From assembly GCA_029932675.1 (NCBI GenBank), contig JAOZPP010000007.1, forward strand, positions 1-64,000: 64,000 bases of DNA, written 5' to 3'. The position numbers were made by a program, and so were the translations under genes. Below the pieces are notes generated by a model, which ran no database searches, had not been told where the DNA came from, and was given only the letters and a program-made list of their open reading frames with translations. The first letter of the stretch is position 1, and every line of letters begins with the position of its first letter. Below are positions 1-64,000 of this stretch, in pieces. This DNA is from a bacterium. GTDB taxonomy: Bacteria; SM23-81; DAOVCL01.

Positions 1-1181
1 AACCCGTTTCCAGTCAACTGCACCATCCAGTTCTGTCCTCCATCACAACTATGAATGATCCCTGGGGGATTAGATCCGTGTGTACAGTGACCCACTATCC
101 AACCATTTTCTTGATCTAAAAAAGAGACATCATGAAGCCGAAGCAAACCATTCAATCCTCCATTCTGGGTATCCCATTTCTTCCCTCCATTATCAGTGTG
201 TGTTATTCTCCCATTATCTCCCACTGCCCATCCATTGTTGCTATCTGGGAAACAGATACCAACAAGGTAGGTGTCGTAGTCTTCATCTACAAGGATCTGT
301 TGATTCCAGGTTGTCCCGCTGTTTGAGGTGTGGAAAATAATCCCCGAATAATACCAATCCCAGATGTATCCCGCCATCCAACCATTCTGCACATCGGTGA
401 AGGTTAAATCATCAATCAAGAGCCCAAATTCGTTCTGAACCTCCCAGTTTTCTCCTCCATTTGAGGTATGGAAAACCATTGTCCCCATACCCCCATCTAC
501 CCATCCCCCTAATGCCCAGCCATTGAGAGAATCAACAAAGGTAACTACACTGAGGAAACTTGCAATGGGATAAAATGCATCTGAGGCATCCTCCCAGCTT
601 TGTCCCCCGTCCATAGTGTGATAGGCAATTCCATATGTCCAGTTATCTCCTCCCCAATCATCATACCCCACAGCCCACCCATTAAGAGAGTCGGCAAAGG
701 CGATGTCATTGAGATGCCTATAGCTCTCTCCGCTCATCTGAGTAGTCCAGGAGCTCCCTCCATCAGTGGTGTGAAGGATCAGCTCATAGTCCCCCACCAC
801 CCAACCATTGGAAGTATCCTTAAAGGTTACTCCATTGAGCCAATGGCTGGTCCCACTCTTCTGTTTTTCCCACCTTTCTCCTCCGTTTCTAGTGTGGAGG
901 ATGGTTCCACCTTCTCCTACTACCCACCCCTTCAGTGAATCAACAAAACAAATCCCAGTGAACCAAGACCAGGCTCCACTTGATTGGAGACTCCAGTTTT
1001 TACCCCCATCCTCAGTATGGATGATGGTCCCGTTTTGTCCTATTGCCCATCCCCTCAGAGTATCAACAAAATCAACCTTCTGAAGGCAATTCCCCTGGCT
1101 CTGGCAGATCCATCCTCCACCCAGAACCCTGCTCCCCAGCAAAAGAAACAAAACCGCCATCCACAAAAATACCTTTCTCAT
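1..1181 (-). CDS. Exported YCF48/BNR-type beta-propeller repeat protein (C-terminus off the left edge)
   Basis: Reverse-strand translation from ATG at 1181: MRKVFLWMAVLFLLLGSRVLGGGWICQSQ... with repeated FVDSLxGWxVGxxGTIxHTxDGGxxW units; open to the window edge, so absent from the ORF track. Confidence 0.8.
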   Translation of the reverse strand, partial: MRKVFLWMAVLFLLLGSRVLGGGWICQSQGNCLQKVDFVDTLRGWAIGQNGTIIHTEDGGKNWSLQSSGAWSWFTGICFVDSLKGWVVGEGGTILHTRNGGERWEKQKSGTSHWLNGVTFKDTSNGWVVGDYELILHTTDGGSSWTTQMSGESYRHLNDIAFADSLNGWAVGYDDWGGDNWTYGIAYHTMDGGQSWEDASDAFYPIASFLSVVTFVDSLNGWALGGWVDGGMGTMVFHTSNGGENWEVQNEFGLLIDDLTFTDVQNGWMAGYIWDWYYSGIIFHTSNSGTTWNQQILVDEDYDTYLVGICFPDSNNGWAVGDNGRITHTDNGGKKWDTQNGGLNGLLRLHDVSFLDQENGWIVGHCTHGSNPPGIIHSCDGGQNWMVQLTGNG

Positions 1182-1432
1182 CTTTCGACCCCCCGGTATA
1201 GAGTTCTTTGAGTCAACTCAGTTCATTGGGTGCGTTGAGTCATCTCGCATTTTGGAGTTACGAGTAACGATCTACAATCCACGAACAACGCGCCCTCTCT
1301 ATCGGGAATCCTCTGCCATACCCCCCTCTTTTTCTTTGGTGGTTTCTCCAGTTTAAGCTCCAGCCTTAATTCTGGCTTTGGTTCTTTATCATCGTCAGAT
1401 TCCATAAGGCTCACTCCTCCTCCTTCACTGAG

Positions 1433-1549
1433 CCGTCAGATCCCCGAATCTGACGGTCTGGTTCTGGTGTGGTAACTCCTGTTGAGACAGGCTGTGATAG
1501 GAGTCACAGCACTTCAAAGGCAGGTGGCAGAACCGGGGTTCTGCCACCT
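1433..1549 (-). repeat. Composite three-hairpin element (left copy), upstream of the YCF48-like gene
   Basis: Minus strand order B-A-C: AGGTGGCAGAACCccGGTTCTGCCACCT (1549-1522), GTGCTGTGACTCCTATCACAGCCTGTCTCAACAGGAGTTACCACACC (1512-1466), CCGTCAGATtcggggATCTGACGG (1456-1433); aligns to 60846-60962. Confidence 0.75.
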
Positions 1550-1618
1550 CGATGTAATTTGTGTTCCTCATCGGAGGTGGCAGGCAGGGCAAAGCCTACG
1601 GGCATCTCCGCTATGTTT

Positions 1619-1645
1619 GGTGGCAGAATCAAGGGTTCTGCCACC
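1619..1645. repeat. Extra copy of the GGTGGCAGAA...TTCTGCCACC palindrome
   Basis: GGTGGCAGAAtcaagggTTCTGCCACC, 10-bp perfect arms. Confidence 0.8.
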
Positions 1646-1768
1646 TCATTGTTCCCTAATGCTGTCTCCAACTACCAAAGAAGACGGCACCGGCTTCCCC
1701 TGCCCGCCCAAGCCACGGACAAGCGGAGACATTTAGACATAAGGCAAAAACCATGCCAGAATAGGCTA

Positions 1769-1801
1769 AAAAATAAAAAAACCACTTAATTTCTTAAGTG
1801 G
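1769..1801 (-). terminator. Rho-independent terminator downstream of the sigma54 regulator
   Basis: Minus strand CCACTTAAgaaaTTAAGTGG followed by TTTTTTTATTTTTT. Confidence 0.75.
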
Positions 1802-1984
1802 CTTTATCGCAATAAGTTATTGGCGGAAAAATCCCTTTTCTCACCTTTGGCAAGAACCAGTGAAACCCCCTATCCACCTATTAGGTAATTTTCTGTTACA
1901 TCATTTCTCCATCAGTCGACTGTAACTCTATAATCCACAGAGAGATGAACAAAATGTAAAAATTTAAGGTCTAAGTAGCATTTT

Positions 1985-4909
1985 TTAACGCGCTGATCTC
2001 CTTCCCTCAATATGATACTTTTCCATTTTCCTGTTCAAGGTCGGCCTTGAAATCCCTAAAACAGAACAGGCTTCTACCTTCTTCCAACCTGTCTGCTCCA
2101 ATACCCGCAGTATATGCACCCTTTCAGCCTCTTCCAATGAAATCCCATCAAGAGCTTGAAGACTTCCTTCTTCCAAATGTCCCTTTAGCCTCATCCCTTC
2201 TGACAGGTGCTCGGGGGTGATCTGGTCCCCTTCCTCGGCCATAAGCACCGCCCTTTCCATCTCATTCTTCAACTCCCGCACATTACCCGGCCAATGGTAG
2301 CCCTCTAAAAGCCTTAGAGCCTCCTCACTTATCCCCCGCAGGCTCTTCTTGAACTGATAGGAGTAAATACCCAGGAAATGGTGGGCCAAAAGTCTGATGT
2401 CATCCCTCCTCTCCCGCAGAGGAGGAAGATCCAATACTATCTGCTTGAGCCTGTAGTAGAGATCCTCCCTAAATCTCCCCTTCCTTATCTCCTCTGCCAA
2501 GTCCTTGTTGGTAGCCGCTATCACCCGCACGTCTATACTCCTCTCCTCGTTGCCTCCCACCCGGCGAACTTTCCCCTCCTCCAGCACCCGCAAAAGCTTG
2601 GCCTGATGGCCGAGGCTCAGATTCCCCACCTCGTCCAGGAAAAGTGTCCCCCCATTAGCCTCCTCAATTAACCCCTTCCGCGGCACAGCTCCGGTAAATG
2701 CTCCTCGCTCACAGCCAAAGACCTCGGCCTCAAACAGATCATTGGGTATGGCCCCACAATTTATGGGGATAAGTTTGTTAGTGTTCCTTTGACTGGCAAA
2801 ATGAATCTTCCGCGCTACCAACTCCTTCCCTGTCCCCGATTCGCCCTGAATGAGCACAGTAGCTTTAGAGTCCTTGACCTTATCTGCTTCCTTTAGCACC
2901 TTTAACATCTTCTCATTCTGGGTGATTATCTCCTCAGGCACTACCCCCTGCACTGCCAGCCTCTGCCTTAAGCTCAGATTTGCCTTCTCCAACTCCCTTT
3001 GCCTCTGCGCCACAATCGCCTTAGCTACCCTCTCGGAGAGAAGATAGAATAAATCCAACTCCTTCTCCAAAAAAGGCTCCTTGCCCCTCTGCCGATCCAC
3101 ATAGAGGTAACCATCTATCCTCTCCCTACTCCCATAGGGGATCAACATTAGGCTACCAGCCCCCACAGCGGAGAACCGCTCATCCAGGGAGCTATCATAG
3201 AGGATAGAGGGCCGGCCTACCTCAAAGCCATCCCTGTCTGCACAGACAGGCCCATCCGCTAACAGGGAGAGAAGTCCATTTACCTCCCCCTCACCGAGGT
3301 TATGGCTTGCCCCCACTTCCATCCCCTTGCTCCCATCCCCGGTGTAGGCCACAAACCCCCTGTCGGCTCCCAAAACCTCAATCACTTGGCCAAAAACCTC
3401 CCCCAAATCCCCTGAGGACAACCCCTGCAAAAACTCATACTTCCTGGAGGGAAACCTCTCCAGCCTTTGGTTAAGTTCAAGTTTTAAGGCTCGCACCTCC
3501 TTGAGCTTTTCAGCCTCTCCCTTAGCCCGCAGGAGCTTCTCCGCTCCCTCCAAGGTTTCAATCGCCTTCTTGAAGGAAGGCTCTGCCCTGGCAATCTGGA
3601 GCAGCGCCAGGGCCTGATAGAACTCCGCCCCTTGGATTTGGGCAAAGAGCCTCTGGGCTTCCCGCAAGAGGTCAAGTTCACCCCTTAGCTCCCCCTGGGC
3701 TAAAAGGGTATGGGCTAACTCAAACCTGTCCTCCAGGGAACGGAGGACACATACTGACTTCTCAAAGTTGGCCTCTGCAGCCTTAGAATCGCCTTTGGCC
3801 TGAGCGAGCCGGCCCATCGTGCGGTAACAGCATCCCTCTTCAAACCTGTCTCCCAAGGACTGGGAAACCCTCAGAGCCTCCTGGATACATCTTGAAGCCT
3901 CATCAAGGTCCTTCCCCTCAGCTATGAGCAAGTCTGCCCTCCTCCTCTGCACCTGATTGATGATGTCCTTTTGCCCCAGCTTTCTCCCTATATCCAATGT
4001 CCTCTGGTAATAGTCCCTGGCAAGGTCGAGATCTCCGTTTTCCTTAGCCACATCTCCCAGGGACTCAAGGGACATCGCTTCTTCCCTTCTGTAGCCGTGC
4101 TCTTGAGCCAGGGTTAAGGCTCTTTTCAGTAAATCCTCAGCCGGTTGTCTTTGGAGAGCCTTCAGACGTCCAAGGGATATATATCCATGAGCCAAAGGAA
4201 TTGGATCGCCCATTCTTTTCTTAATCTCAAGACTGCGATTTAAGTAGTCCTCTGCCTTTACCCACTTTCCAGTTTTCCTATACACTGTACCTATGTTGTT
4301 CAATATAGCACCCTCTTCTCGCTTCCTCCTGACTCTCTTAGAGATAGCCAGCCCTTTTTCCAGATTCTCAAGGGCCATCCCCCAATCTCCCGTTGCCATT
4401 CCCCAAAATGCCAAATCGTTGTATGAGTTTAATGTCTCCCCCTCATCATCTGCTCGACGGAATGTGGAAAGGCTGTCCTGAAGATAATCCTTTGCCTGCC
4501 CATAATCGCCTAACTGAGCGAACGCCCGACCGAGAAACCGCTGGGAGAGTCCTACTAGCCTACTGTGCTCAGTCCTCTTGTAGGACTCATAGACCTTCAA
4601 ACTGAGATCCCTGGCCTCTTCACTTTTTCCCATCTCCAACAGCACATTTGCCACAAGGAGCCGGGCTTTGGCCAATTCTATCTCATCTCCCAACTGAGCG
4701 AAACTGTCCTCTGCTTCCCTTGCCTCCTTGAGGGCTAAATCAAGTTCTCCACTCCGCAGATAACAGAAGGCTAAATCCTTCTTAATTTTTGCCTTCTCTT
4801 TGGACCTTGCCTTCTTCAGAGCCCTTTGGTAAAGCCCTATCGCCTGGGAGAACTTCCCACGGCCCTGATAATCCCTGGCCGATTTAATTAGCTCTGCAAG
4901 TTTTTCCAT
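1985..4909 (-). CDS. TPR-GAF-sigma54 AAA+-Fis HTH transcriptional regulator (locus 1)
   Basis: N-terminal TPR array, GAF-like region, Walker A GESGTGKE, GAFTGA motif (CERGAFTGA), GTLFLDEV, C-terminal Fis-type HTH (VEACSVLGISRPTLNRKM). Confidence 0.93.
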   Translation of the reverse strand: MEKLAELIKSARDYQGRGKFSQAIGLYQRALKKARSKEKAKIKKDLAFCYLRSGELDLALKEAREAEDSFAQLGDEIELAKARLLVANVLLEMGKSEEARDLSLKVYESYKRTEHSRLVGLSQRFLGRAFAQLGDYGQAKDYLQDSLSTFRRADDEGETLNSYNDLAFWGMATGDWGMALENLEKGLAISKRVRRKREEGAILNNIGTVYRKTGKWVKAEDYLNRSLEIKKRMGDPIPLAHGYISLGRLKALQRQPAEDLLKRALTLAQEHGYRREEAMSLESLGDVAKENGDLDLARDYYQRTLDIGRKLGQKDIINQVQRRRADLLIAEGKDLDEASRCIQEALRVSQSLGDRFEEGCCYRTMGRLAQAKGDSKAAEANFEKSVCVLRSLEDRFELAHTLLAQGELRGELDLLREAQRLFAQIQGAEFYQALALLQIARAEPSFKKAIETLEGAEKLLRAKGEAEKLKEVRALKLELNQRLERFPSRKYEFLQGLSSGDLGEVFGQVIEVLGADRGFVAYTGDGSKGMEVGASHNLGEGEVNGLLSLLADGPVCADRDGFEVGRPSILYDSSLDERFSAVGAGSLMLIPYGSRERIDGYLYVDRQRGKEPFLEKELDLFYLLSERVAKAIVAQRQRELEKANLSLRQRLAVQGVVPEEIITQNEKMLKVLKEADKVKDSKATVLIQGESGTGKELVARKIHFASQRNTNKLIPINCGAIPNDLFEAEVFGCERGAFTGAVPRKGLIEEANGGTLFLDEVGNLSLGHQAKLLRVLEEGKVRRVGGNEERSIDVRVIAATNKDLAEEIRKGRFREDLYYRLKQIVLDLPPLRERRDDIRLLAHHFLGIYSYQFKKSLRGISEEALRLLEGYHWPGNVRELKNEMERAVLMAEEGDQITPEHLSEGMRLKGHLEEGSLQALDGISLEEAERVHILRVLEQTGWKKVEACSVLGISRPTLNRKMEKYHIEGRRSAR

Positions 4910-4933
4910 CTATCTCCCTCTCAATGGAAAAAG

Positions 4934-5302
4934 CTATTTCCTGAAAACCATCTGCCAGAATAAGAGGAACCTCATCCACCAGTTGGAAGGATGACTTCTG
5001 GGCTTGGTGATTTCTCTATGCTCTCCCTGATAGCTTCCTATCTGAGTCGAACTGTTGGAGGAATACTGAGTCATAGAATGGTTGGCAGGATCAGATACTC
5101 CCTGGTTATCTCCACCCGATGGCCCTGAGTCTCCTCCCGAACCACCCTTGCCCGGATGAGATAACCAATCCCACGGCTCGGCGGCCATAAGCATACATCT
5201 CTCTGGCCCTGTGTTTGCGGATGCCCTCTTCACCGGCAAGAAGCTAAAAGCAGATAAAAGAAAGGCTATGCTCAATAAGATAATCCCAAGCTTTTTCATC
5301 AT
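4934..5302 (-). CDS. Small exported protein, putative signal/precursor peptide (locus 1)
   Basis: MMKKLGIILLSIAFLLSAFSFLPVKRASA/NTGPERCMLMAAEPWDW...; signal peptide; similar to ORF 61027..61350; RBS GAGGTGAT. Confidence 0.75.
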   Translation of the reverse strand: MMKKLGIILLSIAFLLSAFSFLPVKRASANTGPERCMLMAAEPWDWLSHPGKGGSGGDSGPSGGDNQGVSDPANHSMTQYSSNSSTQIGSYQGEHREITKPRSHPSNWWMRFLLFWQMVFRK

Positions 5303-5347
5303 CTATCACCTCACAGAAGAAAATCCCCCGTGGGAATCTTATTGTAA

Positions 5348-5376
5348 AAAATAACAAATTCCTTGCAGAAAGTCAA
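5348..5376 (-). promoter_or_regulatory. Sigma70-type promoter for the small protein/regulator operon (locus 1)
   Basis: Minus strand TTGACT (5376-5371), 17-nt spacer, TATTTT (5353-5348). Confidence 0.55.
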
Positions 5377-5461
5377 GGATTTTTTGAGCTGGGCTTTTTG
5401 CTCTTCATTTGTAACCTTTTGACTTGACAACCCCCAGCGAAGCTATATATTTTAGCTCTGC

Positions 5462-5556
5462 GGAGGTGGATGGGGGCTGGTGTCCCTGCTGGACTTCAAA
5501 TCCAGATCCCCCGAGAGGATCGGGGGGGTAGGTTCGATTCCTACACACCTCCGCCA
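5462..5556 (+). tRNA. selC: tRNA-Sec (anticodon TCA), CCA encoded
   Basis: GGAGGTG/CACCTCC acceptor, CTGGA-CTTCAAA-TCCAG anticodon arm, long variable arm CCCCCGAgaggaTCGGGGG, GTAGG-TTCGATT-CCTAC T arm, G discriminator, CCA. Confidence 0.95.
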
Positions 5557-5599
5557 TTTCATCCTTAAAGGTGATAACCCTCGGCAAGGAATAAGGCAT

Positions 5600-7438
5600 A
5601 TGGGAGTGATAATCGGGACAGCCGGCCATGTCGATCATGGGAAGACAGAGCTGATCAAGGCTTTGACCCACATCGATACTGATAGACTAAAGGAAGAGAA
5701 GGAAAGAGAAATATCAATCGAATTAGGGTTTGCATGGATTGACCTTCCAAAATCTGGCAGGGTGGGAATAATAGATGTGCCCGGGCATGTGAGGTTCTTA
5801 AAGAACATGCTTGCCGGAACGGGGGGGGTAGATGTGACATTGCTCGTTGTAGCCGCTGATGAGGGGATAATGCCGCAGACAAGGGAACACTTTGAGATCA
5901 TGAGACTGTTAGGGGTGGGGAATATGGTGGTAGCAGTAACCAAGAAAGATCTCGTGGATGAGGAGACCATTGAGCTGGTGAAAGGGGAAATAGGAGAATT
6001 CCTCGCTGGAACCCCCTTCGCTGGTTGCCCTGTGATCATTACCTCTTCCCAGGCCGGCGATGGATTGGATGAACTTAAGGAAGAATTGGACAAGGTCTGT
6101 GCAAAGTTGCCCCCAAAACCCCAGATCGATATATCTAGGCTCTTTGTGGACAGGGCATTCGAAATGAAGGGTTTTGGCACAGTGGTCACCGGAACTCTGG
6201 TATCGGGGAAGATCAGTCAAGACGATCAACTATTCATCTACCCAAGAGGGATAAGGACAAGGGTCAGGGGGGTTCAGGTTCATTATGAGCGGAGGAGGGA
6301 GGCCTGGGCTGGCGAACGGGTAGCGCTTAACCTCGCAGGAGTGAAGAGAGACCAGGTGAGACGGGGCTGCGTAATTTCAGGGGTAGAATACCTTAAACCC
6401 ACAAAGAGGGTCACCATAAGCCTAGAGATCCTCCCTTCAGTAAAGGTCCTTAAGGATTGGACAAGGGTGAGGCTCTACAGCGGGAGCGCGGAGCTTTTCG
6501 GCCGTATCTCCCTGTTAGGGTCAAATGAAAGAAGAGGCGGAGAGAGAACCTTTGCCCAGATCTTTCTGGAACAACCCCATACCTTCCTGGTCGGAGACAG
6601 ATTCGTGCTCAGAAACTATTCTCCCCTCTGGCTCATTGGTGGTGGAAAGATACTGGGCACATCATCTCAGAGGCTCAAGAAAACGGATAGATCCATTCTC
6701 CCCCAGCTTGAGGCCATAGAGATTGGGGGAGCAGAGGCGGCGGTGCTCCTGGAGTTGGAGGACAGTCCCCAAAGGGAAGAGCAACTGCTGAGCAAAATCG
6801 GGCTCTCTTCGATGAGGCTGAGGAAGATCATCAACAAACTTGAAACAGAGGGGAAGGTAATTACTTTAAACCACTACCTTATTGCCAAAAAGGCCTTTAC
6901 AAATCTAAAGAAGAACATCCTTTCCCTACTCCATAAATACTATGAAAAACATCCTTTGAGGCTCTATATGAAACGGAGAGAACTTGCGCAGAGGCTCTCC
7001 CTGTCTAAGGAGGTCCTCAACGACCTCCTCCCCTTTATTGAGGAGCTCCGCTGCGAGGAGGAAAGGGTCTCCCTCAAAGGGTATAAACCTCAGTGGAAGG
7101 ATGAGGAACTGACCAAGCGGAAGGCCATCGAAGAGGAGTTCTTGAGCTCAGGTTTCCAACCGCCAAAACCGGAAGTCAACGAAATTTTCAAAACCCTCCT
7201 TGAGGATGGGACTATTGTAAAGATAGGGGAGGACATATTCCTTCACAGGGAGATGCTGCGGAGGGGAAAGGAGAAGGTAGTGGCACTCATCAGAGATAGG
7301 GGTGAGGCAACGATCAGCGAGATAAAGGACGTCCTCTGCACATCCCGAAAATATACGCTCCCCTTTGTGCAATACTTAGATAGTCTGGGGGTTACCAAAA
7401 GGATCGGCGATAAGAGGGTGCTGGCCAGGGAGGAATAG
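5600..7438 (+). CDS. selB: Selenocysteine-specific elongation factor SelB
   Basis: MGVIIGTAGHVDHGKTELIKALT...; EF-Tu-like GTPase motifs, winged-helix C-terminal region; starts just after tRNA-Sec. The ORF-track start at 5480 lies inside the tRNA. Confidence 0.95.
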   Translation: MGVIIGTAGHVDHGKTELIKALTHIDTDRLKEEKEREISIELGFAWIDLPKSGRVGIIDVPGHVRFLKNMLAGTGGVDVTLLVVAADEGIMPQTREHFEIMRLLGVGNMVVAVTKKDLVDEETIELVKGEIGEFLAGTPFAGCPVIITSSQAGDGLDELKEELDKVCAKLPPKPQIDISRLFVDRAFEMKGFGTVVTGTLVSGKISQDDQLFIYPRGIRTRVRGVQVHYERRREAWAGERVALNLAGVKRDQVRRGCVISGVEYLKPTKRVTISLEILPSVKVLKDWTRVRLYSGSAELFGRISLLGSNERRGGERTFAQIFLEQPHTFLVGDRFVLRNYSPLWLIGGGKILGTSSQRLKKTDRSILPQLEAIEIGGAEAAVLLELEDSPQREEQLLSKIGLSSMRLRKIINKLETEGKVITLNHYLIAKKAFTNLKKNILSLLHKYYEKHPLRLYMKRRELAQRLSLSKEVLNDLLPFIEELRCEEERVSLKGYKPQWKDEELTKRKAIEEEFLSSGFQPPKPEVNEIFKTLLEDGTIVKIGEDIFLHREMLRRGKEKVVALIRDRGEATISEIKDVLCTSRKYTLPFVQYLDSLGVTKRIGDKRVLAREE

Positions 7439-7443
7439 GCCTC

Positions 7444-7481
7444 TGGTAAACCATCGCTGATCAGGTCAGTTTACCATTTTT
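7444..7481 (+). terminator. Terminator downstream of selB
   Basis: TGGTAAAC...GTTTACCA followed by TTTTT. Confidence 0.6.
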
Positions 7482-7519
7482 CCAAAGTTTAATATTGGCC
7501 TCTAAGTCTTCCCGAGACT

Positions 7520-7663
7520 TCAGTCCCCCTTCCCCTTGGGCAGGGGGCGAACGCTATTTGAGCCACATTTAGGGCATTCCCTCTCTTCAGGAACCTTCCT
7601 ATCGTAGGTCCCCTTATAGGTATAGCCACACCGCAGACATTTGAAGGTTACCTCTTCAGCCAT
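7520..7663 (-). CDS. Small zinc-ribbon protein (47 aa)
   Basis: MAEEVTFKCLRCGYTYKGTYDRKVPEERECPKCGSNSVRPLPKGKGD; two CxxC knuckles; below the ORF-track size limit. Confidence 0.7.
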   Translation of the reverse strand: MAEEVTFKCLRCGYTYKGTYDRKVPEERECPKCGSNSVRPLPKGKGD

Positions 7664-7721
7664 ACTTCCATTTCTCCATTCATCTGGGAGAAAAGTGGGT
7701 TGAGGACAGACTGCGGAGGCC

Positions 7722-10133
7722 CTATTTCCCTTTCTCCTCTGATAGAATCCTCATGGTCTCCTCTATCTCCTCCCTTGTTACCGTCTTTCTCAGCTCCTCA
7801 ACGGCATGCATTACCCTCGTCCATTTTACTGCCTCTGCGGCGGAGATCCACTCGAGCTGTAGCCTCTCCGGCCTGATCCCCTTTTGTTCCATCTTATCCC
7901 ACAACTTCTCCACCCTTTTCTGTGTCCACCTGTTTGCATCTATATAATGACAATCAGCGAAGTGACATCCGGAGATGAGCACCACTGGGGCTCCCTTCCT
8001 AAAGGCGTGCCAAACGAATTTCTCAGCCACCCTCCCACTACACATCGTCCTAATCACCCTTCCACTTGGGGGATACTGCATCCGGGAGAGCCCGGCTAGG
8101 TCTGCCCCCCCGTATGAGCACCAGTTACAGGCAAAGATACAAACCTTCTCCTCAGGTCTTTCCTCAAACATCGCATCTATCATTGCTATTATCTGGTCAT
8201 CGGTGAAATGTCTCATCCTCAAGGCATCGAACCTACACTCCGCCCCACAGGTGCCACAACCCTTACAGGCCGCCTCGACAATTGAGGCAGGGGTTTTGGC
8301 CTTCCTATCCACAGTTATTGAACCGTAAGGACAAACATCAACACATATTCCACAGGCCTTGCACAGATCGGGAATGACCTCCGAAGTAATCGCCTCCACC
8401 TTTACCTTACCGGCGGAAAGGAGCGTCTCCGCCCTTGATGCCGCTCCCGATGCCTGGATAACAGATGCCTTAATGTCTTTGGGCGATTCACAACACCCAG
8501 CTAAGAATACCCCGCCTGTCGGCGCATCAATGGGGTTTAACTGATAATGGGTCTCCATAAGGAAGCCATCTGCCGCCTTAGAAAGGGTAAGGAGCCTTTG
8601 CACCGTTTCGGTATCCGGTCTGGGAATCACTCCTATGGAGAGCACAACCATCTCGAACTCATGCCTTTGGATCTTGCCAGTTGTTGTATTCTCCACTGTG
8701 AGGACCAGATTTCTTGTCTTTCGATCCTCAACGATATCGCCAGGAATGCCCCTTATATACTTAACCCCCACTTCTTTGCTCCGCTTATAGAGCTCTTCGT
8801 AGCCCTTCCCAAAGGCTCGTATATCCATATAAAAGACCGTGCAGTCAATTTCGGGGTGATGTTCCTTGAGATAAAGGGTATCTTTAATAGTATTCATACA
8901 ACAGATGTTGCTGCAATAGGGGTTGCCACGCCTCTCCGCCCTTGAGCCCACACACTGAACGAAGGCAATGCTCTTGGGAACCTTACGGTCAGTTGGCCTT
9001 AAAAGCTCACCCCTTGTAACATATCCTGGGCCGGTAAGGATCTCAAACTCCCAAGAGGTAATGACATTTTCGTATTTAGTGTAGCGATATTCATCAAGTA
9101 TAGTAGGATCACAGACATCCATCCCTGTCGCTACAATGGCCACTCCTACATCAAGCTCTAAGATTTCATCCTTTTGATCATAGTCAATGGCCCTTGGGTC
9201 ACAGACCTCTGCACATGCACCGCAGGCGATTGGATTGTTGCCGAGACAATCCTCCATATCGATGAGATAGGACGCGGGAACGGCCTGAGCAAAGGGTATA
9301 TATATCGCCTTCCTCGTTGCCAGCCCGAGTTGGTGTTCATCAGGTTTGACAACAGGGCACACCTTTACACACTCACCGCAAGCGGTACAGGCTATTTCAT
9401 CCACATACCTTGCCTTTTTGCGAACCTTTACATGGAAGTTGCCGATATAGCCCGTGATCTCCTCTATCTCCGAATATGCGAGAAGTTTAATCTTAGGATG
9501 TCGACCGACATCCATCATCCTCGGACCGAGGATTCATATCGCTCAGTCCATAGTGGGGAAGGTCTTATTGATATAAGACATCAACCCACCGATGGTCGGT
9601 TCCTTCTCAACCAGATAGACTTGGTAGCCCGCGTCAGCAAGGTCCAAAGACGCCTGAATTCCAGCTATTCCTCCCCCTATAACGAGGGCGGCCTGGGTAA
9701 CCGGGACCTCGAGCTCCTCTTGCGGCTCCAGGAGTCTTGCCTTAGCCACCGCTACCTTGACGATGTCCTTCGCCTTTTCAGTGGCCTTCTTCCTATCCGA
9801 ATGAACCCAACTACAGTGCTCCCTGATATTTGCCATCTCAAAGAGATAGGGGTTGAGACCAGCGTCAGCGCAGCATCTCCTGAAGGTTGGCTCATGCATC
9901 CGCGGGGTGCAACTGGCAACCACCACGCGATTTAGGTTCTTCTCCTTGATAAACCGTTTTATCTCCTGCTGGCCAGGTTCGGCACAGGTATATCTGTTCT
10001 TCACCGAGAAGACCACATTGGGAAGGGTCCTGGCCCATTCTGTAACCTCATCACAATCTACCGTGCCAGCAATATTTATCCCGCACTCACAGACGAATAC
10101 TCCTATCCTCGGCTCTTCCGCCAATCCAATCAC
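7722..10133 (-). CDS. Selenocysteine-containing HdrA-MvhD fusion (two in-frame UGA = Sec)
   Basis: ORFs 9543..10133 and 7722..9518 share one frame; junction [26 protein letters not shown] aligns with FPTLDCSQCILTPKMVEVGHHP of the HdrA at 50343..52304; C-terminal MvhD domain ([13 protein letters not shown]). Confidence 0.87.
9496..9513 (-). promoter_or_regulatory. SECIS-like hairpin 2
   Basis: GGAUGUCGGUCGACAUCC: stem closed around GGUC, starting 20 nt after UGA2. Confidence 0.5.
9517..9533 (-). promoter_or_regulatory. SECIS-like hairpin 1
   Basis: AUCCUCGGUCCGAGGAU: 6-8 bp stem, GGUC-containing loop, directly after UGA2 and 9 nt after UGA1. Confidence 0.6.
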
Positions 10134-11302
10134 CTCCTTTCCATTAGATTTTCTGCTACAAAGGTAGCTAAATCCTGAATTTCGATCTTGGCCCTTTTGG
10201 CCCTATCACGGTCAGCTTGCGCACATTTAAAATGGATCATACATTTGGGACAAGAGGTAATCAATAAACCTGCGCCCGTTCTTCTGGCCTCTTCCAGCCG
10301 CGCCACCTGAATCTGTTTAGACCAAGTGCCACAAGTCATCCATCCACTCGTTCCGCAGCAGATAGCTTCCCTTCTATTCTTCCCCATTTCATACAATTTG
10401 TTTCCCTCAACAGCAGCTATCACTTCCCTTGGTTCTTCATAAACCCCAGCAAATCTCCCCAATCGGCAAGGGTCTTGGAAAGTTACCTTTCTTGGTTTTC
10501 GGCCTTCGGCCTTCGGTTTTCGGAACTTCAGTTCAGGAAGGTTCTCCGATAGAAGCTGTGAAATATGGATTACCTCCACCTCCATTTTACCGACGTATTT
10601 CGGATATTCCTGCTTGAGCATATAATAACACTCAGGGCAAGAGGTTATAACCCTCTTGGCCCCAGTGGCTTTAATTGCCTCCCAATTCAGTTGGGCCAAT
10701 ATCTTGAAGCTTTCCAAATCTCCGGTCCAATAGAGGTCGTGACCACAGCACCTTTCATCAGGCATTAATACCGGTGTTATCCCCAGATAGTTAAGTATCT
10801 TAACGGTACTTTTAGCGATATTGAGTAGATCGAGATCGAGGTAGGCAAAAAATGTATCAAAATAGGGAAGACAACCAACAAAATAGAGGTACTCCCCTTT
10901 CTCTGCTGTTTCGAGACCCCTCGAAAGCCAGCCTAATCTATTCTGTCGCAGCTCCGCTGAAGCCATCATCCTCATTATGGACTGGAGGGCTCCGTTATGG
11001 GAAAGAACACCCCCTTGGCCCATTTTATGGGCTACAATCCTTAGATCCCTTATGAATTCCGGGAACCGCACATCGAAATCGCATCTCTCAAAACACAGAC
11101 CACAATTCAAACAAGACCAGAGGAGTTCGTCCCTCAACAGCACATCCGTTGTTTCAAACAAGGCCTTTCGCACGGTAACTCGGGGGAGACACACCCCATT
11201 GAGAAGGGAGATGGGACATACCGAACTGCATTTACCACACTCAACGCAATTATAGGCTTTGGTTCTCTTTACTATATTCTGAATCTCTGTCTTAATTTCC
11301 AC
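10130..11302 (-). CDS. HdrCB/HdrD-like iron-sulfur protein with CCG domains
   Basis: Two N-terminal 4Fe-4S motifs ([23 protein letters not shown]) and two CCG domains ([15 protein letters not shown]). Confidence 0.85.
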
Positions 11303-11304
11303 GG

Positions 11305-13596
11305 TTACCTGGCTTTCTTTATGGCTTCTGCAAATGAGGAGATGATTTCATCGAACCTCTCCGGTTCATCAGATGACAGCCGCTCAAACTTCACCCTCTC
11401 CGCACTAATGCCCAGGGTGCGCAAAATGCTCTTGGCCCTTTGGAAGTTTTGCTCTGCCGTTTCGTTACCGCTAATATAATGACACTCCCCCTGAGGGCAT
11501 CCTATCCCGATGACCCCTTCGGCCCCATTCTCAAAGGCTCTAAGAATAAGGGCTGGGCTAATCCGGCCAGAACAGATAACTCGGATTACCCTAAGACCAG
11601 CGACTTCCTCCACATCTTCTATCAAGTTATATACCCAGTTACAGACAAAACAGACTATTCCCTTCTTGGTTAAGGACTGCTCAACAAAGCGATTAATCCG
11701 GCCATCACTGTAATGGCCCATCGTTATAGCACTCGATGGACAAATAGTCGCACAGACGCCACATCCCTTGCATAGGGCTTGGTCAATAATGGAGATCTTT
11801 ACCCCATTCTCCTGCTCATATAATTGGGGAGCGGAATAGTCACAGATCTCCACACAATCCCCACAGCCCCGACAGAGGTCATCCCTTACCTTAGCAATTA
11901 CGGGCTCCACTATAACGGGATAACCCTCCCCCTTAGCCCAGGACAATTCACCTTGTAGGGGTTCGTTGCTTAGAGGGAATTGAGCATAATCAACAGGGAC
12001 CCTTAGCAATAGACCAGATGCCTCACCTGGGATGGTCAAGGCCACCAATCTCTTATCACAGTTGGGAGTACATTCAGCACATTCAAAACAGAGACCACAC
12101 CTTAAACATCTCGTTGATTCCTCCACTGCTCTTTTTTTGGCAATCCCCAGCTCAACCTCCTTAAAACTCCTCCTCTTCTGGAGGGAAAGTTTACGCATCT
12201 GTGCCCTTTCCTTCTTTCCCTTTGGTTGGGTTGGTATTTCGAATTCCACCCTCTCCCTTGGTTTAGCTTCGTCCCTTAGTGGCTTACCCTGAAGGTACCT
12301 ATCAATTGACCTTGCCGCTAAATGGCCTGCTGCTATAGCCTCAATCACCGTCCTGGGACCGGTGACGCAATCACCGCCGGCAAAGATACCTGGGAGATTG
12401 GTGGCTAGGGTTTCCTGATCAACAAGGAATGAATTCCATTTTGATATCTTTAAGCCGTGTACCTTTGGCAGCCAGGATAGATCCGGCTCCTGGCTGATAG
12501 CAGGGATTATTGTGTCCGCCTCTATCTGGAACTCAGATCCCTTAATGGAAACCGGGCGCCTTCTACCACTAGAATCTGGTGGCCCCAACCTGTTTCTTAT
12601 ACATTTCATACCAACTACTTTGCCATCTTCGCCTATTATCTGCACAGGGGAAGCCAGGTAGTGCATCTTAACCCCTTCCCTCTCCGCTTCCTCAACTTCC
12701 CATGCGTTAGCAGGCATCTCCCTCCTCGATCTTCTGTAGACGATATGGACGTTAGAGCCCAGTCTAAGCGCTGTTCTGGCTGAATCAATGGCCGCATTTC
12801 CTCCCCCGATTACCACGACCTTCTTCCCGATCTTCGCCTTCCCCGTCAGGTTTACTGCCCGAAGAAAGGTAATACAGTCCAGAAAACCCTCAAATTCATC
12901 TTCCCCCGGGATTCTAAGTTTTAAGCCCTTGTGCGCGCCAACGGCGATAAATATGGCCCCATAACCCTGTCTCTGCAGCTTATTAAGATCTCTGATTCTG
13001 GTATTCAGTTCGATTTTAACCCCGAGCTCCCTTATGGCGTCGATCTCGGTTTTTATGATCTCCCTGGGAAGTCTGTATTCAGGGATACCAGTGTATAACA
13101 TCCCCCCGGCAACTGGCAATTCCTCAAATACAGTAACCCTGTATCCTAACCTGACCAAATCATGGGCAGCAGTCAAACCGGCTGGACCTGAACCAATAAC
13201 GGCTATCTTCTCCCTTCTGCTGCTTTTAATGGGCTCATTTTTGATCCTCCCCTTGTTGAGCTCATAATCAGCCAAGAATCTCTTCAGGGCACAGATAGCA
13301 AGCGCTTGATCGACCTCGTTGCGGCGACACTCCGTTTCACAGGGATGGACACATACCCGTCCACAAATCCCTGGAAAAGGGTTGTCCCTCTTGACCACTT
13401 CGAGGGCTTTCTCAAACTTGCCCACGGATATTAACCCCAAATAGGCCTTCACATCTGTATCTATCGGACAGCCCACTTTGCACTTCGATGGCTCTATTTT
13501 TCGAATAGGATATCTACCCCGACCTATCTGGGGAAACTGAAGATAGACCTCTTTTGTCTTGAGCGCAGTGATGATGTCTGCAGTAGACGTTTTCAT
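11305..13596 (-). CDS. GltD-like NAD(P)H oxidoreductase fused to 2x4Fe-4S and an MvhD-like domain
   Basis: GltD N-terminus (CPIDTDVKAYLGL...NPFPGICGRVCVHPCE), two nucleotide-binding motifs (VIGSGPAGLTAA, VVIGGGNAAID), ferredoxin motifs, C-terminal CNWVYNL...GCPQGECHY. Confidence 0.85.
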   Translation of the reverse strand: MKTSTADIITALKTKEVYLQFPQIGRGRYPIRKIEPSKCKVGCPIDTDVKAYLGLISVGKFEKALEVVKRDNPFPGICGRVCVHPCETECRRNEVDQALAICALKRFLADYELNKGRIKNEPIKSSRREKIAVIGSGPAGLTAAHDLVRLGYRVTVFEELPVAGGMLYTGIPEYRLPREIIKTEIDAIRELGVKIELNTRIRDLNKLQRQGYGAIFIAVGAHKGLKLRIPGEDEFEGFLDCITFLRAVNLTGKAKIGKKVVVIGGGNAAIDSARTALRLGSNVHIVYRRSRREMPANAWEVEEAEREGVKMHYLASPVQIIGEDGKVVGMKCIRNRLGPPDSSGRRRPVSIKGSEFQIEADTIIPAISQEPDLSWLPKVHGLKISKWNSFLVDQETLATNLPGIFAGGDCVTGPRTVIEAIAAGHLAARSIDRYLQGKPLRDEAKPRERVEFEIPTQPKGKKERAQMRKLSLQKRRSFKEVELGIAKKRAVEESTRCLRCGLCFECAECTPNCDKRLVALTIPGEASGLLLRVPVDYAQFPLSNEPLQGELSWAKGEGYPVIVEPVIAKVRDDLCRGCGDCVEICDYSAPQLYEQENGVKISIIDQALCKGCGVCATICPSSAITMGHYSDGRINRFVEQSLTKKGIVCFVCNWVYNLIEDVEEVAGLRVIRVICSGRISPALILRAFENGAEGVIGIGCPQGECHYISGNETAEQNFQRAKSILRTLGISAERVKFERLSSDEPERFDEIISSFAEAIKKAR

Positions 13597-13599
13597 CCT

Positions 13600-13905
13600 C
13601 TAACCTTTATTCCCTCTTGGAACTTGCTGCCCACCCTTCCCCTCCTTCTCCCCTTTGGCTGTGGACCATATAGCAAACTCTGGACAGATCATCTCGCAAA
13701 GCCCGCAATTCACGCAGTTCTCGGGGTTTTTCACCCGCGGAGGGTGATAGCCCTTAGAGTTGAACTCCTCTGACATCTCCAGCACATCCCTTGGGCAGAA
13801 CTCTACACAGAAACCGCACCCCTTGCATCTGTCCTTTATTATATGAACTTTGCCCTTGGGGACTTCTATTTTGTCTAAGTCATAAGGTGTTCGCCAGTAC
13901 TTCAC
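13600..13905 (-). CDS. 2-oxoacid:ferredoxin oxidoreductase delta subunit (ferredoxin)
   Basis: CKGCGFCVEFCP and CVNCGLCEMICP; adjacent to the gamma/beta/alpha genes. Confidence 0.85.
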   Translation of the reverse strand: MKYWRTPYDLDKIEVPKGKVHIIKDRCKGCGFCVEFCPRDVLEMSEEFNSKGYHPPRVKNPENCVNCGLCEMICPEFAIWSTAKGEKEGKGGQQVPRGNKG

Positions 13906-13915
13906 GCTTGGATTC

Positions 13916-14473
13916 CTATCTCTTATAATGGTATCCCCTGTTAAATGCCTCCAAGTTAAGCTTCACAAACCTTTTGGGTACTGAATCTGCAACTGCCTTT
14001 TCCATTCCTTCCTTAGAGACCAATTTGGTGACTGCAGTGAAGAAACCGAGCATAACCACATTTGCGATGATCCTGTTTCCCAACTCCTCGGCAAATCTTG
14101 TGGCGGGAATGGAAAAGACCTTAATCCTGCCCCGAGGCGGCTTGGGCTTCACCAAGTCCTCATCTATCAGAAGCAATCCTTCCTCACTCAACTCCGGCTC
14201 AAACTTCTCATAACCTGCTTGAGACATAGCCACAAGGACATCCGATACCGTAACATAAGGATAGAGCACCTTGCTCTCCGAAAGCACCAATTGGGAACTA
14301 CAAGCTCCACCTCTTGCCTCTGGTCCAAATGATTGATTCATAGTGGCGAACTTATTGTCATAAATGGCGGCAGCCTTCCCAACGATGATCCCTGATCTAA
14401 TGATACCTTGCCCTCCGTAACCAGCAAATCTAATCTCAGCCATCTTAACCCCCATATGGGATGAACTCATCAC
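13916..14473 (-). CDS. 2-oxoacid:ferredoxin oxidoreductase gamma subunit
   Basis: IRFAGYGGQGIIRSGIIVGKAAAIYDNK...SFGPEARGG. Confidence 0.9.
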   Translation of the reverse strand: MMSSSHMGVKMAEIRFAGYGGQGIIRSGIIVGKAAAIYDNKFATMNQSFGPEARGGACSSQLVLSESKVLYPYVTVSDVLVAMSQAGYEKFEPELSEEGLLLIDEDLVKPKPPRGRIKVFSIPATRFAEELGNRIIANVVMLGFFTAVTKLVSKEGMEKAVADSVPKRFVKLNLEAFNRGYHYKR

Positions 14474-15206
14474 CCAATACGCTACTCAGTTGAGCATTGT
14501 ATGAATCGATGAAAGTAGGCCGCTCTTTGTCCGTAAATTTCCCTACCACAATCTTCCCTTCAGGGGTAATCCCTACGTTCCTTGGGTCTTCACCGTCTCT
14601 GATCACCGAATTTTCGTAGTAGAAGTTCACCAAATCAGATTCAATCTCCTTAATCCTTCTGTAATAATTTGGCCCTGGTAAGAGGACTTCAATCACACAA
14701 AACCCCCGCTTCTTCAAAGCTTCGGAAACAGAGAGAGTAAGTTCATCCGTATGCAAAGCCGTCCATCTTGCCGTATAAATGGCACCGCAAGAATTGGCGA
14801 GATGGGGCACATTAAAGGGTTCCTCAAAAGTAGAATAAGGAGAGAACGATGGAGGGATTGAAGGAGCTAATTCTCCCGCTATCTTCCTATAGACAAAATT
14901 GTTCACACATATAACAAGGAGATCCATATTTCTCCTTCCCGCATGCACAAAATGGTTTCCCCCTAGGGTCACGAGATCGCCAATGATTGGAACTACCTGG
15001 AGAGCGGGATTACCCAATTTTAGCCCTGTCCCAAAAGCGATAGCCCGTCCCCGAATTGTATGAAAGAAGTCGATATGGAGGTGATTAACAACTCCAGGAT
15101 CAAAGGGGATATCAGACACCACAGAGACCTTTATTGGATCCACCCCTGATCTCTCTATCCCCTTAGCGAAGGCAGTTATAAATGGGTTCATTTCGCCTCT
15201 TCCCAT
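14445..15206 (-). CDS. 2-oxoacid:ferredoxin oxidoreductase beta subunit
   Basis: TPP-binding beta-subunit features (HTIRGRAIAFGTGLKLGNP, GDLVTLGGNHFVHAGRRN). Confidence 0.88.
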   Translation of the reverse strand: MGRGEMNPFITAFAKGIERSGVDPIKVSVVSDIPFDPGVVNHLHIDFFHTIRGRAIAFGTGLKLGNPALQVVPIIGDLVTLGGNHFVHAGRRNMDLLVICVNNFVYRKIAGELAPSIPPSFSPYSTFEEPFNVPHLANSCGAIYTARWTALHTDELTLSVSEALKKRGFCVIEVLLPGPNYYRRIKEIESDLVNFYYENSVIRDGEDPRNVGITPEGKIVVGKFTDKERPTFIDSYNAQLSSVLGDEFIPYGG

Positions 15207-15209
15207 CGA

Positions 15210-16451
15210 TTACTCACTTAGCTTAATCCTCTCCTCAAAGACCAACCTCTCCAATCTCGTCTTCTGTTCTATGACCCCTTCAACCCTCCCCTCCAATCTC
15301 CTCGCATATTCAATAGCATTATATATGTCATCGGGATGGTGAACTCCCGCCCCGCCGTGGGGAACAAGGATAACATTAGCCATTCCATGACTACAGCGCT
15401 CCACTTCAAAAGCAATCTGCCCATAATTTATCTCTGGGACCACAAAGGCCTTTACTTTTTTGGCCAGTTCAGCTATCCTCTCGTCGGGGAAAGGCCAGAC
15501 TGTGACCAGCCTGAGGCTACCTACCCTGATCCCCTCTTCCCTAGCCATCTCAATCCCCCTTACCGCAACCCTCGAAGATATCCCATAGGAGATAACAACA
15601 ACTTCCGCATCTTCTAACCCTTCTTCCTTTAACTCAATAATCTTATCCTTGTTAAGCCTAATCTTGTCCACAAGTCGTTTGGTATAAACAGATTGACACC
15701 CCCCATTTTCTGCTGGATAACCCCTTTCATCATGAGTTAGCCCGGAGATATACAGGTTATACCCATCACCTGCCTTAGCCATTTTAGGGATAAGGTCCTC
15801 ATCTGGCTTGAATGGTAGATACTTATCCTTTGGACCAGCATAGAACCTTCTGGGCTCAATCTCAATTTCATCAGCGGGGGGGATAACTACCTTCTCTGTC
15901 ATATGACCCACGCATTCATCAGACATTATCATCACAGGACAGCGATACCTCTCCGCTAAATTGAACGCCTTAATTGTGTAATCAAATAGCTCCTGCGGGG
16001 AATCGGGAGATAAGGCGATAAGCTCATAGTCCCCATGCGACCCCCAGCGTGACTGCATCATATCCGCTTGTCCTGTTTTGGTCGGAACCCCGGTTGATGG
16101 CCCCCCTCGTTGGATGTTTAACAGAACAAATGGGGTCTCCAACATCGCCCCAAATCCAATAGTCTCCATCATAAGGGAGTAGCCCGGCCCAGAAGTTATA
16201 GTCATTGACTTAACTCCTGCCCAGGAAGCCCCTACTACAGCAGCTATGGAACCTAATTCATCCTCCATTTGAATAAACATCGCCCCCGCTTTAGGAGCTA
16301 TGCGGGCAAACGCCTCTGCTGCTTCAGTTGATGGTGTAATTGGATAGCCGGCCACAAACTTACATCCGGCCGCTAAAGCACCATAACCAGATGCGACATC
16401 ACCGTCTATATAATATACACCTGTATTTACATCCTTTGGATTAGCTCTCAT
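15210..16451 (-). CDS. 2-oxoacid:ferredoxin oxidoreductase alpha subunit
   Basis: [30 protein letters not shown]. Confidence 0.9.
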   Translation of the reverse strand: MRANPKDVNTGVYYIDGDVASGYGALAAGCKFVAGYPITPSTEAAEAFARIAPKAGAMFIQMEDELGSIAAVVGASWAGVKSMTITSGPGYSLMMETIGFGAMLETPFVLLNIQRGGPSTGVPTKTGQADMMQSRWGSHGDYELIALSPDSPQELFDYTIKAFNLAERYRCPVMIMSDECVGHMTEKVVIPPADEIEIEPRRFYAGPKDKYLPFKPDEDLIPKMAKAGDGYNLYISGLTHDERGYPAENGGCQSVYTKRLVDKIRLNKDKIIELKEEGLEDAEVVVISYGISSRVAVRGIEMAREEGIRVGSLRLVTVWPFPDERIAELAKKVKAFVVPEINYGQIAFEVERCSHGMANVILVPHGGAGVHHPDDIYNAIEYARRLEGRVEGVIEQKTRLERLVFEERIKLSE

Positions 16452-16463
16452 CTCGGTCAGAGT

Positions 16464-17318
16464 TTATGGGGTTCCATCCTTCATCTCACTGAGCCATCTA
16501 TTATATGATTCTAAATATGAAGGACGCTCTCTATCGACGAATTTACCTACTATAATCTTCGTTTGAAATCCAATATCGAGGTTCTTCGTATCTTCCCCAT
16601 GCTTTATCTCTGCATTATCATGATAGAATTTCATCATATCAAGACCATCTCCCAATCTGTTGATCCTGGAATAATACATTGCACAGGGGGAGATAACTTC
16701 GACCACTGAGAACCCCCTTTTATTTAGCGCCTCGACCAGAGAATTAGTGAGTCTGCGCACATGTAAAGCTGTCCATCTTGCCACATATACAGCACCCGAT
16801 GAATCAGCTATATATGGAATATTGAATGGGGGCTCCACACACCCAAAGGGTGAAGTAGTAGCGTATGCCTTAAGAGGGGTGGTGGGAGCTACCTGCCCTC
16901 CAGTCATCGCATAGATGAAGTTATTCACACATATAACCAGCATATCCATATTTCTTCTCGCAGCGTGGATAAAATGATTTCCCCCAATTGATATCAAATC
17001 CCCGTCGCCGGAGAAGACAACAACTTTTATCTCCGGATTCCCCAACTTAATCCCTGTGGCAAAGGCAATTGCCCGACCATGGGTGGTATGAAATGAATCG
17101 ATCTTCACATAGCCAGCTACCCTGCCAGTACAGCCTATACCGGAGACGATGGCTACCTTGTCTAAATCGATTTTCGCCTTGTCGAGGGCAGCAGCAAAAG
17201 CACTCACCGCTATACCGATTCCACACCCTGGACACCAGATATGAGGGATCCTATCCATACGAAGCAAATTGTCCATGGGATGTTTCACCCTGCTCTTAAC
17301 CGCCTTCAATACCGTCAT
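16464..17318 (-). CDS. 2-oxoacid:ferredoxin oxidoreductase beta subunit, paralogue 2
   Basis: WCPGCGIGI, THGRAIAFATGIKLGNPEIKVVVFSGDGDLISIGGNH. Confidence 0.9.
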   Translation of the reverse strand: MTVLKAVKSRVKHPMDNLLRMDRIPHIWCPGCGIGIAVSAFAAALDKAKIDLDKVAIVSGIGCTGRVAGYVKIDSFHTTHGRAIAFATGIKLGNPEIKVVVFSGDGDLISIGGNHFIHAARRNMDMLVICVNNFIYAMTGGQVAPTTPLKAYATTSPFGCVEPPFNIPYIADSSGAVYVARWTALHVRRLTNSLVEALNKRGFSVVEVISPCAMYYSRINRLGDGLDMMKFYHDNAEIKHGEDTKNLDIGFQTKIIVGKFVDRERPSYLESYNRWLSEMKDGTP

Positions 17319-17334
17319 CTTTATCTTCTCCTGC

Positions 17335-18537
17335 TCACCCGTGATATTGGATAATTCCTTCTCTTACCTTCTTTTCTTGACAGACCTTTCTGATCGCCGA
17401 GAGCAAATCATCCTCGAACCCCTTCTCCTCATAAGGAACAAACACAACGTTTGCTCTCCCATGGCTACATCTCTCCACTTCAAGGACCATCTGTCCGTAA
17501 TTCATCTCTGGAACCACAAAGGCCTTTACCTTCTTGGCCAGTTCAGCTACCCGCTTATCAGGAAAGGGCCAAACCGTAACAAGCTTAAGGCTACCCACCT
17601 TTACCCCAGATCTTCTTGCCTCGCCCATTGCCTTGAGTGCCGCTCTTGAGGGAGCTCCATAAGAAATGATCACCACCTCGGCATCCTCGGTGTCGGCTTC
17701 CTGGACTTGAACGATCTCATCCACATAGCGACGTATTTTCCTCACTAAAGGGTGAACGTTATACTCCTGACATTCTTCGGTCATAATGGGATAACCGCGA
17801 TCATCATGGGTCAATCCCGTCACATGAAACCTGTACCCATCACCTATGTCTACCATAGGGGGGACGAAATCCCTATCCCTTTTAAACGGTAAATACCTAC
17901 TCTTTGCTCCCCGGTAATATCTCCGTGGTTCAACCATAATCTCCGATGGAGGGGGAATCACCACCTCCTCCTTTCGATGAGCCACTTCTCGATCCGCCAT
18001 GACCATAACGGGGACCCGGTAGCGCTCAGAGAGGTTAAACGCCTTGATGGTAAAATCAAACATCTCCTGGGGAGAACTGGGGGAAAGGGCAATTATCTCA
18101 TAGTCACCATGGGAACCCCACCTGGCTTGCATCATATCACCCTGAGCTGGACGATCTGGAGTACCAATAGATGGGCCCACTCTTTGCACATCGACTATTA
18201 CGCAGGGGGTCTCCAACATTACGGCCAAGCCAAGATGCTCCATCATCAAGGAAAACCCTGGGCCTGAGGTTATAGTCATAGACCTCTTACCAGTCCAAGA
18301 GGCACCCAAAACGGCGGCAAGGGCTGAGATCTCATCTTCCATCTGGATGAATGTAGCCCCCACATCTTTAGCCCTTTCCAAGAACCACTCCCAGGCCTCA
18401 ATCGCGGGGACGATGGGGTAAGCGGCCAGAAAACGACACCCAGCCGCCAAGGCACCCTCGACACAGGCCTGATTTCCATTGAGGCTATGAACCCCAGTAA
18501 GAACTCCCTTTGGATCAGCTCTCATCAACCTTCTCAT
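17335..18537 (-). CDS. 2-oxoacid:ferredoxin oxidoreductase alpha subunit, paralogue 2
   Basis: Paralogous to 15210..16451; [18 protein letters not shown]. Confidence 0.9.
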
Positions 18538-19403
18538 TTTAACGAAGCCTTCATCAAAATTCCCACCTCCGCAGGTTCCTTGGCCACCCTTATACCCACG
18601 CTTTCAAATGCCTCCATCTTCCCCTTTGCAGTTCCCGCCCCACCGGAGATAATTGCCCCAGCATGCCCCATCCTCTTACCTGGAGGGGCGGTGAGACCGG
18701 CGATGAAGGCCACTACAGGCTTGTGGCAATGCTCCTGGTAATACCTCGCTGCCTCCTCCTCATCCTGTCCACCTATCTCCCCGACGAGGACTACCCCCTT
18801 CGTCTGCTCATCCTCTTCGAAAAGTTCCAGGCAGTCAATGAACTTGAGCCCGATGATGGGGTCACCGCCAACTCCGATGCAGGTGGATATCCCCAACCCA
18901 GCATCGACGATATGGGTGGCTATCTCGTAGGTCAAGGTGCCACTCCGGGAGATTACGCCGATCTGCCCTGGCTTAAATATGTGGCCGGGCAATATGCCCA
19001 CCTCACATTTGCCAGGAGATATCACCCCAGGGCAATTGGGGCCAATGAGTTTAACCCCCCTATCGGATAGAAACCTTACCACCTTCACCATATCCAGGGT
19101 AGGGATCCCTTCAGCTATACAGACGATCAGTTCTACACCTGCATCCCCTGCCTCATAGAGGGCATCAACCGCGAATTTATAGGGGACAAATATAACAGAG
19201 GTATTGGCGCCAGTCTTCTCTACTGCCTCTCTCACCGTGTTGAAAACGGGGATCCCCTCCACCACCTCCCCACCCTTTCCAGGGGTAACACCAGCGACCA
19301 CTTTTGTCCCATACTCTCGCATTCTTTTCGTATGGAACGAACCATCCCTTCCGGTTATTCCCTGGACAACCAGCCTCGTGTTTTCGTCAACTAAAATACT
19401 CAT
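18534..19403 (-). CDS. sucD: Succinyl-CoA synthetase (ADP-forming) alpha subunit
   Basis: [48 protein letters not shown]. Confidence 0.95.
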
Positions 19404-19466
19404 AAAAGAAAACTCCTCATCTCCAAATACTCAACGATATAGGCTTGGTAGTGAACAAAGTAACCG

Positions 19467-19496
19467 AATTAAAAGGGATAAAAGATCCCTTGTCAA
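19467..19496 (-). promoter_or_regulatory. Candidate promoter upstream of sucD with an inverted repeat in the spacer
   Basis: Minus strand TTGACA-N18-TTAATT; spacer holds AAGGGATcttttATCCCTT. Confidence 0.5.
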
Positions 19497-19566
19497 GGGC
19501 TTTTTTCGCCCTCACCAAGAAAAACTTAAGAATCAGCGCTCACCTCTTAACTGGCCCAGGCATCCG

Positions 19567-20721
19567 TCATTCGGATATGGAATTTTGTCGCCCCCTTGCC
19601 AGTTCTATCGCCTTCCTCGCTCCCTCCGCCATAGAGGAGACGGGGATAAGGGGAGTGGACTTTAGAATATCCCTTGCCCTCTCCTCATTGGTCCCGGTTA
19701 GCCTGACCACAATGGGGATATTCAGGGGGAATTTCTCCATCGCCTCCACTATACCATTGGCCACATCATCGCATCTGGTGATGCCACCGAAGATGTTGAA
19801 AAATACCGCCCTCACATTCTTGTCTCGGAGAAGGATCTCCATCGCATTGGTCACTTTTTCCGGTGACGAACTCCCCCCGATGTCCAAAAAGTTCGCTGGT
19901 TCCCCTCCATATCTCTTTATTAGGTCCATGGTGGCCATAGCCAAGCCCGCCCCATTTACCACACAACCAATGTTTCCCTGAAGTTTAATGTAAGAGAGGC
20001 CCTTTGCCTTGGCCTCTATCTCTTGCTCCTCCTCGGGGGTTACCTCCCGCATCGCCTCAATCTCCCTTTGCCGGTAGAGACCATTATCATCTATGTTTAT
20101 CTTTGCATCTATGGCCCAGACCTCGCCATTGGGGGTGACGACCAGGGGGTTTATCTCCGCCAAGGAGGCATCAGATTCCATAAACGCTTGATAGAGCCTG
20201 GTGAGCACAGAGGATGCCTCTCTCACTGGCTGGTACTCTTCATAGAGCTTGAAGCACATACCCCTCGCCTGGTGGGGGAGGAGTCCAGTTAGTGGGTCCA
20301 CAGCAAATTTGTGTATCTTCTCTGGGGTTTCCCTAGCCACCTCCTCAATGTCTACCCCCCCAGCAGGGGAGACCATAACCACGGGCCTTTTGCTACTCCG
20401 ATCCACGACTATACCCATATAGGCCTCTGATTTGATATCTACAGCCTGAGTTACCAGCACCTTATTAACTACCTCCCCCTTTATCTCCATTCCCAGGATC
20501 TCCGTTGCATGCTCCTCTGCCTCCTCAGGGGTAGTGGCCAGCTTAACCCCCCCAGCCTTTCCCCTTCCCCCAACGAGTACCTGTGCCTTTACAGCTACCG
20601 GACCACCGATCTCCTCAGCGATCCTTCTTGCCCCTTTTGGATCTAAGGCTACCTTACCTTGGGGAACGGGGATACCGTATTTCCTAAATATTTCCTTTGC
20701 CTGATATTCGTGGATTTTCAT
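19567..20721 (-). CDS. sucC: Succinyl-CoA synthetase (ADP-forming) beta subunit
   Basis: MKIHEYQAKEIFRKYGIPVPQG, ATP-grasp, ...FFNIFGGITRCDDVANGI. Confidence 0.95.
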   Translation of the reverse strand: MKIHEYQAKEIFRKYGIPVPQGKVALDPKGARRIAEEIGGPVAVKAQVLVGGRGKAGGVKLATTPEEAEEHATEILGMEIKGEVVNKVLVTQAVDIKSEAYMGIVVDRSSKRPVVMVSPAGGVDIEEVARETPEKIHKFAVDPLTGLLPHQARGMCFKLYEEYQPVREASSVLTRLYQAFMESDASLAEINPLVVTPNGEVWAIDAKINIDDNGLYRQREIEAMREVTPEEEQEIEAKAKGLSYIKLQGNIGCVVNGAGLAMATMDLIKRYGGEPANFLDIGGSSSPEKVTNAMEILLRDKNVRAVFFNIFGGITRCDDVANGIVEAMEKFPLNIPIVVRLTGTNEERARDILKSTPLIPVSSMAEGARKAIELARGRQNSISE

Positions 20722-20829
20722 GATCTACCCAGGGAAGATATAAGCCCCTGCTCTCCCTCCTAATAATGAGATTTTTTGCCCGAATACTCCTCTCACCTAC
20801 CCCTACCGGTAGGGGCAGGTGATACTAAC

Positions 20830-21216
20830 TCATTTGCCCTGAAAGAGACCAACTATATTGCCATCTGGATCCTTGAGGTGGGCGAACCAACCGACATTGG
20901 GGATCTCCGTCTTGGGCACGGCAACTGAACCCCCCAGTTCCCTTGCCCGCTGGAGGTAAGGCTCGATCTCCCCTACCTCTATGTAGACAGAGGGAGATTC
21001 CCCTGGATGAACTTCATCTACCTTCATAATCCCCCCACCTGGCCCCTCTGGTGGATCAAAGGTGAGGTAATCCCCTCCCAAAGGTTGGAACTTCCACCCA
21101 AAAAGGCCGGAGAAGAACCCTTTAGTCCGTTCCAGATCGGTTGAGGACCATTCGATATGACAGAATGCATGTCTTGTCATCTTTCTATCTCCTTTCCCTG
21201 GTTCAGAATATATCAA
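20830..21216 (-). CDS. VOC/glyoxalase-like family protein
   Basis: FCHIEWSSTDLERTKGFFSGLFGW...FAHLKDPDGNIVGLFQ. Confidence 0.8.
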   Translation of the reverse strand: MIYSEPGKGDRKMTRHAFCHIEWSSTDLERTKGFFSGLFGWKFQPLGGDYLTFDPPEGPGGGIMKVDEVHPGESPSVYIEVGEIEPYLQRARELGGSVAVPKTEIPNVGWFAHLKDPDGNIVGLFQGK

Positions 21217-22870
21217 TCATCCTGGCCAGGACTGCTTTCCCCCTATAGTCGGGAAGAAGCATAGGTGACCGTCTATCAGTTCTGATACCGGCCTCCTTAA
21301 GCTCCTTCACATATCTCTCCACATGGTTCAACCCAAGCTTGCCCACCCTCACCCCCTTCTTCACATACTGCGCTGCAAAGATCCCTGCCCTTCTCCCAAA
21401 GACCATACAGTCAAGGGTGGAGTTGCCCATCAACCTGTTCTTTCCGTGCACCCCCCCGGAGACCTCCCCTGCCACAAAGAGTCCCTCTACGTTCGTTCTG
21501 GCCTGGGGATCGATCTCCACCCCACCGTTCTGATAATGGAGGGTGGGAAAGACCAGGACGGGATCCTTTATCATATCAATCCCAAACCTCTTAAACATCC
21601 TCACCATACCGGGGAAGGACCTCTCTAAGTATCCCTCCCCATTGATCAGGTCGATCCGAGGGGTATCAAGCCATACGCCCTTCATCCCGGTAGGGGTAGT
21701 AATCCCATTGTTCCGCACATAGCATTCCCGGATAAGTGCCGACGCCTCAACATCCCGCGGCTCCAGGGGGAATACAAAGGCTTCCCCCCTCTTGTTCACC
21801 GGCTGGGCACCTGAGCTGCGCAGCTTTTCGGTGAGCAGAAGTCCCACTATCTGCTGCGGGAAGGCGGCACCCGTAGGGTGGTATTGCACGGTATCGGTAT
21901 CCCTTAGTTTCGCCCCCGCCCGATAGGCCATAACCACACCGTCACAGGTGGCTCCATAATGGTTCGTCGTGGCAAAGCCCCTTATATGTAACCTCCCAAA
22001 CCCTCCGGTGGCCAAGATGGTAGCCTTTGCCTTCACCACTTTGTATTCCTCCGTCTCCATATTCCACAATATCGCCCCTACCACCTTACCCCCCTCATCG
22101 GTGAGCAGCTCAATGGCTGGATAAAACTCCAGGACCGGAATCTCCCTGCTTCTGAATTCGTCCCTGATCACCCGCAGCTCCTCAAGCCCAGTATAATCCC
22201 GACAGGCGTGCATCCTCTTTCTACAAGTCCCACCACCCCATTTCTCCTCAAAATACCCATCCTCATTTTTATCGAACATAGCTCCCAACCCCTCAAGCCA
22301 TTTGATGATAAATGGGGCATCCTCGACAAGTGCCCGCAGTACATCCCTTTTGTTGGTGAAATGTCCCCCTCCATAGGCATCGATGAAGTGAATGGCTGGG
22401 CTGTCGTTGGGCCTATCTGCCGCCTGGGTTCCCCCCTCAGCCATCATAGAGTTGGAGTCGCCATGCCGCAATTTGTTGGTAAGGAGGATCTTTCCCTTGG
22501 GTATTCCGGAATCATTTGCCCAGAGAGCAGCAGTAGTACCAGCCAGACCACCGCCGATGATCAGGATATCCGTCTCATAATCGACCTTCCCTAAATCGAT
22601 CTCCCCCGGTTGTATCAGAGGATATGCCTCCAGCAGATCAACGACCTCGTTTGGCGCTATATCCCCCTTGTTCTGTCCTATCCTTATCTTCCTCTTACCC
22701 CCGGGGGCGTAATCGGGATGTAGTTTAAGGACCTCCTCCCGCTCCTCCTTGGTCATCGCCCGCGGCTGCTCCATCCTCTTAGGCCTAGTGCGATTGACCA
22801 CTTCGATGGACTCCCGCATATATTCTGGATAGCCGCCAATGAATCTTAATTCGGGCATCGCTCCCTCCAA
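21203..22870 (-). CDS. Fumarate reductase/succinate dehydrogenase-type flavoprotein
   Basis: FAD-binding ILIIGGGLAGTTAALWA, catalytic-type HPTGAAFP, GEVSGGVHGKNRLMGNSTLDCMVFGRRAG. Confidence 0.88.
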   Translation of the reverse strand: MEGAMPELRFIGGYPEYMRESIEVVNRTRPKRMEQPRAMTKEEREEVLKLHPDYAPGGKRKIRIGQNKGDIAPNEVVDLLEAYPLIQPGEIDLGKVDYETDILIIGGGLAGTTAALWANDSGIPKGKILLTNKLRHGDSNSMMAEGGTQAADRPNDSPAIHFIDAYGGGHFTNKRDVLRALVEDAPFIIKWLEGLGAMFDKNEDGYFEEKWGGGTCRKRMHACRDYTGLEELRVIRDEFRSREIPVLEFYPAIELLTDEGGKVVGAILWNMETEEYKVVKAKATILATGGFGRLHIRGFATTNHYGATCDGVVMAYRAGAKLRDTDTVQYHPTGAAFPQQIVGLLLTEKLRSSGAQPVNKRGEAFVFPLEPRDVEASALIRECYVRNNGITTPTGMKGVWLDTPRIDLINGEGYLERSFPGMVRMFKRFGIDMIKDPVLVFPTLHYQNGGVEIDPQARTNVEGLFVAGEVSGGVHGKNRLMGNSTLDCMVFGRRAGIFAAQYVKKGVRVGKLGLNHVERYVKELKEAGIRTDRRSPMLLPDYRGKAVLARMIDIF

Positions 22871-22902
22871 TCAAAAATGCAGATAAAGACTACCTTACCA
22901 CC

Positions 22903-23661
22903 TCAGTCCGGTTCCCTCTCCCTCTCCGCATAGATCCTCTCCAGTTCCTCATCCGTGGCTTTCAAAAGCCTATCCATCTCCTCCTTGAATCTGCCTTCCT
23001 CTATTTCCTTCACCCTCTGTTCAGCGTTCTTCTCCAATGGGTTGAGGTATTTCCCGTACATCCTCCTCCCCAGTTGAGCGACGTGATAGTGAACGATCTC
23101 CGCAGGGCATCTTATGGCACAGAGCCCACACTGGATGCAATCGAAGGAGCCGTCTGCAACGGCCCTAAAGTCGCCTCTCAAGGCGGCCTGAATATAATCC
23201 ATCACCTCTAAATCTTGCGGACAGGCCTTCGTGCAGGTGTTACAGCTCACACATCTGGCGATCTCCGGGAAGTACTTCAGGAATACCGAGGGCTCAGGCT
23301 TCTCCCGGCCAAGGTCGTAGCTTGGCTTCTCTGCGGGGGAAAAGGGGATCTGCACGAGGAACATCCCATCTTCCACCCTTGTCTGGCAGGCCATCGCGGT
23401 CTGAAGCCTATACTCCCCCTTCTTCCTATAGACCGTGGAACAGGCACCGCAGAAGCCCGCTCTGCAGCCACACCCGCGAACGAACCTATACCCAGCGTAT
23501 TCCATAGCCTGCATAATGGTGAGGGCAGCAGGAACCTTATATGCCTTACCCATTATATAGATTTCAACCCAATGTTCTATATCTTTTTCTTCTATACCAG
23601 TTGTTACCGACCTGCTTGCCTTTTTTATCTCGTCGATTACGTTTATCTTCCTCTCGGCCAT
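22903..23661 (-). CDS. Fumarate reductase/succinate dehydrogenase iron-sulfur subunit (2Fe-2S plus 2x4Fe-4S)
   Basis: CGCRAGFCGAC, CVSCNTCTKACP, CIQCGLCAIRCP. Confidence 0.85.
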   Translation of the reverse strand: MAERKINVIDEIKKASRSVTTGIEEKDIEHWVEIYIMGKAYKVPAALTIMQAMEYAGYRFVRGCGCRAGFCGACSTVYRKKGEYRLQTAMACQTRVEDGMFLVQIPFSPAEKPSYDLGREKPEPSVFLKYFPEIARCVSCNTCTKACPQDLEVMDYIQAALRGDFRAVADGSFDCIQCGLCAIRCPAEIVHYHVAQLGRRMYGKYLNPLEKNAEQRVKEIEEGRFKEEMDRLLKATDEELERIYAEREREPD

Positions 23662-23772
23662 AGTCGCTCCTTACTTTCGAAATCAGGGGAGGAGACCGGA
23701 GGTGGCCCTACCGGCCTCCTCCCTTAAGTTTATGGGCCAAAAGCAAGCGCTTCGCTGGGCCTTTTTAGGAAC

Positions 23773-24237
23773 TTATCCCCCTCCATCGAACAGGCTCGAC
23801 TTTGAGATTATCTCCTCAGCCAATTGGGGGATTTTGGCCTTTAGCTGAGGACTACATCCCTCGTGGAAAGTGGTTGTATCTGCAACCTCTATGGCGTATA
23901 TCTCGATCTCCTCTGGGATCGGGCAACCCAATCTTCTCCCCAGCTCTATAGCCGCCTTCAGACCTACCCCATGGCTGAACGAGGGGGGTGGCCCATTGCC
24001 CAGATCCTCTAAACTCAACCTGTGGAGCTGCCCGGGGCAGGCCTTCTCTGTCCTCACGGAGTCAATGATCACCACCCTCTCATACCCGGCGATCTCCTCT
24101 ACAAGCCTTATCCCCCCCACACTGGCTTCAGTCATCTCCACGCTGGGAAACCGCCTCTTCACCTCTCTGGCCACCAGAATGCCTACCCCATCGTCTGTAA
24201 GGAGGGGATTGCCAACCCCTACGAGGAGCGTCCTCAT
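23773..24237 (-). CDS. [NiFe] hydrogenase maturation protease
   Basis: LLVGVGNPLLTDDGVGI...IDSV; overlaps the large subunit gene. Confidence 0.9.
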   Translation of the reverse strand: MRTLLVGVGNPLLTDDGVGILVAREVKRRFPSVEMTEASVGGIRLVEEIAGYERVVIIDSVRTEKACPGQLHRLSLEDLGNGPPPSFSHGVGLKAAIELGRRLGCPIPEEIEIYAIEVADTTTFHEGCSPQLKAKIPQLAEEIISKSSLFDGGG

Positions 24238-25694
24238 AACCTGCGTAAGGTCCTCTCAATCTTCCCTTCCGGGTTCCTGATGTTCACCTCCAAGGGCATA
24301 TCTCCCGGCAGTGAATGGGTAGCGCAAGCCAGACAGGGATCGTAGGCCCTAAAGGCCATCTCTACCATATTGAGCAGTCCGTCTGATACCTTCCCCCCCT
24401 TTATCAGCCCCTTAGCTGCTTTCTCGATTGACATACAGATCGCCGCGGAGTTGTTCACCGTGGCCACGATCAAGTTCACCTCAGTGAGGATGCCCCGTTC
24501 ATCGGTCTTGTAGTGATGATATAATGTCCCCCGGGGGGCTTCCACCACACCAATCCCCTCCTTGGGGGTGGCGGTAGGGACATTCCTCACCTGGGGGTCG
24601 AGGATCTCCTCATCCTGGGCCAACTCCAAGAGCCTCTCTGCCGCATAGAGAAGCTCCACCAGCCTCGCCCAGTGATAGGCCAGGGTATTATGAGCTGGCT
24701 TCCCCCCCAAAGTATCATATAGTTTCTCATACTCCTCCTGCGCAAGAGGGGTAGCCATCCCCTCAGAGGCATTTAGCCTAGCCAAGGGGGCAACCCGGTA
24801 GACACCGCTATCCTTTCCGTCCACAAAACCTTTCCAACCCACATCCTTGAGGTAGGGGAATTTTATGTAGCTCCAGGGCTCCACATGCTCAGCAATATAT
24901 TTGAGGTATTCCCGCGGTTTGAACTTAACGAACTCGTGGCCGGCGGGATCGACTACCCGGATGTCACCATCGTAGAAGTTGACCTTGTTATTCTCATCCA
25001 CCAACCCCATATAGTAAGTTTGGTGCTTATAGATATCCCCCACCACCACATCTACATACTCCTTGTTCTTCAGGACGATATCCTCAAAGGCCTTCAAGGC
25101 AAATCGGGCAAACTCCACAGCATCTTTCCCTGTCTGGATGTACTCCTCCCTGTCCTCCTTGCTTACGCCCTTGGAGACCCCTCCGGGGAGGTTACACACC
25201 GGATGGATAACCCGTCCCCCTTGCTTGGTGATGATCTCACGGAGCCTTTTCCTAATCTCGATCACCTTCTTGCCAGCATCGAGGCCGACCTTCTGGATCA
25301 CTCCTAAGATGTTCCTCTCCGCTGCTGGCGCCTGGGGGCCGACGATGAAATCCGGCCCTCCTAAGAAGAAGAAGTGCAGGGTATGGTCTTCCGCCATAAA
25401 GGCTGAGTTCACTAGCTCCCTGATCTTCTTGGCCGCTGGTGGTGGGTCGACACCGAAGAGGTCATCGAGTGTCTTTCCCGAGGCCATGTGATGGGTAGTG
25501 GGACAGACACCGCATATCTTAGGAGTGAGCCTGGGCATCTCCTCAGCCATCCTCCCCTCACAGAACTTCTCAAACCCCCTTAGCTCAGGAACCTGGAAGA
25601 ATGCCTTATCCACATCCCCTTTTTCATCGAGGAATATCTCTATCTTCCCATGCCCCTCCAACCTGGTTATGGGGTCAATTGTGATCCTTTTCAT
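24234..25694 (-). CDS. mvhA: [NiFe] hydrogenase large subunit (group 3/MvhA-like)
   Basis: L1 ICGVCPTTHH and L2 DPCLACATH; ITRLEGHGKIEIFLDE. Confidence 0.92.
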   Translation of the reverse strand: MKRITIDPITRLEGHGKIEIFLDEKGDVDKAFFQVPELRGFEKFCEGRMAEEMPRLTPKICGVCPTTHHMASGKTLDDLFGVDPPPAAKKIRELVNSAFMAEDHTLHFFFLGGPDFIVGPQAPAAERNILGVIQKVGLDAGKKVIEIRKRLREIITKQGGRVIHPVCNLPGGVSKGVSKEDREEYIQTGKDAVEFARFALKAFEDIVLKNKEYVDVVVGDIYKHQTYYMGLVDENNKVNFYDGDIRVVDPAGHEFVKFKPREYLKYIAEHVEPWSYIKFPYLKDVGWKGFVDGKDSGVYRVAPLARLNASEGMATPLAQEEYEKLYDTLGGKPAHNTLAYHWARLVELLYAAERLLELAQDEEILDPQVRNVPTATPKEGIGVVEAPRGTLYHHYKTDERGILTEVNLIVATVNNSAAICMSIEKAAKGLIKGGKVSDGLLNMVEMAFRAYDPCLACATHSLPGDMPLEVNIRNPEGKIERTLRRL

Positions 25695-25718
25695 CTTTCA
25701 CCTCTCATTGATAGTAGT

Positions 25719-25878
25719 AAGTAACAGGCGACAGGTGTTGGGGCCAATTGAGGGTTCTCCTCCACCCCCTTTATTAGCTTCAATACCGATCGCTGCTAAA
25801 CCTCCCCTTTCGAAGCAGAACCCATAGCCCTGCCACCTCACCTTGAGACGTGGTCCCATAGCTTGTCACCCGTTACTT
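25719..25878. repeat. Imperfect long inverted repeat between hydrogenase subunit genes
   Basis: AAGTAACAGGCGACAGGTGTTGGGGCC (25719-25745) against GGTCCCATAGCTTGTCACCCGTTACTT (25852-25878). Confidence 0.55.
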
Positions 25879-26868
25879 CATTATCCTCCTTCTTAACAGC
25901 GAAGAGGGAAGGCTATACATGTAGAAGAGGCCTGCCGGATCGGGGATCTGATCGATTAACTTCTCGACCTCCTCATCGGTCATCTTCTCCTCTTCCTCTA
26001 TCCCCAAAAGGGAGGCAACAAAGGAGAGCGACCTCGCCCCTTGATCCCTGGCCCCCTTGGTGGGCCCGAAGCATCCCCGGCAGGGCATACAGGCATTGAT
26101 ACACCTTTCGCCGCAACCCGATCTTGTAGCCGGGCCTAAGCAGATAACCCCCTGGGCTAAAAAACACTTCTCCGGATCCAAGATCACCTCATATGGCCTC
26201 TTTACCTCCTTCAGCGAAAGCTTCTCAGGCTTAGAGTCAGCCAGAGGACAGGTATCGCACAAGGACTTGTCTGGGGCCAAGACCGCCCCCTTCTCCGGTA
26301 GCTTTCCCTCTAAGATGGCGGTTATTGCATTCATTATCAGGTCCGGTGGTGGAGCACATCCGGGGAGGTAGTAGTCTACCGGGATCACCTGATCGAGGGT
26401 GTGCACGGTATCCCAGAACTCCGGTATAGTGAGCTCCTTACCGGCCACCGCTGTCCTGGTCTGGGGGAGGACCCCTTCAGGGTTATCCATTGTAGGCACG
26501 CCCTTATATACCCTTTCGAATATCGTCTCCCTGTTCCAGAAGTTGGCCAGTCCAGGTATTCCGCCCAGGTGGGCACAGGAGCCGAAGGCAACAACGAGGC
26601 CGGACTTGCGCCTCAAGAGCTTAACCATCTCCCCCTGTTCCTCCGTGCGGATGGCCCCATTGATGAAGCTCACCGCTATCTCCCCATCGGCCATCCCTTC
26701 CACATCAGCCTTCTTGAAGTCCATGGCCACGGGCCAGAAGATGATATCCACAGCCTCAACCACCTTGAGGATATCCTCGGCCAGATCCACCACCGCCTCC
26801 TCACACCCCCCGCAGGAGGCGCACCAATAAAGTGCCACTTTTGGTTTAGCCATAACTAACCCCCTCAC
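25873..26868 (-). CDS. mvhG: [NiFe] hydrogenase small subunit (MvhG-like)
   Basis: CASCGGCEEAVVDL, GSCAHLGGIPGLAN, PGCAPPPDLI. Confidence 0.9.
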   Translation of the reverse strand: MRGLVMAKPKVALYWCASCGGCEEAVVDLAEDILKVVEAVDIIFWPVAMDFKKADVEGMADGEIAVSFINGAIRTEEQGEMVKLLRRKSGLVVAFGSCAHLGGIPGLANFWNRETIFERVYKGVPTMDNPEGVLPQTRTAVAGKELTIPEFWDTVHTLDQVIPVDYYLPGCAPPPDLIMNAITAILEGKLPEKGAVLAPDKSLCDTCPLADSKPEKLSLKEVKRPYEVILDPEKCFLAQGVICLGPATRSGCGERCINACMPCRGCFGPTKGARDQGARSLSFVASLLGIEEEEKMTDEEVEKLIDQIPDPAGLFYMYSLPSSLLRRRIMK

Positions 26869-27164
26869 TTATCCTTAGGCCTGGCGACTACAACATCACG
26901 GGAGATATCCAGGCTTGGCTTGGAGATAGCTACGATTATCCCCCAGCAAGCAAATATGGCCACAGTGATGAGGGCCCCTAAGCCTAAATCGTGCAGTAAA
27001 TTGTCAGAAACAAGGATGAGTTCGCCGTTCCAGATGTGGTCCACTATCCCGAAGATAGCCCCCCCAAGGAGCAAAAGGTTAAGCCACCAAACCCGTGGGC
27101 TCTTTCGGGACCTCCTTGTGGCCGATACGATGATCGATGCGGCCAATGGCACTGTGTAGCACAT
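26865..27164 (-). CDS. Small conserved membrane protein in the hydrogenase operon
   Basis: 99 aa, hydrophobic segments LNLLLLGGAIFGIVDHIW and LGALITVAIFACWGIIVAI; overlaps the next gene by 4 nt. Confidence 0.6.
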   Translation of the reverse strand: MCYTVPLAASIIVSATRRSRKSPRVWWLNLLLLGGAIFGIVDHIWNGELILVSDNLLHDLGLGALITVAIFACWGIIVAISKPSLDISRDVVVARPKDK

Positions 27165-27188
27165 TCCAACCTCCTCTCTGAAATGGAC

Positions 27189-27599
27189 TCAACCGCTAAG
27201 GGGTAACCGTAAAGGCCCCAACTCCCTAATTGTCTCCGCCATCTCATTTGCCACCTTGGCAAACCTCTCCCCCTCCCCTGCAGCAACCCAGTCGACCTTC
27301 ACCCTTTCCGGTTCCACCCCAAATTGGGCAAGGGCCTTCCTCAACAGGAGCATCCTCCTCCTGGTTTTGTAGTTCCCCTTCTTGTAATGGCAATCTCCAG
27401 GATGACATCCCAAGATCAAGACCCCACTTGCCCCCTCCCTAAAGGCCTGGAGCACAAGCTCGGTATCCACCCTACCGCTGCACATCACCCTGATAGGCCT
27501 TATGTTTGCAGGATATTCCAGCCTGGCATTACCCGCTTTATCCGCCCCCTCATAGGAGCACCAGTTACAGAGGAAGCTGACGATGGTCGGCTCATTCAT
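27189..27599 (-). CDS. mvhD: MvhD-type iron-sulfur protein
   Basis: MNEPTIVSFLCNWCSYEGADKAG...MCSGRVD...GCHPGDCHY; overlaps the HdrA stop. Confidence 0.9.
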   Translation of the reverse strand: MNEPTIVSFLCNWCSYEGADKAGNARLEYPANIRPIRVMCSGRVDTELVLQAFREGASGVLILGCHPGDCHYKKGNYKTRRRMLLLRKALAQFGVEPERVKVDWVAAGEGERFAKVANEMAETIRELGPLRLPLSG

Positions 27600-29545
27600 C
27601 TTACTACCTCCCTGATTTCGGCAAATATCTCCTCGTTGGTAAAGTGCTTTGCCCGGGCAGCACCCGTAGGACAGGCAGCCACACAGGTACCACATCCCCG
27701 GCAGAGGGTATCGTCGACGACAGCCACCTTCTTCTCCTCGTCTCGGGATATGGCGGAGTAGGGGCAGATGGAGATACAGGTATTACAGCCCCCGCAGATC
27801 TCCTCGTCTATCACCGCCACTATCGGTTCCAACTCCAACTTCTCACCCGGTATGAGCCGGGAGAGTATCCTTCCGGCGGCTGCTCCACCCTGGGCAACCG
27901 CATCCCCGATATCCTTTGGACCCTGGCAACATCCCGCGATGAAGACACCCTCAAGTGGGGTCCCAAAGGACTTCATCAGGGGGTGCTCCTCGGAGAAGAA
28001 GCCCCTTTCGTCAAGGGGTATATCGAGGATGGCGGCAAGTTTTGCGGTGTCCGGATTGGGTTCAATGGCAGGAGCCAGCACAACCATATCCACAGCCAAG
28101 CTCTTGCTTGTGGAGTCGGCCTTGTATTCTACAACCAGACCCTTACCATCTCTGCTAACCCTCTCGCTGCCATTGCTTCTGATGAACTCCACACCCTTTT
28201 CAACCACCTCTTCATATAATCTCTGATGTTCCTTCTTGGGCAGACAGAGGTCGGTGTAGAAACTATACACCTCCACCCCAGGGATCTTCTCCTTTAACAG
28301 ATGGGCCAATTTTACCGAATACATACAGCATATACCTGAGCAGTGTCCCTTCTCCTTCCTGCCCACACAGTAGACGAAGGCGACGGACCTGGGCTCCCGG
28401 CCATCCTTGAGAAGGATCTTCCCCCCAGTAGGGCCATTGGAGGCGTTCAACCTCTCCAACTCCAGGCCTGTCAAAACATTGTCGAACCTCCCATATCCGT
28501 ATTGGGCAAGGGAGGAAGGGTTAAATTGGGTAGAACCCGTGGCCAAGATAATCGCCCCCACCCTCTTCTCCTCAATCCTATCCTGATCATCGAAGTCGAT
28601 GGCATCAAACGGACAGGCCTCCTGGCAGGCATTGCACTCCCCTCCTTTTAGCTTTATGCAGTTGGCCTCATCTATAACCGGCACATTGGGAAGTGCACCG
28701 GCAAAGGGGATGTAGATAGCCTTCCGCTTGGAAAGCCCCTCGTCGAACTCGTTGGAGACCTCTACCGGACAGGGCTCAAAACAGGCACTACACCCAATGC
28801 AGGCCTCCTCCGATACATACCTCGCCTTTCTCCTGATCTTGACGGTGAAGTTCCCATACGAGCCAACAACCCCTTCCAGCTCACCATAGGTAATGGCCTC
28901 GATGTTCTCTTTCTGCAGGACCTCCTGAAGTTCAGGGGCGAGCATACAGGGGGCACACTCCATGGTCTGATAGACCTCCTCGAACCTGGCCCCCAACCCC
29001 CCAATACAGGGGCTCTTCTCCAGTAGGTAGACCTTTCTCCCCTTCTGGGCAAGGGTGAGCGTCGCCTCCAACCCCGCCACCCCACTCCCCACTACGAGGA
29101 CATCGGGGTGGATCTCAATCTCCTTTTTCTCTATGGGCTCCTGGAGGGTGGCCCTCATCGTTGCCGCCCGCACCAGGCTCTTTGCCTTGGCTGTGGCCTG
29201 GGCCGGGTCTGGGGTAACCCAGGCACACTGCTCCCTGATGTTCGTCATCTGCAGGAGATAGGGGTTCAAACCCACCCCTTCACAGGCCCGCATGAACTTC
29301 TGCTCATACTGCTTGGGGGTACAAGCGGCGATCACCACCCTCGTTAGTCCACCCTTGCGTATCTCCTCCTGAAGGAACCTTATCCCATCCTCCGAACAGA
29401 GGAGGTTGTGGCTCTTTGCCGTCACCACATCCTCGATCCCTTCAGCCTCAGCCACAACGGAGTCGACATCGATCCTATCCCCTATGTTTGGCCCGCACTT
29501 GCATACAAAAACGCCTATCCTCTCTGCCATTCTCTCCTCCTTCAT
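27596..29545 (-). CDS. hdrA: HdrA-like FAD/iron-sulfur protein
   Basis: N-terminal CKCGPNIGD, VVGSGVAGLEA, CAPC motif, ferredoxin insert, C-terminal 2x4Fe-4S. Confidence 0.92.
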   Translation of the reverse strand: MKEERMAERIGVFVCKCGPNIGDRIDVDSVVAEAEGIEDVVTAKSHNLLCSEDGIRFLQEEIRKGGLTRVVIAACTPKQYEQKFMRACEGVGLNPYLLQMTNIREQCAWVTPDPAQATAKAKSLVRAATMRATLQEPIEKKEIEIHPDVLVVGSGVAGLEATLTLAQKGRKVYLLEKSPCIGGLGARFEEVYQTMECAPCMLAPELQEVLQKENIEAITYGELEGVVGSYGNFTVKIRRKARYVSEEACIGCSACFEPCPVEVSNEFDEGLSKRKAIYIPFAGALPNVPVIDEANCIKLKGGECNACQEACPFDAIDFDDQDRIEEKRVGAIILATGSTQFNPSSLAQYGYGRFDNVLTGLELERLNASNGPTGGKILLKDGREPRSVAFVYCVGRKEKGHCSGICCMYSVKLAHLLKEKIPGVEVYSFYTDLCLPKKEHQRLYEEVVEKGVEFIRSNGSERVSRDGKGLVVEYKADSTSKSLAVDMVVLAPAIEPNPDTAKLAAILDIPLDERGFFSEEHPLMKSFGTPLEGVFIAGCCQGPKDIGDAVAQGGAAAGRILSRLIPGEKLELEPIVAVIDEEICGGCNTCISICPYSAISRDEEKKVAVVDDTLCRGCGTCVAACPTGAARAKHFTNEEIFAEIREVVR

Positions 29546-29940
29546 TCTATCGGCCCCAATCCCCTCATCTCCTCCACAAAACCCCTTATGGTCTGCCCTA
29601 ACTTCGCGCTCTCCCCGGTGGAGAATGACTCAAACCTTACCCTCTGGGGTTCAATCCCCATCTGTGCCAGAAGGTTTTGCAGCAACAGGACCCTCCTCCT
29701 GGCTTTGTAGTTCCCGTTGTGCTCGCATTCCTCAGGAGGGCATCCGGCAACCAACACCCCCCAGGCACCTTGGGAGAAGGCCTCGAGGATGAGCTCCGGG
29801 CTAACCCTCCCCGAACACATGGTGACAATGGGGTCAACCAGGCCCTTGGCCCCGGTGGGGGCCGCCGAATGGGAGAGCTGCAGCCCTGGATAGACAGACC
29901 AATTGCAGCAGAAGACGACTACCTTTGCTTCTTCCCTCAT
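29542..29940 (-). CDS. Divergent MvhD-type protein
   Basis: MREEAKVVVFCCNWSVYPGLQLSHSAAP...MCSGRVS...GCPPEECEHNGNYKARRR. Confidence 0.8.
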   Translation of the reverse strand: MREEAKVVVFCCNWSVYPGLQLSHSAAPTGAKGLVDPIVTMCSGRVSPELILEAFSQGAWGVLVAGCPPEECEHNGNYKARRRVLLLQNLLAQMGIEPQRVRFESFSTGESAKLGQTIRGFVEEMRGLGPIE

Positions 29941-30497
29941 CTGGCCCCTCCCTGAATGGAGCTTAACACCCTTCCACGGAGTTCCCTCTGGGATACTCCC
30001 CACCCAGGGCTTTGGGTGATCGCCCCTGAAGGACAGGTGGCCGTGCACACCCCGCAGCCCTCACATTTGACCCTATCGACGAGGAGCTTCCCATCCTCTC
30101 CCTGTGAGATCGCTTCTGCCTTGCAGACGGAGATGCAGATCCCACATCGGCTACAGAGCTCATCATCAATTATCGCCGTGGAGCCCTGAACCTCCAGTCC
30201 CAGCTCCCGCAACTCCGCCCTAACATCCCTGATGATATCTGTGACAGGGACATTTGCCGAACAGTTCTTCTCACAGTTTTTGCAGTTGAAACACTGGAAA
30301 AACCTCTCGGCGACATAGAGGGATGGCTTAACCTCACCGGAGAGCAGCCCATAGGCGAGTAGAAGTTGGCCCCGCGGCGTATCGGCCTCCCAATGGGAGG
30401 TCTTAAAGAGATGACAAAGTTCGTAGCAGTAACCGCATCTAATGCAAATGTTTAACTCCGCCTCCCATTCCCTCAATCTCTCAAATCTTCCTTTCAT
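29937..30497 (-). CDS. HdrC-like 4Fe-4S protein fused to a 2x4Fe-4S ferredoxin domain
   Basis: CIRCGYCYELC, CFNCKNCEKNC, CSRCGICISVC, CEGCGVCTATCP. Confidence 0.85.
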   Translation of the reverse strand: MKGRFERLREWEAELNICIRCGYCYELCHLFKTSHWEADTPRGQLLLAYGLLSGEVKPSLYVAERFFQCFNCKNCEKNCSANVPVTDIIRDVRAELRELGLEVQGSTAIIDDELCSRCGICISVCKAEAISQGEDGKLLVDRVKCEGCGVCTATCPSGAITQSPGWGVSQRELRGRVLSSIQGGAR

Positions 30498-30508
30498 AGT
30501 TCCCCCCT

Positions 30509-30922
30509 CTAATCCTTCAATGGTCCCAGCTCGTCGACCCTCTCTATAAATTCATTAACCACCTGAGCGAACTTTGCCCCCTCAGATGCGGATATCCACT
30601 CCAGTCGTAAGCGATCAGGCTCAATGCCGAAGTCGGAAAGAAGCTTCCTTAAAAGAAAGATCCTCCTTTGCGTCTTGTAGTTCCCATTCTGATAATGACA
30701 GTCCCCGGGGTGGCAGCCAGCAACCAGAACCCCCCAAGCACCTCTCTCAAATGCCTTCAGGATTAGCTCTGGATCGACCCTGCTTGAGCACATCGTAGGG
30801 ATTATTGTGAAATTGGGCAACATCTTCATCCTTGACGTGCCCGCCAAATCGGCTGCTGCCGATGAGCACCACTTACAACAAAAGGCAATGACTTTAAGCT
30901 GAAAATCCGTTTCCGTTTTCAT
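30509..30922 (-). CDS. MvhD-type iron-sulfur protein
   Basis: AFCCKWCSSAAADLAG...MCSSRVD...GCHPGDCHY. Confidence 0.88.
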   Translation of the reverse strand: MKTETDFQLKVIAFCCKWCSSAAADLAGTSRMKMLPNFTIIPTMCSSRVDPELILKAFERGAWGVLVAGCHPGDCHYQNGNYKTQRRIFLLRKLLSDFGIEPDRLRLEWISASEGAKFAQVVNEFIERVDELGPLKD

Positions 30923-30925
30923 CCT

Positions 30926-33900
30926 CTATACCGTAGCTGCATTCACCATTGCCATGGTCTGCTGCGATTTGAAGCCCAGTTGTTGGATGGCTCCTGATGG
31001 ACAGGAGGAAGCGCAGTTGCCACAGCCCTTACAGAGCGCCTTATTCACTTGCGAAACCCTCCTGTTTCCCCTCTCAATCAGTTCCGGCGCCTCATAAGGG
31101 CAGACAGATACACAAACGCCGCAGCCAGCGCAGATATCCTCGTTCACCGAGGCGGTAATCGCCTCTGCTTCGTATTGCTGCTTGGAGATGATAGTGGCCG
31201 CGCGGGCAGCAGCCGCTTTCGCCTGAGCAATGGTCTCTTCAATTGCCTTTGGGCTGTGGGCTAAACCGGCCAAGAACACACCTTCGGTGGCAAAATCAAC
31301 GGGGCGAAGTTTAACATGGGCCTCCAAGAAGAAGCCATCATCATTTAGGGGCACTTTTAACATCTGAGAGATGTCTGGGGCATCTCCCCGGGGGATTATG
31401 GCCGGGGAGAGCACTACAAGATCTGGCTCGATCACCAGTTGACCTCCCAAAATGGGATCCTTTACCTTCACAATCAAATCGGTTTTCGGCGATGACCGAG
31501 TGACTATGGGCTTTTCGTCCTTGTCATACCTGATGAACGTTATCCCGCTCTGCCTCGCCCTCTGGTAATACTCTTCAACCAGCCCATAGGTCCTTACTTC
31601 CCTATATAAAATGTATATTTGGGCCTTAGGGTTTAGCTCCCGCAGCTTGAGTGCGTTCTTCACCGCCTCTTGGCAACATACCCGTGAACAGTAGGGATGT
31701 TCATCATCCCTTGAACCCACACACTGGATCATTACCACGGTCTTCGGCAGCCGGTATTTGGTGTTCGGTTCCCGGGTTTCGGGCCTCCGCGACAACCGAT
31801 GACCGATGACCGATAACCGGTGCTCCAGCTCGAGCTGGGTTATAACCCTCTCATCCTCTCCATAGAGGTACTCTTTTGGCCTCGATTCCACTGCCCCAGT
31901 TGCTATGATCACCACACCATGCTCAATTTCGGTACTCATCGCCGGCCGATTACCATTTACCGACAACCGTGTTTTATAGTTCCCAATGTAGCCCTCTATG
32001 GAATCGATGCTTGTCCCCGTATATAGTTTAATTCGCGGATTCCCTTCCAATTCCTTGATTAGGGAGTTCAGATACCCCTGCACATCGTTACCATCAATAG
32101 TGTAGTAGATGTTCTTTAGGTTGCCGCCTAAGGTCTCCTCCCTCTCCGCGAGGTAGACCTCAAAGCCCTGTTCGGCAAGGGAGAGGGCAGCAACCATCCC
32201 GGCCAGCCCCCCCCCAATGACTAATCCCCTCTGATCAACGGGGAGCATAACCTTGGGCAGGGGCTCTAATAACCTCGCCTTGGCCACAGCCATCTGGAGG
32301 AGGGCCTTTGCCTTGGCCGTTGCCCTTTCCGGCTGGTTCATATGGACCCAGGAACACTGGTCCCTAATATTGGCCATCTCAAAGAGAGAGGGGTTAAGCC
32401 CTGCCTCCCGCAGCGTCTCCTGGAACAGGGGCTCGTGGGTTCGCGGGGAACAGGAGGCAACAACTACCCTGTTTAGCCCATATTCCTCTATTGCCGCTTT
32501 GATCCTCTCCTGGGTGTCCTGGGAGCAGGTAAAGAGGTTATCCTCTGCATAGACCACATTGGGTAAGGTTTTGGCATACTCCACTACAGAAGGGACATCT
32601 ACCACACTGCCGATGTTTATTCCACAGTGGCATACAAAGCAACCGATCCTGGCCGGTTGACCTTCAACCTCCTTCTCCGGAGGGTATCTCTTTTCGATGA
32701 CCTCCTGACCACGGGCTACAGAGAGAAGCTCGGCCGTTGCGGCAGCAGCACCTGATGCCTGCATCACCGTCTCCGGGATATCCTTGGGCGAGGAGGCGGC
32801 ACCACAAACGAATATCCCCGGTCTGGTTGTCTCTATGGGGGAGAACTTCGGAGTAAGGAAGAACTTATGCTTGTTTAATCGTAACCCTAATTTATCGGAG
32901 AGGGCCAACGCCTTCTCTGAGGGCTCAAAGCCAACGGAGAGGACGACGAGGTCAAATTCCTCAGATACCTGTCTGCCCTCCTCAGTGGTATAGTAAACCT
33001 GTAGATTCCCTGAGCCCTCTATCTCCTTAACCTTACCAACCCTTGAACGAACAAACCTTACCCCGTACTCCTCTTTTGCCCGCTCGTAATATTTGTCAAA
33101 GTCCTTTCCGTAGGCCCGAATATCCATAAAGAAGATTGTGGCTTCAACCTCCTTTAAATGCTCCTTAGCGATAATAGCCTCCTTAATTGCATACATACAG
33201 CAGACCGAGGAACAATATGGATGACCGACATCATCATCCCGAGAGCCCACGCATTGTATCCAGGCAATCCTTTTCGGTCCCTTCCCGTCCGATGGACGCT
33301 GCACCTTTCCCTGATAGGGGCCTGAGGCAGAGAGGAGCCGTTCAAATTGAATACTGGTGATCACGTTTGGGTACTTTGTATAGCCATATTCGTGCTTCAA
33401 CTGGGGGTTGAACTTCTCTGCGCCAGGGGCCAAGATGACTGAGCCCACATCGATATCCAGGCTCTCTCCCACCATTGAATGGAGAACTGCATTGGCCTCA
33501 CATACCCTCTGGCATTCCAAGCACTCCGAACAGAGCCCACACTCCAAACACCGATTTGCCTCTTCAACGGCCATCTCCTCAGTAAAGCCGAGTTCCACCT
33601 CCTGGAAGCCACTGACTCGCTCCTCGAGGGGGAGGAGGGGCATAACCTGCCGGGGCCTCCTCTCGGCGAATTGGGGCGGTTCCCTCTGGGGGAGTTCTCT
33701 CGCCGAATCCTCCCTACCCCTCCGCAAGTCCTCTCCCCTTAAGAACCTGTCTATAGATATAGCAGCCTCATGGCCATGGGCCACGGCCTCCACCACTGAG
33801 GCAGGACCACTCACCACATCACCCCCAGCAAATATGCCCTCGACATTGGTGGCCAGGGTCAGCGAATCAACTTCAATGGTCCCCATCGGTGTTATCCTGA

Positions 33901-35437
33901 TACCCATCTCCTCCAGAAAGGAGGTCTCCGAGACCTGACCGATTGCTATTATCACCGTATCACAATCGAGAGAGGTCTCCACCTGGGGATCAAAGGTGGG
34001 ATTGAAGTTGCCGGCGGCATCGAAGACAGAACTGCAGCGAACAAGCTTTATCCGGCTTATCAGACCGTCATGGCCCACAATCTCTTTCGGCCCCCAGGAA
34101 GGGTGGATCTTTACCCCCTCTTCCAATGCTGCCTCGATCTCCCACTCATGGGCAGGCATCTCCTGGCGGCGTTCCAGGCAAGCAAGGTGCACCTCTCTGG
34201 CTCCCAGGCGCATGGAGCAACGGGCTACATCGATGGCCACATTGCCGCCACCAATAACCACCACCTTCTTACCTATCTTCACTTCCTTATCGGTATTTAC
34301 TGCCTTCAGAAAGTCTAATCCAAGTAGTACCCCAGGAAGGTCACCCCCCTTGAGCTTTAATCCCTTGCTCCCCTGTGCCCCAATGGCAAAAAAGAAGGCT
34401 TTATAACCCTCCTCCCTTAACTTCTCCAAATCCGTTTGTGAAGTAATCGGTGTATTGGCCTTCAGTTCGATCCCCTCCTCCTTGAGGATCTCATTGATCT
34501 CCCATTCTATCTCCTCCCTGGGCAACCTATAGGCCGGAATACCCATCCTCATCATCCCTCCCGCTGCGGGGCTTGCCTCAAATATGGTCGTTGGATAGCC
34601 AAGGGCAGATAAGTAATAGGCACAGGCCAAGCCTGCTGGCCCAGCTCCAATAATGGCTACTTTACCCTTCCCCTCTGAGGGTTTTCCTGGCTCGGTCTTA
34701 CCTTCAGCGGTGGGGAGCTCATCCTTATGGGCGGAAACCCAGTCAGCGACAAACCTCTTTAGTGTGGCAATGGCTATTGGCTCATCATATTCCCCTCTTC
34801 TGCAGTAAGTCTCACAGGGGTGATGACAAACCCGGCCACAGATCGAAGGGAAGGGGTTGTCTTGGCGGATGAGATCGTAGGCCTCCCTATATTTCCTTTC
34901 CGAGATGAGGGCAATGTAGCCCTGAGCGTGTACACCGGCAGGACAATTTACCTGACAGGGGGGCCTTGCCTTCTTGTCTATGGCAAAGGCATTTGGATAG
35001 GCCTGGGGGAAGAGCCTGAAGACTGCCTTTCGATTTACGAGGGCCTCATCGAATTCAGAGGCCACCTCCACTGGACAGGCCTTCTCACACTCACCGCAAC
35101 CAGTGCATTTATCAAGATCAATATATCTTGGCCGCTTGAAGACCCTCACCGTGAAGTTGCCTGCTTCCCCGGTTATCCCCTCTATTTCAGCGCCGGAGAG
35201 CAGCTCTATGTTCAGATGTCGGCCACACTCAACCAGCTTGGGGGACATAATACACATGGCACAATCGTTGGTGGGGAATGTTTTGTCCAATTGGGCCATT
35301 ATCCCTCCAATGGCCGGAGAGTCTTCAAGAAGGTAAACCTTAAATCCTGAATTGGCTAGGTCTAAGGATGCTTGGATGCCAGCTATCCCGCCGCCAACAA
35401 CGAGGACAGCACCAGTTTTTTTATTGCCCTTTTTCAT
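30926..35437 (-). CDS. 1503-aa HdrA fusion: HdrA with inserted GltD-like module, then a second HdrA-like module
   Basis: FPTNDCAMCIMSPKLVECG (HdrA); CQVNCPAGVHAQGYIAL...GRVCHHPCE plus two nucleotide-binding motifs (GltD); second HdrA starts at IGCFVCHCGINIGSVVD. Confidence 0.9.
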   Translation of the reverse strand: MKKGNKKTGAVLVVGGGIAGIQASLDLANSGFKVYLLEDSPAIGGIMAQLDKTFPTNDCAMCIMSPKLVECGRHLNIELLSGAEIEGITGEAGNFTVRVFKRPRYIDLDKCTGCGECEKACPVEVASEFDEALVNRKAVFRLFPQAYPNAFAIDKKARPPCQVNCPAGVHAQGYIALISERKYREAYDLIRQDNPFPSICGRVCHHPCETYCRRGEYDEPIAIATLKRFVADWVSAHKDELPTAEGKTEPGKPSEGKGKVAIIGAGPAGLACAYYLSALGYPTTIFEASPAAGGMMRMGIPAYRLPREEIEWEINEILKEEGIELKANTPITSQTDLEKLREEGYKAFFFAIGAQGSKGLKLKGGDLPGVLLGLDFLKAVNTDKEVKIGKKVVVIGGGNVAIDVARCSMRLGAREVHLACLERRQEMPAHEWEIEAALEEGVKIHPSWGPKEIVGHDGLISRIKLVRCSSVFDAAGNFNPTFDPQVETSLDCDTVIIAIGQVSETSFLEEMGIRITPMGTIEVDSLTLATNVEGIFAGGDVVSGPASVVEAVAHGHEAAISIDRFLRGEDLRRGREDSARELPQREPPQFAERRPRQVMPLLPLEERVSGFQEVELGFTEEMAVEEANRCLECGLCSECLECQRVCEANAVLHSMVGESLDIDVGSVILAPGAEKFNPQLKHEYGYTKYPNVITSIQFERLLSASGPYQGKVQRPSDGKGPKRIAWIQCVGSRDDDVGHPYCSSVCCMYAIKEAIIAKEHLKEVEATIFFMDIRAYGKDFDKYYERAKEEYGVRFVRSRVGKVKEIEGSGNLQVYYTTEEGRQVSEEFDLVVLSVGFEPSEKALALSDKLGLRLNKHKFFLTPKFSPIETTRPGIFVCGAASSPKDIPETVMQASGAAAATAELLSVARGQEVIEKRYPPEKEVEGQPARIGCFVCHCGINIGSVVDVPSVVEYAKTLPNVVYAEDNLFTCSQDTQERIKAAIEEYGLNRVVVASCSPRTHEPLFQETLREAGLNPSLFEMANIRDQCSWVHMNQPERATAKAKALLQMAVAKARLLEPLPKVMLPVDQRGLVIGGGLAGMVAALSLAEQGFEVYLAEREETLGGNLKNIYYTIDGNDVQGYLNSLIKELEGNPRIKLYTGTSIDSIEGYIGNYKTRLSVNGNRPAMSTEIEHGVVIIATGAVESRPKEYLYGEDERVITQLELEHRLSVIGHRLSRRPETREPNTKYRLPKTVVMIQCVGSRDDEHPYCSRVCCQEAVKNALKLRELNPKAQIYILYREVRTYGLVEEYYQRARQSGITFIRYDKDEKPIVTRSSPKTDLIVKVKDPILGGQLVIEPDLVVLSPAIIPRGDAPDISQMLKVPLNDDGFFLEAHVKLRPVDFATEGVFLAGLAHSPKAIEETIAQAKAAAARAATIISKQQYEAEAITASVNEDICAGCGVCVSVCPYEAPELIERGNRRVSQVNKALCKGCGNCASSCPSGAIQQLGFKSQQTMAMVNAATV

Positions 35438-35443
35438 CTATTC

Positions 35444-35908
35444 TCACAGACTCGTCTTGCTGTTCACCATCGTGATTATCGCCTTCCGTTGCCCTTCTTC
35501 AGGCTTTAAGAGGTACTTCACCATATTGCACCTCAGGTCCTGGATGAACCTGTCCAATTCCTCTATCTGGGAAAGTCTTTCTTTGGGGGCATATCCAGCC
35601 TTTACGGCCATCTCCCGTAAAACACCCATGACATCAGCGAACTCGACGTTTTGGGGGCAACGGGCATAACAGGTATGACAGCGAGCACACATCCAGATTA
35701 TATCGGAGGAGAGCACTTCCTTACGCATACCCAAGATTGCCATTCTGATAATCTTCCGAGGATCATATTCTTCATTTACCTCGGCAACAGGACAACTGGC
35801 TGTGCAAGTCCCACAGGTGAAACACCGCTTGAAGTTTTCTGCCCCTGGATAGGAGGTGATCTCGTCTTTAAATCTTGGATCTAACTCGCTTAACTTAATT
35901 TCATCCAT
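35444..35908 (-). CDS. hdrC: HdrC-like iron-sulfur protein
   Basis: CFTCGTCTASCP, CARCHTCYARCP. Confidence 0.88.
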   Translation of the reverse strand: MDEIKLSELDPRFKDEITSYPGAENFKRCFTCGTCTASCPVAEVNEEYDPRKIIRMAILGMRKEVLSSDIIWMCARCHTCYARCPQNVEFADVMGVLREMAVKAGYAPKERLSQIEELDRFIQDLRCNMVKYLLKPEEGQRKAIITMVNSKTSL

Positions 35909-36007
35909 CTTGCCTCCAAAAGTAAGTAGCAGGTTTTAAAGATTTCTTTAGATCGATGGGAGCCCATCCCCAAGGACAACCTCAGCAAGCGTTACCCCCC
36001 TTCCCCT

Positions 36008-36838
36008 TCACCCCTCATATTCTGGTAATCTCTGAAGCTCCGCATACGAAAATACTGGTCCATCCAGACAAACATATTTTGAACCGATGTTGCATCTGCC
36101 ACACTTACCAATCCCACACTTCATCCTCCGTTCCAGTGAAGTATAGATCCTCTCCGGTGGAAACCCGAGTTCCAGGAGAACAGGTAGGGTAAATTTTATC
36201 ATTACTGGAGGCCCACAAACCACTGCCCAAGCACCCTTTGGATTGGGAGCTATCTCTTTTGTCACTGTGGGGACGAAACCAACCCTTTTATCCCAGCCAG
36301 CTACTGGTTTATCAATCGTCAGATAGAGGTTGAGGTCACCCCTCTTCTCCCATTCAGCCAGTTCATCCCTATAGAGGAGCAGACCTGGCCTGCGAGCCCC
36401 ATAGATAATCGTAATGTCCTTAAATTCATCCCTATTGGCACAGAGGTAAACCGTTAGCGCCCTCAGGGTAGTAAAGGCGAAGCCACCTCCGATGATGACT
36501 ACATTTTCTCCTCTGAACCTCTCTATAGGATAGGAATTGCCCAGTGGACCCCGTAGGCCAATTATGTCCCCTTCTTCAAGATAGTGAAGGGCTGTGGTCA
36601 CCACCCCTATCCTGTTCACAGTGAATCTCAGGAATTCACGCTCAGTCGGCGAGCTGGCAATCCCGAATGGTGCTTCACCTTTACCCATAATGGAGAGCTG
36701 ACAGAACTGTCCGGGCATAAACTCAAACCTCTCCTCTTTACTATCGAAGCTGACATCAAAGGTCTTCAGGGTTTTATCATCAGACTCCACCCTCACCCTG
36801 CTCACCTTTACTGGGATTGGGATGTAGGGATTTCTCAT
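36008..36838 (-). CDS. FAD/NAD(P)-binding oxidoreductase subunit (FlxA-like)
   Basis: FMPGQFCQLSIMGKGEAPFGIASS, VVIIGGGFAFTTLRAL, C-terminal CGIGKCGRCNIG. Confidence 0.85.
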   Translation of the reverse strand: MRNPYIPIPVKVSRVRVESDDKTLKTFDVSFDSKEERFEFMPGQFCQLSIMGKGEAPFGIASSPTEREFLRFTVNRIGVVTTALHYLEEGDIIGLRGPLGNSYPIERFRGENVVIIGGGFAFTTLRALTVYLCANRDEFKDITIIYGARRPGLLLYRDELAEWEKRGDLNLYLTIDKPVAGWDKRVGFVPTVTKEIAPNPKGAWAVVCGPPVMIKFTLPVLLELGFPPERIYTSLERRMKCGIGKCGRCNIGSKYVCLDGPVFSYAELQRLPEYEG

Positions 36839-36859
36839 GGTTCGGTGTGCGGCATTCGT

Positions 36860-37891
36860 TTATCGGCTTTCGACAATAAACGATTTAACGGCCTTAATTA
36901 CCTCCCTTATATCTAAGTTCACCGGGCAACCCCTAATGCACCTTCCACAGCCCACACATCCAAACTCCCCCAAATTATCTAAAAAATAACTAAATTTATG
37001 CATTATCCTCTGCCTCAGCCTCTCCTTTGGGGTTGGCCTGGGGTTAGTGCCTGCAGCTTCTTGAGTAAAAAGCTTAAACATACAGCTATCCCATATGCGA
37101 ATTCGCTCCCCCTTCTCCTGGCTGCCTTCCTCTTGAATATCAAAACAGTGACAGGTGGGACATAAGTAACTACAAGCAGCGCAAGAGAGGCACTTCTGGG
37201 AGATATCCTCCCAGAGGTCCTCCTCCCATAGGGCCAGCAACCTCCCCTTAAGGGAGCTGATCTCCACCCGCTCGCTCAGGGATGACTCTGCCTTCCGCCT
37301 TATCTCCTCCGCTACTTTTCGGTCATCTCCTGTCGCTCCTAAGAGGGAAGTCCCTCTTAGACATTCCTCCCCCTTTTTGCTGCAGGGTTCAACAAGGTAG
37401 GCATCCCCGATGTCTGTAAGGAATATATCTGTTCCCTCCTTATTAAAGGGACCTAAGTTAAACCAATGACAGAAGCAGGTGGATAGGGGAGCGTTACATC
37501 CCAAGGTGAGAAGGAGGGAATTGGTCCGCCTCGCCTTCCAATAGGGGTCCTCATATTCACCTTCAGCAAAGACCCTATCCAATAGAATGATGCCTTTGGT
37601 ATCGCAAGGCCTTACACCAAAGAGGGCTATAGGTTTGGCTTTGTAAGTCGAATGCTTTACCTCCCCTCCTTCATAGCTGAGCAGGGTTTCTCTTTGGGGG
37701 AAGAATACCTCCTTGGGTGGGAGGTCGGTATTGAAATAGTGATCAAGGCTTGGCTTCCCTCCGGGTTTCATCTGCCCAAAGGAGAGCTGGTCGTCCACCC
37801 TCCGGGGGAGGAAGAGGTTATATTTCTGGCTCAAATATAAAAGGAACCCTTCTAAGTTATCCTTCTCCAGCTTGAAGATCTCTTCACTCAT
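36860..37891 (-). CDS. 4Fe-4S dicluster protein (FlxB-like)
   Basis: CLSCAACSYLCPTCHC, CVGCGRCIRGCP. Confidence 0.83.
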   Translation of the reverse strand: MSEEIFKLEKDNLEGFLLYLSQKYNLFLPRRVDDQLSFGQMKPGGKPSLDHYFNTDLPPKEVFFPQRETLLSYEGGEVKHSTYKAKPIALFGVRPCDTKGIILLDRVFAEGEYEDPYWKARRTNSLLLTLGCNAPLSTCFCHWFNLGPFNKEGTDIFLTDIGDAYLVEPCSKKGEECLRGTSLLGATGDDRKVAEEIRRKAESSLSERVEISSLKGRLLALWEEDLWEDISQKCLSCAACSYLCPTCHCFDIQEEGSQEKGERIRIWDSCMFKLFTQEAAGTNPRPTPKERLRQRIMHKFSYFLDNLGEFGCVGCGRCIRGCPVNLDIREVIKAVKSFIVESR

Positions 37892-38871
37892 AAGATAAAC
37901 TCTTGCTTATCGTTCTCATCATAAGTGGCCAGCGGTGGTGTGACCTCAAGGCTCAGGCCGGCGGTGTAGCCAAACCTCTCCTTTACCTCCTTTTCAATTC
38001 TCACCCACAGGGGGTTCAAATTTATACCTACTGGGCAGGCCCGCACACAGGCGCCACAACTGACACACCTCCCCGCAGTGTGCAAGGCGCGCACTATATG
38101 AAATATCAACGTATCAGAGCTGTCTGGTCCCTTGCCGAACCATTGGGGATGGGTCTCGTCGACGAAGCACTGCTCACAGTAACATAGTGGGCAGGCATCC
38201 CTGCAGGCATAACAGCGGATGCACCTACTTGCCTCGTGTTCAAAGTATCTCCACCGCTCGTCAGAGGAGAGCCTCTCAAACTCCTCCAGGGCTTTAAATT
38301 CATCCCGAGCCGAACTACCCTCCCTGGGTCTGCCGATAAAGAGATCATAAAGGGGAGGATTGGGGTGTTGACAACCCAGGCAGACATCGCAGAGGACCTC
38401 CTCTTTATCTAAGGTGATCTTGAAACCCCTCCCCTCAACCATAATCTCCCTCCCCCCAGAACCCGGGAGAACTGGAAGACTTACTCTTAGGACCTCCTCC
38501 CCACCCGTTTTCTTCCTCACTTTTCTGGTATCTACAACCCCCTCACAGGGCACCCCAATTATTACTATATCCTCTCGCTTTACCTGCCCTTCAATTATAA
38601 GCTGAACTACTGACCGACCATCGCACCCCTTGCACACTATTCCGATCTTTGAACCCCTATTTTCGGTTTTCACCCTTGGTAGATACTTCGCCAAGTTATT
38701 GCTGGAGGTGAGATCAAAGATGAGGCTACCCGCCTCCTCCTCAGTTTTAACTAAATAGGGAGTGGAACGCAAGGGGAGGCTACCCTTTCTATAGCCGATG
38801 ATAAGGTCGACAACCTTATCTGCGAGCAGTTTTCTTGCCTGTTCCCTCAATTGTTCGTTTATCGAGGCCAT
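37888..38871 (-). CDS. 4Fe-4S/FrhB-like protein (FlxC-like)
   Basis: CIRCYACRDACPLCYC, CVSCGACVRACP; C-terminal PPLATYDENDKQEF. Confidence 0.83.
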   Translation of the reverse strand: MASINEQLREQARKLLADKVVDLIIGYRKGSLPLRSTPYLVKTEEEAGSLIFDLTSSNNLAKYLPRVKTENRGSKIGIVCKGCDGRSVVQLIIEGQVKREDIVIIGVPCEGVVDTRKVRKKTGGEEVLRVSLPVLPGSGGREIMVEGRGFKITLDKEEVLCDVCLGCQHPNPPLYDLFIGRPREGSSARDEFKALEEFERLSSDERWRYFEHEASRCIRCYACRDACPLCYCEQCFVDETHPQWFGKGPDSSDTLIFHIVRALHTAGRCVSCGACVRACPVGINLNPLWVRIEKEVKERFGYTAGLSLEVTPPLATYDENDKQEFIL

Positions 38872-38881
38872 ATTTTCTCTT

Positions 38882-39331
38882 CTATCTTGGCTTCACCAAC
38901 CTTTTCGCTGGCCCAAGCTGTTGCACATCATAAGTGACCTTTTTCACTACTTCAGCGAATTTCTCCCCTTCACCCGCGGATACCCAGGAGAACTGCACCC
39001 TCCCCGGTTCCACCCCAACGAACTCCAAGGCTGTTTTCAGGATAGCAAACTTCCTCCTGGCCACATAATTGCCAGAGATATAATGACAATCTCCCGGATG
39101 ACATCCGGAGATAAGCACACCATCGAAACCGTTCTGAAGACATTTAAGGACGAAGAGAGGGTTTATCCTTCCAGAACAGGGGACCCTAACCACGCGGATA
39201 TTCGGCGGATATTGGATACGGGACACCCCGGCCAAATCTGCCCCTGCATAGGAGCACCAGGTGCAGAGGAAGGCGATTATTTTGGGTTGCCAGGGTTGGT
39301 CTTCGGTCTTCGGTTTTCGTCCTTCGCTCAT
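38882..39331 (-). CDS. MvhD/FlxD-type iron-sulfur protein
   Basis: IIAFLCTWCSYAGADLAG...GCHPGDCHY; N-terminal GRKPKTED comes from a simple-sequence repeat. Confidence 0.87.
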   Translation of the reverse strand: MSEGRKPKTEDQPWQPKIIAFLCTWCSYAGADLAGVSRIQYPPNIRVVRVPCSGRINPLFVLKCLQNGFDGVLISGCHPGDCHYISGNYVARRKFAILKTALEFVGVEPGRVQFSWVSAGEGEKFAEVVKKVTYDVQQLGPAKRLVKPR

Positions 39332-39407
39332 TTCCTTAGCGCTTTAATTAGGTTCCTGATCATCCTTGAGATGTGACCTGTCTCCTCCAGGATATTGTTC
39401 ACTTCCT

Positions 39408-42400
39408 CTAACCGGTTACTGAACTAACCGCCTCAAATATCTGTTTGTTGGTGAATCCCCTTAAATCTATGGCCCCAGATCTACAGGATGCACTACAGGC
39501 GCCGCAGCCTTTACAGAGCGCCTCATTTATCTCGGCCACTTGCCTATGATCTGTGGTCTCCTCTTTCATCTCTATCGCTGAATAGGGACATACCTCGATA
39601 CATACTCCACACCCTGAACATAGGTACGGGTTGACCCAGCATATCGTACCCTCTGACTCGATGGTCTTCTTGCTTAGGAGGGTCAAAGCCCTTGCCGCAG
39701 CGGCCTTGGCCTGCACAATTGATTCATCGATATATTTGGGGCTATGGGCAAGCCCACACATAAAAACTCCATCATTGGCGAAATCTACTGGCCTTAACTT
39801 CAGGTGGGCCTCCAAGAAGAATCCCTCTTTGTTCAGGGGAACCTTAAGCAGCTTTGCCAACTCCTCATTTTGAGCTGGAGCATCTATGGGCACGGAGAGC
39901 ACTAACAGATCGGCCTCGATGACAATTTTTTGCCCCAGTATTGGATCAAAGACGGTTACACTTAAACGACTTTCCGGATCTTCCCTGTCGATAGGCTCAA
40001 CCAGGGGTTTATTATCTAAGTCATACCTAAGGAAGCAGACCCCCTGATCACGTGCCTTCCCATAGTATCTCTCTCTTAACCCATAAGTTCTAATATCCCT
40101 GTAGAGAATGTAAACATTTGTGGTAGGCCTCATTTCCTTTATTTTTATTGCGTTCTTTATTGCCTCGCCACAGCAGACACGGCTGCAATAGGGACGATCC
40201 CCCTGACGAGAATCCACACATTGAACCATCACCACTGTTCGCAGGTCGAGGAACGGTAAGTGGGAATTGGCCAAGTAACTCTCTAACTCCCTTTGGGTGA
40301 GGACCCTCTTGTTTTCACCCCTTAAGTATTCCTTAGTCTTATGTTCCTCCGCCCCAGTGGCCACGATTACCACACCGTGTTCAATCTCAGTATTCGGTTT
40401 GCGGTCTCCGGCCTTCGCCGATAACCGATTACCGTTAAATGACAAGCGTGTTTTAAAGTTTCCTACATATCCGCTAATCTCCTCAATATGCGCATTGGTA
40501 TAGACCGTGATATGTTTCTCCCCTTTTACCCTCTCCACGGTCTCCTGGAGCAGTCTCTGTGAATCTTCGCCCTCCAATGTATAGTAGATATTCCGCAGAT
40601 TGCCTCCCAGTTGGTCCTCCTTTTCCACCAGGATGACCTCATAACCAGCATCGGCCAGGGATAGGGCAGCCACCATACCGGAGAGTCCACCCCCAATCAC
40701 CAGGGTTCGAGGGTTAATCTCTATAGGAAGCCTCTTCAACGGGGAAAGCTCCCTGGCCTTGGCCACCCCCATACTCACCAGGTCCTTTGCTTTCTCTGTG
40801 GCCAATTCCGGTTCATCCATATGTGCCCAACTACACTGATCCCTGATATTGGCCATCTCAAATAGGTATTGGTTCAAACCAGCCTCCCGCAAGGTCTCCC
40901 GGAAGAGTGGCTCATGGGTCCTGGGGGTGCAGGCGGCAACTACGACCCTATTGAGGTTATGCTCCTTAATCCTTTCCTTAATGGTATTCAAACAGTCCTG
41001 GGAGCAGGCATAGAGGAGATCCTCTGCATGCACCACATAGGGCAGACCTTTGGCAAATTCGACAACCTCACCCACAGCCACAACCCCAGCGATATTTATC
41101 CCACAATGGCAGATAAAGCAACCAACCCTGGGGCGATCACCGACCACATCCCTCTCCTCAGGGAATTGTTTCCTCGATAACTTCTCTTGTCTTTCTAAAG
41201 CCAAAAGTCTCGTGCAAGAGGCAACAGCAGCAGAGGCCGACATCACCGATTCAGGGATGTCTTTGGGCCCACTCGTCGCCCCACAAACGAATATGCCGGA
41301 ACGCATCGTGCTCAATGGGGAGAAGGGGTCAGTTTGACAAAATCCATATCGGTCGAGTTTGATGTTCAGCTTATCTGCCAACTCCCCTAACCCTTTCCGG
41401 GGTTCTAAGCCCACGGAAAGGACAATTAGATCGAACTCCTGGGTATCCCTTTTACCGTTTTCGTGAGTGAACTGAAGCCTTAAGCTATTACCATTTGATC
41501 CGCTGATCTCAGCTCCTCGAGCGCGAATGAACTTAACCCCGAACTGGGACTCTGCCCTCTCATAATACTTATCAAAGTCCTTCCCAAAGGCTCGGATATC
41601 CATAAAGAAGATGGAGGTCTCTAAACCCTTAATATGTTCTTTGGCGATAATTGCCTCTTTGATTGCATACATACAGCAAACGGAGGAACAATAATCGTTG
41701 CCCATTCCCAAGTCCCTTGAGCCCACACATTGAACAAAGGCAATACTCCTTGGGGGCTTACCATTTGATGGGCGCAGGATATGGCCCCTCTGTGGGCCGG
41801 AAGCTGAGAGCATCCTTTCAAATTCAATGGAGGTTACTACATCCCTATATCTTTTATAACCATATTGGCCATAAGCTAATGGGTTATAAGGATCGATCCC
41901 AGTTGCTAAAATAACCGCGCCACAATTTAAAACGATCTCCCTGTCCTCGTCCTCAAAATTTATGGCCGATGCTGGACAGGTCTTCTCACATAACCTACAT
42001 GCCCCCTTAGTTAGATAGAGACAATGTTGGGCATCTATGAGGTAGTTCGAGGGGATGCTTTGCAGGAAATATCGGTAAATCGCCTTCCGTTGGCGAAGGC
42101 CCATATCAAACTCATCGGTTACCTTTACTGGGCACTTCTCCTCACAGAGGCCACAGGCCACACATTTTTGGGGATCGACGTATTTGGCGCGTTCTACTAT
42201 GGAACAGGTGAAATTGCCGGCTTCACCGGATATGGAAGCAAGTGAGGAGTTGGTGTAAAATGTAATACTGGGATGCCGCGCACACTCACTCATCTTCGGG
42301 GCGAGGATACATATGGAACAATCGTTGGTGGGAAATGTCTTGTCTAATTGGGGCATCCGGCCGCCAATGGAGGGGGTCTCCTCTACCAAGTGAACGTCTG

Positions 42401-42566
42401 CACCCAATTCGGCCAGGTCAAGGGCGGCCTGAATCCCCGCTATCCCCGCGCCGACGACTAAGACGGATTTATTATGGTTACCCTCCATAACCTCAGAATT
42501 TTCTCTTATCTTGAATGGAACCTTCTTCGTGGCTCCTGTGGCTGCCCATTTAGTTAGTTTGGACAA
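39408..42566 (-). CDS. 1052-aa double HdrA (HdrA plus cluster-less HdrA module)
   Basis: FPTNDCSICILAPKMSECARHP; second module GGGLSGMVAALSLADAGYEVILVEKEDQLGGNLRNIYYTLEGED without CxxC; C-terminal 2x4Fe-4S. Confidence 0.9.
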   Translation of the reverse strand: MSKLTKWAATGATKKVPFKIRENSEVMEGNHNKSVLVVGAGIAGIQAALDLAELGADVHLVEETPSIGGRMPQLDKTFPTNDCSICILAPKMSECARHPSITFYTNSSLASISGEAGNFTCSIVERAKYVDPQKCVACGLCEEKCPVKVTDEFDMGLRQRKAIYRYFLQSIPSNYLIDAQHCLYLTKGACRLCEKTCPASAINFEDEDREIVLNCGAVILATGIDPYNPLAYGQYGYKRYRDVVTSIEFERMLSASGPQRGHILRPSNGKPPRSIAFVQCVGSRDLGMGNDYCSSVCCMYAIKEAIIAKEHIKGLETSIFFMDIRAFGKDFDKYYERAESQFGVKFIRARGAEISGSNGNSLRLQFTHENGKRDTQEFDLIVLSVGLEPRKGLGELADKLNIKLDRYGFCQTDPFSPLSTMRSGIFVCGATSGPKDIPESVMSASAAVASCTRLLALERQEKLSRKQFPEERDVVGDRPRVGCFICHCGINIAGVVAVGEVVEFAKGLPYVVHAEDLLYACSQDCLNTIKERIKEHNLNRVVVAACTPRTHEPLFRETLREAGLNQYLFEMANIRDQCSWAHMDEPELATEKAKDLVSMGVAKARELSPLKRLPIEINPRTLVIGGGLSGMVAALSLADAGYEVILVEKEDQLGGNLRNIYYTLEGEDSQRLLQETVERVKGEKHITVYTNAHIEEISGYVGNFKTRLSFNGNRLSAKAGDRKPNTEIEHGVVIVATGAEEHKTKEYLRGENKRVLTQRELESYLANSHLPFLDLRTVVMVQCVDSRQGDRPYCSRVCCGEAIKNAIKIKEMRPTTNVYILYRDIRTYGLRERYYGKARDQGVCFLRYDLDNKPLVEPIDREDPESRLSVTVFDPILGQKIVIEADLLVLSVPIDAPAQNEELAKLLKVPLNKEGFFLEAHLKLRPVDFANDGVFMCGLAHSPKYIDESIVQAKAAAARALTLLSKKTIESEGTICWVNPYLCSGCGVCIEVCPYSAIEMKEETTDHRQVAEINEALCKGCGACSASCRSGAIDLRGFTNKQIFEAVSSVTG

Positions 42567-42619
42567 CCACTGCTTAATTAAGCTCCCCTGATAGTTACCT
42601 TTTTTCTATAATCCTTGAC

Positions 42620-43066
42620 TTATAAATAATCTTGTAAGACCAAAATTTTTATCTCTTTTACTTGCTTAAGCTTATTGTCGTTGGTAAGAAAAACCTCAGC
42701 TCCCACCTCGATGGCAGTAGATAGCTGGATCGCATCCAAGCCATGTAGTTTGGAGTATTTCCCCCTGAGTCGTCCTGCCCTCTCCGCTATGTCCGCTGAT
42801 ATCTCCATAAGATTGAGATTCCTTCCCTTTCTCAAAAACTCTGCAAACCTTCTTGCCAACTCCTCTTGCCCCATGTGAATCGGCTTAGGAAGAACTTCAG
42901 CAAGGGTTATGACTGAAGAAAAGGCAACCAATGTCCCAGCTTGAAAAGCATAAACTACTTCCTTAGCAAGAGGGCCAAATTGAGGATGAGCCTCAATATA
43001 ATAGATGATAGGTGCAGTGTCTATGAAGACCGTATTGATCTGAGAAAGCTCGTGTGCTAATGTCAT
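42620..43066 (-). CDS. PIN-domain toxin (VapC family)
   Basis: TVFIDTAPIIYYIEAHPQF...GLDAIQLSTAIEVGAEVFLTNDNKL. Confidence 0.88.
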   Translation of the reverse strand: MTLAHELSQINTVFIDTAPIIYYIEAHPQFGPLAKEVVYAFQAGTLVAFSSVITLAEVLPKPIHMGQEELARRFAEFLRKGRNLNLMEISADIAERAGRLRGKYSKLHGLDAIQLSTAIEVGAEVFLTNDNKLKQVKEIKILVLQDYL

Positions 43067-43281
43067 TCCCTATCTTCCCTTAATCGGTTAATATACTCTT
43101 GGGCATTCTCGCCTTCCCAGAGCCCTTTCCCAAGCCCATAAAGCTCACCCCAATCAAGATATTCCCTTTTAATAACCCCCTTTTCCCTTAATTGATGGAT
43201 AAGTTTCTCCACCAATTCTAACTGCTCTTCAAGTGTAAGCTTCTTAGTTTCCTTTTGGATTTTCTCTAACAGGGTCTGCAT
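43063..43281 (-). CDS. Cognate antitoxin-like small protein
   Basis: 72 aa, overlaps the PIN-toxin start; MQTLLEKIQKETKKLTLEEQLELVEKLIHQLRE. Confidence 0.7.
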   Translation of the reverse strand: MQTLLEKIQKETKKLTLEEQLELVEKLIHQLREKGVIKREYLDWGELYGLGKGLWEGENAQEYINRLREDRE

Positions 43282-43482
43282 CTTCCCCTCTCTCCCATCA
43301 TCTATTTATGGCTTTTTGTATTCAGCCTATACTCCTTACTGCCTGGATAAGGCTTAGATCCCTTTGCGCCTTCAAACCCTAACCCCTTCCTTTATATATG
43401 AAGCTTCGCCCAATTTATCTCATCTATACTTGATTGAGGCGAAGCTCCGCCAATCCTTTAATCCGTTAATTTCCTAACTGTT

Positions 43483-43908
43483 TTACAGGAAGACCTCTTT
43501 CTTTACCGGATTGGGACCCTTCTTCTTTATCCTCTCGGTGTAATCGGTAATCACATCGGCAAACCGCCGCCCCTCGGAGGCAGAGATCCAGGAGAGCCTC
43601 AACCTATCTGCCTCCAGACCTAACTCCTCAAAGATCTTCCTCAACACCGCGTAGCGTCTCCGGGTATAATAGTTCCCTCGCTGATAGTGGCAGTCGCCTG
43701 GATGACAGCCGGCCACCAGCACAGCATCCGCCCCCCTTAAGAAGGATGATATCACAAAGAGCGGATCCACCCTGCTCGAACACATCACCCGGATGGGCAG
43801 GATGGAAGGTGGATACTGGATACGGGAGACCCCAGCCAGATCGGCACCTGCATAGGTGCACCATTTACAGAGGAAGCCTATTATCCGCGGCATAAAATCT
43901 TCTTCCAT
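43483..43908 (-). CDS. MvhD-type iron-sulfur protein
   Basis: IIGFLCKWCTYAGADLAG...GCHPGDCHY. Confidence 0.9.
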   Translation of the reverse strand: MEEDFMPRIIGFLCKWCTYAGADLAGVSRIQYPPSILPIRVMCSSRVDPLFVISSFLRGADAVLVAGCHPGDCHYQRGNYYTRRRYAVLRKIFEELGLEADRLRLSWISASEGRRFADVITDYTERIKKKGPNPVKKEVFL

Positions 43909-43917
43909 AACTCCTTC

Positions 43918-45024
43918 CTATTCCTCTATTTCGGTAAGTTCCACCTCTTCAAATGTGGCCAAGGGGACATCCTCCTCCACATCTTTGCCAGGGATGTAAT
44001 CAAATATCTTCTGAACTGCCTCCCCAACCTGTAGGAAGATGGCCGAAAGCGGAATGTCAACCGGGCAAACATCGGTGCAACTACCGCATCCGACGCAGGA
44101 TATGCCCACATGGGTAAGCCTCCCTAAATGATAGAATATCGTATTGGGGGGGATCCTTACCCCACCACGCTTCTTCAGTTCCTCCTCATAAGTGGAGGGC
44201 TCATACTCATAGTCAAAGGAGTCAAAGGTGCATAGATTACAATAACAGATTGGACAAGCACTGCGACAACCCCGGCAGCCGATACACCTACTAAAGATCT
44301 CTATCAATCCATCCATACCCAACCCACTCAGTTGCCCTTGATCGTAGAGGCTCTTCTTCTCCGCCAACCTCTCCTCCCGGTGAGCATGCAGCTCGGCGGT
44401 TTCCAACTCCCCTTCAGAGAGTTTACCCCCTACCCCCTTCACCAATTCGGCTCCCTTGGCTGTGTTGAGAAAGAGGATACACCTCTTGTCCACATCTTTG
44501 TTACCAACAAGAGATATGGTAATATCTGCGTTATAGGGGATGAAATGCTCACAGGCCCTACAGGTGGGCCTTATCTCCGGAACGACCTTGCCACTTTTCA
44601 CCGCTTCCCAATATTGGGTCTGTTTCCCCTCGATCTCTCCATTGGCAGAGGCCTTTAAGGGATAGACCCCAGGGCAGGTGAAGGAGATAAACAAAAAGCC
44701 CTCTAAGCTGCCCTGTTCCCTTTTCACCAGCTCCACCAAAGCCCTGAGCTCGCAAGGCCTAACCACCACGGCCACCGGACCTTCAACAGGCCCCTTTAAG
44801 GTGAGACGGGAAAGTAACTGACCGGCATTACTGGGCATTGAGGGAAATAAGGGCACGGCTTCCTCCATCATCTGAGGGTCGGTTATCAGTGAGTAGTTCA
44901 CCGCTCCATTTGTGGTCCTTCTCAACGCAAAGACAGCCTTGACCTGGCCATTCCTCAGGCTCTGGCCGAGCAGCTCGCGAATCCCCGCCTCAGTGCCCTT
45001 GTCTAATTCCAGAAACTTAGCCAT
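43918..45024 (-). CDS. FlxC-like 4Fe-4S/FrhB-like protein, tandem copy 1
   Basis: CIGCRGCRSACPICYCNLC, CVGCGSCTDVCP; tail VPLATFEEVEL. Confidence 0.83.
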   Translation of the reverse strand: MAKFLELDKGTEAGIRELLGQSLRNGQVKAVFALRRTTNGAVNYSLITDPQMMEEAVPLFPSMPSNAGQLLSRLTLKGPVEGPVAVVVRPCELRALVELVKREQGSLEGFLFISFTCPGVYPLKASANGEIEGKQTQYWEAVKSGKVVPEIRPTCRACEHFIPYNADITISLVGNKDVDKRCILFLNTAKGAELVKGVGGKLSEGELETAELHAHREERLAEKKSLYDQGQLSGLGMDGLIEIFSRCIGCRGCRSACPICYCNLCTFDSFDYEYEPSTYEEELKKRGGVRIPPNTIFYHLGRLTHVGISCVGCGSCTDVCPVDIPLSAIFLQVGEAVQKIFDYIPGKDVEEDVPLATFEEVELTEIEE

Positions 45025-46228
45025 CTTTCTCCTTGGTTTCCGAGGATGCTCCCTGTGGGGCGTCCTCTACCTCCTCTAATTCTTCCTCCTTATAGGTGGC
45101 CAGAGGGATGGGTTCATCCGTGCTTCTCCCAGGGAGATACCCGAAATACTCCTGGGCCTCATCGGCAACCAGGCTAAACACCTGAGCTACTGGGATATCC
45201 ATTGGACAGGCGTCCTCACATGTCCCGCAGGATACGCAGGAGAGGCTCATATGGGACATCCTACCTACCTGAAAGAGAATTGTATCGGGTAAAAAACGGA
45301 TGCTTCCCCAATCCCCTGCCCTTCTCAAGTAATCATCGGGGGGATGTTTTACCGCCTCCGAGTCGAAGTAGCAGAGCCGACAGTAGCAGACAGGACAGAC
45401 TCGCATACAGTTGTGACAATTAATGCATTTGTCGAATGTTTCCAGCAGATTATTCAACCCCCTCACCTTAGATTTCATCTCCTCTTGAGCCCTTCTTCTT
45501 TCCTCCCCCCTCTTTTTGGTCAGCTCATTGGCTCGATCTCTCCAAGCAGAAAGGATATCCCCTCCCGCCGCAGGGACGAGATCCAACTTCGCCAATATCT
45601 CCTCGCCCGCAGGGCTGTAAGGTATAAGAAGAACCTCACCATCTTCTATCCCTAACAGTCCAATGTGCAGGTCCACAACCATACCAGCTCCATCATCGGA
45701 TAGGGGAGCAGTAAACCGATGGCATATCTGGCAAACTGGCCTTACCTTCCTATCCCCCCACTTTTCCAACACCTCCCCGAATGCGGCCATCCCTTTCTCT
45801 GGGTCGGCAGCGAAATCCTTCACCGGTAGAACACCGGGGCAATCGATGCTGATCAGAAATATGTTCTCTAAATCCACTTGGGCGAGCTTAAAGAGCTCTA
45901 TAGTCGCCCTTACCTCACAGGGACGCATCAGGGCAGCGACTTTCCTTGGTGCCTTACCCCGGCGGGTAAGACTAGAGACTGCCTTCCCCCCCTGAACTGG
46001 CATAATTGGCGGTAACGGAGAGCCCCTATCCTCAAGAAGTGCTTTGTCCTGCACCAGAACATAGGGGAAAGAATCGCCGCCTGGAGCCTTCACCGGGAGA
46101 AGGAGGGCATCAAAGCATCCCTCCGCCAATGTCCTCTTCAGGAAACCGAGGACGGTCTCCAGAGAGCTTTTCCCCCCGCTGAAAGCTGCCCCTTTCAAGC
46201 CCTCCCCTTCCTTCTTGGGATCACTCAT
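45017..46228 (-). CDS. FlxC-like 4Fe-4S/FrhB-like protein, tandem copy 2
   Basis: CINCHNCMRVCPVCYCRLC, CVSCGTCEDACP; tail IPLATYKEEEL. Confidence 0.83.
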   Translation of the reverse strand: MSDPKKEGEGLKGAAFSGGKSSLETVLGFLKRTLAEGCFDALLLPVKAPGGDSFPYVLVQDKALLEDRGSPLPPIMPVQGGKAVSSLTRRGKAPRKVAALMRPCEVRATIELFKLAQVDLENIFLISIDCPGVLPVKDFAADPEKGMAAFGEVLEKWGDRKVRPVCQICHRFTAPLSDDGAGMVVDLHIGLLGIEDGEVLLIPYSPAGEEILAKLDLVPAAGGDILSAWRDRANELTKKRGEERRRAQEEMKSKVRGLNNLLETFDKCINCHNCMRVCPVCYCRLCYFDSEAVKHPPDDYLRRAGDWGSIRFLPDTILFQVGRMSHMSLSCVSCGTCEDACPMDIPVAQVFSLVADEAQEYFGYLPGRSTDEPIPLATYKEEELEEVEDAPQGASSETKEKDG

Positions 46229-47946
46229 CTCAATGTCTCCATAAGCTCATGATAAATCTGTCTAAATGTAAAATGTCTATGCCGAGCAGCGCCTGAGGGA
46301 CAGGCTGCCGCACAATTGCCACACCCACGACAGAGGACCTCATTGACTACAGATATCCTCCTGAGCTCATCAAATGTTATCGCATTGTAGGCACAGACAG
46401 AGATACAGGTCTTGCAACCGATACAGAACGCTTCCGATATCTCGGAGACCTTCACCTCTGGTTCCAACTTGCGCCCCGGAACCAGCGAAGCCAATATCTT
46501 CCCCGCGGCAGCCTCCGCTTGCACTATGGATTCAGAGATCCCCTTTGGCCCCTGAGCGCAGCCAGCGATGTAGATGCCCTCCAAGGAGGTGGATACCGGC
46601 CCGAGCTTCTCATGTTCCTCGATAAAGAAACCCTCAACTCCCCGGCCTATATTCAGGATCTCCGCAAGCTTAGCGGAACCATGAGCCGGCTCCATTGCTG
46701 TAGCCAAGATCACCATATCAAAATTGCGCACCTCTAACCTACCGGATTCAGAGCTGTAATTTACCGCTACCCCCCCTTCCCCTTCGGAGATCTCCACCTT
46801 TTCAGCCCTAATGAAGTCAACTCCCTTTCCTTTGGTCTCCTCGTAAAACCTCTGATAAGGCTTGCCCGGGAGACAGAGGTCGGAATAGAATTGGCAAACC
46901 TGCACCTCCGGGATTTTTGACTTCAAATACTGGGCTAACTTGAGGGAATAGAGACAACAAACCCGGGAGCAGTAGCCCTTCTCCTGGCGGCCGACGCAAT
47001 GGATGATGGCTACCGAGCGGGGAGCTCTCCCATCCTTGAGGAGGACCTTCCCCTGGGTGGGACCATCAGGGGAATTCATCCTCTCAAATTCCCCGGCAGT
47101 ATAGACATTGTCCACCTTCCCATATCCATACTGAGGCAGCCCGCTGACATCAAACTCCTGCAGCCCAGTGGCCACAACAACTGCTCCCACATTGAGCTCC
47201 CTCTCCTCACCCCCCTTTTTCCTCACCGTAACCACAAAGTTGCCGAAGAAACCCAAAAGTTGCTCTACCTCGCTTTCAGTCATCAGCTCAATGTTCTTGT
47301 TCTCCACCACCTGCTTGATCTTTGGCTCCAATAGGGCAGAGGCAGATTCCATCCTGGGGAAGAGTTGCGCAAACCCCTTTACCTTACCGCCAATTGAGGA
47401 CTCCCTCTCCACCAAGTAGACCTTCCTGGCCCTACTAGCCAAAAGCAAGCTGGCCTCAATCCCAGCAACTCCTGCCCCGATTACCAATACATCTGGGTTT
47501 GCCTCTATCTCCTTCTTTTCTAAGGGGATGTGGTAACGGACCCGACTAATTGCTGCCCGCACATACCTTATCGCCTTTTCGGTGGCTTCATCCTTGTCCT
47601 CGATGATCCAGGCACATTGCTCACGGATGTTGGCAAGCTGAAAGAGGTAGGGGTTGAGGCCGGCCTCTTCACACACATTCATAAAGGTGAGCTCATGCTG
47701 CTTTGGGGAACAGGCAGCAACCACCAAATGGGTCAGGCCGTGTTTCTCGATGTTCTCCTTGAGGAACTTCTTCCCCTCTTCGGAGCAGAGAAGTTTGTAC
47801 CTCTCCGCCACTGCCACACCCTCAATGGAAGAAACTGCAGCGAGCACCCTTTCAATGTCCACCTTCTCCGCTATATTAGGTCCACATTCACATACATAGA
47901 CGCCTATTTTCTCTTCCATCCCAGCACCTCTACATTTCCTATTCAA
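46225..47946 (-). CDS. HdrA-like protein lacking the CxxC motif and internal ferredoxin insert
   Basis: CECGPNIAEKVD N-terminus; motif position reads FPRMESASALLEPK; C-terminal 2x4Fe-4S. Confidence 0.85.
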   Translation of the reverse strand: MNRKCRGAGMEEKIGVYVCECGPNIAEKVDIERVLAAVSSIEGVAVAERYKLLCSEEGKKFLKENIEKHGLTHLVVAACSPKQHELTFMNVCEEAGLNPYLFQLANIREQCAWIIEDKDEATEKAIRYVRAAISRVRYHIPLEKKEIEANPDVLVIGAGVAGIEASLLLASRARKVYLVERESSIGGKVKGFAQLFPRMESASALLEPKIKQVVENKNIELMTESEVEQLLGFFGNFVVTVRKKGGEERELNVGAVVVATGLQEFDVSGLPQYGYGKVDNVYTAGEFERMNSPDGPTQGKVLLKDGRAPRSVAIIHCVGRQEKGYCSRVCCLYSLKLAQYLKSKIPEVQVCQFYSDLCLPGKPYQRFYEETKGKGVDFIRAEKVEISEGEGGVAVNYSSESGRLEVRNFDMVILATAMEPAHGSAKLAEILNIGRGVEGFFIEEHEKLGPVSTSLEGIYIAGCAQGPKGISESIVQAEAAAGKILASLVPGRKLEPEVKVSEISEAFCIGCKTCISVCAYNAITFDELRRISVVNEVLCRGCGNCAAACPSGAARHRHFTFRQIYHELMETLR

Positions 47947-49244
47947 GGCAAGAGTGAGATTATTCTCCCCACCGCTGCCTCCGATTGGGCCACCGAGCCC
48001 TGAATATTCTTTGGCCCTTGGGCACAGCCCACGATAAAGATCCCCTCCCTCGGTGTAGCCACAGAGGAAAATTCTGGATGCTCCTCAGCAAAGAATCCCG
48101 CATCGTCTTGGGCGATGTTAAACACCTTGGCTAAGTCCGCTGCATCTGCCCTGGGTTCAATTGCCGGGGCCAGAATCACCATATCTACTTCCAGACTACC
48201 TGCTTTCCCACTGGGTAAATTATATTTAACCCGCAGGTTCCCATTCTCCTTTGCCACCTCCACCACCTCAGCCCGGATGAGATCCCCTCCCATACCCTTC
48301 ACCTTCTCGGAGAACCTCTGGGCAGACTTCCCTGGAATACAGAAGTCAGTATAAAGCTGAGCCACCTCAACCGTAGGGAGCTTGGACTTTAAGTAGTGAA
48401 CGAACTTGAGCGCATACATACAACAGACTGCAGAGCAGTAACCCCTCTCCTTCCTCCCCACACAGTGGATGATGGCCACGGACTTTGGTGGATTTCCATT
48501 GGGGAGGAGGATCTCTCCCCCCGTTGGGCCATTGGAAGCAAAGAGCCTCTCAAATTCAAAGGCGGTGTAAACCCCGCCGACCTTCCCATACCCATATTGG
48601 GGGCTCCTCCGCGGATCGAAAAGGTCATATCCAGTGGCTACCACGATCGCCCCCACCTTAATCTCGAGCTCCTCATCCTGCTGATCAAAATCTATAGCCT
48701 CGAAGACGCAAGCTTCCTGACAGGCTTGGCAGGTCTTGTCCTCACCAGTAAAACGGAGGCAATGCTCCCGATCAATGGCAGGGACATTGGGCAACGCACC
48801 AGCACAGGGGATATAGATTGCCTTCCTCTCCCCTAACCCCTCCTCAAACTCATTCTTTAAGCTGACCGGGCAGGGGTCAAAGCAGGCACCACATCCGATG
48901 CAGGCCTCCAAGTCTACCCAGCGGGCGTTCCTCTTCACCGTTACCTTAAAATCGCCCAACCCCCCCTCAACTCTCACCACCTGGCTCAAGGTGAGGAGCT
49001 CAATCCTCTCAGCCTGGAGCGTCTCCTGTTGTTTTGGCGCTATCATACAGGTAGAACACTCCAAGTTAGTAAAAACCTCCTCAAACTTAATAACATTACC
49101 CCCTATGGAGGGGGACTTCTCCACCAAATAGACCTTCCGGCCAGCCTGGGCAAGCAACAGGCTGGCCTCAATCCCGGCGATCCCCGCTCCCACCACCAAC
49201 ACATCCTTACTCTGATTTGTGGCTTCCAACTTTTCACCCCTCAA
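47943..49244 (-). CDS. Short HdrA-like protein with CSTC motif, no C-terminal ferredoxin
   Basis: FTNLECSTCMIAPKQQE; internal ferredoxin CIGCGACFDPCP; ends SEAAVGRIISLLP. Confidence 0.85.
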   Translation of the reverse strand: MRGEKLEATNQSKDVLVVGAGIAGIEASLLLAQAGRKVYLVEKSPSIGGNVIKFEEVFTNLECSTCMIAPKQQETLQAERIELLTLSQVVRVEGGLGDFKVTVKRNARWVDLEACIGCGACFDPCPVSLKNEFEEGLGERKAIYIPCAGALPNVPAIDREHCLRFTGEDKTCQACQEACVFEAIDFDQQDEELEIKVGAIVVATGYDLFDPRRSPQYGYGKVGGVYTAFEFERLFASNGPTGGEILLPNGNPPKSVAIIHCVGRKERGYCSAVCCMYALKFVHYLKSKLPTVEVAQLYTDFCIPGKSAQRFSEKVKGMGGDLIRAEVVEVAKENGNLRVKYNLPSGKAGSLEVDMVILAPAIEPRADAADLAKVFNIAQDDAGFFAEEHPEFSSVATPREGIFIVGCAQGPKNIQGSVAQSEAAVGRIISLLP

Positions 49245-49669
49245 AGAGAAGTCTTTTCCTTAACCGGATTTGGCCCCAACCCCTTTATGTGCTCGGTGAA
49301 TTCAGTAACCACCTCCTTAAACCGGGGCCCCTCGGAGGCGGAGATCCAGGATAGCCTGAACCTCTCCGGCTCCAGGTCCAGGGTCTCCATAACCTTCCTC
49401 AAAAGGGCGAACCTCCGGCGCGCATAGTAGTTCCCCTTTTCATAATGGCAGTCACCTGGATGGCAACCAGCGACCAGGACACCATCTGCCCCGCGGAGAA
49501 AGGCGGTCACTATGAGCACTGGATCTACCCTGCTGGAGCACATCACCCTAATAGAGGATATGGCTGGGGGCATCTTCAGCTTGCTTGAACCGGCAAGGTC
49601 TGCCCCGGCATAGGAACACCAGTTACAGAGAAAGCCAACTATCTTGGGGTTGTATTCCTTATCCGCCAT
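49241..49669 (-). CDS. MvhD-type iron-sulfur protein
   Basis: IVGFLCNWCSYAGADLAG...GCHPGDCHY. Confidence 0.9.
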   Translation of the reverse strand: MADKEYNPKIVGFLCNWCSYAGADLAGSSKLKMPPAISSIRVMCSSRVDPVLIVTAFLRGADGVLVAGCHPGDCHYEKGNYYARRRFALLRKVMETLDLEPERFRLSWISASEGPRFKEVVTEFTEHIKGLGPNPVKEKTSL

Positions 49670-49690
49670 TTTAGACCAATTGCCTCATGG

Positions 49691-49915
49691 TTAGAACTGG
49701 ATCTGGGCCTTGAACTTGCCACCCCCTTCATCAGCACAGACGAGCAGGGTTTTGCCCGTCTTCTGACACCAGGCCTCTATATCCTTGGGAAACGAAGGGC
49801 AATCCGCCAATACCTCTAAGAGATCCCCCGGCGATAGCTCTTTGGCCTTCACTGCTACCTTCAATACCGGCTGGGGGCACTTCAACCCCAATACATCAAG
49901 CGTATGGGTAGCCAT
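49691..49915 (-). CDS. tusA: TusA-family sulfur carrier protein
   Basis: LDVLGLKCPQPVLKVAVKAKEL (CPxP motif). Confidence 0.9.
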   Translation of the reverse strand: MATHTLDVLGLKCPQPVLKVAVKAKELSPGDLLEVLADCPSFPKDIEAWCQKTGKTLLVCADEGGGKFKAQIQF

Positions 49916-49952
49916 CTTTCCTCCTTTTTAAAAAGGTGTTATTTTCAACCCA

Positions 49953-50312
49953 TTAGAACGAAAAGGTTATCGTCGCATCCTTGATCTCGTTCATAAAAGT
50001 GGTCGCTCCCACCACCTCTACCCCCTCCCGGAGGTCTTCTTCCTTCAAGCCCTTTGCCTCTAAGGCCAGCTCACAGAGATATATCTTGCCCCCTAAACTC
50101 CGCACACCATCATATAGCTCAATTAGGTCAGGCAAACCCTTAGCCTCCCTCATCTCCTCCATCTTCCCCTTCACCAGGGCAAGGGAGCCTCCGGGAGTGA
50201 AGAAAAGAACTACCTCATCCCCTGACGCCGCTGCCGCGGAGCCCAATATAAATGGAGGGAAGATCTTCCCCGGCTCCGCACTATTGCATACCATCGCTAC
50301 CTTAGCCATCAT
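49953..50312 (-). CDS. DsrE-family protein
   Basis: MAKVAMVCNSAEPGK...GDEVVLFFTPGGSLALVKG...GGKIYLCELALEAKGL. Confidence 0.8.
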   Translation of the reverse strand: MMAKVAMVCNSAEPGKIFPPFILGSAAAASGDEVVLFFTPGGSLALVKGKMEEMREAKGLPDLIELYDGVRSLGGKIYLCELALEAKGLKEEDLREGVEVVGATTFMNEIKDATITFSF

Positions 50313-50342
50313 CTACCTCCTTTAAGTAAAAATTGGGGGGAA

Positions 50343-52304
50343 CTACTTTATGGTAACCGCTTCGCTCATCCTGAACAACTGACTATCCTGGAGGTTGCGC
50401 TGCTGGGCAGCTCCGGATGGACAGGCCGCTACACAACTGCCACAACCCTCACAGAGCACCTCATTGACCACTGCTATCCGCTTGCCCTTTATGACCTCTA
50501 TCTCCCTTGCCTCGTAGGGACACAACGGCACACACAGTCCACAACCGCTACATATGTCCTCATTCACTGTAGCCACCGCTGGGTCATGGTGTAGTTGTTC
50601 TTGGCCAAACATCTCCAGGGCCTTCGAGGCAGCACCGGAGGCTTGAGCCACAGTATCGGGGATGTCCCGCGGCGCCTGGCCACATCCAGCAAGGAATATC
50701 CCTGGGGTAAGCGTCTCCACTGGCCGCAGTTTTGGATGGGCCTCAGTGAGGAACCCATTTGTATCCACCTGAATCTTCAACTTCCGGATTAGCTCCTCCA
50801 CCCCTGGGGAGGGGACGATGGCCATTCCGAGGACAACGAGGTCGCAGCTTACCTCCAAGGGCTTTCCGGAGAGGGTGTCTGCGGCCATAATAACAAGCTC
50901 TCCATTGTTCTCATAGATCTTCGAGACCTTGCCCCTTATGTAAGTTACATGATCCTCCTCCTGGGCCCGCTGGACGAACTCCTCGTATCCCTTGCCATCC
51001 GAACGGATATCGATATAGAAGACGATGGCCTCTCCATCAGGCACCCGGTGTTTGTAGAGCATAGCATGCTTAGTAAGATACATACAGCAGACCTTTGAAC
51101 AGTAAGGCTTATGGAGTTCCGGGTCTCGTGAGCCAACACAGGAGATGAAAGCTACCCTCTTGGGAACCTTGCCATCGGAGGGGCGCCGCACCACCCCTTG
51201 GGTCGGTCCCGAGGCGGAAAGCAACCTCTCAAATTGCAGCCCATTAATCACATCCTGATACCTCCCCCCCCCATACTCCCCTATGTTCTCCATCCCATAA
51301 AGGTCATAGCCAGTGGCCACCACTATAGCCCCTACCTCCTCCTCGATGATCTCCTCCTGCTGTTCATAATCTATCGCCCCCGTGGGACAGAGCTTCTCAC
51401 AAATGCGGCACTTCCCGGTTTGGAACCAGAGGCAATGCGCGGCATCGATCACTGGTTTGGCAGGAACAGCCTGCGGGAAGGGGATGTAGATGGCCTTCCT
51501 CTTGGCCAGCCCCTCCTCGAACTCGGAGGGAACCTCCACCGGGCACTTCTCCATACATATCCCACAGCCAATGCACTTGTCGAAGTCCACCCACCTCTTC
51601 TTTTTCCTTATCCTTACCTTGAAGTTGCCCACATATCCGGATACTTCCTCAACTTCAGAGTAGGTGTATAGCCTGATCTGCGGATGGTGACCGACCTCGA
51701 CCATCTTAGGGGTGAGTATACACTGGGAGCAGTCCAGGGTGGGGAAGGTCTCCGATAGCTGGATCATATGTCCACCAATGGAGGGCTGCTTTTCCACCAG
51801 GATCACCTCATATCCCGCGTTGGCCGTATCCAGCGCCGCCTGGATCCCAGCAATCCCCCCCCCGATGACCAAAGCCCGCTTGGTTATTGGTATAGCTATG
51901 GGAGTAAGCTCCTCATTCAGTTTGACCTTTTCGATGACCGTCTTCACGATCTTAATCGCCTTCACGGTGGCCTCGGCCCGATCGGAGTGAACCCAACTGC
52001 AATGCTCCCTGATATTGGCTATCTCACATCGATAAGGGTTTATCCCCACCCGGGCAACTGTATTCCTAAAGGTTACCTCATGCAAGGTAGGTGAACAGGA
52101 GGCGACAACCACACCATTAAGGCTCTTCTTCCTTATCCGCTCCTGGATCATCCCCTGACCGGGGTCTGAGCACATGTAGATGTAGTCCTCAGCATGAACG
52201 ACACCTGGATAATCCTTTATCGCCGCAACCACCGCCTTCACATCCACCGTGGTGGCGATGTTTATCCCACAATGGCAGACAAATACACCTATCCTATTCT
52301 CCAT
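50343..52304 (-). CDS. hdrA: HdrA
   Basis: FPTLDCSQCILTPKMVEVGHHP; complete HdrA architecture; followed by hdrB and hdrC. Confidence 0.93.
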   Translation of the reverse strand: MENRIGVFVCHCGINIATTVDVKAVVAAIKDYPGVVHAEDYIYMCSDPGQGMIQERIRKKSLNGVVVASCSPTLHEVTFRNTVARVGINPYRCEIANIREHCSWVHSDRAEATVKAIKIVKTVIEKVKLNEELTPIAIPITKRALVIGGGIAGIQAALDTANAGYEVILVEKQPSIGGHMIQLSETFPTLDCSQCILTPKMVEVGHHPQIRLYTYSEVEEVSGYVGNFKVRIRKKKRWVDFDKCIGCGICMEKCPVEVPSEFEEGLAKRKAIYIPFPQAVPAKPVIDAAHCLWFQTGKCRICEKLCPTGAIDYEQQEEIIEEEVGAIVVATGYDLYGMENIGEYGGGRYQDVINGLQFERLLSASGPTQGVVRRPSDGKVPKRVAFISCVGSRDPELHKPYCSKVCCMYLTKHAMLYKHRVPDGEAIVFYIDIRSDGKGYEEFVQRAQEEDHVTYIRGKVSKIYENNGELVIMAADTLSGKPLEVSCDLVVLGMAIVPSPGVEELIRKLKIQVDTNGFLTEAHPKLRPVETLTPGIFLAGCGQAPRDIPDTVAQASGAASKALEMFGQEQLHHDPAVATVNEDICSGCGLCVPLCPYEAREIEVIKGKRIAVVNEVLCEGCGSCVAACPSGAAQQRNLQDSQLFRMSEAVTIK

Positions 52305-53160
52305 AGATTAGCTCACTGGGATTAAAAAGGTTGAGCTCGAACCCTAAATCCTCCCTCCCTACCCCCAGTGCTGCGCCCAGGATTTGGGTAAAGTAAACAA
52401 CTGGCATCTCCTCAAAATCCGTCCATTTCCCCTTCACATCCTTCTGTCTGGTCTCCAGGTTGAATTGGCATAAGGGGCAACTGGTGGCCAGGATGTTGGC
52501 ACCAATGCTGCGGGCTAGGTTGATCATCTTACGGGTCCTCTCCGCCACCAGGTCCACCTGGTCTACGGTCTGGTAGGCTCCACAGCACTCATTCCGGTAA
52601 GGGAAATCAACGGTCTGGACACCTAACGATTCAAATAGATCTTCAAAAACGCTCGGATTCTCAGGGTCATCAATGGCCGCTTCACCTGGCCTGAGCAACA
52701 GGCATCCATAGTAGGGAGCAACCTTTAACCCTGCGAGCTTCCTCTTCACCTTCTTAGCGATTTGGTCAAATCCTATCTCATCCCTCAGAAATCCTAAGAT
52801 ATGCAATACCTCCACATCCCCCTCATAATCCCTCTCCCGATACATAAACTCGTTCATCTTTTCACTGGCCTCTTTGTCCTCCCTAAAGAAGAGGTTTGCC
52901 TGTTTTAACGTATTGTAACACATGGAGCACAGGGTAAGGACCTTTGAACCATCCTCCTCCCTTACCCTAATCAGATTCCTCACTGGAGCCAATTTGTGCA
53001 TTAGGTCATCAGAGGCAAGAGAATAAACCGTGCCACAACAGTTCCATCGTTTCAGCTCAACGAGCTCAACATTGAGTACCTTGAGGGCGGCGATAGCGGA
53101 ATCCTCGAAGTTCTTCGCCGTGGTCTTCAGTGTACATCCTGGATAATATGGTATCCTCAT
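52294..53160 (-). CDS. hdrB: HdrB
   Basis: YYPGCTLKTTAKNFEDSA, CCGTVYS, CCGAYQT, SCPLCQFNL. Confidence 0.92.
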   Translation of the reverse strand: MRIPYYPGCTLKTTAKNFEDSAIAALKVLNVELVELKRWNCCGTVYSLASDDLMHKLAPVRNLIRVREEDGSKVLTLCSMCYNTLKQANLFFREDKEASEKMNEFMYRERDYEGDVEVLHILGFLRDEIGFDQIAKKVKRKLAGLKVAPYYGCLLLRPGEAAIDDPENPSVFEDLFESLGVQTVDFPYRNECCGAYQTVDQVDLVAERTRKMINLARSIGANILATSCPLCQFNLETRQKDVKGKWTDFEEMPVVYFTQILGAALGVGREDLGFELNLFNPSELIYGE

Positions 53161-53161
53161 C

Positions 53162-53539
53162 TTATGCCGTCTGCTTTCTGAAATTTCCCACTAAGGCAAT
53201 CGGCGGCAATTCGTTGATCTCCCCTTGGGCTACCTTCTTTATATCTATGTGATCGACATTCCTCCGGAGGTGGATCTGTCTCAGAGCCTCCATTATTTTG
53301 GCCAAATCGATCCCCCGGGGACATCTCACCGTGCAGGTGAAGCAACTTGCACATATCCATATCGTCTTGGAATTTAGTGCATCATCCACTCGCTTGGTCT
53401 GCACCAACCTGATTACTTCATTGGGAAGTATGTCCATCTGCCACACGCTTGGACAGCCACCAGAACATTTCCCGCATTGATAGCAGCCATAAAGGTTTTG
53501 TCCGGAAAGCTCGGCAACCTTATCGATTAGCTCCTGCAT
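53162..53539 (-). CDS. hdrC: HdrC
   Basis: CYQCGKCSGGCP, CASCFTCTVRCP. Confidence 0.92.
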   Translation of the reverse strand: MQELIDKVAELSGQNLYGCYQCGKCSGGCPSVWQMDILPNEVIRLVQTKRVDDALNSKTIWICASCFTCTVRCPRGIDLAKIMEALRQIHLRRNVDHIDIKKVAQGEINELPPIALVGNFRKQTA

Positions 53540-53577
53540 AGTTCCTCACTAAATAAATTGACCCTTCAAATCCCTCA

Positions 53578-54633
53578 TTACCTCAATGCCTCCCAAACAA
53601 GGTCAAGGAGATTCACAACCTTGAGCTTGCCACCACCCCTTTGGGCTGCATTCCCAATATTAAACTCACAGGTTGGGCAAAGTGTGGCCAGGATATCTAC
53701 CCCTCTTCCCAAGGCTTGATCCATCCTCCTCTCCGCAAGCCTTTCCGCAAGTGGACCGTCAGAGACAAGCAGTCCACCACCACCACCACAACATTCTGCC
53801 CCTTTGCCCTTGGTGGGAAGCTCTATTAAATCTACACCAATCTGTTTTAATATTTCCCTGGGCTCATCAACCATACCCATCCCTCTGGCCAAGTTACAGG
53901 GATCATGATAGGTTGCCTTCAATCCAAGCTTCTTGGGATTATAATAAGGCAGCCTCTTGGCAACCTCCTCAATTATATACTTGGGCTTGAGGTCGGGATA
54001 GTTCTTCCCAATGAAAAAGGCGCAGGTCGTGCACATACAGATAAATTCTTTGTAGGGAAACTTTTTGCGAAATTTGTCCTGCTGAGCCTTGAGTTCGTCC
54101 TTATACCCTAAGACCCCAAAGGGCATACCACAACAGGTCTCATCCACCACTTTTGGCTTTATACCAAGTCTCCTTAAGATCTCCAGGTATCTTTTCGCAT
54201 CATCAGCCCTCTCCAAGAAGCGACATCCCAGCAGGACTGGGGTCTCTCCCCCCTGGATGGGGGGATGGATCTCTCTCCCAAAGATGTTCCCCGTGCGTTT
54301 GATCTTATCCAAGAGGTCCAGATGAGCATCGTACTTAAAACCGGCATTAACAAGGTCTGCCCGGGCCGCGGTGAGGATATCGGGGATGGAGACATTTGCC
54401 GAACAACGTTCCACACAATCCCGACAGAAGGAACACTGAAAGATCTTATCCGCCAAATATTTTGTTGGCTCAACCTCACCGGAGAGCAACCCATAGGCCA
54501 ACACAGCTTTTCCCCTGGGCCCATCCGCTTCCCAGCTTAGCTGTTTGAATACAGGGCAACCCTCAAAGCAGTAAGCACACCTTATGCAGATATTAAGCTC
54601 ATTTTCCCATTCCTTCAAATATTTTGTCTTCAT
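53578..54633 (-). CDS. HdrD/GlcF-like Fe-S protein with CCG domains
   Basis: CIRCAYCFEGCP, CSFCRDCVERC, CCGMPFG, CCGGGGG. Confidence 0.87.
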   Translation of the reverse strand: MKTKYLKEWENELNICIRCAYCFEGCPVFKQLSWEADGPRGKAVLAYGLLSGEVEPTKYLADKIFQCSFCRDCVERCSANVSIPDILTAARADLVNAGFKYDAHLDLLDKIKRTGNIFGREIHPPIQGGETPVLLGCRFLERADDAKRYLEILRRLGIKPKVVDETCCGMPFGVLGYKDELKAQQDKFRKKFPYKEFICMCTTCAFFIGKNYPDLKPKYIIEEVAKRLPYYNPKKLGLKATYHDPCNLARGMGMVDEPREILKQIGVDLIELPTKGKGAECCGGGGGLLVSDGPLAERLAERRMDQALGRGVDILATLCPTCEFNIGNAAQRGGGKLKVVNLLDLVWEALR

Positions 54634-54654
54634 CTTCCCTCTCTCGAGGAGAAA

Positions 54655-56529
54655 TCAAGCTTGGAACTTATCTGGAGCTATATAGTCTCCATATCTCCCC
54701 TTCGCCTCAAGCAACCTCTGCCTCTCTTCCTCTAAGACTTGGAAGAGCAGGGGAGGTGGATCGGAGACAGTAGTCTCGTAAATCTCCTTAATCCTATCGA
54801 TCTTGGCCAAGTTCTCGGGTATCCTGAGGGTGAACTGAGCTCTATAGTCCACCTCCGAATACTCCTTATGCAGCACTTCCTTAAATAACCGTTTCAGGTC
54901 CTCATATTTGGGTAGGTAACCAACTGGTGTCTTCAGAGCATCAATATCTTTATGCACCCTCAGTTCCATCCATTTAAGCCAGACCTTCTTATCGGTCTTT
55001 TCATTCATAAAATTCCCCTCTTTGTCCTTGAGGAAGTAGTTCACCCCAAAGATGAGTGGGGGATTGCGAAGCGATTTACCGAATTCCAAGTTCATCTCGA
55101 TGTATTTCTCTATAGGAACGGAGAGGAAGTCGAGGTTGGACATAGGGTTAAATTTCCTCACCCCCTCTTTGCCCAGGGTAGCGGCTGTGGTCTCCGACTC
55201 CAACGATGCCCCCTTAGTAATTATCCCATGTGCCCAATCAAAGGCCTGAGCCACTGGCACCCAGGTATCTGAATCCCGTCCACCATAGATTATCCCCCCC
55301 AACTCCACCCCTTTTGGTTCATTGAGCATGGGATCTAAATTCTCTAATCTCCTTAAATCTATTGTAAACCTGGCGTTCTTATGCGAAGGTGGTATCTCAT
55401 TCCCTTCAGCATCTTTCTTCCCCCGGAACCACTCCCCGGAGTGATTTTGCCCTCTATCTGGGATTTCCTCCCCCATTCCAATCCAATAGGGCCTGTTGTC
55501 TACCCCAATGAGCACATTAGAGAATATGATCTCATTGGGACTATGGAGCACTTTCCATATTATGGGGTCGTCCTTGGCGTTGACACCCATTATTATCCCA
55601 AACATTCCTGACTCCACATTAACTGCATAGGCCTTGCCATCCCTTTTTCTAATATAGGCTATGTCATCTCCAACGATGGTCTCACCAGGGATCAAGGCAG
55701 TAGAGGTTTTCCCACAAAGGGAAGGGAACGCGCCACTAAAATATGTAACCCTCCCCTTTGGGCCGTGAACCCCCATAATGAGCATATGCTCGGTCAACCA
55801 GCCCTCTCTTGAGGCCCTGTTTATGGCCAGCCGCATTGCCAATTTCTTCAGTCCAATGGTATTGCCCCCATACTGGGTATTGGCACAATATACAGTGTCC
55901 TGCTCCAAGTCGATGTATACCCTCCGCTTATCGATATTTACGCTTGTCTTCCTTTCATCCAACTCCCCGGCACTGTGCACAAACTTGAAGAACCGAGCAG
56001 ATCTACCCTGTCTCTTAAACTCCTCATACCCCCACCTATATAACAGGTCCTCACTGTGGGCCACATAAGCGGAATCGGTGAGTTGCACACACGGTATGGA
56101 GAACTCTGAATTGGTGGGGCCAAGGCAGAAGAACCTAACATAAAGCTCGTGGCCCTGCATGATATTCTCCATAATCTGGTGGATCTCCTTTAGCCCTTCG
56201 GCTCTATCTATCGCATTGAGATTAGAGCCCAAATCAACTCCCTTTGGTAAAAGGAACTTGGTACGCGGTTTATCCCTTGCCTGGTCATAATACCCATCGA
56301 AATGGACGGTCCACCCCTCAACAGCAAGCCTCTTCTCCTCTCCATTTCTTATTGCCGCTTCCCTAATGTAGCGGATGTCCTCCGGTGAATCGGTGGAGAC
56401 AAATACCTTCTCAGGGTTGCACAGCCCCACATACTGGGCAACGAACTTATGGAGTTGGGGATTATCTATTCCTAAAAGTTTCTGATAACCTTCCTCCCCC
56501 AATTTTTTCCTCAGCATCTCACTGTCCAT
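54655..56529 (-). CDS. pckG: Phosphoenolpyruvate carboxykinase (GTP)
   Basis: FPSLCGKTSTALIPGETIVGDDIAYIRKRDGKAYAVNVE; GTP-PEPCK architecture. Confidence 0.93.
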   Translation of the reverse strand: MDSEMLRKKLGEEGYQKLLGIDNPQLHKFVAQYVGLCNPEKVFVSTDSPEDIRYIREAAIRNGEEKRLAVEGWTVHFDGYYDQARDKPRTKFLLPKGVDLGSNLNAIDRAEGLKEIHQIMENIMQGHELYVRFFCLGPTNSEFSIPCVQLTDSAYVAHSEDLLYRWGYEEFKRQGRSARFFKFVHSAGELDERKTSVNIDKRRVYIDLEQDTVYCANTQYGGNTIGLKKLAMRLAINRASREGWLTEHMLIMGVHGPKGRVTYFSGAFPSLCGKTSTALIPGETIVGDDIAYIRKRDGKAYAVNVESGMFGIIMGVNAKDDPIIWKVLHSPNEIIFSNVLIGVDNRPYWIGMGEEIPDRGQNHSGEWFRGKKDAEGNEIPPSHKNARFTIDLRRLENLDPMLNEPKGVELGGIIYGGRDSDTWVPVAQAFDWAHGIITKGASLESETTAATLGKEGVRKFNPMSNLDFLSVPIEKYIEMNLEFGKSLRNPPLIFGVNYFLKDKEGNFMNEKTDKKVWLKWMELRVHKDIDALKTPVGYLPKYEDLKRLFKEVLHKEYSEVDYRAQFTLRIPENLAKIDRIKEIYETTVSDPPPLLFQVLEEERQRLLEAKGRYGDYIAPDKFQA

Positions 56530-56639
56530 GTTATTCTCCTCAAATTAGGATAAGCATCCAACCTTTAACGAATTCCCAGACAGTTCTATAATTTTAACCT
56601 CAACATATACCTCTTCTGCATTCCCAGGAATTAATCGCC

Positions 56640-58085
56640 TTAACCCCTCACTAAGTATCTCAGCTTTGTCGCCGTTACCCAATCATCTGGGGCATCCTGT
56701 AATTTATGGGGGTTCAGGATGTTGTTCGGGTCAAGGGCTTTCTTAATCGCCCTCATCACAGGAAGAAGATCATTCCTTGCCTTCTTCCAGGAAGGCGCCT
56801 TAGAAAGGGCGATTCCATGTTCGCCGGATGTGACCCCACCTATTTTGTCCACATAGTCGTAGAGCTCCTCCACTACCCTTCTTGCATCTTCCCATTGCTC
56901 CTTCTTCCGCACATCCATCATTATCTTCGTATGGATGACCCCCGATCCACAATGGCCATATACGGACATTATCACATTGTTCCGTTCAGCGATCTCATGG
57001 ATCTTCTCCGCGCACTCCGCTACCTTAGAATTAGGAACAGCCATATCATCAGCTAAATCAGTGCAAATTATCCCTTCTTTATATCTGGATAAGGAGGCGA
57101 AGAGCTTCTTCCTTCCGGTGTATATCCTGGTCCGCTCCTTGGCATCATAACTCATTTGGATCCCGAAGCCATTGTGTTTCTCACAGATCCTCTTCATCCC
57201 CTCCATCTCATAATCCACCGCCTCCTTAACCTTGCCATCAGCTTCGAAAAGTATGATTGCCGCCACATCAGGCAAACCCAAGCTCAGGTTTTTGTTCACC
57301 GCAGTTATGCCAATGTTGTCCATCAGCTCAAGCATCGAGGGCGAGGACCCGCTGGCCATTATTTCTGATATCGTCTCCCCAGCCTCCTCCAGCTTGTTGA
57401 AATTGGCAATCCCAAGGCACCTGAACTTCGGCAAGGGAACAACTTTTAGGGTCGCCTCCACCACTATACCCAAGGTGCCTTCAGAGCCAACCATAAGCTT
57501 CTCCAGTTGATATCCCGCCGTGGATACCCGGGTGTTTGCCCCCAAGTTAACTAGATCCCCATTCGCCAATACGACCTTCATCCCTAAGACTGAGTCCCTT
57601 GTCGCTCCGTATTTCACTGATCTTAAACCACTTGTGTTAGCTCCGATCTCCCCACCAATAGTGGCTATCCTGGAGGAGGCCGGTGCCGGCGGCCAAAAGA
57701 AGCCATAGGGTTTAAGGGCCCGGTTCAGATCATCATCAACCACGCCAGGCTCAACCCTGCAGAGCACATCTTGCAGCCTGATCTCCAAGATGCGGTTCAT
57801 CTGTTTCATATCCAACACGATCCCACCATCTATTGGAGTAGTATGGCCAGAGGTACTGGAACCCGCCCCTCTGGGAATGACCGGGATCAACTCTGCATTG
57901 GCATATCTCATAATCCTCTGCACTTCTTCAATAGTCTTCGGCCTTACCACAACCCAGGGCAATGCCTCGTGCACAGATGCATCAGAACCATAGACATAGA
58001 GATCAGCGGGATTATCCCTAATGTTTTCCTCACTGACGATCTTCTTTAGGTCCTTAATAAGCGCCTCTTTCATTTTTTCCCCCAA
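56640..58085 (-). CDS. FAD-linked oxidase, GlcD/D-lactate dehydrogenase-like
   Basis: VIPRGAGSSTSGHTTPIDGGIVLDM...GGVTSGEHGIALSKAPS. Confidence 0.9.
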   Translation of the reverse strand: MGEKMKEALIKDLKKIVSEENIRDNPADLYVYGSDASVHEALPWVVVRPKTIEEVQRIMRYANAELIPVIPRGAGSSTSGHTTPIDGGIVLDMKQMNRILEIRLQDVLCRVEPGVVDDDLNRALKPYGFFWPPAPASSRIATIGGEIGANTSGLRSVKYGATRDSVLGMKVVLANGDLVNLGANTRVSTAGYQLEKLMVGSEGTLGIVVEATLKVVPLPKFRCLGIANFNKLEEAGETISEIMASGSSPSMLELMDNIGITAVNKNLSLGLPDVAAIILFEADGKVKEAVDYEMEGMKRICEKHNGFGIQMSYDAKERTRIYTGRKKLFASLSRYKEGIICTDLADDMAVPNSKVAECAEKIHEIAERNNVIMSVYGHCGSGVIHTKIMMDVRKKEQWEDARRVVEELYDYVDKIGGVTSGEHGIALSKAPSWKKARNDLLPVMRAIKKALDPNNILNPHKLQDAPDDWVTATKLRYLVRG

Positions 58086-59354
58086 TTAAAAATTCTGATT
58101 TGGTCGTCTTATTAGCGGCACTGTTATGCTCCCATCCATTAAAAATAACACCTTTGCCTCAGGCCCTTTCTCCTCAATTGCTCGATCGATTGCCTCCTGG
58201 ACCGAATGGAAAGGTTTGATGAAGACGGCCTCCATCTCCTGGGCATCAAGGTCTGTTACCCCCCACATCTGGGCCCAGGTGGCTATCTCCGCCATCTTCG
58301 CCGCCTTATGATAACCCAACTTGTAGCCCTTCTCTATCTCCGCCAGCGCCTCCTCTGGGGTATGAGACCGGGAGAGCAGATCGAAGAATACCCGGTCCCC
58401 AATCCCGGTTCTGCACTGGGAAACCATAATGAGGATACCCCCCTCCTTCAAGGCCAATTTCCCGTTGTCCAAAGCCTTCTGGGATTGATAGAGGTCAACA
58501 TCCATCGGATAGGGCGCGACTGAAACAACTACATCTGCCCTCTCCTCCGTCTCCACACAGAATACCTCCCTTGCCTTGGCTATAGCAGCATAGAACGAGT
58601 CGTGAATATGACCTGCGGTAGCTGCATATAACCTTCGTTCGCGGTCAAGCACGGTCTGGATGGAGAATATCTCTTTATCTTTAATTGTCTCCAAGGCGTC
58701 TATCATATCCTCATGGACTGGGTTCCCTTCTAAGGCAAGGGCGCGAGCCCGGGGATCGAGAGCATACTTGTGATTTTGCTCTACCGTCTTATAGCTGGCG
58801 ATACCGGGGAGAAACGATTTTCTGCCCCCCGTGTAACCGGCGAAATAATGTGGTTCCACAGAACCTATGGGGACCAGTTTATCCGCCTGAAGACCTAACC
58901 TATTTACCCACATCTCGGTGCCGTTCTTCGAAGTTCCTATATACACCATATCCTCGGTTTTCTTGGAGTCATGAACGAAGATCCTCTCCTGGAACTCCCC
59001 ATAATATCTCCCAAAGATAAATCTAAACTCCTCATCCGTAGGTGCCCGATGAATCCCAGTGGCCACTATGAATCTGATGGCTTTATCCTTGATCTTATCA
59101 TAAATGATCTCCAGAACCTTCGCCGTTGGGGTTGGCCTCGTCCCGTCATTGACGATGAACAAAACATCCTTGGCATCGGAGAGAAACTCCTCAAATCTCT
59201 TGGAGTTTATTGGGTTCTCGATAGCCTTGACTAAGGTCTCCCTCTCATCTGAGACCTCCACCTCATTGGGATAGAGGATCCCTAACACATTTCTCTCGGG
59301 GACCTGAACCCCAACCTCTCCCTTTCCATAGGGAATTTTTATCTCCATGGCCAT
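58086..59354 (-). CDS. LarA-like (lactate racemase family) protein
   Basis: FIVATGIHRAPTDEE, EPHYFAGYTGGRKSFLPGIASYKTVEQNH. Confidence 0.88.
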   Translation of the reverse strand: MAMEIKIPYGKGEVGVQVPERNVLGILYPNEVEVSDERETLVKAIENPINSKRFEEFLSDAKDVLFIVNDGTRPTPTAKVLEIIYDKIKDKAIRFIVATGIHRAPTDEEFRFIFGRYYGEFQERIFVHDSKKTEDMVYIGTSKNGTEMWVNRLGLQADKLVPIGSVEPHYFAGYTGGRKSFLPGIASYKTVEQNHKYALDPRARALALEGNPVHEDMIDALETIKDKEIFSIQTVLDRERRLYAATAGHIHDSFYAAIAKAREVFCVETEERADVVVSVAPYPMDVDLYQSQKALDNGKLALKEGGILIMVSQCRTGIGDRVFFDLLSRSHTPEEALAEIEKGYKLGYHKAAKMAEIATWAQMWGVTDLDAQEMEAVFIKPFHSVQEAIDRAIEEKGPEAKVLFLMDGSITVPLIRRPNQNF

Positions 59355-59385
59355 AAGATAATATGAAGTTACCTTTCAGTTCGTT

Positions 59386-60135
59386 TCAGATCTCCCCACC
59401 ACCGAGAATCATATCGAGCAGCTTCCGCGGCCTTTCATCCTCGGGATTATATTTGATGGCCAGTTTGAGGCTCTCTACAGCATTCTTCCATTCGCGGACC
59501 CCCCAATAGGCCTCACCGAGATGGTAATAGGCAGTGGTGTGCTCCGGGTTCTTCTCAATAACCTTTTTTAGATGGGGGATCGCCTCCGCATACTTCCTGC
59601 GGGTTAGATAGAGAATCCCCAACCTATAATGGGCAATTGTCGATTCAGGGCTAACTTTGAGAAATGCTCGATAATCCTCAAAGGCCCTGTCCATCTTGCC
59701 CCGATAGAAGTGCACCATCCCCAGCCAATAATGGGCTATAGAGAAGTCCGGGTCCAATTCAAGGACCTTCTTCAGCATTAATTCGGCATCCTTAAGTCTC
59801 GCCACCCGGAAATAAGCGATGCCCAGGGAATAATAGGCATTTGCATAGTCCGGTTTGAGCTCTATGGTCCTCTTATAACTGGAGATGGCCCCGTTGACAT
59901 CGCCCATTAAGTAGAGAATAACCGCATAAATCATATTAGCTTCAGCATCATCTGGAAGAAGCTCGACCGCCCTCTTCGCCTCCTGCAGGGCGAGTTTCAT
60001 CTTCCCCATCATCCGATATGTCAAGGAGTTTCGTACATGAACTTCTGGGCAGGGGCCCTCCTGGAGTTCAGTCTTATCATAGGGACACCAAATATAATCT
60101 TCAGGGAATTTCCGACCACAAATTTTACATATCAT
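59386..60135 (-). CDS. Zinc-ribbon plus TPR repeat protein
   Basis: CKICGRKFPEDYIWCPYD then tandem TPRs (NAYYSLGIAYFRVARLKDAE...). Confidence 0.85.
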   Translation of the reverse strand: MICKICGRKFPEDYIWCPYDKTELQEGPCPEVHVRNSLTYRMMGKMKLALQEAKRAVELLPDDAEANMIYAVILYLMGDVNGAISSYKRTIELKPDYANAYYSLGIAYFRVARLKDAELMLKKVLELDPDFSIAHYWLGMVHFYRGKMDRAFEDYRAFLKVSPESTIAHYRLGILYLTRRKYAEAIPHLKKVIEKNPEHTTAYYHLGEAYWGVREWKNAVESLKLAIKYNPEDERPRKLLDMILGGGEI

Positions 60136-60514
60136 AATTGAATCTCTCGGCTATTGGTAACCTCTCTCAGAAATTGCCCTAAGAAGATTTGACATCTGGA
60201 TCAATAGGAGATAGATTGTGCATACTATCACAGAATCAACATACCCAGAATACTGAAAATAATAGGTTTCTTTGCCTTGTCAAGGATTTTTTTTGTTTTT
60301 GATGAAAAAGGAGGGCAATATTTATTCTCTAACTTGTGAAAAAATTCACAAAATTTGCCTCATATTGCTCAGGCAAAAAATTGGAGAGCGAGGGAAAATT
60401 CACTTAGGGAAATCTCTCAGGCTGAGGAACCCGAATTATTCATAAAAATAAAAACCTGCAGGTAGCTGCAAACTGCCAATAGCGGAGCGCTCAGAACCCC
60501 TGATCTGACTGAGG

Positions 60515-60534
60515 CATCCCGACTTATCGGGATG
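60515..60534. repeat. Perfect palindrome/hairpin CATCCCGActtaTCGGGATG
   Basis: 8-bp perfect arms, 4-nt loop, intergenic. Confidence 0.6.
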
Positions 60535-60720
60535 TCACCTCACTTTTGGTGATCTGGTTATCCCTAACATTTGGGGTGATGGCAGGCTAAAAAGGAATCG
60601 AAGAATTTCTGTTCCTTATTAATTCTTTGTAGCATGTTTGGATTTCTGTTCATCCTGTCAATCCCCTCTAAAATGGTGGGAAGTGCTGGGTCAAGGTAAT
60701 CGACGTACATCAAAAAAAGC

Positions 60721-60749
60721 TTGACAGAAAATGATTTTTGCTTTATATT
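60721..60749 (+). promoter_or_regulatory. Sigma70-type promoter for the small protein/regulator operon (locus 2)
   Basis: TTGACA-N17-TATATT. Confidence 0.65.
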
Positions 60750-60845
60750 TGATGTTGGGTTTTGTGAGTTTACAGAGCTACGGGCTTTTTTTGTTTCCTC
60801 ACACTTGCCACAATAACCAGGAAGAACTTACCAATTTGATTATGA

Positions 60846-60962
60846 GGTGGCAGAACCCTGATTCTGCCACCACCTGCTTGTGGAGTGGTGTGACTCCTGT
60901 CACAGCCTACGCCAACAGGAGTTGCCACACTCCATACTTGCCGTCAGAACCGGGGTTCTGAC
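60846..60962 (+). repeat. Composite three-hairpin element (right copy) in the predicted 5' leader of locus 2
   Basis: GGTGGCAGAAccctgaTTCTGCCACC, GTGGTGTGACTCCTGTCACAGCCTACGCCAACAGGAGTTGCCACAC, GTCAGAACCggGGTTCTGAC. Confidence 0.75.
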
Positions 60963-61026
60963 AGCTCGGTGAAAAAGGTTTTTCATTCTTAATTCTCAAT
61001 TCCCCCCCTTGTGAGGTGATGGTAAG

Positions 61027-61350
61027 ATGGTAAAGAAATTTTCGGTTGGCCTGTTGGTTTTGGTGGTTTTGCTTGGTCCTATTAGTAGCTTCTGGGTAAA
61101 GCCAGCACAGGCCAATACCGGGGATGAGCGTCGGGTAATGCTCTGCGCCGCCTGGCCGTGGGAGGATGGGGGATGGAGTATGGCAACTCCTCCGGGTTCA
61201 GATCAAAATCCGGCAACTTCCCCAACCAATTCTGTCAGGTCAGCAGGCAAACCTGAGCTCCAAAAAGTTCAGCGGAAACCGCAGAAGTCGTTCTGGTCTC
61301 GCTTCCAATTCTTCCTTTTTAACCTCGGGCTACCCTTTGGGGATAAGTAG
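61027..61350 (+). CDS. Small exported protein, putative signal/precursor peptide (locus 2)
   Basis: MVKKFSVGLLVLVVLLGPISSFWVKPAQA/NTGDERRVMLCAAWPWEDGGW...; paralogue of 4934..5302; same TGTGAGGTGAT ribosome-binding context. Confidence 0.77.
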   Translation: MVKKFSVGLLVLVVLLGPISSFWVKPAQANTGDERRVMLCAAWPWEDGGWSMATPPGSDQNPATSPTNSVRSAGKPELQKVQRKPQKSFWSRFQFFLFNLGLPFGDK

Positions 61351-61352
61351 GG

Positions 61353-64000
61353 ATGGAGGTGGGTAGAATGAGAAGAGCCAGGACAAAGCCACGGAAGGAA
61401 GAGGTGGCACTGCGGGAGCTAAAGGAGAAGGTGGAAACCCTTCTCAAGGCGGGGGAGTATGCGCAGGTTGTGGAGGAGATAGAGGCTTTTTCCCAGGGAT
61501 ATACTCCTAAGGAAAGGGACCTGGATTGGGCGGAACTACAGGTGAGATTGTCCTTTGCCCAGGAGCAGTTGGGCAGGTATGATACTGAGGCAGCCGAGGC
61601 GGCATACGAGGCATTAAAGCTCACCGACAGACGAAGGGAAGTAGGTACGGTTGAGTGGATATTGGGGAAGATACTCTTGGGTTTGGGAGAAACAAAGAGT
61701 GCGCTCAGGTATTTGAGGAATAGTTTCTCTGAATTTGATAGAATGGAGGATGAAAAAAGGAAGGCCCAGGTTCTTAATACGTTGGGTCAAGGCTATTTCC
61801 TCAGCGGGTGTTTAAAGGAGGCCGTTAAATATCTCACTGAGTCTCTCGATTTATGCAAGAGGGAAGCTAAGGATGATCAGCGGCTTAAGGCAATGATTTC
61901 GAGCAACCTGGGGACTTGCCATATCTTGACAGGTAAGTGGCCCTTGGCCTCCAAGTTGCTTAGATCAAGCTTGATGTTCTATGAAGCGTTGAATGACACA
62001 TTGAGAATTTGTAGGAGACTGTGTGGGCTTTGTAGGCTCTATATCCTGCAGAGGAGGTGGGATAAAGCCTCTGAAATCACTGAGCTCTTGGAGCGGGCCC
62101 AAAGGCTGGCCCAAGAGGGCGGGTATCAAAGGGAGTTGGCCACAGTCTGGGAGACAAGGGGCTGGTGGGAGGTGGCTCTGGCCCAGCGGGAGGGTGGCTC
62201 TCATTTAGGGGCAGCAGAGCAGGCTTTGATACAGGCCCTGCAGATTGGCCAGCGGATAGCCCCCCAGGGCGATATAGTGATGGAGGCAAGTGAGAGGTTA
62301 GGCTGGGTCTGCCTTATGCGGGGCAGCCTGGAGGGTGCTTTAAGCTATGGGGAGCGCAGCCTGAGGCTTGCCCGGCGGCTGGGCTCCGTTTATGACGAAG
62401 GGCTGGCCCACAGGCTCTTAGGGGCAGTCTATCAGAAGAGGGGCAAGAGAGGAAAGGCGAAGGAGCATTTCTCCCGCAGCATCTCCCTTTTGGAGGAGGC
62501 GGAGGCTCGGTATGACCTGGGGATAAGTCTCCTTTACAGTGGAAGCCTTCTGGTTAAGGATGGGGACTTTCGCCCTGAGGGGGAGAGGCAGTTGCTGGAG
62601 GCTGGGAGGGTATTTGAGGAACTCAAGCTCAGCTACTGGCTGGGAAGGTGCATTGCCCAGAGGGCTCGGGGGTTGATCCTGGATAACCGCTTGGACAAGG
62701 CCAGGGAGGCTCTTGAGAGGGCAAGGTCGTTGCTGGAGGAGGCTGGAGAGGGGGAGGCCTTGAGGGAAGTTGAAGAGGTGGAGGCCCAATGGGAGGGGGC
62801 CTCTGGTCAGGCGATTGCCCAGGCCAGGGAGGAGCAGGAGCTTTTGGAGAGGTTGGGGCAGACATCTGTTGAAGAGCTGGGTAAGCTCCTCCAGGAGGTA
62901 GCTCAGAGGGTAGCAGCCCAGCGGGGGCTTATTGGATACAGGGGCAGTGAGAGGATGGTCTTAGGAGGGCATTGGGGGATGGAGGAGGGAGAGGCCAGGG
63001 AGCTTCTCCAGGAGTTGGTGGATGGGGAGGTGCTTAGGCCCAGGCAGCCAGTTATCTCCTCTTTCGGCTCAGAGGATGCGAGATTTCCCTTTCTGAGGGG
63101 CAGGGGGATAACCAGCCTGATGTTTGTTCCCTTTGGGTTAAACAGCAAGGTAGAGGGACTTCTCTATCTGGACAGGAGATCAGGGGGGCCCTTTCGGCAG
63201 AGGGAGATGGATTTCTTTGTGCGGGCAGCAGGGATGTTGCAGTTTAAGGTGGTGGAGTTTCAGAGGGATGAGCTCCTTCGGGAGAACCTTCTGCTCAAGG
63301 AAAGGCTGGAGGAGGAGTATGGCTTTGGCAACATAGTCACTGTCAACCCCAAACTGAAGCAAGCTCTGCGGACTGCTCAAAGGTTCAAGGATTCCGGACT
63401 TCACATTCTCCTCCAGGGGGAGACAGGGACCGGAAAAGAACTTTTGGCCAGGGCCATTCACTATAGCAGCGAGAGGAGGGGAAAAAAGTTTGTGCCGGTA
63501 AACTGTGCCGCCTTCACCGACACCCTTTTGGAGAGCGAGTTCTTTGGCCACAAGAGGGGTTCCTTTACCAATGCCCTTCAGGACAAGAGGGGGCTTTTTG
63601 AGGAAGCCGATGGGGGGACCTTGTTCTTGGATGAGGTAACCAATGCCAGTGAGGAGTTGCAGGCTAAGCTGTTGCGGGCGATAGAGGAGATGGAGGTAAG
63701 GAAGGTAGGGGAGACCAGATCTAAGAAGGTGGATGTGCGGATAATTGGGGCCACCAACAGGGACCTGGGGGAGATGGTAGAGGCTGGTAAATTCCGCAAG
63801 GACCTCTACTACAGGCTCAAGGGGGTGGAGATAGAGCTACCTCCCTTAAGGGAGAGGAAGGAGGATATCCCGCCGCTTATCAACCATTTCCTCAATCTCT
63901 CTGCCCAGAAGGGAGGGGGGAGGATAAAGGGGGTAACCCAGGAGGCGATGGAACTTCTTGTTGCCTATGACTGGCCGGGGAATGTGCGGGAGTTGAAGAA
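61353..64000 (+). CDS. TPR-GAF-sigma54 AAA+ regulator (locus 2; C-terminus off the right edge)
   Basis: Open frame from ATG 61353 to the window end: TPRs, GAF-like region, GETGTGKELLARAIHYSS, GSFTNA in place of GAFTGA, GGTLFLDEVTNAS, WPGNVRELK. Absent from the ORF track because it has no stop. Confidence 0.92.
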   Translation, partial: MEVGRMRRARTKPRKEEVALRELKEKVETLLKAGEYAQVVEEIEAFSQGYTPKERDLDWAELQVRLSFAQEQLGRYDTEAAEAAYEALKLTDRRREVGTVEWILGKILLGLGETKSALRYLRNSFSEFDRMEDEKRKAQVLNTLGQGYFLSGCLKEAVKYLTESLDLCKREAKDDQRLKAMISSNLGTCHILTGKWPLASKLLRSSLMFYEALNDTLRICRRLCGLCRLYILQRRWDKASEITELLERAQRLAQEGGYQRELATVWETRGWWEVALAQREGGSHLGAAEQALIQALQIGQRIAPQGDIVMEASERLGWVCLMRGSLEGALSYGERSLRLARRLGSVYDEGLAHRLLGAVYQKRGKRGKAKEHFSRSISLLEEAEARYDLGISLLYSGSLLVKDGDFRPEGERQLLEAGRVFEELKLSYWLGRCIAQRARGLILDNRLDKAREALERARSLLEEAGEGEALREVEEVEAQWEGASGQAIAQAREEQELLERLGQTSVEELGKLLQEVAQRVAAQRGLIGYRGSERMVLGGHWGMEEGEARELLQELVDGEVLRPRQPVISSFGSEDARFPFLRGRGITSLMFVPFGLNSKVEGLLYLDRRSGGPFRQREMDFFVRAAGMLQFKVVEFQRDELLRENLLLKERLEEEYGFGNIVTVNPKLKQALRTAQRFKDSGLHILLQGETGTGKELLARAIHYSSERRGKKFVPVNCAAFTDTLLESEFFGHKRGSFTNALQDKRGLFEEADGGTLFLDEVTNASEELQAKLLRAIEEMEVRKVGETRSKKVDVRIIGATNRDLGEMVEAGKFRKDLYYRLKGVEIELPPLRERKEDIPPLINHFLNLSAQKGGGRIKGVTQEAMELLVAYDWPGNVRELK

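What the first reader, a model, noticed from the sequence alone, without database searches (positions are those of the whole stretch)
4934..5302. Candidate undescribed system: exported small protein paired with a TPR-GAF-sigma54 regulator, locus 1
Seen: a 122-aa secreted small protein (signal peptide ending ASA, mature NTGPERCMLMAAEPWDW..., C-terminus WWMRFLLFWQMVFRK) is 24 nt upstream of a TPR-sigma54 AAA+ regulator on the same strand. A paralogous pair sits ~56 kb away (61027..64000). The shared exported motif is ANTG-x-ER-x(2)-ML-x-AA-x-PW. Established: Gram-positive RRNPP systems (Rap, PlcR, PrgX) pair an exported pre-peptide with a cytoplasmic TPR receptor encoded next to it. Inference: this could be an analogous peptide-to-TPR circuit driving sigma54 transcription in a Gram-negative-type anaerobe. 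I do not recognise the small-protein family.
Basis: partly seen in the sequence, partly recalled or inferred. Interest (0 to 1): 0.88.

Follow-up and report, generated by a model that had tools for sequence, protein, structure and literature searches.

The report
Exported small protein plus σ54 switch
In this uncultured bacterium and in distant relatives, every gene for one type of σ54-dependent switch (a protein carrying a peptide-binding TPR coil) sits directly behind a gene for a small exported protein of unknown family; in the home genome the switch most likely turns on secreted surface proteins, which points to an undescribed way of linking what a cell exports to what it expresses.

Summary
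The window gene (4934-5302, minus strand) encodes a 122-aa signal-peptide protein 24 nt upstream of a 974-aa TPR-GAF-σ54 AAA+-Fis activator. The genome holds 13 such pairs, 13/13 in the same order. A regulator search over about 390 genomes, plus focused searches, found the same ~1000-aa architecture in ten family groups and at least three phyla. All 43 loci outside the phylum with upstream DNA carry a 70-130 aa exported ORF directly upstream. Under a fixed automatic rule this was 53/56, against 1/20 for other σ54 activators. The small proteins match no Pfam or NCBIfam family; they share a signal peptide, an acidic Trp/Pro box and, mostly, a hydrophobic C-terminal helix. In the home genome a σ70-like promoter precedes the pair, and a σ54 promoter follows the regulator (11/12), then usually a new ~57-aa ORF and an exported protein, often type IX-tailed. 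RRNPP membership is not met (sizes, output domain, no OppA found). The pairing is close to certain. The mechanism is inferred: most likely the unexported small protein is a TPR ligand whose export reports secretion status (0.4). Re-imported pheromone, arrest leader and co-secreted effector remain rivals.

The parts
5348..5376 (-). σ70-type promoter-like site (TTGACTTTCTGCAAGGAATTTGTTATTTT) upstream of the small gene
   Evidence: Pattern TTGAC(15-19)T[AT]..T found upstream of 11 of 12 small genes; no σ54 site upstream of any of the 12
4934..5302 (-). Small exported protein, 122 aa: signal peptide (1-29), acidic/Trp box AAEPWDW (40-46), low-complexity linker, hydrophobic Trp-rich C-terminal helix NWWMRFLLFWQMVFRK
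   Evidence: no Pfam/NCBIfam family
1985..4909 (-). TPR-GAF-σ54 AAA+-Fis transcription activator, 974 aa, GAFTGA loop intact
   Evidence: TPR coil and AAA+ core predicted with high confidence
1782..1801 (-). Stem of intrinsic terminator (CCACTTAAGAAATTAAGTGG followed by T run) closing the regulator operon
1743..1758 (-). σ54 promoter-like site TGGCATGGTTTTTGCC, 229 nt after the start of the regulator stop codon
   Evidence: 11 of 12 testable loci have such a site within 500 nt, same strand; binomial P about 2e-15
1415..1742 (-). Conserved transcribed leader between σ54 promoter and ORF2, interrupted by short palindromic repeats
   Evidence: alignment; no Rfam family
1223..1414 (-). ORF2, small cytoplasmic ORF; this copy is altered after ...KRGVWQRI, paralogues end ...GREEESRDPSDW
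   Evidence: 11 copies in G000 and 4 in G001; no Pfam/NCBIfam family
1..1181 (-). Start of a large exported propeller protein (YCF48/BNR repeats), probable σ54-controlled cargo; cut by the contig end
61027..61350 (+). Second small exported protein, 107 aa (box AAWPWEDGGW)
61353..64000 (+). Second TPR-GAF-σ54 regulator (969 aa; continues beyond the window); loop reads GSFTNA instead of GAFTGA; σ54 site, ORF2 and beta-helix exported protein follow outside the window

Best explanation
This is one copy of a conserved two-gene regulatory module. A small exported protein is encoded immediately before, and apparently on the same σ70-type transcript as, a cytoplasmic activator made of a long TPR coil, a GAF domain, a σ54-contacting AAA+ engine and a DNA-binding HTH. 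In this genome each activator most likely acts at the σ54 promoter directly downstream of its own gene and switches on an exported protein, often a type IX secretion substrate, usually together with a ~57-aa helper ORF. The most likely mechanism is export-coupled sensing: the newly made small protein is the ligand of the cognate TPR coil (through its acidic Trp/Pro box and/or C-terminal helix), and export through Sec removes it, so the amount left inside reports secretion capacity and gates cargo expression. Shown: gene pairing, order, promoter-like sites, cargo. Inferred: co-transcription, TPR binding, the role of export, and the sign of control.
For: Pairing: 13/13 own genome, 4/4 sister genome, 43/43 outside the phylum; strict rule 53/56 versus 1/20 control σ54 genes and 5/194 long ORFs. 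Order is always small gene first. Shared anatomy: signal peptide, acidic Trp/Pro box, hydrophobic C-terminus in 37/42; box dN/dS 0.18. Regulator modules are a recombination mosaic in which the small protein's linker and C-terminus follow the first TPR third (r 0.85, 0.82) but not the AAA+ domain (r about 0). The nearest solved natural TPR domains by sequence are LGN/Pins and kinesin light chain; kinesin light chain binds Trp-acidic peptides in its groove (PMC6214655). σ70-like site in front, σ54 site behind. Cargo includes type IX-tailed propellers and C25, S8 and M4 peptidases; SprA is present. No OppA.
Against: Two AlphaFold2 runs on read-through fusions gave a disordered acidic box (pLDDT about 30) and no confident docking, though the alignments were shallow. 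The covariation of the C-terminus with the TPR is confounded by physical linkage; TPR-C with GAF is as high (0.87). One small pair is identical (C108, C109) while their first TPR thirds are 68% alike, and C111/C76 show the reverse. A link to type IX cargo is seen only in the home genus; in other phyla the downstream neighbours vary.
Confidence: 0.4

Rival explanations
1. RRNPP-like pheromone: the small protein is secreted and processed, and a fragment (probably the variable C-terminus) is re-imported and binds the cognate TPR, giving cell-density or kin control of σ54 transcription.
For: Paralogous expansion of receptor plus exported partner recalls Rap-Phr; C-terminus and linker diversify with the first TPR third; TPR groove of a peptide-binding type, with RapI among weak sequence matches.
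Against: No SBP_bac_5 (OppA) in either genome although 11 of 14 control genomes ring; proteins are 70-130 aa, not 21-50; the box is nearly the same in most home-genome paralogues and GDDDRWG is the same in every family f71 ortholog recovered; the small gene always lies upstream. Other peptide importers were not searched for.
Confidence: 0.15
2. Export-monitoring leader: the small gene is a SecM/VemP/MifM-like arrest peptide whose stalled translation exposes or couples the regulator's ribosome site, so the regulator is made when export is slow.
For: Signal peptide, disposable linker, C-terminal aromatic/basic stretch ending at the stop codon, invariant position just upstream of the regulated gene.
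Against: C-terminal residues are not conserved as an arrest motif (dN/dS 0.50, weaker constraint than on the box); no consistent hairpin over the regulator start in the home genome (z +0.5, +1.3, -0.9, +1.6, -1.6), though two of the three foreign loci lie lower (-1.5, -1.8) and L151 reaches -2.6; spacing varies from overlap to about -120 nt.
Confidence: 0.15
3. The small protein is a plain secreted or envelope effector that is merely co-transcribed with its regulator and has no role in sensing.
For: It is exported and lies in the same apparent operon; co-transcription of an effector with its regulator is common (general knowledge).
Against: The operon has a σ70-type promoter-like site and no σ54 site, so the small gene is not an evident σ54 target in this genome; pairing persists in phyla where all other neighbours differ.
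Confidence: 0.2
4. The small protein stays at the inner membrane by its C-terminal helix and forms part of a sensor that signals through another, unlinked protein to the TPR regulator.
For: Hydrophobic amphipathic C-terminus in most copies.
Against: No third linked gene is conserved across phyla.
Confidence: 0.1

Closest known systems
RRNPP peptide-receptor systems (Rap, NprR, PlcR, PrgX, Rgg)
   Same: Adjacent genes for an exported small protein and a cytoplasmic TPR protein that controls transcription or signalling; paralogous expansion in one genome
   Different: Receptor is about 930-1040 aa with GAF, σ54 AAA+ and Fis HTH instead of 250-500 aa with HTH_3; exported protein is 70-130 aa with a conserved box; no OppA; diderm phyla
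σ54 enhancer-binding proteins (NtrC, DmpR, PspF, FleQ class)
   Same: AAA+ core 45-52% identical to solved NtrC1, FleQ and related structures, Fis HTH, near-consensus σ54 promoters beside the gene
   Different: TPR coil as sensor plus a dedicated exported partner; many copies have GAFTDA or GSFTNA in place of GAFTGA
Secreted anti-activators (ExsE-ExsC in type III secretion; FlgM-FliA in flagella)
   Same: Proposed logic: an intracellular regulator is freed or silenced by export of a small partner
   Different: No homology tested or expected; export here would use a Sec signal peptide; binding not shown. Comparison from general knowledge
Kinesin light chain and LGN/Pins TPR domains
   Same: Closest solved natural TPR sequences; kinesin light chain recognises Trp flanked by acidic residues (PMC6214655)
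   Different: Eukaryotic cargo adaptors; resemblance of AEPWDD or GDDDRWG to EWDD is only a lead
SecM, VemP and MifM export-monitoring leaders
   Same: Exported leader gene upstream of the regulated gene
   Different: No conserved arrest motif, no consistent junction hairpin in the home genome, regulated gene is not export machinery

Membership tests
RRNPP quorum sensing | Receptor of 250-500 aa with TPRs (PMC10075063) | tested here: not met
   TPRs present but 930-1040 aa
RRNPP quorum sensing | Propeptide of 10-100 aa, validated ones 21-50 aa, exported | tested here: not met
   Exported but 102-122 aa in the genus, 70-130 aa overall
RRNPP quorum sensing | Propeptide and receptor genes directly adjacent | tested here: met
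   60/60 loci with upstream sequence
RRNPP quorum sensing | HTH_3-type DNA-binding or phosphatase output | tested here: not met
   σ54 AAA+ plus Fis HTH_8
RRNPP quorum sensing | Re-import by oligopeptide permease | tested here: not met
   PF00496 absent in G000 (97% complete) and G001; other importers not searched
RRNPP quorum sensing | Peptide binds TPR groove | tested here: inconclusive
   AlphaFold2 fusions show no docking with shallow alignments
σ54 enhancer-binding proteins | Sigma54_activat AAA+ domain | tested here: met
   PF00158 225 bits against cut-off 20.2; fold match to NtrC1 and FleQ
σ54 enhancer-binding proteins | GAFTGA σ54-contact loop | tested here: met
   Window copy 1 GAFTGA; window copy 2 GSFTNA, several others GAFTDA
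σ54 enhancer-binding proteins | σ54 promoter in the neighbourhood | tested here: met
   11/12 loci, P about 2e-15
SecM-like arrest leaders | Conserved C-terminal arrest motif | tested here: not met
   C-termini differ in sequence between lineages
SecM-like arrest leaders | mRNA structure masking downstream ribosome site | tested here: inconclusive
   No consistent structure in five home-genome junctions; the three foreign loci lie lower, with L151 at z -2.6
Type IX secretion cargo (downstream proteins) | Signal peptide plus Por_Secre_tail, FlgD_ig or CHU_C C-terminus, SprA in genome | tested here: met
   Several cargos, SprA; the window's own cargo is cut before its C-terminus

The most novel reading that the evidence does not exclude
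A widespread, undescribed class of bacterial signalling in which a dedicated exported small protein is the cognate input of a TPR-GAF-σ54 activator, linking protein export (or extracellular peptide state) to σ54 transcription in several diderm phyla, with lineage-specific expansion to 13 paralogous channels controlling type IX secreted proteins.
Probability: 0.6. Interest if true: 0.92.

Novelty: new variant of a known kind. Interest (0 to 1): 0.8.

Why it matters
σ54 activators are usually described with small-molecule, phosphorylation or partner-protein inputs. A class that always travels with its own exported small protein, in at least three phyla, has to my knowledge not been described, and the papers found here do not describe it. 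It gives a concrete two-gene unit for testing whether diderm bacteria have peptide- or export-coupled TPR signalling of the kind known from Gram-positive RRNPP systems. In the home genome it also offers a first candidate switch for type IX secretion cargo: 13 copies with shuffled AAA+ modules and diversified sensor and DNA-binding ends.

Tried and rejected
The small-protein profile (A1) alone finds only the home genus in 386 genomes; the wide distribution appears only when the regulator is used as bait and upstream ORFs are inspected. The GTDB-style contig scan returned only the sister genome CSMAG_1030. Known families for the small proteins and ORF2: none convincing; the weak Phr_nterm hit (E 0.05, signal-peptide part, below cut-off) was rejected. 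Rfam: nothing in the leader. A C-terminus/TPR coevolution test came out positive but is confounded by linkage, so it is not counted as proof. AlphaFold2 of read-through fusions for two lineages gave no docking. Foldseek returned only the AAA+ core among the best 50. Literature searches found no description of TPR-σ54 regulators paired with exported proteins. C30 first looked like a regulator without a small gene; inspection showed a divergent one. L164 and L167 looked negative because of GTG starts. In one search, C111 and C98 regulator sequences were trimmed or joined by hand (C98 has a frameshift), so their values are approximate.

Full report
What is there. The ORF at 4934-5302 lies on the minus strand and encodes 122 aa with a signal peptide (cleavage after ASA), a conserved mature start NTGPERCMLMAAEPWDW, a Gly/Ser-rich linker and a Trp-rich hydrophobic C-terminus. 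Twenty-four nucleotides downstream begins a 974-aa protein with TPR_12 repeats, a GAF domain, the σ54 AAA+ domain and a Fis-type HTH. A second pair begins at 61027 and its regulator runs past the window edge. The window lies in a 3.03-Mb, 97% complete genome.

Copies in the genome. The protein search found 12 small genes. All 12 sit directly upstream of a TPR-GAF-σ54 gene. The regulator search found one further full-length regulator, on contig C30, that seemed to lack the small gene; its upstream DNA holds a divergent 104-aa exported ORF with the core EAEPWDD and a C-terminus FWSRVKYFLLSLWR, also found by the family profile. So 13/13. The sister genome has four pairs plus one truncated small gene without a regulator. 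Two genomes of another family in the same phylum have only kinase-TPR-σ54 fusions and no small gene.

Distribution. The small-protein profile does not reach beyond the genus, but the regulator does. In 386 genomes, 17 from outside the phylum had matches at E <= 1e-95, fourteen of them to full-length proteins of about 970-1080 aa and three to shorter GAF-σ54 proteins without TPRs. Reading upstream on the correct strand, each full-length one is preceded by an exported ORF of about 70-130 aa. Focused searches added more loci: 7/7 genomes of one phylum, 5/5 of another, 20/20 of family f71, with the same result. I count 43 distinct loci outside the phylum with enough upstream DNA, all positive; loci cut by contig ends were left out. 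The call on each was partly by eye. With a fixed rule (signal peptide, RBS, length 55-150, within 200 nt) 53 of 56 pass, against 1 of 20 for NtrC-type and kinase-type σ54 genes and 5 of 194 for long ORFs in general. The three failures have the ORF by eye. Families involved: f1, f11, f27, f68, f71, f101, f137, f175, f216 and f228. The phyla of f1, f68 and f101 are shown to be distinct by the phylum searches.

Anatomy of the small proteins. They share no alignable full-length sequence across phyla but have common parts: a signal peptide; an acidic Trp/Pro box (AEPWD in the home genus, GDDDRWG in every f71 ortholog recovered, GDPD-x-P in f68, GDGDIPE, GGGDPDNPVP or DVDPDG[LF]E in f101, HPWDD and EYPWGN elsewhere); and a C-terminal 18-mer that is more hydrophobic than the rest of the mature protein in 37 of 42, with Trp in the last 24 residues in 31 of 42. 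Acidic residues crowd around the Trp more than in shuffles (2.6 versus 1.6, 0 of 500), although the sequences are not independent. In five close f71 relatives the gene is under purifying selection: signal peptide dN/dS 0.16, box 0.18, linker 0.46, C-terminus 0.50.

Operon logic in the home genome. The small gene is preceded by a σ70-like TTGAC-N17/18-TATATT site in 11 of 12 loci and by a σ54 site in none. The regulator is followed by a σ54 site TGGCA[CT]N5TTG[CT] within 500 nt in 11 of 12 testable loci, against an expectation of 0.04 per locus; in several loci a terminator lies between. The next features are a conserved leader, in most loci a new 53-63 aa cytoplasmic ORF2 (11 copies here, 4 in the sister genome), and an exported protein: YCF48 or YncE propellers, FG-GAP, beta-helix; further exported genes near these units include C25, S8 and M4 peptidases. 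Several carry type IX secretion tails, and the SprA translocon is encoded. The window copy of ORF2 is altered at its end and its cargo is cut by the contig start. In other phyla the downstream genes differ, so the conserved unit is the pair.

Evolution. The 13 regulators are mosaics: AAA+ modules are shared almost unchanged between copies whose sensors differ (C7 and C9b: AAA+ 99%, first TPR third 22%), and HTHs are mostly different. The small protein's linker and C-terminus follow the first TPR third (r 0.85 and 0.82) but not the AAA+ domain (r about 0). This is what a cognate pair would show, but neighbouring DNA travels together, so it is only suggestive.

Mechanism. The TPR coil is closest by sequence to engineered TPR proteins and, among natural ones, to LGN/Pins and kinesin light chain domains, with RapI as a weak match. 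Kinesin light chain binds Trp flanked by acidic residues in its groove (PMC6214655); AEPWDD and GDDDRWG resemble such motifs, a lead and not a test. I favour export-coupled sensing over re-import for three reasons: OppA is absent while SprA is present; the box is nearly the same in most home-genome paralogues, so it cannot itself give private channels; and the fixed order fits synthesis of the partner just before the sensor. Two AlphaFold2 predictions on natural read-through fusions (TAG read as a residue) left the box disordered and the C-terminal helix at low to moderate confidence with no confident docking; with 44 and 38 sequences this is weak evidence. An arrest-leader reading is not excluded, but no arrest motif and no consistent junction hairpin were found in the home genome.

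Comparison. RRNPP_Detector defines RRNPP by receptors of 250-500 aa, propeptides of 10-100 aa, TPRs and adjacency (PMC10075063); adjacency and TPRs are met, the sizes, output domain and Opp import are not. The activator is a true σ54 enhancer-binding protein; what is new is the TPR sensor with a dedicated exported partner. I found no paper describing it.

Noticed in passing
window 7722-10133 (-): HdrA-like gene with two in-frame TGA codons; read as selenocysteine it gives [18 protein letters not shown], with a stable hairpin just 3' of the TGAs (z -2.8). A double-Sec CxxC-type site in HdrA.
   Followed up: partly
window 5462-5556 (+) and about 5600-7438 (+): Selenocysteine tRNA (RF01852, 77.5 bits) immediately followed by a SelB-like elongation factor, directly behind the small gene's promoter region.
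   Followed up: partly
window 1223-1414 (-) and 14 homologues in G000/G001: New 53-63 aa ORF2 family without signal peptide, in most copies between a σ54 promoter and an exported protein, C-terminus often DW or GW; also at places without an adjacent TPR-σ54 gene in the stretch read (L142, L144, L133, L135). Its GVWQRIL helix resembles the C-terminal helix of the exported small protein.
   Followed up: partly
L021/L032 (sister genome, contig DAOVCL010000108.1): A truncated small gene whose start region runs straight into an exported propeller ORF with no regulator between, as if a recombination joined the two ends of the cassette.
   Followed up: no
Regulators C7, C9b (window 61353 onward), C30 and many in other phyla: σ54-contact loop reads GSFTNA, GAFTDA or GSFTGA instead of GAFTGA, relevant to surveys that filter activators on GAFTGA.
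   Followed up: no
Leaders downstream of σ54 promoters, e.g. window 1415-1742: Short palindromic repeats GAGGTGGCAGAACCCCGATTCTGCCACC are inserted repeatedly in leaders and near small genes.
   Followed up: no
L017/L025, contig C76 about 7000-7950: Downstream of regulator C76 lies an 85-aa exported ORF (MQSKILRVVVIGML...VICHGWGFTCY), apparently duplicated, with a masked N run, in place of the usual ORF2.
   Followed up: no
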